From: Candidatus Poribacteria bacterium
GTDB taxonomy: Bacteria; Poribacteria; WGA-4E; WGA-3G
DNA: 39,933 nt
Assembly: GCA_028820845.1 (NCBI GenBank)
Contig: JAPPII010000020.1
Coordinates: forward strand, 1-39,933
Reading direction: 5' to 3'
The notes under the pieces are model-generated. The model did not search any database, was not told where the DNA came from, and saw only the letters and a list, made by a program, of their open reading frames with translations. Position numbers and translations under genes: made by a program. Shown here one piece after another: positions 1 through 39,933 of the stretch. Numbering within the stretch: the first letter of the stretch is position 1; the number at the start of each line of letters is the position of its first letter.

Positions 1-39
1 TAAGCGACGACTGAGAATATATCAACTCATTTTCTAATT

Positions 40-60
40 TTGCGTAAGTCCTATATAATT
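40..60 (+). repeat. Repeat end TTGCGTAAGTCC followed by a TATAAT box
   Basis: Positions 41-51 read TGCGTAAGTCC, the reverse complement of GGACTTACGCA at 33900-33910, where the motif is one end of a MITE-like element. A TATAAT box follows at 54-59. Positions 1-151 otherwise hold only AT-rich sequence with no convincing coding frame. The site may be the end of a mobile element lying outside the window; this is inference. Confidence 0.4.
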
Positions 61-151
61 TAAAGACACAATTTTTGCAGAGGAATTGTGCATAATCTGA
101 AAAAATGTAAAAATTATGGTAAACCTTAGAATTAATTAGACACTCAGCACC

Positions 152-260
152 GGTGCGGTTGGGAAACCGCACCTACCGGGCCGGCGGTAAAATAGCAGAT
201 CAGGTTGGCGGCTCCAGCACACCTTTTAATAAACCGCACCTACCGGGCCGACGGTAAAAT
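152..260. repeat. Palindromic direct repeat, two copies
   Basis: Two 30-nt copies at 164-193 and 231-260 share AAACCGCACCTACCGGGCCG and a CGGTAAAAT tail, and differ at one base (184 versus 251). The first copy is preceded by GGTGCGGTT, so 152-173 forms a hairpin with AACCGCACC. This looks like an intergenic REP-type repeat. Two copies 67 bp apart do not make a CRISPR array. Confidence 0.7.
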
Positions 261-285
261 GCTCATTTATTTTTCTGGTTTACCA

Positions 286-326
286 CAGTTATCAGTTGTC
301 GGTTTTCAGTTCTCAGTTACAAGTTG
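286..326. repeat. Degenerate TCAGTT-type interspersed repeat
   Basis: The stretch repeats short units such as ATCAGTTGTC, TTTTCAGT and TCTCAGTTAC. Related TCAGC-rich stretches lie at 29936-29965 and 31549-31588, also between genes. No coding potential is seen, and the function is unknown. Confidence 0.45.
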
Positions 327-397
327 AGATTCGGAGACCCTTCCTACAGGAAAAACAGATCCCTGTGGTTACGGAAAACCCACGAAAAACAAAAAAC

Positions 398-427
398 TTG
401 ACAATTTTTTGGCTTTAATTGTAAGAT
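398..427 (+). promoter_or_regulatory. Sigma70-type promoter for the DUF1800 operon
   Basis: A perfect -35 box TTGACA lies at 398-403. TAAGAT at 422-427 gives a 4-of-6 match to the -10 box with an 18-bp spacer. The predicted transcript start is near 434, about 115 nt before the preferred start codon at 549, and no other gene start intervenes. Confidence 0.6.
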
Positions 428-548
428 AGGCGTAACCTTACGGTAATTTCTCCGAATATAATTGAACGAACCTTATCGTGAAAACGGTATTCCATCGAAA
501 GTTGCTAACGTGAGGACCCTCCTCACTATGAACCTATCGGAGGTGAAC

Positions 549-1937
549 ATGTCAAACAACGATGTTGCGTTAATGGCGCACCTCATGCGCCGCGCAGGGT
601 TTGGAGCAACCCGCACCGAGTTGGAAGCCTACGCCGAGAAAGGCTACGAGAACGTTGTTGACGATCTCGTCCATCCTGAACGTGGAACTCCCATTGATGA
701 AGATATTTTAGAACGCTACTTTGGTGGCGAAGGTGCTTATGTCGGTATCTGGGTCTATCGGATGCTGAACAGCAGATGCCCGCTTCAGGAGAAGATGGCA
801 CTCTTCTGGCACCATGTCTTCGCAACGGGACTCGGCAAGAATCAGCATATCCTTGCATCTTCAGACCAGATTGATATGCTGCGGCGCGTCGGTATGGGGA
901 AGATGCGGGACATTCTGCTCGAACTCTCCAAAGATCCGGCGATGATCTTCTGGCTCGATAACAATGAAAATCGCAAGGGTGAACCCAACGAGAATTACGG
1001 CAGAGAGCTTCTCGAACTTTTCTCATTAGGGGTCGGTAACTACTCAGAGGACGACATCAAGAACTGCGCCCTCGCTTTTACAGGCTGGACATTCGGGCAG
1101 CCGATTCCGTTGTATCCGCACGGTTACTACTCACCGCCATTTATGTTCGTTGAAGAAGAACACGATGACTGTGAGAAAACTTTCTTAGGACACACCGGAA
1201 ACTTCAACGGGGATGACATCATTGACATCATCGTTGAGCAACCCGCTTGCGCGAGGTTTATCTCTCGACATCTCTATAACTTCTTTGTCGCAGATGAGCC
1301 GCAGGTACCGTCATGGAATGTGACCCCGCCGCAGGACCCGGATGCCATTGATACACTCGCAAACGCGTTTATCGAGTCCGACGGACATCTGTCGCACGTC
1401 TTGGGGGTCCTTTTTAATTCTGATTTCTTTAAGGAAGCGCAATTCAAGAAGGTAAAGAGTCCAACAGAACTCGTCCTTGGAATCGTGAAGTTGGTGGGAA
1501 CTTTCCAATCTCCGCAACCCGGCGCGGGACAGTTTTCGAGTGCCACACAGTTAATGGGGCAGAAACTTCTCGATCCACCCACAGTCGAAGGTTGGCACAC
1601 CGGTAAAGAGTGGATTGATGGTGGACTGCTGACGTCTCGTGTGAACTTCGCTGTTCGTGAGGTGAGTGATGCGTCTAAACCCGGTATTCAGGATCTGATC
1701 GGTCGTCTGAAGGCGTCTAATGGGAGCTCGCTCTCCGCGGAAGCGTTTGTCGACCAATGTCTTGATTATGTGGGTCCACTGCCGGTAGGCGATACCACGA
1801 AGCAGTACTTGACCGAATTTGCCGAGGCGAGCGGTGAACTCAATTTCGGGGACGACGACGCTGCAGCGGCGAATCAAACCAAAGTCGTGAATATGCTCCA
1901 ATTAATTGTGGCTTCAAGAGAGTATCAACTTGGCTAA
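549..1937 (+). CDS. DUF1800 family protein
   Basis: This 462-residue protein belongs to the DUF1800 family, whose biochemical role is unknown and whose genes usually sit beside a DUF1501 gene, as here. Family-like stretches visible in order are AHLMRRAGFGA near the N-terminus, MALFWHHVFATG, then ENYGRELLELFSLGVG and ALAFTGWTFG. The frame is open from a TTG at 462, but ATG 549 has GGAGG at 539-543 with 5-nt spacing, and the protein then begins just before the conserved helix. No signal peptide is visible from either start. It is first in an operon with the DUF1501 and NHL genes, 18 nt before the next start. Family assignment is firm; function is not. Confidence 0.88.
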   Translation: MSNNDVALMAHLMRRAGFGATRTELEAYAEKGYENVVDDLVHPERGTPIDEDILERYFGGEGAYVGIWVYRMLNSRCPLQEKMALFWHHVFATGLGKNQHILASSDQIDMLRRVGMGKMRDILLELSKDPAMIFWLDNNENRKGEPNENYGRELLELFSLGVGNYSEDDIKNCALAFTGWTFGQPIPLYPHGYYSPPFMFVEEEHDDCEKTFLGHTGNFNGDDIIDIIVEQPACARFISRHLYNFFVADEPQVPSWNVTPPQDPDAIDTLANAFIESDGHLSHVLGVLFNSDFFKEAQFKKVKSPTELVLGIVKLVGTFQSPQPGAGQFSSATQLMGQKLLDPPTVEGWHTGKEWIDGGLLTSRVNFAVREVSDASKPGIQDLIGRLKASNGSSLSAEAFVDQCLDYVGPLPVGDTTKQYLTEFAEASGELNFGDDDAAAANQTKVVNMLQLIVASREYQLG

Positions 1938-1955
1938 CCTTTAGGAGAGATTGAC

Positions 1956-3089
1956 ATGGCTACTACGAAAAAACCCCCAGTCCTTGTCGTTGTGCAGCTA
2001 TCGGGCGGCAACGACTTTATGAATACGCTTATCCCCTACACGGCGGGGATTTACCACGATTCCCGACCTGTTGTAGGTATCAAAGCCGAAGATGTACTAC
2101 CCCATAACGATACCTTGGGATGGAATCCGAGTGCTACGCCTCTCAAAGAGATGTTTGATGCCGGCGATGTCGCTGTTGTGCAGGGTATAGGCTACCCAGA
2201 TTCAAACCGCTCTCACTTCCGGGCAATGGATATCTGGCACACCTGTGAACCGCTGAAGATTGGTGATGAAGGTTGGGTCGGCAGACTCGTCCGCGAACTT
2301 GATCCGCAAAGCCAGAACGTTCTAACTGCTGTCAGTTTTGGACAGGGGCTCCCGCGCGCCTGCGCGCTTTCAGGTATCCCGGTTACTTCTGTCGGCGATT
2401 TGGACAACTACGGCCTGATGACCAGTATTGGCGATGAAGGGCACCGGACGAAGGCACTTGAGATATTCAAGGCGATGTATAGCAGCACGATCGGCAGCGG
2501 TATCGTGATGGACTACCTCAGCCAGACGGGGTTGGATGTGATTAAAGGTGCTGATGAACTTAAGAAGGCACCGGCGATGTATCAGTCTGACGTGGAATAT
2601 CCGCAAAGCTCCATCGCGAAAAGCCTCAGGGATGTTGCCCGGGTCCACTTCGCTGACCTCGGTACACGCGTTTTTTACACGCAGCACGGTGGGTATGACA
2701 ACCACGCCAACGAGGTACCAAACCACCCACGTCTCTTGAAGGATCTCACGGAAGCCATCCAAGCGTTCTTCACCGACCTGCGGGCGCGCGATGCCTCTGA
2801 AGAGGTTATCATGTACGTCTTCACGGAATTCGGCAGACGTATCCAAGACAACGCCAGCGGAACCGACCACGGCACCGGCGGCGGTGCGTTTATCATTGGT
2901 GATCGGGTGAAAGGCGGACTCTATTCCGAATATCCGTCCCTTGATCCGTCCCGTTGGGCACACGGTGAAGACCTTGAGCACACGATTGACTTCCGGGGTA
3001 TCTACGGAACGCTTCTTGAGCAGTGGATGGGTGTAGATCCGACGCACATCGTCGGTGGGAATTTTGAACAGATCCACCCCTTTTCTTAG
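1956..3089 (+). CDS. DUF1501 family protein
   Basis: This 377-residue protein is of the DUF1501 family, distantly related to the sulfatase/alkaline phosphatase fold. Visible family features are VVVQLSGGNDFMNTL near residues 11-25, the SNRSHFRAMDIWHT segment, and near the C-terminus VFTEFGRRIQDN followed by GTDHGTGGGAFIIG, which carries candidate metal-binding Asp and His residues. Many family members have a twin-arginine leader; this one starts directly with MATTKKPPV. The SD sequence AGGAGA at 1943-1948 supports ATG 1956. It is the second gene of the DUF1800 operon, 21 nt before the NHL gene. The substrate is unknown. Confidence 0.88.
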   Translation: MATTKKPPVLVVVQLSGGNDFMNTLIPYTAGIYHDSRPVVGIKAEDVLPHNDTLGWNPSATPLKEMFDAGDVAVVQGIGYPDSNRSHFRAMDIWHTCEPLKIGDEGWVGRLVRELDPQSQNVLTAVSFGQGLPRACALSGIPVTSVGDLDNYGLMTSIGDEGHRTKALEIFKAMYSSTIGSGIVMDYLSQTGLDVIKGADELKKAPAMYQSDVEYPQSSIAKSLRDVARVHFADLGTRVFYTQHGGYDNHANEVPNHPRLLKDLTEAIQAFFTDLRARDASEEVIMYVFTEFGRRIQDNASGTDHGTGGGAFIIGDRVKGGLYSEYPSLDPSRWAHGEDLEHTIDFRGIYGTLLEQWMGVDPTHIVGGNFEQIHPFS

Positions 3090-3110
3090 GGACAACGGTA
3101 GGAGGCTATC

Positions 3111-4124
3111 ATGGGTAGACCTTATGGCTTGCTGCGTGCGGGGTATCCATTTCACAAGACCCTGAGTATGCGGCGGACAACCAACTTTCCGGTTGACATC
3201 GCAATCGGACAAGAGGGACGTTTGTATATCATGTGTCGTAGCGACGGCACTGCGATGATTCGGAAATATACCGTTGAGGATGAAGATCTCGGTACAATGG
3301 GGGGCTATGGACAGGGTGATGGGCAGTTCACGTGGCCCGTGACGATTACTGCCGATAGTGAAGAGAATATCTATGTCTCCGATGAATACTTGCATCGGAT
3401 TGTCGCCTTTAACAAGGACAGTGAACACATCGGGACATGGGGAGAACAGGGGACTGAACCTGGGCAACTCAACGGACCTTCTGGTATGGCTTTCGACCCA
3501 GACGAGAATCTTTACATTGCGGATAGTCTAAGCCATCGCGTGCAAAAGTTCACGAAAGACGGTAAGTTCCTCTTGCAGTGGGGCAGCTACGGTGATGGCG
3601 AGGGTGAATTCAACATGCCGTGGGGTGTTGCTGTGGACGAACTCGGTGATGTTTACGTTTCGGATTGGCGAAATGACCGGGTTCAGAAGTTCAATGCCGA
3701 AGGCGAGTTCCTGTTTGAATTCGGCAGGTCTGGCGGCGGCAACGGCGAACTCAATCGTCCCGCCGGTATTGACGTTGACCTGAATGGCGATATCTATGTT
3801 GCTGACTGGGGGAACAATCGCATCCAACTCTTCAACGAAGAGGGACGGTATGTGCAGCAATTCCTCGGAGATGCCACACTGTCAAAGGTATCACAAGCAT
3901 ATATGATGACGAACGGCAGTCCAAATCGGATGCGAGACATGGCGGACCTGGAACCCCAGAAATACCTGCGTTCACCCAAATCTGTTGCTGTCAGTGACGA
4001 TGGGTTGATGTTCGTGCCGGATTTCGGTTCCTACCGGGTTCAGGTGTATCGGAATATGGCAGTGCCGTTGACACCGCAGCAATTTAGTCCACCGCGTCGA
4101 TCGGTTACGTTGCATCAAGAATAA
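3111..4124 (+). CDS. NHL-repeat beta-propeller protein
   Basis: This 337-residue protein is built of NHL repeats. Repeating units carry the pattern GQ/GEF-x-x-P-x-G-[IMV]-A-[VF]-D ... [DN]-[IL]-Y-[IV]-[AS]-D ... [HN]-R-[IV]-Q-[KL]-F, for example VYVSDWRNDRVQKF and IYVADWGNNRIQLF. About five or six blades are visible, which would form one propeller. No signal peptide or membrane segment is seen. GGAGG at 3101-3105 gives a good SD sequence for ATG 3111. As third gene of the DUF1800/DUF1501 operon it may scaffold or sense a ligand for those proteins; that link is inferred from position only. A terminator follows at 4300-4338. Confidence 0.88.
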   Translation: MGRPYGLLRAGYPFHKTLSMRRTTNFPVDIAIGQEGRLYIMCRSDGTAMIRKYTVEDEDLGTMGGYGQGDGQFTWPVTITADSEENIYVSDEYLHRIVAFNKDSEHIGTWGEQGTEPGQLNGPSGMAFDPDENLYIADSLSHRVQKFTKDGKFLLQWGSYGDGEGEFNMPWGVAVDELGDVYVSDWRNDRVQKFNAEGEFLFEFGRSGGGNGELNRPAGIDVDLNGDIYVADWGNNRIQLFNEEGRYVQQFLGDATLSKVSQAYMMTNGSPNRMRDMADLEPQKYLRSPKSVAVSDDGLMFVPDFGSYRVQVYRNMAVPLTPQQFSPPRRSVTLHQE

Positions 4125-4180
4125 TTTTTAAACGATTAAATCTGGTCACCGTTCCACTACGTTTCACAAATCAACGGTAT

Positions 4181-4247
4181 GAATGCCGTATGGCATTCCC
4201 CGGGTTTTTGGTTAAGTCCAACTGACTCAGGCATCGCGGTCGCGATG
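4181..4247. repeat. Pair of intergenic palindromes
   Basis: GAATGCC-GTAT-GGCATTC spans 4181-4198 and CATCGCG-GT-CGCGATG spans 4232-4247. Both are perfect short hairpins in the non-coding stretch between the NHL gene and its terminator. They resemble REP-type elements. Confidence 0.5.
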
Positions 4248-4299
4248 AAACTGAACCCAACACCTTTAACGTTTGGGACATCGTAAAAGTAGAAACACA

Positions 4300-4338
4300 A
4301 AAAAGCCGAGCGTGTGCTTGATGGACGCTCGGCTTTTT
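4300..4338. terminator. Bidirectional rho-independent terminator
   Basis: GCCGAGCGT (4305-4313) pairs with ACGCTCGGC (4325-4333) across an 11-nt loop. It is flanked by AAAAA (4300-4304) and TTTTT (4334-4338), so it can end transcription from either side. It closes the DUF1800-DUF1501-NHL operon. Confidence 0.88.
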
Positions 4339-4472
4339 CGCGTACAGAGGACAACATAGATTTTAAGTCAACTCAAAAGCCAAATTGGGCGTTGAATTAT
4401 CATATTTATGCAACTTTCTTACCGTAAAATTGTATTTATAACGTGAGTGTAATAAAAGGTTTCTACGTGTAG

Positions 4473-4520
4473 CGCAAACTTTTAGTTTGCGGACGCAGAG
4501 GAAACCCAGACTAACAGTCT
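4473..4520. repeat. Intergenic REP-like hairpins
   Basis: CGCAAACT-TTT-AGTTTGCG (4473-4491) and AGACT-AAC-AGTCT (4508-4520) form two hairpins just upstream of the TonB-dependent receptor gene. They would lie in its 5' leader if transcription starts further upstream. No clear promoter was found in 4339-4547. Confidence 0.5.
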
Positions 4521-4547
4521 ATACTATACGGAGGTCAAACCAACTGA

Positions 4548-7001
4548 ATGATATCGCGATTCATCACGGTTCTGTTTGTGTTTATCATTATGTCCCTACC
4601 TGCTTTAGCGGAAACTGGCGACGTTCAAGGAACCGTCTATCAACGCAGCACCGGAAGGCCGCTTGCAGGTGCCGATGTTCGGATTCTTGAAACCGATCAA
4701 AATCAAAAGACCGATGAAAACGGCATCTTCCAATTCACGGAACTCTCCGAAGGCACCTATACTTTTATCGTCACCCATCCTACTGAAATGATACCCACAG
4801 AAGTTTCCGTTAAAATTAGCAGCGGCGCTACCACTGAAGTGAAAATATCCCTCGGTCCGGCAGTTGAGTTAGAAACCATTATTGTTGAGGGAAAACGCCT
4901 CCCACCCACAATCAGCCGAATGGAGGTCCGTGGCGGCGAACTCCTGCGTATCCCCGGTACCTTCAACGATACGCTCAAAGGACTGATGACACTTCCGAGC
5001 ATTGGTATCCCAAACGACTACTTCGGCGTTCTCTATATCCGAGGTAGTGAACCAGGGTCTAATCTTTACTATCTTGACAGAACACCTCTCGGATACCCTT
5101 TTCACTGGGGCGGCTTGCTTTCGACAGTGAGTTCGGAGACACTTGAGAAAATTGACATCTATGCGGGGGGCTACGGTGCTGAGTTTGGACTGGATTCGCA
5201 AGCTGTGCTTGACATCCATGCACGTGACAGCATTCAGGAGCGATTGAATGGGAAATTCAACCTGAATATCCTCTATTCCGAAGGACTCCTTGAAGCCAGC
5301 ATCGGTAGCAAGGGATATATCTCTGCTTCTGGGCGGCGGAGTTACTTAGACCTCATTGCTGGCCCGATTCTTGAGGAACAGACAGGACGTCCACAGCAGC
5401 TGCCTTACTTTTCAGATTATCAACTCAAATTCGCCTATCTTTTGGGAGAAAAACATCACTTTACACTCAACGCTTTCGCTGCAACGGATCATTTTAAGAT
5501 TGTGGAGGAGGACAGTGAGTTTGAAGGTGAGGGCGGAAGGGTACTTGAAGATGCTGAAGGTGCTCTCGCCACCGCTCTTTTCAAAAACGGTTTCGATGGA
5601 CAAGGGATCCATCTCCGTTCGGACTTTACCGAAAATCTCACCTCACATTTATCCCTGACCCGTTCCTTCAATTTCCTTACTATTGCGTTTGAAGTTCCTG
5701 TTAATGAGCAATTTTCTCAGAACCCTCAAGGCGAGTGGGTCCTTGATTCTGTGGACTATGCCCACTACGATGTAAAGATTGACGTTCCCGTCTGGACATT
5801 CCGCGAGGATGTATCCTATCGGTTGACACCGAAGTTTCAATTTGAACCCGGTTTCCTTCTCTCCTTTAGTCCTGCCAACAGTTTCGAGGACGGCAGGTTT
5901 CCAGAGTCCTTGTACAGTGAAGTGGAAGACCCCGAGGAGCTTCCCGAAATCCTTGAGTATGCGGAAGAAAATGAAGATACGGTCACAGTGGTTGCACTGG
6001 ATGATGGGACTTATGAGGTTAGGGAGCGCAGTGTTGAAGAGATATACGACGAATTTGGACACGATTTTTATAGAGCTGAGGGATATGTGCAAGGACGCTA
6101 CGATCCACTTGAGTTCTTATCCGTGGCACTCGGTGTTCGTTTCGACTATCTGAATGTGATTAAACAGGTTTCCGTTCAACCGCGAGGGAGTGTGAGTTTC
6201 ATACTGCCAAACGGGTCTAACCTCCGTTTCGCGTATGGACATTATGAGCAGAGCCCACAACCCTCTCACCTATTGGCAGAAAATGGCAACCGGGCATTGG
6301 CGTCGAGTCTCACACGGCACTACATTATGGAATTAGAGTATCCCCTCTCGTCGCGCACCGAACTCAAGTTTGCAACTTATTACAAGGACGCGCGGAAACT
6401 GGTAACACCCGATGAAGTCTCGAATTATCTCAATCAAGGGGCTGGGTACGTCGGAGGTGCGGAGGTATTCCTACGGCATCGGATTCCAGATAGATTCTTC
6501 GGTTGGATCTCATACAGTTATACGCATGCCGAACGGCGTGAGAGCCCAGATGCTACCTATCAACCCTACTTGTTTGACAATACGCATATTGTGAGTGTCG
6601 TCGGTAACTATAGCTTCACGCCGAATTTTGAGATTGGCGCGAAGTGGCAGTATCTCAGCGGCACCTCCGAAGTACCTATCAGCTCCGTTGTTCTCATCCA
6701 GGACCCCGTAACGCGTGGACTGAATCCGCTTTTGGCGAGTGCTGATGAACAATTAAGCACCGAACTCGCACCGTATCATAAGTTAGACCTTCGAGTGAGT
6801 TATAAATGGAATGTTTGGGGATTGCAAATAGGAGGTTTCCTTGATGTTCTGAATGTGTACAATCGGAAAAATGAGATACGGTTCATATTTGAAGAGGCGA
6901 CGCTTGACGTACAAGGTCAGGAAATTGGTATTGAACGTGAAGTCTTTGACGCGCCACAACTGCCACGGATCGTCTATTTTGGATTGACGCTTGAGTTCTA
7001 A
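4548..7001 (+). CDS. TonB-dependent receptor with carboxypeptidase-like N-terminal domain
   Basis: This 817-residue outer-membrane protein starts with a signal peptide (residues 1-21, cleavage after PALA). A carboxypeptidase regulatory-like beta-sandwich follows (about 24-102, with GTVYQRSTGRPLAGADVRI). A plug domain spans about 120-230 and includes VLYIRGSEPGSNLYYLDRTP and ETLEKIDIYAGGYGAEFG. The rest is a beta-barrel ending in a terminal Phe (VYFGLTLEF), as in outer-membrane barrels. Such receptors import siderophores, vitamins or glycans using TonB energy; the ligand cannot be read here. SD GGAGGT at 4530-4535 is 12 nt from ATG. It heads the envelope block with the lipoproteins downstream. 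Confidence 0.9.
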   Translation: MISRFITVLFVFIIMSLPALAETGDVQGTVYQRSTGRPLAGADVRILETDQNQKTDENGIFQFTELSEGTYTFIVTHPTEMIPTEVSVKISSGATTEVKISLGPAVELETIIVEGKRLPPTISRMEVRGGELLRIPGTFNDTLKGLMTLPSIGIPNDYFGVLYIRGSEPGSNLYYLDRTPLGYPFHWGGLLSTVSSETLEKIDIYAGGYGAEFGLDSQAVLDIHARDSIQERLNGKFNLNILYSEGLLEASIGSKGYISASGRRSYLDLIAGPILEEQTGRPQQLPYFSDYQLKFAYLLGEKHHFTLNAFAATDHFKIVEEDSEFEGEGGRVLEDAEGALATALFKNGFDGQGIHLRSDFTENLTSHLSLTRSFNFLTIAFEVPVNEQFSQNPQGEWVLDSVDYAHYDVKIDVPVWTFREDVSYRLTPKFQFEPGFLLSFSPANSFEDGRFPESLYSEVEDPEELPEILEYAEENEDTVTVVALDDGTYEVRERSVEEIYDEFGHDFYRAEGYVQGRYDPLEFLSVALGVRFDYLNVIKQVSVQPRGSVSFILPNGSNLRFAYGHYEQSPQPSHLLAENGNRALASSLTRHYIMELEYPLSSRTELKFATYYKDARKLVTPDEVSNYLNQGAGYVGGAEVFLRHRIPDRFFGWISYSYTHAERRESPDATYQPYLFDNTHIVSVVGNYSFTPNFEIGAKWQYLSGTSEVPISSVVLIQDPVTRGLNPLLASADEQLSTELAPYHKLDLRVSYKWNVWGLQIGGFLDVLNVYNRKNEIRFIFEEATLDVQGQEIGIEREVFDAPQLPRIVYFGLTLEF

Positions 7002-7127
7002 AGTCACGAATGCGTCAGAATTGTTTAGTTTTTTGAAATTATGCATCCTTTTGGTCATAAAATTGTGTCTTAACTATTATGAGATTGGTTTACTGGAAAA
7101 TCAAATGACCTGCTCTACGCCTCGGTG

Positions 7128-7156
7128 TTGCTATTTAAACAGGGGCTTGGTATAAT
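7128..7156 (+). promoter_or_regulatory. Sigma70-type promoter for the lipoprotein cluster
   Basis: TTGCTA at 7128-7133 and a perfect TATAAT at 7151-7156 are separated by exactly 17 bp. The predicted start near 7163 gives a leader of about 25 nt to the GTG start at 7188. This shows the lipoprotein genes can be transcribed apart from the receptor gene. Confidence 0.72.
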
Positions 7157-7187
7157 ACCGGTGAAGTTGGTGGTAAGGAGAAAGAAT

Positions 7188-7826
7188 GTGAAAATCTTAA
7201 CTGTCTTTGGCATCTGGGTCTTGATACTTTCGGGCTGCACCAGTGTAGAATATCAAAAAATGCAGGCAGAGCGCGATCAACTCCTCAAGAACTATGAAAA
7301 CCTCCGTGAGGAACACAGCGAACTCAAAGTTAAATCCAGCATCACCGATACACTCCTTGGGAGATGGAAATTCCTGAACCTTGAAGTCGAGGAGGGTGCC
7401 GCTATTGAAAAGGCTGCGGAAACCAAAGCTGCGCTGCGCTCCCTTGATCTGAAAAATCTCACACTTGAATTCTTTGAAGAAAAAGGTATCTATCACTACC
7501 GAGGCAAAAACGGTGCTACGGAAATTTTGGGTCAATTTACCGTCTTCACCATCCGTTACGGCGATGAACCCTTCCCATTTATCCGATTTTTCAGGCGCTC
7601 TGGTCCTGAAATGTCGCAGCTCCTTTTCGCCGTAAATCCGAGTAGTAAATCAGCGGGACCCTCTGGATTCGCAAGTTCGCAAGGCGTTTCAACGGCGAAA
7701 GAAATTAGCATTTCGATTACGGAGGACAGATTGTACCTCACGATACACGGAAGGATGCAGTTAGGGCCCACTGGGTGGGTGCAAAGCGGCGGCATGCACT
7801 GTTACTTTGGGAGGATCGAGGAGTGA
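7188..7826 (+). CDS. Lipoprotein, copy 1 of a tandem paralogous family
   Basis: I do not recognise this 212-residue protein. It begins with a lipoprotein signal, and the lipobox LILSGC places the modified Cys at residue 17. A short coiled coil (MQAERDQLLKNYENLREEH) follows. The globular part has LLGRWKFLNLEVEEG, LTLEFFEEKGIYHYRG, YGDEPFPFIRFFR and a final TEDRLYLTIHGRMQLGPTGW-type strand pair. The pattern of strands starting with G-x-W suggests a lipocalin-like beta-barrel, which is inference. The frame is open from 7125, but GTG 7188 has AAGGAG at 7175-7180 and matches the starts of the two paralogs that follow. It overlaps copy 2 by GTGA. Confidence 0.8.
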   Translation: MKILTVFGIWVLILSGCTSVEYQKMQAERDQLLKNYENLREEHSELKVKSSITDTLLGRWKFLNLEVEEGAAIEKAAETKAALRSLDLKNLTLEFFEEKGIYHYRGKNGATEILGQFTVFTIRYGDEPFPFIRFFRRSGPEMSQLLFAVNPSSKSAGPSGFASSQGVSTAKEISISITEDRLYLTIHGRMQLGPTGWVQSGGMHCYFGRIEE

Positions 7827-8452
7827 AGATATTAACGGTTTTTAGTCTGCTGCTTCTGGCTTTTGCTGGTTGTACGAGTGCGAAATATCAGGAGATGCAA
7901 AACGAACGGGATAGGCTTCGCGCTGCGCATGAGGATGTCCTGAGAAAAAGGGATCCGCGACCAATGGAAGACGATTTGACCCAGAGACTTCTCGGCACGT
8001 GGCAGTTTGTGGACATAGCGGTCGCCGAAGGCGATTTGAGTGAAGAATTGGCAGCATTAAAGTATGAACTCAACGCGACGGCTCGCCAAAACCTCACGAT
8101 TGCGTTTTTTATGGATCAAAACGTCTACCGCCGATATCGCGGTGTAAATGGACGCACGGAGGTAACGGGCAGTTTCAAGATCAGTGCAGAGCGTTATGGT
8201 GATGAATTGCTTCCGTATCTGCGGGTTTTTCGGGATACAGGTGAGCGTTTTCCTGAATTCATCTCCGGTGTGCCACCGAACGTGCGCGATACACCAGATG
8301 ATTCCTCTAAACAGTTGGTGCCATGGAATTGGATGGGGATTTCGGTCACAGCGGACAGGTTGTCCTTAACCCTGTTTGGTGTGATGGAATTAACACCGAA
8401 CGGGTGGGCGCAGAGCAGAGGCGTCCGCTGTACTTTCAAGCGAGTTAGGTAA
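7823..8452 (+). CDS. Lipoprotein, copy 2 of a tandem paralogous family
   Basis: This 209-residue paralog of the preceding gene keeps the same plan. It has a lipoprotein signal ending AFAGC, the helix YQEMQNERDRL, and the core segments LLGTWQFVD, LTIAFFMDQNVYRRYRG, YGDELLPYLRVFRDTG and TADRLSLTLFGVMELTPNGW, then a terminal CTFKRVR. The GTG start at 7823 overlaps the stop of copy 1 (GTGA), which implies translational coupling. An earlier start at 7775 would run deep into copy 1 and displace the signal sequence, so it is rejected. Function is unknown. Confidence 0.8.
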   Translation: MKILTVFSLLLLAFAGCTSAKYQEMQNERDRLRAAHEDVLRKRDPRPMEDDLTQRLLGTWQFVDIAVAEGDLSEELAALKYELNATARQNLTIAFFMDQNVYRRYRGVNGRTEVTGSFKISAERYGDELLPYLRVFRDTGERFPEFISGVPPNVRDTPDDSSKQLVPWNWMGISVTADRLSLTLFGVMELTPNGWAQSRGVRCTFKRVR

Positions 8453-8465
8453 AGGAGAATGAGTG

Positions 8466-9380
8466 GTGAAAATACGAATGGTACTCGGTATCCTAATGAT
8501 AGTGTTCACAAGCTGTGGGACGCTAACACCTCAAGAGATGCAGCAAGAACGCCTTCGGTTGATTGAAGCTTATAACGAGGCACGCCAGAGGCACAATCCC
8601 GAAAAAATCAAGCAGGCAGTAAAGGATCTGCTTGTTGGTAAGTGGCAGTATGTCGGATTGGAAGTTGAAGAGGGGAGTGTTAGCGCGAAACGGCAGCAAT
8701 CGACACCGCAGCAGGCGTTGAAATCGGCAACCTCTTTTGTGCAGCAACTTTCTAAAAGCACAGCCGGCAAAGAGGCACTATCTCCTACAATACCTGAACA
8801 GGTGGAAGCACCGGGTCCTCCAAATTCGGAAACAGATGAACAGGCCTCCGCGGAAAATACAACTCGCTTGCCGCGCATTGAAGTAACCGATGAAAAATCG
8901 AGTCAACAGATGTTGGGCGCGAAAGCGGCACTCGTCGCCTCTACACGTCAAAACCTCACTATTGAATTTTTTCAAGATCGCGGCTCATATCATTACAGTG
9001 GCAGCAATCAAGGTAGGCGTGTCACAGGACAATGTTATATCACCACGAAGCAGTACGGTGACGATCCGTTTCCGTATGTTCGTTTTAATCAGCAGACGGG
9101 ACCCGATATGCTTGAATTCCTATTCGGTTCCGAACCTGTAAAACAGATAGCTGCGAAGCAGAAACAGAAAAGAGCCGCGATGCTACAGAATCGCAATATG
9201 GGGGTCCAAGGGGCACGGCGGGCTGCTGCAAAAAAGACCTCTTACGCAATCGCTTCGCTGGCGGGTATTACGGTGACGGAGGATACGCTTTATTTGGTCC
9301 TATATGGGGATATGAAGCTGACCCCCAAAGGTTGGATGCGAACTGGGGGGCTTCGATGCACCTTTAAAAGGATAAAATAG
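8466..9380 (+). CDS. Lipoprotein, copy 3, with a low-complexity insert
   Basis: This 304-residue paralog has the lipobox IVFTSC, the helix EMQQERLRLIEAYNEARQRH, and the core segments LLVGKWQYVGLEVEEG, LTIEFFQDRGSYHYSG, YGDDPFPYVRFNQQTGPDM and TEDTLYLVLYGDMKLTPKGW. It is longer than its siblings. A Gln/Ser/Ala/Pro-rich insert lies between the first two core segments (about residues 75-150), and a Lys/Arg/Ala-rich insert lies before the last strands. SD AAAGGAG is at 8451-8457; GTG 8463 and GTG 8466 are both possible, and 8466 matches the VKI starts of the paralogs. The gene is 13 nt downstream of copy 2. Confidence 0.78.
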   Translation: MKIRMVLGILMIVFTSCGTLTPQEMQQERLRLIEAYNEARQRHNPEKIKQAVKDLLVGKWQYVGLEVEEGSVSAKRQQSTPQQALKSATSFVQQLSKSTAGKEALSPTIPEQVEAPGPPNSETDEQASAENTTRLPRIEVTDEKSSQQMLGAKAALVASTRQNLTIEFFQDRGSYHYSGSNQGRRVTGQCYITTKQYGDDPFPYVRFNQQTGPDMLEFLFGSEPVKQIAAKQKQKRAAMLQNRNMGVQGARRAAAKKTSYAIASLAGITVTEDTLYLVLYGDMKLTPKGWMRTGGLRCTFKRIK

Positions 9381-9402
9381 TTTACTATAGGAGGAGAATC
9401 AG

Positions 9403-10368
9403 ATGAAAATTACACGCTTTTTTATTTTCTGTAGTCTCAGTTTGATATTCACGTTTGCAAGTGCTTACTCAGTTGACGCAAGGGCACCGAAGACCGAGAA
9501 GATTGTGTTTTCATCAAATCGGCGTGGGAATTGGGATATTTATGTTATGAATCCCGATGGAAAGAATCAGGTCAGACTCACTAAAAGCCCTTTAGTCGAT
9601 GTCAGTCCGGTTTGGTCGCCGACGGGTGAACAGATTCTGTTCGTTTCTTATCGGGATGGTATAAGGGATCTCTATGTGATGGATGCGGATGGGAGACATC
9701 TGCGAAGAGTATTTAGGAATTCAGCCCGTAGAAGCGAACCGGCGTGGGCACCGGATGGCGAAAGGATCGTATTCCACGCAGAATTACCCCAATGGAGTAT
9801 CCAAACGGCGACGATACACGGGAGAGATGTGAGAATAGTGGCTTCGGCAGACCCGCGTGGTGGTAACCCGTCGTGGTCTCCCGATGGAACCGAGATCGCC
9901 TATGTTGACGATGTGGGAGGAAGTCGTCGTATCCGCATTGTTACCCTCAATTCGGGTGAGATCCGAACATTTCTACCCAAAGCATCATCGTGGATGTACA
10001 CGCCGGCGTGGTCTCCTGATGGCGAAAGACTTGCCTTTACTTGGTACAAGTGGGGTATCGGGGACAAAGATGCGCTTTTCATCGCCAATCGTGATGGAAG
10101 CCGTTTGAAGCAGATTGGAAAAGCCGTACCCGGTACTTCCAGTCCTGCTTGGTCACCCGCAGGAGATAAAATTGTGTATATGGAGGAAGCCAGAGAAGGA
10201 GATCGTCAAATTGCCATAATTGATATAAACAGTAAAAGGAAAAAGGAGTTAACCCACCGTGGCTGGAACATTACACCCTCTTGGTTCGATCCAGCATTTG
10301 TAACATTGCCGGTTGCGCCGCAACCACATCTGCTAACAACAGTGTGGGGTGAGATCAAAGCCGACTAA
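9403..10368 (+). CDS. TolB-like (PD40/WD40-like) beta-propeller protein, secreted
   Basis: This 321-residue protein has a signal peptide (about residues 1-26) followed by TolB-type PD40 repeats. Repeats visible include IVFSSNRRGNWDIYVMNPDG, VWSPTGEQILFVSYRDG, AWAPDGERIVFHAE, SWSPDGTEIAYVDD, AWSPDGERLAFTWYK and AWSPAGDKIVYMEE, making about six blades. TolB proper is part of the Tol-Pal system, but this gene has no tol neighbours, so a general periplasmic propeller is the safer call. GGAGGAG at 9390-9396 supports ATG 9403. It is the last gene of the lipoprotein cluster, 22 nt downstream of copy 3, and its stop codon overlaps that of hrpB on the other strand. Confidence 0.86.
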   Translation: MKITRFFIFCSLSLIFTFASAYSVDARAPKTEKIVFSSNRRGNWDIYVMNPDGKNQVRLTKSPLVDVSPVWSPTGEQILFVSYRDGIRDLYVMDADGRHLRRVFRNSARRSEPAWAPDGERIVFHAELPQWSIQTATIHGRDVRIVASADPRGGNPSWSPDGTEIAYVDDVGGSRRIRIVTLNSGEIRTFLPKASSWMYTPAWSPDGERLAFTWYKWGIGDKDALFIANRDGSRLKQIGKAVPGTSSPAWSPAGDKIVYMEEAREGDRQIAIIDINSKRKKELTHRGWNITPSWFDPAFVTLPVAPQPHLLTTVWGEIKAD

Positions 10369-12749
10369 GGACGGACTGTCCGTACCTGTCCGCGGAGGTC
10401 GAGTTGCACTTTCCAATTATTCCAGCGCGGCAATAACACTGCAGTCAACGCCGGTTGGCGAATGCCGCGCTGCCAGCGTAAGGTAACCAATTTTTGAGCG
10501 GGGTTGTATTCCACATCGAATTTCGCACCGTTGATGGAGAATTCTTTTGGATACTGCGCTTCAATTTTGTCAATAGTGTCGGGGTCAATTTCAGTAAAGG
10601 TCAGGTCCTCGGCAGAGAGGAGTTGCCACTCTTCGGCAGCCTCCACCCCTAATGTGGTGAGTCGTGAAACTAACCATGCCTGCGGTGTCAACACCTCTAT
10701 TTCCGATGTTTGTACGTCGGGGTTGAGGGCACAATGGAGTCGCCACGCGTCAATTGCGCGTGTAAGGTTTTCACCAACACCTGAGAACAACGATCCAGAG
10801 AGAATCAAGGATGCTACCGCCTCTCTCAACAATGCTCCCTTAAGCGATTGGCGTTCACGTCCGATTTCCCTTCCCGCGTATGTGGTCACTACCTCTGCAA
10901 CAATGTCCTCGCCTTCGCGTCTGGGGGTGGCGAGTTGAGAGGTTCCGATACCCGCATCCACCAAGTCCTCAAAGGCGCAGGGCATAGCCGTGCGTCCCAT
11001 GAGTTGAACGCGCGTGCCTTTCGCGATGCCAACCGTCTCCAAGATGAGGGCAGCGTGCCGCTCGTCGGGTAAAAGTGAATCAGAATCGAGTAGCACTTCC
11101 TCTTGTCCGTTTCCCCAACCTTTCCCTCTCCGCCGTCGAACATACACACAAGCGTCCCATTCACGTCCGAGATACGCAATCAGTGCAGCGCGATCGGGTT
11201 GTAGGGGTGTCTTGTCTTTCATCACGGGTGGCAATCCAAGGAAATCCCTGAGCTGCGTTGCGATTCTGCGGCATTCAGCGAGTGCGTTTCTATGGAGATG
11301 ATGGCGTTTTTCATCGCCAGCGCGCAACGTTCGGATTGCTGTTGTTGCGTCGCAGCCATCTCGGTAGAGGTCTTTTTGTCGGGCTTTCTGAACGGTGGCC
11401 TGCTGTTCCGTCGATAGATCGTTCATGCGCCGCCATAACGGGGCGGGACGTTCCAGTGTAGCAATCAAATCCACGAGATCGCGTCGGAGCGGCGGCGGGG
11501 CTTTAACGAGCAAACGGGCGTGAAGCGGATTGACAGGTAATGCACAAATCTTTGCCCCCGCCGTTGTTAGTGTGCCGTCGTCGGAGAGCACACCCCAACT
11601 TTTCAATTCAGTCTGTGCGCGCACTACGGCGAAGTCAGGGGGTTCATCGAGAAACGTCAGGTCTTGTGGACGGTAGCCTGTTGCGGCGACGGTCAGCACG
11701 AATTGCGTTAAATCCTCGCGCTGAATTTCTGGGGGTGTCTCCTGTTCAAGTTGTGCGTGTTCTTCCCAGAGTCTGTAGCAGCTGCCGGGTCCGAGGCGAC
11801 CTGCACGTCCGCGGCGTTGTTCGGCGGATGCTTGAGAAATCGGACGCAGTGCCAAGACGATACGTCGATTTTGATGGATATGTTGACGCACTAAGCCTGC
11901 ATCTACAACAGCAGTGATACCGGGAAGTGTGACGGACGTTTCTGCTACATTGGTTGCGAGGATAACGCGGCGACGTTGCGATTTTGCGTCAAATGCCAAG
12001 TCCTGTGCACCGGGTGGTAAATCCGCGTGGAGTGGGAGGAGTTCAACGTGCTGCATCCTGCGTAATTCGTCTTGGCAGGCACTAATTTCACCTTTGCCGG
12101 GTAAGAAAACCAAAATATTGCCCTCGGTCTCTTTGAGGGCGCGATGGATTCCTCTTTTGACGCGTTCCACTAAGCGGTCAGCACTTGGTACGACTGTGCC
12201 GCCGAGATACCTCACGTCAACGGGATAGACGCGTCCCTCCGCGCGTAGTACCTGTCCGCCAATAGAACGAGCGAGTTGTTGTGCGGCTATTGTGGCGGAC
12301 ATAATAACGAGCCTCGCATCGCGCCGTTTTTTTCGGCAGATAGCGAGAAACAGGTCAGCCTCTACACCGCGCTCGTGGAATTCGTCCAGAATGATAGTGC
12401 CGTATTGATCCAACTCCGGTCCAGCGGCGTATCGTAAGGCGACCCCGGGTGTGACAAAACGGATACGGGTTCGCGCATCGGAACTGACATCCTCAAAGCG
12501 GACGGTATAGCCGATTGACTGTCCCAATGGTTCGCCGTGCTGTTGTGCCACCCATCGTGCGAGCGAACGACATGCGACGCGTCTCGGTTCAACGACTAAC
12601 ACGGGGACATCGGAGAGTGCTGCGCACCACGGCGGAATTTGTGTCGATTTGCCGCTACCAGTCGGTGCGACAATCACGACAGGTCCTTTTATGATTGCAC
12701 CTTGAAACGTCTCCTTTAGTTCTGTGATTGGAAGCGTAGCTTCGTTCAT
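10365..12749 (-). CDS. hrpB: ATP-dependent helicase HrpB (DEAH/DExH family)
   Basis: This 794-residue protein matches the HrpB family of DExH RNA helicases. Motifs in order are Walker A APTGSGKSTQ (residues 28-37), the DEFHER box, SATI, LATNVAETSVTLPGI, and the arginine motif QRRGRAGRLGPG. A helicase-associated region and the HrpB C-terminal domain follow, giving the usual length of about 800 residues. The frame is open to 12839, but the N-terminal extension looks unrelated. The ATG at 12749 sits 7 nt from a perfect TATAAT with no SD, so translation is probably leaderless. The cellular role of HrpB is not well defined. The gene is convergent with the TolB-like gene. Confidence 0.92.
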   Translation of the reverse strand: MNEATLPITELKETFQGAIIKGPVVIVAPTGSGKSTQIPPWCAALSDVPVLVVEPRRVACRSLARWVAQQHGEPLGQSIGYTVRFEDVSSDARTRIRFVTPGVALRYAAGPELDQYGTIILDEFHERGVEADLFLAICRKKRRDARLVIMSATIAAQQLARSIGGQVLRAEGRVYPVDVRYLGGTVVPSADRLVERVKRGIHRALKETEGNILVFLPGKGEISACQDELRRMQHVELLPLHADLPPGAQDLAFDAKSQRRRVILATNVAETSVTLPGITAVVDAGLVRQHIHQNRRIVLALRPISQASAEQRRGRAGRLGPGSCYRLWEEHAQLEQETPPEIQREDLTQFVLTVAATGYRPQDLTFLDEPPDFAVVRAQTELKSWGVLSDDGTLTTAGAKICALPVNPLHARLLVKAPPPLRRDLVDLIATLERPAPLWRRMNDLSTEQQATVQKARQKDLYRDGCDATTAIRTLRAGDEKRHHLHRNALAECRRIATQLRDFLGLPPVMKDKTPLQPDRAALIAYLGREWDACVYVRRRRGKGWGNGQEEVLLDSDSLLPDERHAALILETVGIAKGTRVQLMGRTAMPCAFEDLVDAGIGTSQLATPRREGEDIVAEVVTTYAGREIGRERQSLKGALLREAVASLILSGSLFSGVGENLTRAIDAWRLHCALNPDVQTSEIEVLTPQAWLVSRLTTLGVEAAEEWQLLSAEDLTFTEIDPDTIDKIEAQYPKEFSINGAKFDVEYNPAQKLVTLRWQRGIRQPALTAVLLPRWNNWKVQLDLRGQVRTVRP

Positions 12750-12756
12750 GGTGGGT

Positions 12757-12785
12757 ATTATAACCGATAGGGGTTTTGGTATCAA
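12757..12785 (-). promoter_or_regulatory. hrpB promoter, leaderless type
   Basis: On the minus strand TTGATA (12785-12780) and a perfect TATAAT (12762-12757) are separated by exactly 17 bp. Only 7 nt separate the -10 box from ATG at 12749, so the first transcribed base should fall at or beside the start codon. No SD sequence fits in that space. Confidence 0.72.
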
Positions 12786-12862
12786 GAGACGTTTGCAGGG
12801 CCATTCAGTTTTCCAATAATTTACATCCGGATGCCCCAACTTGTTGGGGAAAAGTGTGCTGT

Positions 12863-12878
12863 CCCGAATAAATTCGGG
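12863..12878. repeat. Short palindrome
   Basis: CCCGAA-TAAA-TTCGGG forms a perfect 6-bp hairpin in the non-coding stretch upstream of hrpB. Nothing else was recognised in 12786-12980. Confidence 0.4.
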
Positions 12879-12991
12879 CTTCCGGAAGCGTGAAGGCTTT
12901 ACATAGGTAAACTTAACTCTTAAAACTAAATAGCCCTGGCGACGTTTGGTGATATGCTTGACATTTCACCGTGTTTCTGGTATTATAAATC

Positions 12992-13012
12992 TACGCAATA
13001 AGTAGTTTTGGG
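12992..13012 (+). repeat. Left inverted repeat of an AT-rich island
   Basis: TACGCAATAAGTAGTTTTGGG is matched in inverted orientation at 14710-14730 with one mismatch, and similarity continues outward through TATAAT and inward through TTGAAA. The arms bracket the group II intron and the orphan gene. They could be terminal repeats of a non-autonomous mobile element. An outward-facing TATAAT (12987-12982, minus strand) lies just outside. Confidence 0.7.
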
Positions 13013-13091
13013 TTTGAAAATCCTTTGAAAAGCCTCTGAAAATTTGTACTGCTATCGGAAATTAGGACCACCGTCTAAACCAAGATTGTGA

Positions 13092-13810
13092 GTGCGTTTC
13101 AACAGACAATAGCAGAATGTAGGTTTAACTCCTACTCGGTGAACCTAACACCGTATATCTTACTCTAACTGCGTTGCTGGAAACAGCAACGTGGCAAGCA
13201 GGAGAAAATGGCGCATGTCTGCGGACATAGGCGAAACTCATAAGAGCGTCCAAAATTGACACGTCCGATAACGGATGGACACGGAGAAGCGAAAGTTGAA
13301 TATTCGTAAACCTCGTTATTGGTGACATAGATAACGCCTTGAAAAACTATGGTATTCTAAAGATACCTCTTCACAATAGGTATCTAAAAATCGCTACTCA
13401 TTGTTGGCGATTATATTAGGTTGAGAGAATACAGCATTGGGTTGCCCAATGTATCGGGGTAAAGAATACTCCTAAATCCATCTGTGAAGTCTGCTATAAG
13501 AGAGTTGGAAAGAACCTAAACGGATTCCCGTAGTCCGCAAGGTTGAGGAGATTAGGAACTCTCATGAGAGAGAAGCATAATCAGGTGGAGTGCTTTGAAA
13601 CATTTCTGAAAACATTTTATCTATAGAAATGAAATCTTGCGAAAGCCTGCGTCTATAGAAGTCTTAGACTTATGGATAAGAAGTAAAGTAAAAGTGGTCT
13701 ATGACCTAAAGCGTTTATCGCCACACTCGACTGGAGAGCTATGTGCGGTGAAAGTCGCACGCATAGTTCGGAAGGGGTTGTAGAGGGTCGCCCCTCTACG
13801 ACTACCTTAC
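13092..13810 (+). ncRNA. ORF-less group II intron (chloroplast-like type)
   Basis: The 5' end reads GTGCG (13092-13096), the group II consensus. Domain V is clear at 13736-13769: GAGCTATG pairs with CATAGTTC, the AGC triad is at 13737-13739, and there is a GTGAAAGT-type cap and a CG bulge. Domain VI follows (GTAGAGGG paired with CCCTCTAC) with a bulged A at 13801. EBS1 TCACAAT at 13371-13377 is exactly complementary to ATTGTGA (13085-13091), the seven bases before the 5' splice site. The 3' end near 13810 (AC) is less certain, with 13813 possible. At about 719 nt there is no room for a reverse transcriptase, and none is found, so mobility would need a protein in trans. Confidence 0.88.
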
Positions 13811-13843
13811 TATAATACCAATCACACTTGAAAGGAGTGTAAA

Positions 13844-14605
13844 ATGTTTAGGAATTTGTCTTTGGTAATTTTGATTTGCTGTATCGCAATATCTTTCAGC
13901 TTATTCAGTTTAGGAGATGAATCTACATCTACGGAAAAAGAAAATTCCAAAGTTTTAGAATTAAGATTAGCACTATCCAAACTTAAAGCGGAAAACGCCC
14001 GATTAAAGAAAACTTTAGAATTATTCAACAACGCTATTCCAGAATCTGCAACGAGAAGGATTTTACTTAGAGGCACTGCTGGGGACCTGTCATTAATTAA
14101 TGAGTTTGTTGAAGTTGAAGGCACCGTGAGTTATGTAGGTAAGGAATCTAAAGAATATACATTTGGTAAGGGTTACTACACAAATTTAGGAATACAAGGA
14201 CTCTCAAGAGAATTTCTTTTCGCTTCCCCCATTAAATTTGATAAGGGTACACACTTAACGGTAAAACTTCAGATATTAGAGATCGATCATATACATGATA
14301 ACCTGGAGTCTGCACTTATTGATATAGTGAAGATTCATTTAAATCAGAGAATGATCAAACCAAATATATCTTCACCTGGGATTGTAGCAGGATACGTAGT
14401 AGAAGTAGTAGGAAGACAGACAGCTCGTGTAGATGATAAGCTGCGTATAGTTTCTGCGGATGTGAAAATGGAAAGTGGAAAGAAAATTCATATTATATTT
14501 TCTAATCCACCTACTACTGGAATGATCCAAATCTTTGATAAGATCAAGATTAGACAGGTGGGAGAAAAATGGAAATTTATTGAGCATGTAAGCTCGCCAG
14601 ATTAG
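13844..14605 (+). CDS. Secreted orphan protein with N-terminal coiled coil
   Basis: I do not recognise this 253-residue protein. It has a signal peptide or N-terminal anchor (residues 1-25), then a coiled coil (about 30-66, with LELRLALSKLKAENARLKKT). The rest is a beta-rich region containing EFVEVEGTVSYVG and GYVVEVVGRQTARVDDKL, which could be two OB-like folds (inference). SD AAAGGAG at 13831-13837 fits ATG 13844. A TATAAT at 13811-13816 lies at the intron's 3' boundary and may be its -10 box. The base composition is markedly more AT-rich than neighbouring genes, consistent with acquisition by transfer. The intron lies directly upstream. Confidence 0.72.
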   Translation: MFRNLSLVILICCIAISFSLFSLGDESTSTEKENSKVLELRLALSKLKAENARLKKTLELFNNAIPESATRRILLRGTAGDLSLINEFVEVEGTVSYVGKESKEYTFGKGYYTNLGIQGLSREFLFASPIKFDKGTHLTVKLQILEIDHIHDNLESALIDIVKIHLNQRMIKPNISSPGIVAGYVVEVVGRQTARVDDKLRIVSADVKMESGKKIHIIFSNPPTTGMIQIFDKIKIRQVGEKWKFIEHVSSPD

Positions 14606-14681
14606 GCGTATAGTCAAAAGTTGCTATAACTTGGGGCGAACTCAAGAAAGGCATGCAGGTAACAACAGATAAAAATTAAAA

Positions 14682-14705
14682 AAAGTGGGTATTATTGCCC
14701 ACTTT
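14682..14705. terminator. Terminator-like hairpin after the orphan gene
   Basis: AAAGTGGG (14682-14689) pairs with CCCACTTT (14698-14705) around an 8-nt loop. The A-rich run at 14671-14681 would be the U tract for transcripts on the minus strand; the plus side ends only in CTTTC. It lies just inside the right inverted repeat. Confidence 0.6.
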
Positions 14706-14709
14706 CAAT

Positions 14710-14730
14710 CCCGAAACTACTTATTGCGTA
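14710..14730 (-). repeat. Right inverted repeat of the AT-rich island
   Basis: CCCGAAACTACTTATTGCGT plus A is the inverted partner of 12992-13012 with a single mismatch. A TATAAT box at 14735-14740 points outward and probably serves the next gene at 14768. Confidence 0.7.
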
Positions 14731-14767
14731 AACCTATAATTACCAACCTATATTTTGAAGGTCCATT

Positions 14768-16873
14768 ATGTTACAGCAGACATTGAAAAAAAAGACACGA
14801 CCCAGAAAACAGAAAACTTACCCTCTATTTACGCTAATCATATCAGTCGTTCTATGCATCTATCAGTCCCCTACTTACAGTCAGCAGTACGTCGTCGTGG
14901 ATGGGGAGAACGGCGATAGATTAACCGGCACTTGGCGTGGTGCCACCGAAACCCATTTTGAAATCGAGTATAATGGACAGGTGTTACGGCTTCCTGTGGC
15001 AGGTTATAGCCTTGATTTCACGTCAGACACTGCACACGTTCCAGATCGAACCGCTGCAAAGTATTTCCGTAACGGACTTATGCTTTTGGAGTTAGGACTC
15101 CCCGAAGAAGCGAAGGGGCGTTTTGAAGCCGCTATTGAGGAACTCCCAAAGTACCCCGCTGCGCACTATCAACTTGGTTTACTTCACGAAGCAGATGGCG
15201 ACGATGCGAGCGCGCTGGAACGCTTCCGCTCTGTGGCGATCCTTGATGCCGCCAATTATGACCTCGTGCCATTCTTTCAGGCGTTCGGCGATACCGCACT
15301 CGCCAGTGGCGCGTATGCTGTAACTGTGGATAACTATCAGTTAATCCTAACCCATTACCCAGAACACCCATCCGTTCCCGCATTGCGTTATATTACCGGA
15401 TTCCTATTCGTTGAAGAGTTAGAGGATGCAGCTGCAGGGTTGCCACTCCTTGAATCGGCAATCTTACAGTATCCGGACAGACCCGAACACGAAAAGGCGT
15501 TTTTCCTGATAGGAAAACTCCAAGCAGAAATGGGTCGTTTAGAAGATGCCCTTCACACTTTACAGGGATTTGTTGTCCGCTACCCAATAAGCGAATGGGT
15601 TTATGAGGCGCGCCTGACCCGTGCTGAGGTCAATTTAAAACTGGGTCGGATCTCAGCGGCTGCGAGTGAAGCGAGTCTCATCTACGAGTCAAGTATAGAT
15701 GAGACTGTCAAGGAACGCGCGAAACAGATTCTTGATCGGACGCGGTGGACGGTTTACACAGACGCAGACGGGCTGCCAGACAACCAGATACAGGCTATCG
15801 CCAACGATGAAACAAAGTTGTGGATCGGCACTGCGAAAGGTCTGATGCTGTTTGAAACTGCTTATGATAAATGGATACCTATCGAAGATGTCCCCCAACT
15901 TATTAATAGTGCCGTCGAAACGGTTCCGGATGTTAGAGCTATCGCCGTCAACGCGCAAGAGGTGTGGATCGGCACGCGTTCGCAAGGCGCGATCCATTAC
16001 AACAGGTTAACGGGCGAAATTCAGGCGTATTCACCTCTTGATGGATTCCCCGCTTGGGTCAGGGACATCAAGATGGACGAAACAGAGATCTGGTTCGCAA
16101 CCGATATGGGTGCTATCCGCCGGATTCGCCGGAGTCTTGATCCGCCGCTTGTCTACAATGTCCCGAACAGCCAACTGCCAGCCGACAATCTGGAGACGTT
16201 GGTCCTGACACCTGAGAGGGTTTGGTGTGTCTCGGAAGATGGGATAATTGGGACATTTGATCGAGAGATAGAAGAGTGGTATACGTACCATTCAACAGCG
16301 ATTCGAGAAGGTATGACAATCGTCGGGATTGAGACCGCAGCCGAGCAGCTCCTCCTTACATGGTTCAATGCTGATGAGAAGTCTAACGGTTATTTCCGGG
16401 CGGATTTGGATGGTCGAAACGGGAAATCGACGACGCTCCACACCGGCGTAGACGATGAAAACAAACTGAAGAACATTTATATTCAGGGAACTCTGGATAC
16501 TTCGCCTGTTATCGAGGAGCCTATTATCGAAGAAGAGGTCGAGGAATCCTTTGCGGAAGAGACCCCAGAAGAGACTGAGATAGTGCCGGAGGAAGTCGTA
16601 GAAATAGAAGATCCGTCGGAACCCGAATTTTTTCCTGAAATGATGATAGAAGAAGAAGCGCGACCGCTACCGTCTACACCCGAAGTGCCGTTGGTGTTGT
16701 GGATAGCGACGAACGACCTGTTTTATACGCACCACACACGGTCTGGCGCGTGGCAGGATACGACGACCCCTCAAATCGTATCGGGTGAATTGGCAATTCA
16801 GTCGCTTGTTGTGGCGAATAATAGAGCATGGATAGCGACCGCCAACGGATTGGCAACCGTGAGTGTCCAATGA
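14768..16873 (+). CDS. TPR and beta-propeller protein with acidic linker
   Basis: This 701-residue exported protein begins with a basic stretch and a hydrophobic signal or anchor (about residues 20-37). A TPR region covers roughly 95-325, with units such as AHYQLGLLHEADGDDASALERF and FLIGKLQAEMGRLEDALHTL. A propeller region follows with the two-component-regulator type pattern DGLPDNQIQAI ... LWIGTAKGLMLF and VWIGTRSQGAIHYN. A Glu-rich linker (about 575-640) separates the last blade, which ends WIATANGLATV. No kinase or receiver domain is present. ATG 14768 has a GAAGG SD and an upstream TATAAT at 14735-14740. It probably acts as a periplasmic scaffold or sensor. Confidence 0.82.
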   Translation: MLQQTLKKKTRPRKQKTYPLFTLIISVVLCIYQSPTYSQQYVVVDGENGDRLTGTWRGATETHFEIEYNGQVLRLPVAGYSLDFTSDTAHVPDRTAAKYFRNGLMLLELGLPEEAKGRFEAAIEELPKYPAAHYQLGLLHEADGDDASALERFRSVAILDAANYDLVPFFQAFGDTALASGAYAVTVDNYQLILTHYPEHPSVPALRYITGFLFVEELEDAAAGLPLLESAILQYPDRPEHEKAFFLIGKLQAEMGRLEDALHTLQGFVVRYPISEWVYEARLTRAEVNLKLGRISAAASEASLIYESSIDETVKERAKQILDRTRWTVYTDADGLPDNQIQAIANDETKLWIGTAKGLMLFETAYDKWIPIEDVPQLINSAVETVPDVRAIAVNAQEVWIGTRSQGAIHYNRLTGEIQAYSPLDGFPAWVRDIKMDETEIWFATDMGAIRRIRRSLDPPLVYNVPNSQLPADNLETLVLTPERVWCVSEDGIIGTFDREIEEWYTYHSTAIREGMTIVGIETAAEQLLLTWFNADEKSNGYFRADLDGRNGKSTTLHTGVDDENKLKNIYIQGTLDTSPVIEEPIIEEEVEESFAEETPEETEIVPEEVVEIEDPSEPEFFPEMMIEEEARPLPSTPEVPLVLWIATNDLFYTHHTRSGAWQDTTTPQIVSGELAIQSLVVANNRAWIATANGLATVSVQ

Positions 16874-16915
16874 GTTTGTTTTTTTAACAATCGCTCCTTG
16901 GCTGGGTGTCTCTAA

Positions 16916-16962
16916 AATTGTTAAAAGCCCTTCTTTAGGTTATAAAAGGGGTCTTAACAATT
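16916..16962. promoter_or_regulatory. Inverted repeat upstream of fdhD
   Basis: AATTGTTAA (16916-16924) and TTAACAATT (16954-16962) are perfect inverted arms. The interior continues the pairing in part (AAGCCCTT with AAGGGGTCTT). A third TTAACAAT lies at about 16884-16891. It could be the end hairpin of the upstream transcript or an operator for fdhD; the sequence alone does not decide. Confidence 0.5.
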
Positions 16963-17014
16963 AGAATACTGCAAGGACATCGGACGCAGCAGCTCAGATT
17001 TAATAGTTAAAAAA

Positions 17015-17851
17015 ATGCAACCGACATCCACAAAACTTATTACACGCTGGACTTATGCCGAACCGACTCAGGTCAAAGACGAGTTGGTTGTCGAAGAACC
17101 GCTTGAGATCCGGGTGGGGCAACAGAGTTTAATCGTTGTCATGCGGACCCCGGGACACGATTTTGAATTGGCGGCGGGTTTTCTCTACACGGAGAGCCTC
17201 ATAACTTCCTGCGATGACATCGAAATTATCGCATATTGTGATGAAGAGATTTCTGAAGAACAGTCCACGGGTTTCTCGTCGCTACAGAACATTGTCAACG
17301 TCCATCTCAGGGAAGCACTTGACCTTGAGACGCAATCGGGGTGGCAACGGAATTTTCACGCGAATGCCAGCTGCGGACTCTGTGGCAAGATGACGATTGA
17401 GTCGGTTAAGCACCAAGTGCCTCCCTTGAATTCAGGGCTGCGCGTAAATCAAGCCGTCTGTTATCAGCTCAATGACCGGTTGAGAACGGCGCAATCTGTT
17501 TTTGAAAGGACGGGTGGACTTCACGCTGCTGGGTTGTTTGATGAGACGGGTGAACTCCTGATTGTCAGAGAGGACATAGGCAGACACAACGCCGTTGATA
17601 AAGTGATAGGGCATGCGTTGCTGACGGATCTCTTGCCACTGGAACGGCATATTTTGATGGTGAGCGGACGGGCGAGTTTTGAAATTGTCCAAAAAGCACT
17701 TTTTGCGCGTATTCCTATTGTTGTTGCTGTTTCTGCTGCATCTACACTCGCAGTTGACCTTGCACAAGAAGGAAACCTCACGCTAATCGGTTTCATGCGA
17801 GGCAAAAGTATGGCGGTCTACAGTTGTCCGGAGCGAATAAGTTCCATGTAG
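17015..17851 (+). CDS. fdhD: Formate dehydrogenase accessory sulfurtransferase FdhD
   Basis: This 278-residue protein matches FdhD, which transfers sulfur from IscS to the molybdenum or tungsten bis-pterin cofactor and so activates formate dehydrogenases in the cytoplasm. Key features are MRTPGHDFELAAGFLYTE, the CGLCG motif with C120 and C123, the segment FERTGGLHAAGLFD, the highly conserved REDIGRHNAVDKVIG, and VSGRASFEIVQKA. Length is typical. There is no clear SD before ATG 17015. No formate dehydrogenase or molybdopterin gene lies in the window, so the partner enzyme must be encoded elsewhere. Confidence 0.95.
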   Translation: MQPTSTKLITRWTYAEPTQVKDELVVEEPLEIRVGQQSLIVVMRTPGHDFELAAGFLYTESLITSCDDIEIIAYCDEEISEEQSTGFSSLQNIVNVHLREALDLETQSGWQRNFHANASCGLCGKMTIESVKHQVPPLNSGLRVNQAVCYQLNDRLRTAQSVFERTGGLHAAGLFDETGELLIVREDIGRHNAVDKVIGHALLTDLLPLERHILMVSGRASFEIVQKALFARIPIVVAVSAASTLAVDLAQEGNLTLIGFMRGKSMAVYSCPERISSM

Positions 17852-17893
17852 CACAAACTGTATGAAGTGTAAAAAATAAATTAGGTAATTGAC

Positions 17894-17954
17894 GGGCAAT
17901 GAATTGCCCTACTACAAACAGGAAACTGGTTCGTAGTAGTGCGATTTATCGCAC
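17894..17954. repeat. Compound palindromic repeat
   Basis: GGGCAAT-GA-ATTGCCC (17894-17909) and GTGCGAT-TT-ATCGCAC (17939-17954) are two perfect hairpins. They are linked by inverted CTACTAC (17909-17915) and GTAGTAG (17933-17939), so the whole block can fold as one structure. It looks like a REP-type or MITE-type element. It sits between fdhD and the small membrane protein gene; a TATAAT box at 18038-18043 lies downstream with only a weak -35 box. Confidence 0.65.
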
Positions 17955-18075
17955 GTTGCCAATGTAGACATGATTCTAAGCTTTACCATAGTTTGTGGCA
18001 GACGGGTTTTTACTATCTTTTTCAAATGGCATGTCTCTATAATAGCAAGAAAAACTTAAAAGGAGTTAAATTCTC

Positions 18076-18363
18076 ATGTTAACCATTTTGAACAGCATTC
18101 AAGGGCTTGTAAATCTCCTCTTCTTCGTGGCTATTGTTGGGACATTGGTCGTCTCGTGGATATACGCCAGTCGGTTGAAAAAACAGTACAACGCAGACTT
18201 CCCATGGGGCAAGACGGCATCCATTGTTGGGATTGAAGTTCTACTCTGGATAGGGTTCACCGTTTTTTGGTGGATCGTTGAAGCGTTCTGGTTACCAATT
18301 CTTGTTGTTGCTATTGTTGCTATCGTGATCATTGTCTCGCGAAATAGGCGAAAATATATCTGA
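18076..18363 (+). CDS. Small membrane protein, two or three helices
   Basis: This 95-residue protein has hydrophobic segments at about residues 11-31, 48-66 and 70-88. A charged loop RLKKQYNADFPWGK lies between the first two, and the C-terminus RNRRKYI is basic. I do not recognise a family. SD AAAAGGAG at 18058-18065 is 10 nt from ATG 18076, and a TATAAT box at 18038-18043 gives a short leader. It is 68 nt upstream of the alcohol dehydrogenase start and may be expressed with it. Confidence 0.7.
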   Translation: MLTILNSIQGLVNLLFFVAIVGTLVVSWIYASRLKKQYNADFPWGKTASIVGIEVLLWIGFTVFWWIVEAFWLPILVVAIVAIVIIVSRNRRKYI

Positions 18364-18431
18364 GCGGTAGTCAATACAGGATGTCTGTAGGTGCGCTACG
18401 GGTGTCCGAAACTTACGAAAGGGAAAACATA

Positions 18432-19484
18432 ATGAGTCGGACAGGAAGAGCCGTGGTTGCACACGGTCAAGATTTTGAAATTCGGGAGTATCCCGTCCCC
18501 GATCCCGAACCTAATACGGTGCTGCTCCGTCAGGAGTTAGCGGGTATCTGCGGAACCGACTTGCATAACTGGCAGAACGGTTTCCAAGAGGAAGTGCTGT
18601 TAGGACACGAAAACGTCGGTATCGTTGAGGCGATCGGTGAAGGGGTTGAGACGGATTATGTCGGAAAACCGATTAAAGAGGGGGATAGGATTATCTTCGC
18701 ACCCGGAACGAGTTACGGTGCTTATGGGTTCCAGTGGAATCCGGACGAGGCACCGCATTTTCGCGGCGGGTTCGCCGATTATATGTATCTTGTCCATCCG
18801 AATACCTGCTTTATGAAAACCGACGCATCGCCTGAGGTTGCGGTCCTCACAGAGCCGTTTACTGTCGGTGTTCATGCAGCAATGCGCGGGCAAATAAAAC
18901 TCGGCGATACCGTTGTTGTGCAGGGTTCGGGTGCGATCGGGCTTGTGACGCTCGCTTGTGCGAAATTGAGCGGTGCTGCAAAAGCGATTATGGTTGGGGG
19001 GCCTGCCGGACGTTTGGAACTCGCGAAACGCCTCGGTGCTGACGTAACAATCGATATTGAGAAAGTTCCCTCTGTCGAAGAACGGACGGAATGGGTCAAA
19101 GCGGAAACGCCGCGCAAAGAAGGGGCAGACGTTGTCTTTGAATGTGCCGGTTTCCTTCCAGCCACGCCAGAAGGTTTGGGATATACCCGCCGCAGCGGCA
19201 CTTTTGTTGAGGTCGGTCACTTCGTGGATATGGGATCTATCGACTTCAACATTAACCAGTTACTGATGCGCAAAAACCTTCGGGTCGAGGCGATCTGGGG
19301 CAGCAGTTATGAGCACTTCGTCCGCGGTTTGCCGCTCCTTGAGCAGAGCAATCTCCCTTTTGCGGACATGATTAGCCATCAGCTGCCGCTCTCACAGGTC
19401 GGAGACGGTTTTCACGCACTCAATGGAGACTACCGTATCAAAGGTGAAACGGCGATTAAAATTGCGGTGAAGGCTGAGGAGTGA
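18432..19484 (+). CDS. Medium-chain (zinc) alcohol dehydrogenase
   Basis: This 350-residue protein belongs to the medium-chain dehydrogenase/reductase superfamily. The catalytic-zinc region GICGTDLHNW and the GHENVG motif are present, followed by a Rossmann domain with VVQGSGAIGLVTL. The loop that holds the four-Cys structural zinc in many relatives (here GTSYGAYGFQWNPDEAP) has no Cys, so that site is absent. ATG 18432 is preferred over ATG 18381 because it is preceded by AAAGGGA and gives a standard N-terminus. The gene leads a cluster with an oxidoreductase, an isomerase/epimerase and a methyltransferase, suggesting sugar or polyol oxidation. The substrate is unknown. Confidence 0.88.
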   Translation: MSRTGRAVVAHGQDFEIREYPVPDPEPNTVLLRQELAGICGTDLHNWQNGFQEEVLLGHENVGIVEAIGEGVETDYVGKPIKEGDRIIFAPGTSYGAYGFQWNPDEAPHFRGGFADYMYLVHPNTCFMKTDASPEVAVLTEPFTVGVHAAMRGQIKLGDTVVVQGSGAIGLVTLACAKLSGAAKAIMVGGPAGRLELAKRLGADVTIDIEKVPSVEERTEWVKAETPRKEGADVVFECAGFLPATPEGLGYTRRSGTFVEVGHFVDMGSIDFNINQLLMRKNLRVEAIWGSSYEHFVRGLPLLEQSNLPFADMISHQLPLSQVGDGFHALNGDYRIKGETAIKIAVKAEE

Positions 19485-19548
19485 TTTGTGAGATTACCAG
19501 AGAACCTCTTAACTTATAACCCACAACTATATTCAGGAGGCAAAATTA

Positions 19549-20565
19549 ATGTCAAAAACGTATCGCGTTGGCTTCGCATCTCTGGTGCATGACCACGTTT
19601 GGGGAGAACTCCGGCATTGGAAGGCACACCCAAACGTTGAAATCGTTGCAGCGGGCGATGTCAATGCGGAGTTACGCACACAATTCAGTGAGGAATCGGG
19701 TGTTGAGAAGGTCTACGACTCTTGGCAGGAGTTGTTAGAGAAAGAAGAGTTAGATATCGTCCAAGCAGCGGCGGCGAACAACGCCGGTGCAGATATTGTT
19801 GCGGCTGCGGCGGCGAAAGGTGTGCATGTCGTATCTGAGAAACCGATGGCAGCACGCCTTTCACAGGCAGATCAGATGCTGGCTGCTGCAGAGAGTGCCG
19901 GTATCCGACTCATGGTGAATTGGCCCACGGCATGGAGTCCAGCACTTAATACCGCAATGGATCTCATCAAAGACGGACGCATCGGAGATATTTTCTATTT
20001 CAAGTGGCGTTCTGCGCACAACGGACCGATGGAGATCGGTTGCTCCCGTTACTTCTACGAATGGCTCTACGATGAAGAGAAGAACGGTGCTGGCGCGCTG
20101 ATGGATTACTGCTGTTATTGTGCCGATATGTGTGCCTATCTCCTCGGTTTGCCGCAACAGGTGACAGCCTTCCGTGGCACCTTCGTCAAAGACTATCCGG
20201 TACCCGATGATAACGCCGTTATCGTCATGAAATACGGGAACGCCTTCGGTATCACGGAAGCGTCTTGGACCCAGAAGGTCGGCTACATTACGCCGAACCC
20301 TGTGGTTTATGGGACGGAGGGTGCTTTGATGGTCAGTGGAAACGAAGTCCATCTCCATCCCGCAGGCGGTGATGCTGAAGTGATAACACCTGAAGCACTC
20401 CCAGAGGGGAGACGCAACGCTGCGGAATACTTCATTCATTGCTTGGAAACGGGTGAACCGATTGAAGGTCTTTGTAACGCCAAAGTGAGTCGGGATGCTC
20501 AAGAAATCCTCGAAGCAGGGCTCGTCTCGGCAGATAGTGGGCAGGTCGTGAACCTGCCGATGTAG
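19549..20565 (+). CDS. Gfo/Idh/MocA family oxidoreductase
   Basis: This 338-residue protein has the Gfo/Idh/MocA architecture: an N-terminal NAD(P)-binding Rossmann fold (about 1-120) and a C-terminal alpha/beta substrate domain. The signature VHVVSEKPMAARLSQAD with the EKP motif is clear. The first glycine loop reads GFASLVHDHVW rather than the usual G-x-G-x-x-G, which is atypical but seen in divergent members. The substrate domain includes NGAGALMDYCCYCADM. The preceding AGGAGG gives a good SD for ATG 19549. The enzyme probably oxidises or reduces a sugar, inositol or related compound alongside the isomerase/epimerase downstream. Confidence 0.88.
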   Translation: MSKTYRVGFASLVHDHVWGELRHWKAHPNVEIVAAGDVNAELRTQFSEESGVEKVYDSWQELLEKEELDIVQAAAANNAGADIVAAAAAKGVHVVSEKPMAARLSQADQMLAAAESAGIRLMVNWPTAWSPALNTAMDLIKDGRIGDIFYFKWRSAHNGPMEIGCSRYFYEWLYDEEKNGAGALMDYCCYCADMCAYLLGLPQQVTAFRGTFVKDYPVPDDNAVIVMKYGNAFGITEASWTQKVGYITPNPVVYGTEGALMVSGNEVHLHPAGGDAEVITPEALPEGRRNAAEYFIHCLETGEPIEGLCNAKVSRDAQEILEAGLVSADSGQVVNLPM

Positions 20566-20615
20566 CAATTAGTGGCACGGTTTCCGACCGCGCCTAAAAA
20601 CGTTAGGAGGACGTT

Positions 20616-21374
20616 GTGAGCGATAGAATTCCGATTGCGTTACAGCTCTATTCTGTTAGAGACGATTGTGCTGGCGACCTATCTTTAACACTGCAAGCGG
20701 TCGCACAGATGGGTTATGAAGGCGTTGAGTTTGCGGGTTACTATGATCGGACTGCCGAAGAGTTGCGCGACATGTGCGATGATCTCGGATTAGGGGTCGC
20801 AGGGACACATACCGGGATCAACACACTTCTCGGTGACGAACTTGCGAAAACGGTTGAATTCAATAAAATTCTCGGCAACCCGTATCTGATTGTGCCGGGG
20901 TTATCTGGAGAATATCAGGGTTCTCCGCAGGCGTGGCGCGATACAGCAAAGATCTTCAACGACATCGCTGGAAAAATTGCGGATCAAGGGATGGCTACGG
21001 GGTACCACAACCACACGGGTGAATTTGAACCAATGGAAGACGAAATCCCGTGGGATATATTCGGCGGTAACACCCGTGACGATGTCGTGATGCAGATTGA
21101 CATCGGTCACGCACTTCGTGCCGGTGCTGACCCTGTGGCGGCTATTGAACGCTATCCGGGCAGAGCGAAGTTGGTGCATCTTAAGGAATATTCCGCCACG
21201 AATGATGAGGCAAACGTCGGTGAAGGTGATGTCCCTTGGGAGGCTGTGTTCCACGCCTGTGAGACCGTCGGTGGGACTGAGTGGTACATTGTGGAGCAGG
21301 AGCGTTACGCCTATCCGCCCCTTGAATGTGTCGAACGTTGTATTAACAGTCTACGGAAAATGGGGAAAATTTAA
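20616..21374 (+). CDS. Sugar phosphate isomerase/epimerase family TIM-barrel protein
   Basis: This 252-residue protein matches the AP-endonuclease-2-like TIM-barrel family that includes xylose isomerase-like and inosose-type enzymes. Features are the first strand PIALQLYSVRDD, GYEGVEFAGY, GYHNHTGEF with candidate metal-binding His and Glu, and MQIDIGHALRAGADP with the conserved Asp and His. Near the C-terminus is WYIVEQERYA with Glu. The GTG start at 20616 is marked by TAGGAGG (20604-20610). It lies 51 nt after the Gfo/Idh/MocA gene, a common pairing in sugar and inositol catabolism. The exact substrate is not readable. Confidence 0.88.
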   Translation: MSDRIPIALQLYSVRDDCAGDLSLTLQAVAQMGYEGVEFAGYYDRTAEELRDMCDDLGLGVAGTHTGINTLLGDELAKTVEFNKILGNPYLIVPGLSGEYQGSPQAWRDTAKIFNDIAGKIADQGMATGYHNHTGEFEPMEDEIPWDIFGGNTRDDVVMQIDIGHALRAGADPVAAIERYPGRAKLVHLKEYSATNDEANVGEGDVPWEAVFHACETVGGTEWYIVEQERYAYPPLECVERCINSLRKMGKI

Positions 21375-21376
21375 GT

Positions 21377-22102
21377 TTGCTTGACGCTGGGACCTCGCGA
21401 GACACTCTTGATAAAACGCTTTTACTCTGGTGGGAAGATTTTTATCTTCCCATCTTTAAGTACATTTTCCCAAAGATGGGACAGTTAGAAGGAAAGAAGG
21501 TCCTGGAGTTAGGCACTGGAACGGGTGGAACTGCGACATTGTTGGCGAAACGCGGGGCAACTGTCGTCGGCATAGACTTGCTTCCGTTTCGACTCACTGA
21601 AGCAAAGACGCGGGCAGCGGATTATGGGGTTGCCGAGTCGGTCGAGTTTGCACTCATGGATGCAATGCACCTCGCTTTTCCAGATAATACTTTCGACTTT
21701 ATTATCTCGAAATCCGTGCTGGTGTTTACGGCGCACACGGAAACCGCTCAGGAGTGTTATCGCGTGCTCAAGCCAGGTGGGAAAGCGATTTTTATCGAGA
21801 ATATGCGACATCATCCAGCCGTATGGCTCTATCGCAAAGCGTTTTTGAAATACTCCGGCAAGTTGCACTACTTTTCACTCCACGATGTTGAGGCAGTCGG
21901 TGCCGAGTTTGAGAAGTTAGAGCATCGTGAATTTCATCTCTCCGCAGTCAGCGCGCTGTTCTGGCAGCAATGCATTTCTGTTCCACTGTTTTATAGATGG
22001 ACTTTCCGTATCCTCAAAGCGATGGATACATTTCTCCTCAAATGCCTCCCTTTTCTCAAGCGGTTCTGTTGGATCACAGCAATGATTTGTCATAAAGATT
22101 AG
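21377..22102 (+). CDS. Class I SAM-dependent methyltransferase
   Basis: This 241-residue protein has motif I VLELGTGTGGTATLL, the acidic end of strand 2 in VVGIDLLPFRL, motif LAFPDNTFDFIISKSVL, and the post-motif YRVLKPGGKAIFIE, as in Methyltransf_11/25 families. The C-terminal third is hydrophobic and basic (FLLKCLPFLKRFCW) and may touch a membrane. The TTG start at 21377, 2 nt after the previous stop, is the only start that keeps the N-terminal helix; ATG 21476 would remove it but keep the core. Coupling to the isomerase gene is likely. The substrate is unknown. Confidence 0.82.
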   Translation: MLDAGTSRDTLDKTLLLWWEDFYLPIFKYIFPKMGQLEGKKVLELGTGTGGTATLLAKRGATVVGIDLLPFRLTEAKTRAADYGVAESVEFALMDAMHLAFPDNTFDFIISKSVLVFTAHTETAQECYRVLKPGGKAIFIENMRHHPAVWLYRKAFLKYSGKLHYFSLHDVEAVGAEFEKLEHREFHLSAVSALFWQQCISVPLFYRWTFRILKAMDTFLLKCLPFLKRFCWITAMICHKD

Positions 22103-22139
22103 AGGATAAGTCCCAGCGGGGCGACATGTCTATAGGATA

Positions 22140-22934
22140 TCAACCATATTTCAACCAATTATCGAACAACGGTTTAAGCCGTGGTGAGAGATTGTCCAAA
22201 AACGTCGGTTCGTTTAACCACTCCTGACTCGTTGGACTCTCTGGGTTGGCGGGCGTGCTTTCCGGCGGGGCGACAACAACCGCATAGTGTAGCGTCTGCC
22301 GTTGCGTGCCAGTTGGGTTATACCCTTTATGAAGCAGACTTGAGTTGTAGAAGACAATATCCCCCGGTTCTAACTTCACTGCTATTTGATTCGGCATTGC
22401 TGCCTTAGGGGTCTGTTGTAAAACAGCGCGTTCAGCGTCTGTGAGTTCACGTCGGTGGCTGCCCGGGACGATGTAAAGTGTTTCATCCTGATAGAGTGCC
22501 CCGTTGAGTTGGACGTGACTCCTGAGACGACTGAGAAGCGTTTCAAGGGGTACCTCTCCATCGGGTGCAGAATCCCGATGCCAGTTGATGTGATACGGTT
22601 TCCGCTCGGAACTGACGAGAAGGGTGCAGAGGTGATACCTGAGTCTTTCCCCGATAAGTCCTTCAATAACATCCAATATCTCTGGGTGTGCAAGCGAGTC
22701 GACAAGTGCCTGTTCGCGAATGCTTGGGTGGAAGATATTATTAACCCCCCAGGTGTCGTCGCGTTCTCCGTCTATATAACGCAGATGATCAGCGTGTAGA
22801 CCTTCAACGCGGCACTTGTGGAGTATCCGGTCAATAGCACTACGGTAGGTCTGGATGTCGGTCTCGGAAAGCGCGCCCGGACGAATGATATAGCCGTTTT
22901 CAACAAAGTTGTTAATCTCTGAAGTGGTTAGCAT
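22140..22934 (-). CDS. Phytanoyl-CoA dioxygenase (PhyH) family protein
   Basis: This 264-residue protein is a PhyH-type Fe(II)/2-oxoglutarate dioxygenase. The N-terminal segment INNFVENGYIIRPGAL is typical. The first metal motif is INWHRDS with H119 and D121, and the distal motif is SSLLHKGYNPTGTQRQTLHY with a His and an Arg for 2-oxoglutarate. GGAGG lies 9 nt before ATG 22934 on the minus strand. Members hydroxylate varied small molecules, so the substrate is unknown. It is 15 nt downstream of the glyoxalase-fold gene in the same operon. Confidence 0.9.
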   Translation of the reverse strand: MLTTSEINNFVENGYIIRPGALSETDIQTYRSAIDRILHKCRVEGLHADHLRYIDGERDDTWGVNNIFHPSIREQALVDSLAHPEILDVIEGLIGERLRYHLCTLLVSSERKPYHINWHRDSAPDGEVPLETLLSRLRSHVQLNGALYQDETLYIVPGSHRRELTDAERAVLQQTPKAAMPNQIAVKLEPGDIVFYNSSLLHKGYNPTGTQRQTLHYAVVVAPPESTPANPESPTSQEWLNEPTFLDNLSPRLKPLFDNWLKYG

Positions 22935-22949
22935 TTTGGGGTTCCTCCA

Positions 22950-23336
22950 CTAAGTCGGGTTGTCTGGACAGTAGAGGTCGTTAAACTCAATTTCGTTTCC
23001 GTCCGGATCGAAAATGAAGAAAGCCCGGCATTTGCCGCGCGGATCGTCGAAATCAAAGGGTCCACGCGTCCGATCAGGCAAGGCAGCGAATTGTTCAACG
23101 AGTTGTTCAATTCGTTCAGTGCTTGTCACAAAGGCGAAATGCATCGGTCCGCCTGCATCGTGTCCGGGACTTCCGGCTTCTTTGAGGACGAGGTGTCCAT
23201 TTTCTAAGTAGATATAAAGTTGCCGATTGTTGCGTTCAACGACCTCAAATCCGAGCAGATCGCGATAAAACTCCGCTGCGCGTTCAAGGTCAGCAACTTT
23301 GACGAAGACCTCTCCAATGCCGTAATAACCTTCCAT
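22950..23336 (-). CDS. Glyoxalase/VOC superfamily protein
   Basis: This 128-residue protein has the vicinal-oxygen-chelate fold. Features are GIGEVFVKVADLERAAEFYR, LLGFEVVER, GGPMHFAFVTSTERI and the terminal RAFFIFDPDGNEIEFND, where the His and the last Glu are candidate metal ligands. Members include glyoxalases, dioxygenases and fosfomycin-type resistance proteins, and the sequence does not choose between them. GGAGGGG precedes ATG 23336. It is co-directional with the dioxygenase gene and separated from the LamG gene upstream by a terminator. Confidence 0.88.
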   Translation of the reverse strand: MEGYYGIGEVFVKVADLERAAEFYRDLLGFEVVERNNRQLYIYLENGHLVLKEAGSPGHDAGGPMHFAFVTSTERIEQLVEQFAALPDRTRGPFDFDDPRGKCRAFFIFDPDGNEIEFNDLYCPDNPT

Positions 23337-23356
23337 TGTGTATCCCCTCCGATAAG

Positions 23357-23392
23357 CAAAAAGGCTCTGGATTCATGAAATCCGGAGCCTTT
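23357..23392 (-). terminator. Rho-independent terminator of the LamG gene
   Basis: A 12-bp stem (23362-23373 with 23379-23390, one T-G pair) surrounds a 5-nt loop. It is followed on the minus strand by a run of T residues at 23361-23358. It ends the LamG transcript before the glyoxalase gene. Confidence 0.82.
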
Positions 23393-23413
23393 TTTGTTTC
23401 AGGTTAATAACGC

Positions 23414-24259
23414 TTAGGGTTTCTTAATGTGCGCCCATGTGGTAGCGAGTTTGCCTTGTGCTTCGACACTGACAGCACCGACAAGCGCGCCGCCCGCAAG
23501 TTCCCGGACTTCATCTTCACTGAGGGCACGATCCCAGAAGTAGACCTCATCAATCATAGCATCAAGCCAATTGTCATTTCCGAGGTTCCCACCGACCTGC
23601 CGTCCGACACCAATTTCAACCGGCTGGTCTGAGAATGTCAACAGTGGTGGCTCAATGGGTCTTGGGTTCTGCTGTCCGCTTGCGGGAACAACAGTGTCGC
23701 CAGTAACAGAGGAGGTCACATACGCCGTGGCTTCCGCGCCATCAGCGACGTAAGCGACGTGTACCCATTCTTCTTCGGCGTAAACGCTATCCGTGGCGAA
23801 CCAACCTTCAGAGCCTTCCCAGCAACTTCCCCAGGTCATGTTAGTGGCGTTGGTGGTACACATCCGAACCATGAAAAGGGCACCCCAACCGACCTTTTCA
23901 CCTTTCCAGAACATCGCAGAGTGGTCTCTACCACCACCAGTCCTGACGTAGGTCCACAAGGAGACAGAAAAAACTCCGTCTTCTTGTTCAAGGCTTGCGG
24001 ATGATGGGATTTCGACGTACTGCCCAGTGTTCTCACCCGTCGCTGGATTCTCTGGGTTCTCAAGGTTGAGTGCCATACCGAATTCTGCGTCTGTAGTACT
24101 GGCACCATTCATGAATGCGCCATCGTTACTGCCGATAGAATCGTTCGCTGAGCCATCGTCAAAGTTCCAAACAGAGACGAGGCCGTCTGCGAGTTCGGCG
24201 TGACTGTTGGTAACGAATACCATAAGTGCTAAAATGAAAAACAGACAAATGTGTTTCAT
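23414..24259 (-). CDS. Secreted LamG (concanavalin A-like) protein, copy 1
   Basis: This 281-residue protein has a signal peptide (cleavage about residue 21, SHA-E). One LamG/laminin-G-like jelly-roll domain follows, beginning LVSVWNFDDGSANDSIG and ending DAMIDEVYFWDRALSEDEV. It ends in a short tail QGKLATTWAHIKKP that also closes the paralog at 24347-25192. LamG domains bind glycans or proteins at the cell surface. The body contains KGEKVGWGALFMVRM and NMTWGSCW, shared with the paralog. AAGGAG precedes ATG 24259. It probably arose by tandem duplication with the gene upstream. Confidence 0.86.
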   Translation of the reverse strand: MKHICLFFILALMVFVTNSHAELADGLVSVWNFDDGSANDSIGSNDGAFMNGASTTDAEFGMALNLENPENPATGENTGQYVEIPSSASLEQEDGVFSVSLWTYVRTGGGRDHSAMFWKGEKVGWGALFMVRMCTTNATNMTWGSCWEGSEGWFATDSVYAEEEWVHVAYVADGAEATAYVTSSVTGDTVVPASGQQNPRPIEPPLLTFSDQPVEIGVGRQVGGNLGNDNWLDAMIDEVYFWDRALSEDEVRELAGGALVGAVSVEAQGKLATTWAHIKKP

Positions 24260-24292
24260 AATAGAAAACTCCTTACTGTTTTACTAACTTAG

Positions 24293-24321
24293 CGGTTTTG
24301 TGATAGCAGTTCACAAAACCG
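24293..24321. other. Strong hairpin between the two LamG genes
   Basis: CGGTTTTGTGA (24293-24303) and TCACAAAACCG (24311-24321) form a perfect 11-bp stem with a 7-nt loop. On the minus strand no U tract follows, whereas the plus side is followed by TTATATTTTT. It may limit read-through between the LamG paralogs or protect mRNA ends. Confidence 0.6.
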
Positions 24322-24346
24322 TTATATTTTTCGATTTCAATTAGAC

Positions 24347-25192
24347 TTAGCGGCGGTTATTGCGGTGATGGTAGGATTTGACCTTCCCCCACGACGTGGC
24401 GAGTTTACCCTCCGCTTTGACTGCGAGTGCTTTCTCTGGACGGGCACCGCTTCCAAGTTCCTTGACTTCATCTTCAGAGAGGGCACGATCCCAGATGATA
24501 ACATCGTCGATGATGCCATCAAGGAAGGTATCGTTCCCATCATTACCACCGATCCCCCGACCTGCCCCAAGTTCCAAAGGACGATCTGGGAACAGTTCGT
24601 AAGGTTCCGATGAAGCTTTCGGATTCCCTTGACCACTGGCGGGTATTTCGGTTTTCCCACCCTCTGGCGTTACGTAGGCAATTGCTTCCTCACCGTCCAC
24701 TGTCTGACAGCAGTAAATCCACCGATCAGGTTCAATGGCACCATCCGTCGCGAACCAGTTTTCGGCACCGCCACTGCATGTTCCCCAGGTCATATTGGTA
24801 CTACTGGTTGTCACCATGCGGAAGGTGAAGTTCGCTCCCCAACCGACCTTTTCGCCTTTCCAAACGCCGGAGTGATCTCTTCCCTCTCGGACATAGAGCC
24901 AATAGCCGACAGTATGTGCACTCTCAATAATTGACTCAAGCTTGGGGTTGAACTCAATATCCGCCCGTGAATCTTGATTCCCATCAACATCTAATGCCTT
25001 GCCAAATCTACCATCATTGGTGATTGTAGCTCCCTTGAAGAGTTCTCCGTGTGCATCAGCAATGGAATCCGTTACTTTTCCATCGTCAAAAGTCCAGGCA
25101 GCAACAACGCCATCATTTATATCTGCGGGCGCAGACGTTGTTATACAAATCGCCAATACAGCGATAGTGAATGTAGAAATAAACAGTTTCAC
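24347..25192 (-). CDS. Secreted LamG (concanavalin A-like) protein, copy 2
   Basis: This 281-residue paralog has a signal peptide ending near SAPA, a LamG domain (GVVAAWTFDDGKVTDSIAD to DGIIDDVIIWDRALSEDEV) and a tail EGKLATSWGKVK extended by a His/Asn/Arg-rich end. Segments KGEKVGWGANFTFRM and NMTWGTC match copy 1. The GTG start at 25192 has GGGAGG upstream. The predicted promoter at 25454-25482 gives a long leader of about 250 nt that contains a strong hairpin. A glycan-binding or surface role is inferred. Confidence 0.86.
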   Translation of the reverse strand: MKLFISTFTIAVLAICITTSAPADINDGVVAAWTFDDGKVTDSIADAHGELFKGATITNDGRFGKALDVDGNQDSRADIEFNPKLESIIESAHTVGYWLYVREGRDHSGVWKGEKVGWGANFTFRMVTTSSTNMTWGTCSGGAENWFATDGAIEPDRWIYCCQTVDGEEAIAYVTPEGGKTEIPASGQGNPKASSEPYELFPDRPLELGAGRGIGGNDGNDTFLDGIIDDVIIWDRALSEDEVKELGSGARPEKALAVKAEGKLATSWGKVKSYHHRNNRR

Positions 25193-25383
25193 TTAAATTA
25201 GCCTCCCTTAGTGAATTCTGGTAAAAAATAAAAAAAATTAATAAACTTTTTCCCAACAGATTTGTCTAAATAAATAGACGCAAAATAACAATATCTCCTT
25301 GTTGGGGATTTACACAGTTACAATCCCAATAACTCAATTGCCAGTTAATCAGATATGGGCATTTGAGTATTTTGTGCTCTAAA

Positions 25384-25436
25384 CCTATGGGTTACTCCTT
25401 TTGGCGTGTGGTGTGCTATAAAGGAGTTCCCATAGG
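25384..25436. other. Long hairpin in the leader of the LamG operon
   Basis: CCTATGGG (25384-25391) pairs with CCCATAGG (25429-25436) and ACTCCTTT (25394-25401) pairs with AAAGGAGT (25420-25427), with a 2-versus-1 nt internal loop and an 18-nt apical loop. On the minus strand it lies after the predicted transcript start and about 190 nt before the LamG start. No poly-U follows, so it is not a typical terminator. Confidence 0.6.
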
Positions 25437-25453
25437 CTTAACTATTGTGCTAA

Positions 25454-25482
25454 TTAATACGCTAATTTATTTTTTTTGTCAA
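25454..25482 (-). promoter_or_regulatory. Promoter reading toward the LamG genes
   Basis: On the minus strand a perfect TTGACA (25482-25477) and TATTAA (25459-25454) are spaced 17 bp apart. It lies 17 bp after the stop of the CRTAC1 gene. The remaining positions 25193-25383 hold no other feature I can support. Confidence 0.6.
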
Positions 25483-25498
25483 GAAAAAAATAACATTT

Positions 25499-27181
25499 TT
25501 ATTTAGGGACGATTTTATCCCCTTCAATTGCGATGAACCGTTGGTTTATTGGAAGATTGGTCGCCGTATCAATAACGCCACTGGGCCATCGAATCTCCAA
25601 TAAGTCTACCTGTTCAGCATCTTTCAGTCCGAAATGGACGCGTAAGTCGCTGAATGCGAGATAACTCCCACTGCTCTTGACTTCCGCATACTGCGTGAGT
25701 TCACCCGCAACAACCTTGAGGCGCGCACCAATCGCTGAACGGTTGCTTTTCGTCCCGATCGCTTGGACCTGTATCCAGTTGTTTCGGTTTCCACCCTCAT
25801 TTCTCAGTAGGTCAACGGTCTGATTCCAGTTTGTAATGAGGATATCGATGTCACCGTCGTTGTCGTAATCCCCAAAAGCAGCGGCGCGGCTTGTTTTGCG
25901 GCGTGCGAAACCTTCTCCGAGTTGTGCCGTGAGGTCCTCAAATTGCCCGTTCCCTAAATTCCGAAAAAGTAGGTTCTGCTGTGGTGTCGTCGTGGAACGA
26001 TCGACCTCGGCGATGTTGTCCATTGTATGTCCGTTTGCGACGAAGATGTCTTTGTAGCCGTCGTTGTCGTAGTCGAGAAAACCGATGCCCCAACCGAGGT
26101 AGCGGTGTGTGTGTTCGGCGATGCCAGCGATAATCGTGGTATCAACGAAAAAGTTCCCACCTTCATTGCGATAGACGGTGTTTGTCTCGTTCTGAAAGTT
26201 GCTGACGGTGAGATCCAATTTGCCGTCGTTGTCGTAATCTGCGAAGGCGACCCCCATGCCTGCCTCTGCTTTCCCCATGTCGCTGCAACTCACGCCGGAG
26301 AGGAGTCCAATTTCTTCAAAAGTGCCATCGCCGCGGTTTTCAAAGAGGAAGTTGAAATCCTGATCGTTGGCGACGTAGATGTCAGGGTCGCCGTCGTTAT
26401 CGGCATCTCCAACGGCAACGCCGAGACCGTGTGCTGCGGGAGCACTTATCAGTCCGCTTTGTTGGGTTAAATCCGTAAAAGTCCCGTTTCCGTTATTGTG
26501 ATAAAATACGTCTGGCTGGGGTGGATAAGAACTGGGACCGCAATAGACGGGGACATCGTGTCGATAACACGTTTTGTGTGCGTCGAGGGTGTAGTTTGCA
26601 TAATTGGTCACGTAGAGTTCAAGGAATCCGTCGTTATCAAAATCGGCGAATGCACAACTCGCTCCCCACCCCGTATCTGCAACGCCTGCAGCTCCAGCAA
26701 CGGCGGTGAAAGTGCCGTCGCCGTTGTTCTGATAAAGAACGTTGGCTCCGAAGTTGGTCAAGTAGAGATCCAGGTCGCCGTCGTTATCGTAATCGCCAGT
26801 TGTTGCGCCGACCCCGTAGCCGGTGTCTCCAACGCCTGCGAGATGGGTGACATCTGTAAATGAACCGTCGCCGTTGTTGTGGTAGAGAACGTTGGTGGGC
26901 AGCGAAGCGTCCGCCTGTTCTCCCTGCGGACGGGCATTGATAAGGTAGATGTCGAGATAGCCATCATTGTCGTAGTCAAAGAAGCCTCCACCCGATCCGT
27001 ATTGTTCGTTAAAGAGGCGTTTGCCGCTCTCACCGTCTGTGTGCTTGAAGTCAATTCCTGACTCCACAGCCACTTCAACAAAGGTAACAGCGTACCCTGT
27101 CGATGTACCGAGAATTGCACAGACGACGATAGAAGAGAGAAGTAATAGAATTTTATCAGGGCTTATAGGGGAGACTATCAT
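25499..27181 (-). CDS. CRTAC1/ASPIC-UnbV FG-GAP repeat protein
   Basis: This 560-residue exported protein has a signal peptide (cleavage about residue 31). It carries seven FG-GAP/VCBS calcium-binding loops such as FFDYDNDGYLDIYL, GDYDNDGDLDLYLTN, ADFDNDGFLELYVTN and LDYDNDGYKDIFVAN. The C-terminal ASPIC/UnbV domain contains SNRSAIGARLKVVAG, LRVHFGLKDAEQVD and EIRWPSG. Such proteins are secreted or surface-exposed and fold as integrin-like propellers; their function is not well known. Its ATG overlaps the stop of the TPR gene by 4 nt, so the two are translationally coupled, and nagA lies upstream in the same operon. Confidence 0.92.
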   Translation of the reverse strand: MIVSPISPDKILLLLSSIVVCAILGTSTGYAVTFVEVAVESGIDFKHTDGESGKRLFNEQYGSGGGFFDYDNDGYLDIYLINARPQGEQADASLPTNVLYHNNGDGSFTDVTHLAGVGDTGYGVGATTGDYDNDGDLDLYLTNFGANVLYQNNGDGTFTAVAGAAGVADTGWGASCAFADFDNDGFLELYVTNYANYTLDAHKTCYRHDVPVYCGPSSYPPQPDVFYHNNGNGTFTDLTQQSGLISAPAAHGLGVAVGDADNDGDPDIYVANDQDFNFLFENRGDGTFEEIGLLSGVSCSDMGKAEAGMGVAFADYDNDGKLDLTVSNFQNETNTVYRNEGGNFFVDTTIIAGIAEHTHRYLGWGIGFLDYDNDGYKDIFVANGHTMDNIAEVDRSTTTPQQNLLFRNLGNGQFEDLTAQLGEGFARRKTSRAAAFGDYDNDGDIDILITNWNQTVDLLRNEGGNRNNWIQVQAIGTKSNRSAIGARLKVVAGELTQYAEVKSSGSYLAFSDLRVHFGLKDAEQVDLLEIRWPSGVIDTATNLPINQRFIAIEGDKIVPK

Positions 27182-28785
27182 TGTTTATTGGAATCCTTCA
27201 TTGCCTGCCGAATTTCGTTCAGACGGGTTTTGTAGGCGGCGTTGTCCGGTGCCAAGTCAATTGCGCGTAGGATAACCTGTTCTGCTTCAGGATACGCACC
27301 GTAGCGGTAGTATGCGAAGGCGAGGGTATCCAGACGGGCGGCATTCGCGTCTAATACAACAGCACGTTCTGCCAGTTCAACGGCGCGCCTGAGTTCTTTC
27401 CCCTGTGTTGCGTATAGCCACGCGAGGTTGTTATGTGCGTCTGCCGAGTTTTCATCAACAGCAATAGCGTGTGTAAAGGCAGTGATCGCGTCCGAAATCT
27501 GTTGTTGTTTAAGGTGTAGCACGCCTAACCGCACCCACGGTGTGGCATCATTCGGGTTTGCTTCTGCTAACTGCCGATAAACAGCGATTGCCTCGCCGAA
27601 CTGATGTTGTTGCACATAGACTTCCGCGAGTCCGTAATAGGCGGGTGTCAGCGTCCTATCTTTCTGAATTGCGGTTTGTAGATAGGTCTGCGCATCGGCG
27701 AATTGACGGAGACGCGCATGGAGCCAACCGAGGTTAAGGTACGCCTCAGCGTCGGTGTCATCAAGTTGAATAAGTCGTTGAAACGCCTCGACGGCTTCTG
27801 GAAACTGTCCTGTCTGCATGTAAATCCCACCGAGATTGTGGTAGAGCGCGGGGACATCTGGATGTAACGCCGTTGCGGTTTGATAAGCACGTATCGCTTC
27901 TTGATGGTTTCCAATCTCAAAGTGGGCCGCTGCCAACTTGAGACGTGGTTCTAAGGCAGTCGGTTCCTCCAATAAGTGTCTGCGGTATCGATTCGTCTGT
28001 TCGTTGTAGGCTTTTACCTCTTGAAAGGAGGCCATCAGGCTTTTTGCTTCTGCTATGTGCTGTAAGGCATCGGGGTTAGAAACCCCTCGTACGGAACGCT
28101 GTCCTAAACGTCGATGGACGAGCGCGAGGTTGTAGTGGGTTTCGGCGTGATAGGGTGCGAGGGTGAGGGCTTTCTGGTAGTGCTGCACGGCTTCTTCCAG
28201 TATATTCTGGAGGAATGCGACTTTCCCTAAGCCTTGATAGACGGGGGCAAGGTCAGCATCAAGTGTCAGTGCTTGTTGATACGCCTGTCGCGCTAAGTCC
28301 AATTTTCCGCGTTGTAGGTATGTATCAGCGAGACGAAAAAAGGCTTCAGCGTTTTTCGGTAGCATGACGGTGGCGTGTTGCCCGTGGTTTTCAGCGTCTG
28401 CGAACCTGCCTTGCGAATGGTAGATTCGCGCCAGACAGACGTGTGCAACGCCGTGTGTCTGTGAGGAGGCAGGCAGCTCCAAGGCACGGAGATAGGCTGC
28501 TAATGCATCGTCGGTCTTTTCTTTGAAGGTGTAAACCGCACCGAGTTCACAGTACGCTTCAGCGTTTCGCGGATTTAATTTCAAGACATGTTGAAAGGCA
28601 TCAATCGCTTCATCGTAAAGCCCTAACTGAATTGCGCGCATTCCACGGGTGTAATGGTTTGCCTGTTCGTCGTTGGTTTGCTGCGCTGCAAGTGATACTA
28701 CAAAACAGAAGATGGAAAGGCTTCCTACAATCCAGACTCTTTTTATACAAGTGCTATTATAACGAACCGATCTCTGTGACATCAC
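27178..28785 (-). CDS. Exported tetratricopeptide repeat protein
   Basis: This 535-residue protein has a signal peptide or anchor (about residues 15-34) followed by some 12 TPR units. Examples are AIDAFQHVLKLNPRNAEAYCELG, AVQHYQKALTLAPYHAETHYNLA split across two helices, and AYQTATALHPDVPALYHNLG. No catalytic domain is seen. TPR arrays mediate protein-protein contacts. The gene overlaps nagA by ATGA (28782-28785) and the CRTAC1 gene by ATGA (27178-27181), so all three are expressed as one unit. It may present or assemble the CRTAC1 protein at the surface. Confidence 0.88.
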   Translation of the reverse strand: MMSQRSVRYNSTCIKRVWIVGSLSIFCFVVSLAAQQTNDEQANHYTRGMRAIQLGLYDEAIDAFQHVLKLNPRNAEAYCELGAVYTFKEKTDDALAAYLRALELPASSQTHGVAHVCLARIYHSQGRFADAENHGQHATVMLPKNAEAFFRLADTYLQRGKLDLARQAYQQALTLDADLAPVYQGLGKVAFLQNILEEAVQHYQKALTLAPYHAETHYNLALVHRRLGQRSVRGVSNPDALQHIAEAKSLMASFQEVKAYNEQTNRYRRHLLEEPTALEPRLKLAAAHFEIGNHQEAIRAYQTATALHPDVPALYHNLGGIYMQTGQFPEAVEAFQRLIQLDDTDAEAYLNLGWLHARLRQFADAQTYLQTAIQKDRTLTPAYYGLAEVYVQQHQFGEAIAVYRQLAEANPNDATPWVRLGVLHLKQQQISDAITAFTHAIAVDENSADAHNNLAWLYATQGKELRRAVELAERAVVLDANAARLDTLAFAYYRYGAYPEAEQVILRAIDLAPDNAAYKTRLNEIRQAMKDSNKQ

Positions 28786-29924
28786 TGCCTCTCCGTGTGG
28801 TAAACCAATTCGTTGTTGACGATTGTCGCTATCAGGTTGATTTCACACTGCGATTCATCCCATTCAAAGAGAATTAGGTTCGAGGTTGCTTCTACGTGTG
28901 CCTTCGCGTCCAATAGACGCATGGGTTGTAGCGTGGCGAGTGAGACGGCTTCTTCAAGCGAGATACCTGCGAATCGGACGCTGTTTTCAATACCGCGTGC
29001 CAATTCGATGGCAGAACCGGCGAGATATTCTGTGCCGACCAAGCGGACACATCGGTCGGCGGTCAATTCTACAGATTTCTCTGCGAACTCGTAGATACCG
29101 GGTTTCATGCCTGCCAGAGCCACCGCATCGCTGACGAGGACGCATCGGTCGAGGGTCTTCGCCCGCATCATCGACTTGGCGACGGAAGCGGGCAGGTGGT
29201 GTCCATCGACGATAAGGCTTGCCCAGAGCTCATCGGCACCGAGTTGCTCCCAGATGTAGTTCGGGTGCCGTCGGATTAATGCGTGTGCACCGTTGCCGAG
29301 GTGCGTGGAGAGTCTCGCACCGGCGTCGATTGCTGCGTGGATGTCGCTTGCGGCGGCGTTTGTATGCCCTAACGCGACCACAATCCCGTCTGCAACCAGT
29401 TTTTCGATGAACGGAATAGCACCCTTTTTTTCAGGAGCGAGGGTCACGATGGTGATTTTCCCCTCGGCGATGTCCTGCCATCGCTGAAATTCGTCCCAAT
29501 CCGGGTCTCTGACGTGTTCCAGTGGGTGTGCCCCGCGCGGTCCATCTTCTGCAGAGATATAGGGTCCCTCAAGATGGATACCGAGCATTGCGTGGGCAAC
29601 CAACGCGTCTGCCTTAGACGCTTCTATAATAGCATGTAGTGAATTATAGATCCGATCGAAAGAGCCGGTCACAACCGTTGGACATAAGAACCCGGTACCG
29701 ACTTTCCAGAGCGCGCGCACCATCGCGCGCACGTCTCCCGATGTAACGGTAGCGGTATTGAGGTCAAAACCAGCAAAGCCGTTCACCTGAATGTCTATCA
29801 ATGCCGGTGCGACATAAGTTGGACTGTCAGTGGAGGGAATTTCACGGATCTCCTGAACGCGTGCGTCGGCAAGGATGATTTCGACAGGGGTAGTATTGAA
29901 AAGGGTTTGTCCTTTGAATTTCAT
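28782..29924 (-). CDS. nagA: N-acetylglucosamine-6-phosphate deacetylase
   Basis: This 380-residue amidohydrolase matches NagA, which removes acetate from GlcNAc-6-phosphate to give glucosamine-6-phosphate. Visible motifs are APALIDIQVNGFAGFD, HLEGPYIS with a metal ligand Glu, ALGHTNA with a metal His, THLGNGAHAL (THLFNAM in most NagA), IVDGHH, and VLVSDA with the catalytic Asp. Length is normal. No SD is visible before ATG 29924. No nagB or transporter is nearby. The coupling to TPR and CRTAC1 genes is unusual and is discussed under findings. Confidence 0.92.
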   Translation of the reverse strand: MKFKGQTLFNTTPVEIILADARVQEIREIPSTDSPTYVAPALIDIQVNGFAGFDLNTATVTSGDVRAMVRALWKVGTGFLCPTVVTGSFDRIYNSLHAIIEASKADALVAHAMLGIHLEGPYISAEDGPRGAHPLEHVRDPDWDEFQRWQDIAEGKITIVTLAPEKKGAIPFIEKLVADGIVVALGHTNAAASDIHAAIDAGARLSTHLGNGAHALIRRHPNYIWEQLGADELWASLIVDGHHLPASVAKSMMRAKTLDRCVLVSDAVALAGMKPGIYEFAEKSVELTADRCVRLVGTEYLAGSAIELARGIENSVRFAGISLEEAVSLATLQPMRLLDAKAHVEATSNLILFEWDESQCEINLIATIVNNELVYHTERQ

Positions 29925-29935
29925 GTTTTTATAGC

Positions 29936-30078
29936 AATCAGCTGTCAGCAGTCGGCTTTCAGCGGAGCGTACGTTTTGTTGGGTTTCATTCGGGGTTTAT
30001 AGCGTTCAGGTGGCTTGGGTGGAGAAATTTTCGTGGCGCATACGAGCGTTTTTTTCAATCCTATTCAACCCAACCTAC
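29936..30078. repeat. TCAGC-rich repeat and GTTGGGTT/AACCCAAC inverted repeat
   Basis: 29936-29965 is a degenerate TCAGC-rich stretch like those at 286 and 31549. GTTGGGTT (29978-29985) and AACCCAAC (30067-30074) are inverted arms about 80 bp apart. The interval 29925-30250 holds no supported gene. A TATAAT box at 30105-30110 is present, but without a -35 box at suitable spacing. Confidence 0.5.
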
Positions 30079-30250
30079 GTCCAGAGCCTTGATCAAACTC
30101 ACGTTATAATACCTGCAAATTGATTTATTGCCAAGAAAAAAGGTTGCATTTCTGAGTAGAATTCGGTTAAAGTATATCAAAAGAGATTTCAACCAGTTCA
30201 TAGAATCATAGTCGGACTTTCTTGGATTACGTTTGGACGTGGAGGACACA

Positions 30251-31027
30251 ATGGAATATTTAGCTTATGGAGAAACGGGTTTGGAGATCTCACGTCTCTG
30301 CTTTGGTGCAGGGCATCTTAATAACACGTGTGAAAATTATGAAGCCGGTGGCAAACTGATGTTGAAGGCGCTGGACGAAGGAATTACCTTCTGGGATACG
30401 GCTGAAGGTTACGGGAGTCAACCGCACCTCGGCGAGGCGGTCCGCCAAATTAACAGGGGAGAAGTCGTCATTCAAACGAAGACCGGCGCGAAAGATTATG
30501 AAGGTGCTAACGTGAGCATTGAGCGTTCCCTTCAGGAAATGCAAACGGATTACTTGGACGTTTTACTCTTACACGGTATCGCCTCGCCTGAAGACTTGAT
30601 ATCGCGGGAAGGGGCACTGGATGCGTTTCGAGAGGCAAAAGCTGCTGGTAAAATCCGAGTCATCGGCTGCTCGACGCACATCTACACAGGTCCTGTCATG
30701 GATGCCGTAATTGACCATCCCGAACTTGAGGTTATTCTGGCAACAGCGAATAAAGAGGGTCGGATGTTAGAAGGCGGTCCCTTTGATCGGCATCTGGAAT
30801 ATATCCAACGTGCGTACAACCTTGGGAAAGGCATTAGTATCATGAAGGTTATCGTTGCGGGTAATATTCCAGAGGCGGATATGCCGGAATGGATTGAGTG
30901 GGGCTTCAACCTCGAAACCGCGCACGCCATCAATCTCGGTATTAGCAATTACCGCCATATCACATTGGATGTTGGACTGGCACGTGCGAGCGCGAGACGA
31001 CGGTTGATACAGACCAGAGCGGCTTAA
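30251..31027 (+). CDS. Aldo/keto reductase
   Basis: This 258-residue protein belongs to the aldo/keto reductase superfamily of NADPH-dependent oxidoreductases with a TIM barrel. The catalytic tetrad is visible as D49 and Y54 (FWDTAEGYG), K77 (VIQTKTG) and H108 (VLLLHG). The length is short for the family, because the C-terminal cofactor-binding part ends at NLGISNYRHI plus a brief tail. The frame opens at a TTG at 30233, but ATG 30251 has GGAGG (30241-30245) 5 nt before it. It is followed after 7 nt by the SpoU gene. Confidence 0.88.
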   Translation: MEYLAYGETGLEISRLCFGAGHLNNTCENYEAGGKLMLKALDEGITFWDTAEGYGSQPHLGEAVRQINRGEVVIQTKTGAKDYEGANVSIERSLQEMQTDYLDVLLLHGIASPEDLISREGALDAFREAKAAGKIRVIGCSTHIYTGPVMDAVIDHPELEVILATANKEGRMLEGGPFDRHLEYIQRAYNLGKGISIMKVIVAGNIPEADMPEWIEWGFNLETAHAINLGISNYRHITLDVGLARASARRRLIQTRAA

Positions 31028-31034
31028 GGTTTGT

Positions 31035-31544
31035 ATGAAACAACTCCGCCGCAAACCGCTTAAAGACTTTCTGAAGCAGGTGAAACCGCCAGAGAGAGAA
31101 CTGGTTTTTATCCTCCAAGACGTACAAGACCCGATTAATGTCGGTTCTGCGTTTCGGATAGCCGATGCGTGCCGTGTGAAAGAACTCATCCTGACGGGTA
31201 TCAGTGCGCGACCGCCGCATCCACTTGTTCGTAAAGTCGCGCGGGGCAAACATCGACGTGTGAAATGGCGGTATGTGGAGCAGGCAGCGGATGCCATTGT
31301 ATCCCTTAAAGCCGAGGGTTACACGAGTTTCGCTTTGGAGATTACCGCGCAATCCATCCGCTACGATGCGATGGACTATCCTAATAAAGTCTGCCTTATC
31401 GTCGGACACGAGGACCACGGTGTAACGCAGCGGACGCTTGCTGCTTGCGATAGGGTCATCTTCCTACCGATGTACGGGGCGGGTGCATCACTGAACGTTC
31501 ACGTCTCGTTGGGCATTGCCGCTTATCATATCTTACATTGCTAA
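31035..31544 (+). CDS. TrmH/SpoU family RNA 2'-O-methyltransferase
   Basis: This 169-residue SPOUT protein shows the three SpoU motifs: motif 1 INVGSAFRIADA (N35, R41), motif 2 LIVGHEDHGVT, and motif 3 FLPMYGAGASLNVHVS. These motifs build the trefoil-knot SAM site and methylate ribose 2'-OH in tRNA or rRNA. There is no N-terminal substrate-binding domain, so it is close to the minimal TrmH type. The specific nucleotide is not readable. The start ATG 31035 follows the aldo/keto reductase stop by 7 nt, with only AAGG as a weak SD, suggesting coupling. Confidence 0.92.
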   Translation: MKQLRRKPLKDFLKQVKPPERELVFILQDVQDPINVGSAFRIADACRVKELILTGISARPPHPLVRKVARGKHRRVKWRYVEQAADAIVSLKAEGYTSFALEITAQSIRYDAMDYPNKVCLIVGHEDHGVTQRTLAACDRVIFLPMYGAGASLNVHVSLGIAAYHILHC

Positions 31545-31548
31545 TAGC

Positions 31549-31590
31549 CATCAGCGGTCAGGTCGCTGCACTCTCAGCAGTCAGCAAAGA
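31549..31590. repeat. Degenerate TCAGC-rich interspersed repeat
   Basis: The stretch carries ATCAGCGGTCAGG and TCTCAGCAGTCAGC, related to 29936-29965. It lies between the SpoU gene and the zinc alcohol dehydrogenase gene. Confidence 0.45.
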
Positions 31591-31664
31591 GATTTTGTGG
31601 CACTATAAACATTGACAACCGCCGCACGAACAACTGATGACTGAATTCGATAAGGAGTGTTTGA

Positions 31665-32738
31665 ATGTCGAAAACGATGCGCGCGATTATGTGTCGTGAA
31701 CCGTGGGATTACCGTCTTGAAGAGGTGCTGATGCCGGAGGCGGGTCCCGGTGAAGTCGTTATTAAGGTGAGTGCCTGCGGTGTCTGCGCAAGCGACATCA
31801 AGTGCTGGACAGGCGCGCCGCTTTTCTGGGGCGACGAACACCGCAAACCTTATGTGGAAGCACCTGTTATCGCTGGACACGAATTCATCGGTGAGGTTGT
31901 GGAACTCGGTGAAGGCGCGGGTGAGAAGTATGGTCTTCAGATAGGCGATACTGCTATCGCTGAGCAGATTGTGCCGTGTTGGGAGTGCCGTTACTGCCGA
32001 ACGGGGAAGTATTGGCTCTGCCAAGTCCATAACATCTACGGATTTCAACCCGTTGTCAACGGCGGTATGGCGGACTATATGAAGTTCCCTGCGCGTTCGC
32101 TTGTTTACAAGGTGCCTTCTGACATTCCGACGGCGAATGCAGCGGTGATTGAACCGCTCGCCTGCTCTATTCACGCCGTGCAACGTGGGAACATCGAGTT
32201 CGGGGATGTTGTTGTGGTTGCGGGTGCAGGCACACTCGGACTGGGTATGATTGGCGCGGCGAAGTTGAAAAATCCAGGGGTACTTATTGCTGTTGACCTG
32301 ATGCCAAATCGGTTAGCGGTTGCCAAAAAATTGGGCGCGGATATCGGGATTAACCCATCGGAAACGGATGCCGTGCAAACGGTGTTAGATTTAACGGAAG
32401 GCTATGGGTGTGATGTCTATATTGAAGCGACGGGACATCCGAAAGCGGTTGAACAGGGATTGCACATGATCCGAAAGGCAGGCACGTTTGTGGAATTCAG
32501 CGTTATGCGGGAACCGGTGACGGTGGACTGGACTATCATTGGGGATACAAAAGAGCTGAATATCCACGGTTCGCATCTGGGTCCGTATGCGTATCCGTTG
32601 GCGATTGATTATATCCACCGTGGTCTGATTGATGTGAGTCTTATGGTAACGCATCAGCTGCCGTTGGAGGACTATCTCACAGGGTTTGAGATGGTTCAGG
32701 AGGGGTCGGACTCCATTAAGGTGCAGTTGGTGCCTTAA
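31665..32738 (+). CDS. Zinc-dependent alcohol (polyol) dehydrogenase
   Basis: This 357-residue medium-chain dehydrogenase has the catalytic-zinc signature ACGVCASDIK and GHEFIGEVVELG. It also has a full structural-zinc loop CWECRYCRTGKYWLC and the Rossmann motif VVAGAGTLGLGMIG. It resembles sorbitol, threonine and especially erythritol/L-threitol-type dehydrogenases, though the substrate cannot be proved from sequence alone. Unlike the dehydrogenase at 18432 it retains both zinc sites. AAGGAG precedes ATG 31665. Its stop overlaps the stop of the nuclease gene on the other strand. Confidence 0.9.
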   Translation: MSKTMRAIMCREPWDYRLEEVLMPEAGPGEVVIKVSACGVCASDIKCWTGAPLFWGDEHRKPYVEAPVIAGHEFIGEVVELGEGAGEKYGLQIGDTAIAEQIVPCWECRYCRTGKYWLCQVHNIYGFQPVVNGGMADYMKFPARSLVYKVPSDIPTANAAVIEPLACSIHAVQRGNIEFGDVVVVAGAGTLGLGMIGAAKLKNPGVLIAVDLMPNRLAVAKKLGADIGINPSETDAVQTVLDLTEGYGCDVYIEATGHPKAVEQGLHMIRKAGTFVEFSVMREPVTVDWTIIGDTKELNIHGSHLGPYAYPLAIDYIHRGLIDVSLMVTHQLPLEDYLTGFEMVQEGSDSIKVQLVP

Positions 32739-33349
32739 CTTTGTCCAACAGATGCCTCACTTGCTGCTTTAAAAACGGTATTAATTGCCCCAAAGAGTGT
32801 TGGCAAATTATCGATGCTAAAGCTCGTTCTGTTTTGGGTGAAGGTATCGCCGACAAGTTTTCCAAATTGCCACCGTTCTCCATCGCTGACAATGCCGTAC
32901 ACGGGAGCATCCGGATCATCGTTTATTTTTTGTGCCGCTACTAATTCTGCCAGACATTGTCCCCAACCTTGTTCAAAATCATTCTTCTTCGCCTCAACCA
33001 GAATTACGAGAGGCACTCCGATAACAGTCATGCCTAATTCGGACTTTGTAGCGACGAGGTAATCCGGTGTGCCGTTCAGCGTTTCATCGTAGATGATGGG
33101 TTCCCTTATCCAGAGCGCGTAAGTATCGGCATACGCTTTGTATGTCTCTCTTAAAATAGGAAAGATAATCGCTTCACAGCGTGAGGCCTCAGAGGAAAAA
33201 ACGTTGACATTTTCCATGGTGAACTCAAATTCTTGCAAAAATTCTATTGAAGGGCTTGCAGATTCAACCTTAAGAAAGTCGTTTGTCGCATATCTGATTC
33301 TGAATTTCTCTTGGACTTCGGAGATTCTTTTGAAATCGCTAAATGCCAT
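32735..33349 (-). CDS. PD-(D/E)XK nuclease-like protein
   Basis: This 204-residue protein looks like a PD-(D/E)XK nuclease. The likely active site is E59 on the first helix, P95-D96 in LNGTPDYLVAT, and E119-A-K121 in VPLVILVEAKKNDF. A helix FEQGWGQCLAELVAAQKIND follows, as in type I restriction R-subunit N-terminal domains. No methyltransferase or helicase is adjacent, so a classic restriction system is not indicated. ATG 33349 is chosen because the frame upstream to 33481 reads as non-family sequence and GGGGGT lies about 10 nt before it. A small antitoxin-like gene lies 34 nt upstream. Confidence 0.78.
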   Translation of the reverse strand: MAFSDFKRISEVQEKFRIRYATNDFLKVESASPSIEFLQEFEFTMENVNVFSSEASRCEAIIFPILRETYKAYADTYALWIREPIIYDETLNGTPDYLVATKSELGMTVIGVPLVILVEAKKNDFEQGWGQCLAELVAAQKINDDPDAPVYGIVSDGERWQFGKLVGDTFTQNRTSFSIDNLPTLFGAINTVFKAASEASVGQS

Positions 33350-33383
33350 GATAGTGTACCCCCAGAATCGCCATGGCTGAGAT

Positions 33384-33689
33384 TTACCGATATTTCTCAC
33401 GTTCCTCAATAATTCCACGGCTAAACTCGTTATCTTCCGCGCGAATGCCGTGGCGTGCCATGCTCTTGCGAAGTTCTTCAAGCGGCATGAGTTCTATATG
33501 GGCAATTCCGAGATGTTCACGCATTTTTTTAAGGGCTTGCGCCTCGGACTGCTTATCCTCTGTTTTTCGCTTCCTCATATCCACAGACTTCGATATATCA
33601 ACGGTCTCGGAGAGTCGCAGTGGCACCTCTGCAACCACTTTTTCTAATCGTATTAACCTTTTTGCTAATGTTTCAAGTGTTTCTATCAT
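33384..33689 (-). CDS. Small helical protein, antitoxin-like
   Basis: This 101-residue charged protein is mainly helical (LETLAKRLIRLEKVVAEVP at the start). It ends MARHGIRAEDNEFSRGIIEE plus REKYR. That C-terminal pattern recalls the toxin-binding tails of VapB-type antitoxins, which is a resemblance only, and no VapC PIN gene is adjacent. AAGGAGGTG lies 8 nt before ATG 33689, ruling out the earlier GTG at 33698. The next gene on the strand is the PD-(D/E)XK nuclease. It may control or partner that nuclease. Confidence 0.62.
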   Translation of the reverse strand: MIETLETLAKRLIRLEKVVAEVPLRLSETVDISKSVDMRKRKTEDKQSEAQALKKMREHLGIAHIELMPLEELRKSMARHGIRAEDNEFSRGIIEEREKYR

Positions 33690-33716
33690 AAGAAACACCT
33701 CCTTAACAGCATAGCA

Positions 33717-33782
33717 TGTACAAGTTACTGTGCTTACTGCTTTGAAGACAGCATTAATTGCTCCGAAAAGGTTTAGCAGATC
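33717..33782 (-). pseudogene. 3' remnant of a second nuclease gene
   Basis: Read on the minus strand this stretch encodes LLNLFGAINAVFKAVSTV. It matches the C-terminus of the intact nuclease at 32735 (LPTLFGAINTVFKAASEA). A TAA at 33785-33783 stands in frame directly before it, and no upstream nuclease sequence is recognisable. The remnant then runs in frame into the small gene at 33689. It records a duplication in which the upstream copy has decayed. Confidence 0.72.
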
Positions 33783-33898
33783 TTACATCATTACACATAT
33801 TGGAATTTACATCTATCAAGGTAGAACCCTCAAAGTCTGGAAAGAACTACTACTTAATACTACTCCCAATTATACTATGTGTGCGATTAAAAAACAAC

Positions 33899-34017
33899 GG
33901 GACTTACGCAAATTGAGCAGAAAAGGGACTTGTTTTATGCAAAAAGTCGTTATTCGGTACTTTATAACCCCCTAAATCCCCTTATCGGGGGGACCTTAAG
34001 AGGAAATGCCTAAGTCC
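33899..34017. mobile_element. MITE-like element of about 120 bp
   Basis: The ends GGACTTACGCA (33900-33910) and TGCCTAAGTCC (34007-34017) are inverted with one mismatch. The interior has CCCCCTAAATCCCC and a CCCC-TTAT-CGGGG hairpin (33968-33993). No protein is encoded. The same end motif occurs at 41-51. Positions 33783-33898 and 34018-34101 hold no supported gene. Confidence 0.55.
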
Positions 34018-34101
34018 TAAACAAATCTTTTCGAGCGGCAAGTTATATGTGTAATAACACATTTTGATATATTGTCCCGGATAGAACGCACGGATGGATA
34101 T

Positions 34102-34145
34102 AAAAAAACGCCCTTAGAGGTTAGCTGCTATCTAAAACAGAGGGC
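34102..34145 (-). terminator. Candidate terminator after the Bor-like lipoprotein gene
   Basis: On the minus strand GCCCT pairs with AGGGC, with an inner TTAG/CTAA pairing, and seven T residues follow one base later (34108-34102). The loop regions are large, so the structure is weaker than the other terminators here. Confidence 0.5.
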
Positions 34146-34212
34146 AAAGCCAGTGTCAAAAAGCGAAAAAAGTACTGACTTTACCCAAAAATTTTTTTGA
34201 ATCTGTTATGTA

Positions 34213-34506
34213 CTATTTCTGAACTGTTACTGTGCGGCAGTAGATAGAAATTTCACCGAGAACAACGCTGATAACGACATCAAGTGGAGTAAGGGCAGTT
34301 GTGATCTCATAATCAGTTGCTCCCATTGCCATAGCGTTTGTATCAACATTATTAATTGGAACTAATCCCCACAGTACATACCATTGTCGAGCGTTTGTAA
34401 TATCATTACCTTGCGCGCCTTCCCCGACTTTGTGAGTATGTGCTGCACACCCGATGACAAACAACATTGCTACTATCAGAAAGACAGCGGAAAGTTTTCT
34501 GAACAT
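34213..34506 (-). CDS. Bor/Iss-like small lipoprotein
   Basis: This 97-residue lipoprotein has a signal ending in the lipobox FVIGC. The body ARQWYVLWGLVPINNVD, an Ala/Met-Gly segment, and the terminal VVLGEISIYCRTVTVQK recall the Bor/Iss family of outer-membrane lipoproteins, known from lambda prophage and virulence plasmids for serum resistance. The role here is unknown. A good SD (AAAGGAG) precedes ATG 34506. It lies 42 nt downstream of another lipoprotein gene in the same direction. Confidence 0.7.
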   Translation of the reverse strand: MFRKLSAVFLIVAMLFVIGCAAHTHKVGEGAQGNDITNARQWYVLWGLVPINNVDTNAMAMGATDYEITTALTPLDVVISVVLGEISIYCRTVTVQK

Positions 34507-34548
34507 AAATTTCTCCTTTTGGTACGCGCTTTTGCATCGCGCTTATTG

Positions 34549-35163
34549 TTATTTCTGGATTAAGTTAATGGAACCGATTGATGATTCAATGGATCGCAAT
34601 TCCGTTTGGTAAACATCTCTGGGAACATGGTAGTCAACCGCAAAAACAAGGGTTTCCGGTGCGTCACATATCAGTTTGATGTGTACAAAATCGGTAGCGA
34701 TAACCATTAGCTGATGGATGCGAAATGCATCCTTCATGAAAATTGCCTCCTGAACCGTTGCGTTTGGAAATTGGTCCTGGTAAGCAATTTTGAGGGTTTT
34801 TAATAGCGTTTCATCTGGGGTGATCTCCACGCTATTTAACTTTGACACGACACACATCGCCCCAGAACTTTCGTTCAAGAATACCCATCGTGGCACTATT
34901 TGCAGTCCTTGTATAGGTTCAGTGCCCAATGTGTTGCTGACTTGCTGGTGCATTGAATCGTCAATCTTTTTCCAATGCTTCGGGGCGGCTATTTTGATTC
35001 TTAGGGTTGTATCTACGATTGCGGGTTCAAGTCGGGTTTCATCAACCTTAAAAACAAGCGTTTCATAGAGCTGTTTTTGGGCTGTAGGGGGATCGCACCC
35101 GACGAAACCGCTAATCATGATACTAAAAAATAAAAATTTGAGAAATCCTAACTGGTTTTTCAA
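34549..35163 (-). CDS. Lipoprotein of unknown function
   Basis: I do not recognise this 204-residue protein. With a TTG start at 35163 it opens with a lipoprotein signal (LGFLKFLFFSIMISGFVGC), the lipidated Cys lying near residue 23. GGAG stands 5 nt before this TTG. The frame is open to 35265, but that extension would hide the signal. The mature part is mixed alpha/beta (AAPKHWKKIDDSM, LQIVPRWVFLNESSGAMCVV, FVHIKLICDAPETLVFAVDY). An extended -10 promoter lies 26 nt upstream. It is probably co-transcribed with the Bor-like gene. Confidence 0.68.
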   Translation of the reverse strand: MKNQLGFLKFLFFSIMISGFVGCDPPTAQKQLYETLVFKVDETRLEPAIVDTTLRIKIAAPKHWKKIDDSMHQQVSNTLGTEPIQGLQIVPRWVFLNESSGAMCVVSKLNSVEITPDETLLKTLKIAYQDQFPNATVQEAIFMKDAFRIHQLMVIATDFVHIKLICDAPETLVFAVDYHVPRDVYQTELRSIESSIGSINLIQK

Positions 35164-35188
35164 TCTTGCTCCGCGACGATGGTGTGTG

Positions 35189-35197
35189 ATTATAACA
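35189..35197 (-). promoter_or_regulatory. Extended -10 promoter for the lipoprotein genes
   Basis: On the minus strand TGT-TATAAT (35197-35189) is a perfect extended -10 element. The -35 region (CGCACA at 17-bp spacing) is weak, as is common with extended -10 promoters. The transcript would start near 35182, about 19 nt before the TTG start. Confidence 0.55.
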
Positions 35198-35293
35198 GAA
35201 ATAGCCTGCAATGTGCGAATTGAAAGGGATAAAGTCGCACAGGCAGGCGCGAAGAGAGCAGCCATGTGAAATAATTTATGCTGTAAATACTTA

Positions 35294-35479
35294 TTATATG
35301 TGGAGTATAAAGGGGGGGTAAATCGCTTTGACTAACCTAAAACAAACAGTCTGAAGACGTTTAGCACGGATAGCCTCTGAAAATTCATATAAACCTCGGA
35401 TCCCTGCCCAAAAGCGGAACCCACAGTATCTTGCGGATTTGACAGAAACTTGAAGAATAGATAGAACGCGTTTGTTCAT
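35294..35479 (-). CDS. Possible small protein, doubtful
   Basis: The frame could encode 61 residues (MNKRVLSILQVSVKSARYCG to the end FILHI) with only AGGT before the ATG. No family, signal peptide or coupled neighbour supports it. The interval 35266-35634 otherwise shows nothing I can name. It may be a repeat-derived open frame. Confidence 0.2.
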   Translation of the reverse strand: MNKRVLSILQVSVKSARYCGFRFWAGIRGLYEFSEAIRAKRLQTVCFRLVKAIYPPFILHI

Positions 35480-35634
35480 GAACGTTACCTAAAAAAGAAA
35501 AGGTCAGCGTGCCGAAAGTTCTCTTACAAATGATGCAGTGTTTTGTAGGTTTCCCTACTAATTCAACGAAATTATACCACAAAGCATGAATAGATGTCAA
35601 ATTTTTGTGCGTTATTAGTTATTTTTGTGAACAA

Positions 35635-35976
35635 TTATCTTGTAGCATCAAGTGCGTTTGTTGGACCTTGTTTGCTATCGTTCTCTGATAGTGTAACTTG
35701 ATTTTTCACATAACACTGCAGCCGATCTCGGAAATCAGAAAGGCGGGTCAAGCTAAAATGGTCATCGTCGCCGTTCTTAAGTTTTAAGACATCTGCTGGA
35801 TCAACACCCAAAAGTTTTGCTGCCTTCGCGCGTTGCAGCCGAGACTTCTTGAGAAGTGTAAAGACTTCAAACGTCAACTTCGTGCGAAACGACAGAATTT
35901 CAGCCTCTGCATCAGAAAAGCCTATGTCCTTAAATACATTGCCACTGCTTTCCTCAAACTTTACATCGCTACACAT
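35635..35976 (-). CDS. HigA-like XRE antitoxin
   Basis: This 113-residue protein has the helix-turn-helix of XRE-type antitoxins: SSGNVFKDIGFSDAEAEIL near the N-terminus, SRLQRAKAAKLLGVDPADVL as the DNA-binding unit, and FSLTRLSDFRDRL after it. Such antitoxins bind and neutralise the toxin and repress the shared promoter. GGAGG (minus strand 35987-35983) inside the toxin gene is 6 nt before ATG 35976, and the genes overlap by 8 nt, so synthesis is coupled. The toxin-first order is typical of HigBA. The C-terminal tail beyond residue 95 is polar and disordered. Confidence 0.85.
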   Translation of the reverse strand: MCSDVKFEESSGNVFKDIGFSDAEAEILSFRTKLTFEVFTLLKKSRLQRAKAAKLLGVDPADVLKLKNGDDDHFSLTRLSDFRDRLQCYVKNQVTLSENDSKQGPTNALDATR

Positions 35977-36313
35977 CTATTGCCTCCATTTCTTTTGCTC
36001 GCCTTAAGCGTTGCTTGATAAGGTCTATTTCCCTTTTCGGAGTTCTTATACCTCGTGTTGATTTTTTCTCAAAGCAGTGCAATACATACACCCGCTCCCC
36101 GATGCTGACTGTGTAAACAGCCCGATAGGCATTGGTAGAATACCGTGTAACAACCTGAAAGACATCTGACCCGATACCTCGCATGGGTTTGGCAGTTGGA
36201 TGCTTATCTCCCAGTTGTGCATACATCACTGCCTTGCCGATTGCTTGTCTGGCTCCTTTGGGAAATTGCTGCAGCCGCTCGCGGGAATCCCCAACCCATA
36301 CGACATCTTTCAT
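35969..36313 (-). CDS. HigB/RelE-like toxin (phage Gp49-like family)
   Basis: This 114-residue protein matches the phage-derived Gp49-like/HigB group of RelE-superfamily toxins, mRNA interferases that act at the ribosome. Features are the start VVWVGDSRERLQQFPKGARQ, then KPMRGIGSDVFQVV, AYRAVYTVSIGERVYVLHCF, EKKSTRGIRTPKREIDLIKQ and a basic C-terminal helix. Length and order fit. No SD is visible before ATG 36313. It overlaps the antitoxin gene by 8 nt. Confidence 0.87.
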   Translation of the reverse strand: MKDVVWVGDSRERLQQFPKGARQAIGKAVMYAQLGDKHPTAKPMRGIGSDVFQVVTRYSTNAYRAVYTVSIGERVYVLHCFEKKSTRGIRTPKREIDLIKQRLRRAKEMEAIDV

Positions 36314-36479
36314 ACGGGTTTTTTCAAAGTTACCTGCTTTCCAACGAAATTACATTGTCGAAAACAAAGAAAAATTACCACCCAATGCCCATTTTAATTC
36401 TACTACACCTTGGTCTCAAAATCAAATCGTTTTAATTGGCACGGGAAAAGAGGCGTGATCCAATTTCAGCATTTTAGAT

Positions 36480-36508
36480 TTGACGCTTTTCAAGGACTTT
36501 GGTAGAAT
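36480..36508 (+). promoter_or_regulatory. Sigma70-type promoter for the enolase-superfamily gene
   Basis: TTGACG (36480-36485) and TAGAAT (36503-36508) are separated by exactly 17 bp. The predicted start near 36515 gives a leader of about 90 nt to ATG 36608, which contains the short ORF at 36585. Confidence 0.68.
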
Positions 36509-36584
36509 ACTTGAGAATAGAAAAAACAGTAAGAATAGCCTGCAACAAAAAGAAGGACTAAGGATACAGGAAGGTAGAAACCCT

Positions 36585-36611
36585 ATGGTTCTTTGCCTAA
36601 TTTTCCCATGA
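36585..36611 (+). CDS. Short leader ORF (8 residues) overlapping the next start
   Basis: ATG 36585 is preceded 9 nt upstream by AGGAAGGT (36568-36575). It encodes MVLCLIFP and ends at TGA 36609-36611, which overlaps ATG 36608 as ATGA. The downstream gene has no SD of its own close to its ATG, so ribosomes finishing this ORF could restart there. Conservation would be needed to prove use. Confidence 0.5.
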   Translation: MVLCLIFP

Positions 36612-37873
36612 AAATTACCGACATTGAAGCAATCCCACTGTGTGTGCCTTATGAGGAACGGATTCGCAAAAAATACTACCACTTCGCTATGACAGAACTG
36701 GTTACGGTCTATAAGTTCTATACCGATACCGGTCTCATCGGTCTCGGAGAAAACCCGGGACCGCCTTTTGAGCAAGAGGTTTTGGACACCTATCTCGGTA
36801 CAAACCCGTTCGATCACATTATGGGTGAAGGACGTTTTAACCTCGACATGGCGTGCTACGACCTGATGGGAAAACATCTCGGTTTGCCAGCGTGGAAACT
36901 GATGGGACAACAGGTTCGAGATTGGGTTGCGATGGGGTGGTGGATGCCCTGTATGTCGCCTGAAGACACTGCTGCGGAGGTTCAGATTGCTGCTGAACGC
37001 GGGTACCGCGGTCTGAAATGCAAAGCGCGTGCTTTCTATGATGTCGTCGAACAGGCAAAGGCGATTCAAGACGTTGCACCGCCAGATTTTCGCGTGGAGT
37101 TTGACTTCAACGGTTCACTCGTCAATGTTGAGAAGGCATTGCCAATCCTGCGGGAACTGGAGAAGATTCCGGTTGTCAAGGGTCTTGAAGAGCCAATTTT
37201 TGCGTATGATGTAGAGGGGTGGCGGCGACTGCATCAAGAGATTCGGATTCCGTTTTATCTGCACGGTGTTGGTGTTATTCGAGAGGGTGCGTCGCGTCAA
37301 CCGTCTGGTCCTTGGATTGGGCTACGGGCAGGCGATTTTGACGGTGCGTTGTGTAGCCACGAAAGTGTCAAAAGTGCCTTGGCATCGGGTTGGGCTTTTG
37401 CTGCTGCGAATACACCGATCCTGCTGCAGTATGTCGGTACGGGTATCACGGCAGCATTCGCGTGTCATCTGGGAGCGGTGATGCCGACGGCTACGCTACC
37501 GGGTGTAACCGCCAGTCATGCTTACGAAGACGACTTGATTGTTACATCGCACAAAGTCCAACGCGGATTTATGCAGGTGCCGGAAGGTACGGGTTTGGGT
37601 GTTGTATTGGACGAAGAGGCTGTGAAACGCTATTCCCAAACGCCTGAACCGAAATGGAAACGGCATATTTCTGTTGTCACACTACCGGGTGGCGTGAAGC
37701 ATTACTATCGAAACCTACAACAGGCAGAACGCCTCATGAAGCAAGGGGTAGACGAATCTTATGCCCCGGGTGTGCGTCTGGATGAGTGGGAAGATGACGG
37801 CAGTGAAGCCTTCGATAGGTTATTCAAGCGGTTGCAGGAGAGGGATTGGCCCGTATGGGAAGCCTTGACTTAG
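36608..37873 (+). CDS. Enolase-superfamily (mandelate racemase/muconate lactonizing type) enzyme
   Basis: This 421-residue protein has the N-terminal capping domain (MKITDIEAIPLCVPY ... TGLIGLGENPGPP) and the TIM-barrel of the mandelate racemase/muconate lactonizing group. The catalytic lysine pair is K137-x-K139 in RGLKCKARAF. D166 in EFDFNG and E194/E195 in GLEEPIF are candidate metal ligands; the third ligand is not obvious. The family abstracts a proton alpha to a carboxylate, usually from sugar acids. ATG 36608 is chosen over an upstream TTG at 36593. It is followed after 17 nt by a dioxygenase gene. The substrate is unknown. Confidence 0.9.
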   Translation: MKITDIEAIPLCVPYEERIRKKYYHFAMTELVTVYKFYTDTGLIGLGENPGPPFEQEVLDTYLGTNPFDHIMGEGRFNLDMACYDLMGKHLGLPAWKLMGQQVRDWVAMGWWMPCMSPEDTAAEVQIAAERGYRGLKCKARAFYDVVEQAKAIQDVAPPDFRVEFDFNGSLVNVEKALPILRELEKIPVVKGLEEPIFAYDVEGWRRLHQEIRIPFYLHGVGVIREGASRQPSGPWIGLRAGDFDGALCSHESVKSALASGWAFAAANTPILLQYVGTGITAAFACHLGAVMPTATLPGVTASHAYEDDLIVTSHKVQRGFMQVPEGTGLGVVLDEEAVKRYSQTPEPKWKRHISVVTLPGGVKHYYRNLQQAERLMKQGVDESYAPGVRLDEWEDDGSEAFDRLFKRLQERDWPVWEALT

Positions 37874-37890
37874 TAAAGGAGTGAAATGTT

Positions 37891-38700
37891 ATGATGACCC
37901 CTGAACAGCGTTATCTTTTTGATGTTAGTGGATACCTTCATCTGAAGAATGTTATGAGTGCAGAAGAACTAAAAGCGGCGCAAGACGCAGCAGCGGAATA
38001 CATCAATACCCCTACCGAAAAACTTCCACCCGGATTTGACTCCAGCGAAAAAAACCTACCAAACGGCTTCGCCTTTGCGAAACCGTTAGAGGCACTCACA
38101 ATGCACCGATCGACCTGGCCCATTATCAAAGAATTGACGAATAACCGACCGCAACTGTTCCGCGGGACGATGATTGCGGATCGGGCGGGTGTGTCGGAGT
38201 CGGCGGAAGGCTTACGCTTGCATTGTGCACGAGAGGATTTTGGATGGCACGCCAATCGGTATGAGGTCCGAAACGGTCGCATCTTTTGTGACGATTTTGT
38301 TATTTTTCCCTACCTATACGATGTGAACCCCGGAGATGGTGGATTGCTGGTTGTTCCCGGCACACACAAAACTGTTTTCGATCGTCCTGAACACCTCTAT
38401 AACAGTGGACAGATTAAGGATGCCGATGATATTCCAGAAGGGGTCGTTAACATCACGCCAAAAGCAGGGGATTTCGTAATCATCTCTGAACTCTTGACGC
38501 ACGGTGCGCTGCCTTGGAAACCGAAGGACCGGTATCGTTGCGTCCTGACCTTACGCTACAGACCTCAACACCGTGGTGAGAGTCGAGTGTCGGAAGAGGT
38601 TAGAGAACGATTGTCCCCGGAAACGTTGGAACTCATCTCCCAGGCAGGTCACTTTGACACGAAAGAGATTGTTAAAAAGGACGTTATTACGTTGACGTAG
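37891..38700 (+). CDS. PhyH-family dioxygenase with atypical metal motif
   Basis: This 269-residue protein has the PhyH plan: an N-terminal LFDVSGYLHLKNVMSAEEL, the strand YDVNPGDGGLLVVPGTHK, and a distal TGALPW-like motif reading LLTHGALPW with H204. An Arg follows in YRCVLTLRYRP. Where most members have HxD, this protein has H120-A-N122 in FGWHANRY, preceded by H111 in LHCARED, so the iron triad is not canonical. AAAGGAG (37875-37881) supports ATG 37891. It is co-transcribed with the enolase-superfamily gene, suggesting related substrates. Confidence 0.85.
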   Translation: MMTPEQRYLFDVSGYLHLKNVMSAEELKAAQDAAAEYINTPTEKLPPGFDSSEKNLPNGFAFAKPLEALTMHRSTWPIIKELTNNRPQLFRGTMIADRAGVSESAEGLRLHCAREDFGWHANRYEVRNGRIFCDDFVIFPYLYDVNPGDGGLLVVPGTHKTVFDRPEHLYNSGQIKDADDIPEGVVNITPKAGDFVIISELLTHGALPWKPKDRYRCVLTLRYRPQHRGESRVSEEVRERLSPETLELISQAGHFDTKEIVKKDVITLT

Positions 38701-38705
38701 ATCGG

Positions 38706-39581
38706 TTAAGTAACCCGTCTCACCGCTGGAGCACCGTGCTGCTCACACCACGATGCAAGTGGGCTTTCGCCACCGCCCGGATGGTATTCTTTCGTTTTCT
38801 TGAAGGGTTCTCCAACCAAATACTGCTCAAGCGGCGTTAGTTTATCCAACAAACTCTGTTCCTGTGTCCGATAATCCATTGGCATTACCCACCGGTAACC
38901 GTAGCCGAACATCACGCCTTTGCGGGTCTTGTCCGTTAAATTTGCACCCCCTGCATGAAAAATACGATTCTCAAACAGCAGGCAATCCCCGGATTTTAAA
39001 CTCGGTTCGAGTGCGCCTTCTGGATCCGCTTGTCCTTTTGGAATAGGAATCCGCTCAAGGAGATGATTGCTACCGGGGGCGACAAGCGTTGCGCCGGAAT
39101 TGGGTTCACTCAGATCGGTGAAGTAGTAGGCGCATTTCAGCAGAATGCGTGGTAACTTGTTGCCGTGTGTTTTTGTTGCCATGCCGTAGTCACGATGCCA
39201 CCCCGGCATACGAGCGGTATCCGGTGTGTCCGGCGGATCGGGGTGTTTGTATATCAGGTGTGAGGTCATCAGTTGCAAATGGGCACCGAGCAGTTGAACG
39301 ACGATGGGAAGGATGGTTTCCTGCGTGATAAGCGGAATGAAGGCATCGTCAATAGAGATGCAGTTTCGGAAACTGTCGTATCGGTTGTTGGAGTTGTGTT
39401 GGCGATTCTCACGCCGATCGCTCGCCATGAGTCGGTCGCTGGCTTCAATGAGTTTGTCGATGGTATCTGAGTCGAGGACATTTCGGACGATGAGATAGCC
39501 GTTGTCGTCAAAATGGCGTATGTCTTCATCAGACAGTGGGTGCCAGTCTATATCAATTGCTGCTTCGTTTGTGTGTGGCAT
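38706..39581 (-). CDS. Phytanoyl-CoA dioxygenase (PhyH) family protein
   Basis: This 291-residue Fe(II)/2-oxoglutarate dioxygenase shows LSDEDIRHFDDNGYLIVRNV, the metal motif PGWHRDYG, GATLVAPGSNHLLERI, and the distal ENRIFHAGGANLTDKTRKG with the second His and a nearby Arg. The canonical HxD distinguishes it from the convergent gene at 37891. GGGAG lies 7 nt before ATG 39581. The stop codons of the two convergent genes are only 5 nt apart with no terminator between them. The substrate is unknown. Confidence 0.92.
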   Translation of the reverse strand: MPHTNEAAIDIDWHPLSDEDIRHFDDNGYLIVRNVLDSDTIDKLIEASDRLMASDRRENRQHNSNNRYDSFRNCISIDDAFIPLITQETILPIVVQLLGAHLQLMTSHLIYKHPDPPDTPDTARMPGWHRDYGMATKTHGNKLPRILLKCAYYFTDLSEPNSGATLVAPGSNHLLERIPIPKGQADPEGALEPSLKSGDCLLFENRIFHAGGANLTDKTRKGVMFGYGYRWVMPMDYRTQEQSLLDKLTPLEQYLVGEPFKKTKEYHPGGGESPLASWCEQHGAPAVRRVT

Positions 39582-39605
39582 TGCTTTTGCTCCCGTGTTT
39601 TTGTA

Positions 39606-39896
39606 TCAGCGCACTGGATCAATTAACTTACGAAAATGGACAGTAGGACTTCGTGAAATTTTCAGAAACACATCAGGGACATTATGCAATTCTCCTGTGG
39701 AGTGAAAAGGTTGTGTTCGTCGCCTACTCCTGTTAAAGTTGAGGTCTACGATACTGACAAATCGGTAGTCATAGTCATCAAGGAATTCTTCTAACTCCCA
39801 GAATGATTTTCCTATGGATTTACAGTAACTGATAAAACAGTATGCTCCCTTTAATTGTTGAGTGACATGTGATGCCAGTGTACTGCCCGCGGTTTT
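39606..39896 (-). pseudogene. C-terminal remnant of an FkbM-type methyltransferase
   Basis: On the minus strand a frame of 96 codons runs from an in-frame TAA (39899-39897) to TGA (39608-39606) without any ATG, GTG or TTG in its first half. It reads FWELEEFLDDYDYRFVSIVD and LHNVPDVFLKI, resembling the C-terminal part of FkbM-family methyltransferases (FLxxYGYRFVxxxDL). The SAM-binding core is missing. It is best seen as a truncated gene. Positions 39900-39933 hold a TATAAT (39926-39931) with no matching -35 box. Confidence 0.6.
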
Positions 39897-39933
39897 TTAG
39901 ACCACTCCCTAAAGGAAGATTGTGCTATAATGA

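Follow-up and report, generated by a model that had tools for sequence, protein, structure and literature searches.

Organization of the intron locus

The window, by which we mean the whole analysed stretch of 39,933 nucleotides of a Candidatus Poribacteria contig (JAPPII010000020.1), harbors a structurally complete group II intron without a protein gene. The flanks of this intron read as the left end and leader of an insertion sequence (IS) of the IS3 type, and an open reading frame (ORF) without known relatives in the genus follows downstream (Table 1).

Table 1. Features of the intron locus (positions refer to the window)
Feature	Position	Strand	Evidence or remark
Promoter-like TTGACA-17-TATTAT upstream of the intron	12958..12986	+	11/12 matches
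38-nt inverted repeat enclosing the module, left arm	12982..13019	+
5' exon, left end of IS3-type IS, 47 bases	13045..13091	+
IBS2 ACCAA, 5' exon	13079..13083	+
IBS1 ATTGTGA, 5' exon	13085..13091	+
ORF-less group II intron, 719 nt, GTGCG ... CTTAC	13092..13810	+	RF00029, empty IS sites, EBS/IBS, domain I fold
EBS2 hairpin	13314..13336	+
EBS2 TTGGT, within EBS2 hairpin	13319-13323	+
EBS1 hairpin AGATACCT-CTTCACAAT-AGGTATCT	13361..13385	+	8 bp, 9-nt loop
EBS1 TCACAAT, in loop of EBS1 hairpin	13371-13377	+
Additional hairpin adjoining EBS1 hairpin	13389..13412	+	resembles EBS1 hairpin of L143
Domain IV stub without ORF	13559..13733	+	limits approximate; colinear in seven ORF-less copies, window included
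Domain V, catalytic hairpin, 34 nt	13736..13769	+	RF00029 match
Domain VI with its branch A (unpaired) at 13804	13772..13808	+	RF00029 alignment; pairing deduced by reading the sequence
3' exon, 36 bases: IS leader including the ATG and the ribosome-binding site GAAAGGAG	13811..13846	+
Orphan ORF, 253 aa, begins at ATG after IS leader	13844..14605	+
Right arm of the same 38-nt inverted repeat	14703..14740	-

The covariance-model check proposed together with the original prediction was significant for domains V and VI, where the Rfam model RF00029 (cut-off 40 bits) matches positions 13734-13810 over its full length (1-77) with 62.4 bits (E 4.5e-10), the sole match in the whole genome. The predicted bulged A of domain VI is present at 7 nt from the 3' end of the intron, within the accepted distance of 7-8 nt. 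The predicted 5' end GTGCG (GTGYG type) is also in place and the 3' end is of the AY type; both boundaries are consistent with uninterrupted IS copies. Domain I is supported separately: when the initial ~260 nt of the intron were aligned with 12 relatives, 28 of 45 pairs exhibited compensatory changes. The 719-nt strand folds better than its shuffles (z = -4.2; none of 20 folded equally well). None of the plus-strand frames inside the intron exceeds ~60 aa, in agreement with the predicted lack of a reverse transcriptase (RT), and the RT/maturase that an autonomously mobile intron encodes in domain IV is accordingly missing. The locus represents a known kind, the ORF-less bacterial group II intron within an insertion sequence. 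The base 5' of EBS1 (T 13370) is unable to pair with the first base of the 3' exon (T 13811), which speaks against subgroup IIA; an EBS3, examined with regard to subgroup IIB (EBS3/IBS3 versus delta/delta' contact), was not located in the intron.

Exon recognition and the host insertion sequence

The 7-nt match between EBS1 and IBS1 had been part of the original prediction and holds with 7/7 pairs, IBS1 being located immediately before the intron. A second contact that the prediction did not contain, EBS2/IBS2, pairs at 5/5 positions. When 15 family members from different sites were compared, the introns fitted their own exons better than under any random reassignment, for EBS1 and EBS2 each (0/20,000 permutations, which treat the introns without regard to kinship). 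The EBS search regions were picked after the EBS1 position had been seen in the first members; this favours high scores in general, yet not the own exon over the others. A first alignment, which had placed the EBS1 hairpin of the window opposite a gap, was overruled by this self-fit and by position, because TCACAAT lies at intron position 280, in agreement with the EBS1 of near relatives (275-285). The additional hairpin next to it is possibly a spare EBS1 hairpin; judged by eye, the loop of this hairpin would match the exon of the family fragment L152 if two G-U pairs are allowed.

The description of the surroundings as non-coding DNA with an interrupted promoter or leader proved to be incomplete, since the host DNA has the sequence of an IS3-type left end with its leader. 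Compared with IS leaders, the 3' exon scores 38, a value reached neither by the best of 3000 shuffles (22) nor by any of 5679 36-mers of the window. Many uninterrupted copies of the IS left end exist in the genus and four more in this genome; the empty site of the latter reads ..AAGATTGTGA^TAT/GA.., with nothing gained or lost, and the exon junction after removal of the 719-nt intron would read ..GATTGTGA/TATAAT... The matches of both exons place the intron at one precise point of the IS leader. Without the intron, the leader would fold into a hairpin (AAGATTGT..ACAATCTT in some copies), and the insertion point is in the loop. The OrfA/OrfB pair characteristic of the IS3 family is present in intact copies, with HTH_Tnp_1 in OrfA and an integrase core plus HTH_21 in OrfB (PF01527, PF00665 and PF13276). 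The window carries the left end only, and the leader ATG is followed by the orphan ORF and no transposase.

The 38-nt inverted repeat encloses a module at 12982-14740; together with the IS left end and leader, this locates the intron in an IS relic within repeat-bounded DNA. The left-arm sequence has ~40 matching places in this genome, many of them at contig ends, and CGCAATAAGTAGTTTTGGG-type terminal repeats (both arms of the module and L163-L181) flank several different interiors, often at contig ends, and probably form the termini of several mobile elements. The IS has a further left end at 39879-39931, where the contig terminates, and a dispersed repeat of ~145 bp that recurs many times in this genome and in the genus lies at 12792-12938. 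The intron was not found in the same-species assembly G060, whose contig breaks off within the upstream repeat and leaves the site unreadable.

Relatives and probable loss of the protein gene

Sequences resembling the intron are present in 24 of 60 related genomes. Full-length relatives of the same RNA family (e.g., L117, L120 and L123) encode an RT-maturase-HNH protein in domain IV, unlike the window copy. Other relatives are ORF-less, namely L143, which is 78% identical to the window intron across its whole length, L138 and L133 as well as the 3' parts L135, L136 and L142. The domain IV of all seven ORF-less copies, including that of the window, is colinear, and the four full-length ORF-less introns (window, L143, L138, L133) are grouped in the tree with moderate support (91/88). 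The seven copies occupy at least five sites with retuned EBS sequences: the IS left end (window), the IS right end in antisense orientation (L135, L136) and the unrelated sites of L143, L138/L133 and L142. The insertion point of the window intron within the IS left end is also that of the three 5' fragments L152-L154.

This distribution bears on the possibility that a full-length intron inserted at the present site and lost its protein gene in situ. Full-length relatives are common, and the five changes of ORF status over the whole tree indicate that protein loss recurs in the family. The presence of one colinear domain IV at five or more sites argues instead for a single loss before dispersal; it makes independent insertions followed by loss unlikely, though compatible with the tree, and we regard loss in situ as quite improbable. 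The simplest history suggested by the sequences is a single loss of the protein gene and subsequent spread of the ORF-less form, which was probably mobilized in trans. The original suggestion of a protein acting in trans is therefore retained as history, given the common domain IV, the number of sites and the maturases of the relatives; for the present state of this genome it finds no support, as no such protein was found.

Apparent absence of a maturase and present state of the intron

Neither the maturase domain PF08388 nor a full-length match to the maturase profile of the family was detected in this genome (G000). The RT domain PF00078 occurs at two loci only, on the contigs C92 and C101, with no third RT, and both were rejected as hidden maturases: the protein on C101 is a 365-aa group II-like RT without a maturase domain or a nearby domain V, and the RT on C92 lies beside an ORF that reads as cas1. 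The former (L156) has relatives of 371-372 aa in G019, G003 and G030. The latter (L157; C92, 105500-110000) comprises 462 aa with a long insert between two RT halves and adjoins, besides the cas1-like ORF recognized by eye, a stretch of repeats; this RT looks CRISPR-associated. The search for related RT-containing introns that had been recommended thus yielded none in this genome and introns with a full maturase in relatives from the genus. The assembly is a draft of 125 contigs (95.5% complete), from which a maturase intron could be missing, and absence of the maturase from the genome itself is likely. In the related genome G010, assembled in one contig, ORF-less copies are accompanied by no more of a maturase than its C-terminal half.

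A genome without a detectable maturase could harbor the intron as a decayed fossil whose structure is still recognizable and too worn for splicing without the protein. The relic state of the host IS and the truncated family members in relatives, 5' pieces (L152-L154) as well as a 3' piece (L136), are in line with such decay. The intact domains V and VI, the fully matched EBS1 and EBS2, the retained helices of domain I and the lack of any large deletion in comparison with the ORF-less relatives all argue against it, and we rate the fossil as a somewhat unlikely interpretation. Intact domains V-VI and matched EBS/IBS pairs make splicing competence plausible.

The reading that we prefer, and consider reasonably probable, is that of an ORF-less intron that spread in trans, entered the IS leader and is now stranded, probably with its splicing capability preserved. 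It would descend from a genus-wide, maturase-encoding group II intron family, the protein gene of domain IV having presumably been lost in an ancestor common to several ORF-less copies. A full-length relative would have supplied the maturase/reverse transcriptase that mobilized the ORF-less RNA, and this RNA would have entered an IS3-type leader by reverse splicing, guided by EBS1/IBS1 and EBS2/IBS2. The host IS would then have decayed to its left end, leaving the intron stranded with no detectable maturase in the genome. Its RNA is probably still able to splice and, if transcribed from upstream, would be excised from the leader preceding the orphan ORF.

The downstream ORF

A fixed, possibly regulatory RNA had been offered as an alternative; it would govern the downstream gene through its splicing. 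The intron does lie in a leader, with 33 nt between its 3' end and the start codon at 13844, and below a promoter-like sequence; such promoter-like sites are no commoner than in shuffles. The 253-aa ORF has no family match and, among 38 genomes of the genus, occurs in this one only. No relative carries an intron of this family at this gene, and the association of intron and gene is not conserved. Moreover, the ribosome-binding site is located wholly in the 3' exon, outside the intron; the ORF is translatable with or without splicing and need not rely on it. A regulatory role hence finds no support, and we consider this alternative very improbable.

Comparison with known systems

The uncommon feature of the intron is its residence in a genome without a detectable intron-encoded protein, and its interest lies in a possible maturase-free persistence. 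The genus contains many ORF-less copies beside protein-encoding relatives, and some of its genomes lack a full-length protein; it offers a natural series for studying how an intron may turn from a mobile element into a stranded, host-dependent RNA. Accounts of how spliceosomal introns arose usually include such a step.

One comparable system is TeI3 of Thermosynechococcus elongatus, whose ORF-less introns stem from one ORF deletion, occupy many sites with good EBS/IBS pairing and are mobilized by the protein of a related intron (PMC2882425). The window intron resembles TeI3 in the missing ORF, the several sites, the good EBS/IBS pairing and, probably, the single ORF loss and the mobilization in trans; the driver protein of TeI3 is encoded in the same T. 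elongatus genome, whereas none was detected in that of the window. Another example is the ORF-less group II intron C.te.I1 of Clostridium tetani, whose host genome encodes no intron protein and which was given in 2015 as the only such case known (PMC3919590, PMC4424553). Both are ORF-less bacterial introns; the genome of C.te.I1 lacks such a protein, and none was detected in the draft assembly of the window genome. C.te.I1 undergoes alternative splicing in vivo, whereas splicing of the window intron is predicted from its sequence. For RmInt1 of Sinorhizobium meliloti, the usual target is likewise an insertion sequence, of the IS630 type (PMC4496777). It differs in encoding its own protein and in this target, the window intron being ORF-less and inserted in an IS3-type leader.

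Other insertion sites of the family

Two maturase-encoding introns of the family (L117:1529-4910 and L120; G026:C77:46528-49908 and G018:C1:2171757-2174833) interrupt a tRNA-Arg gene (CCU by sequence) in the D-arm. An uninterrupted copy with at least 89% identity, as present in nearly all other genomes of the genus, was found in neither G026 nor G018, and ARAGORN called no tRNA at the interrupted loci. The tRNA-Arg exon pairs imperfectly with EBS1 (5/6 pairs). Residence in a tRNA gene does not make a new kind of bacterial group II intron, as TeI4h of T. elongatus is a precedent. In G010, finally, a GTGCG 5' end is located 112 nt inside the 5' part of another intron (L129, oriented positions 1864 and 1976; G010:C1:3502700-3507000), which reflects either the insertion of one intron into another or the duplication of a part.
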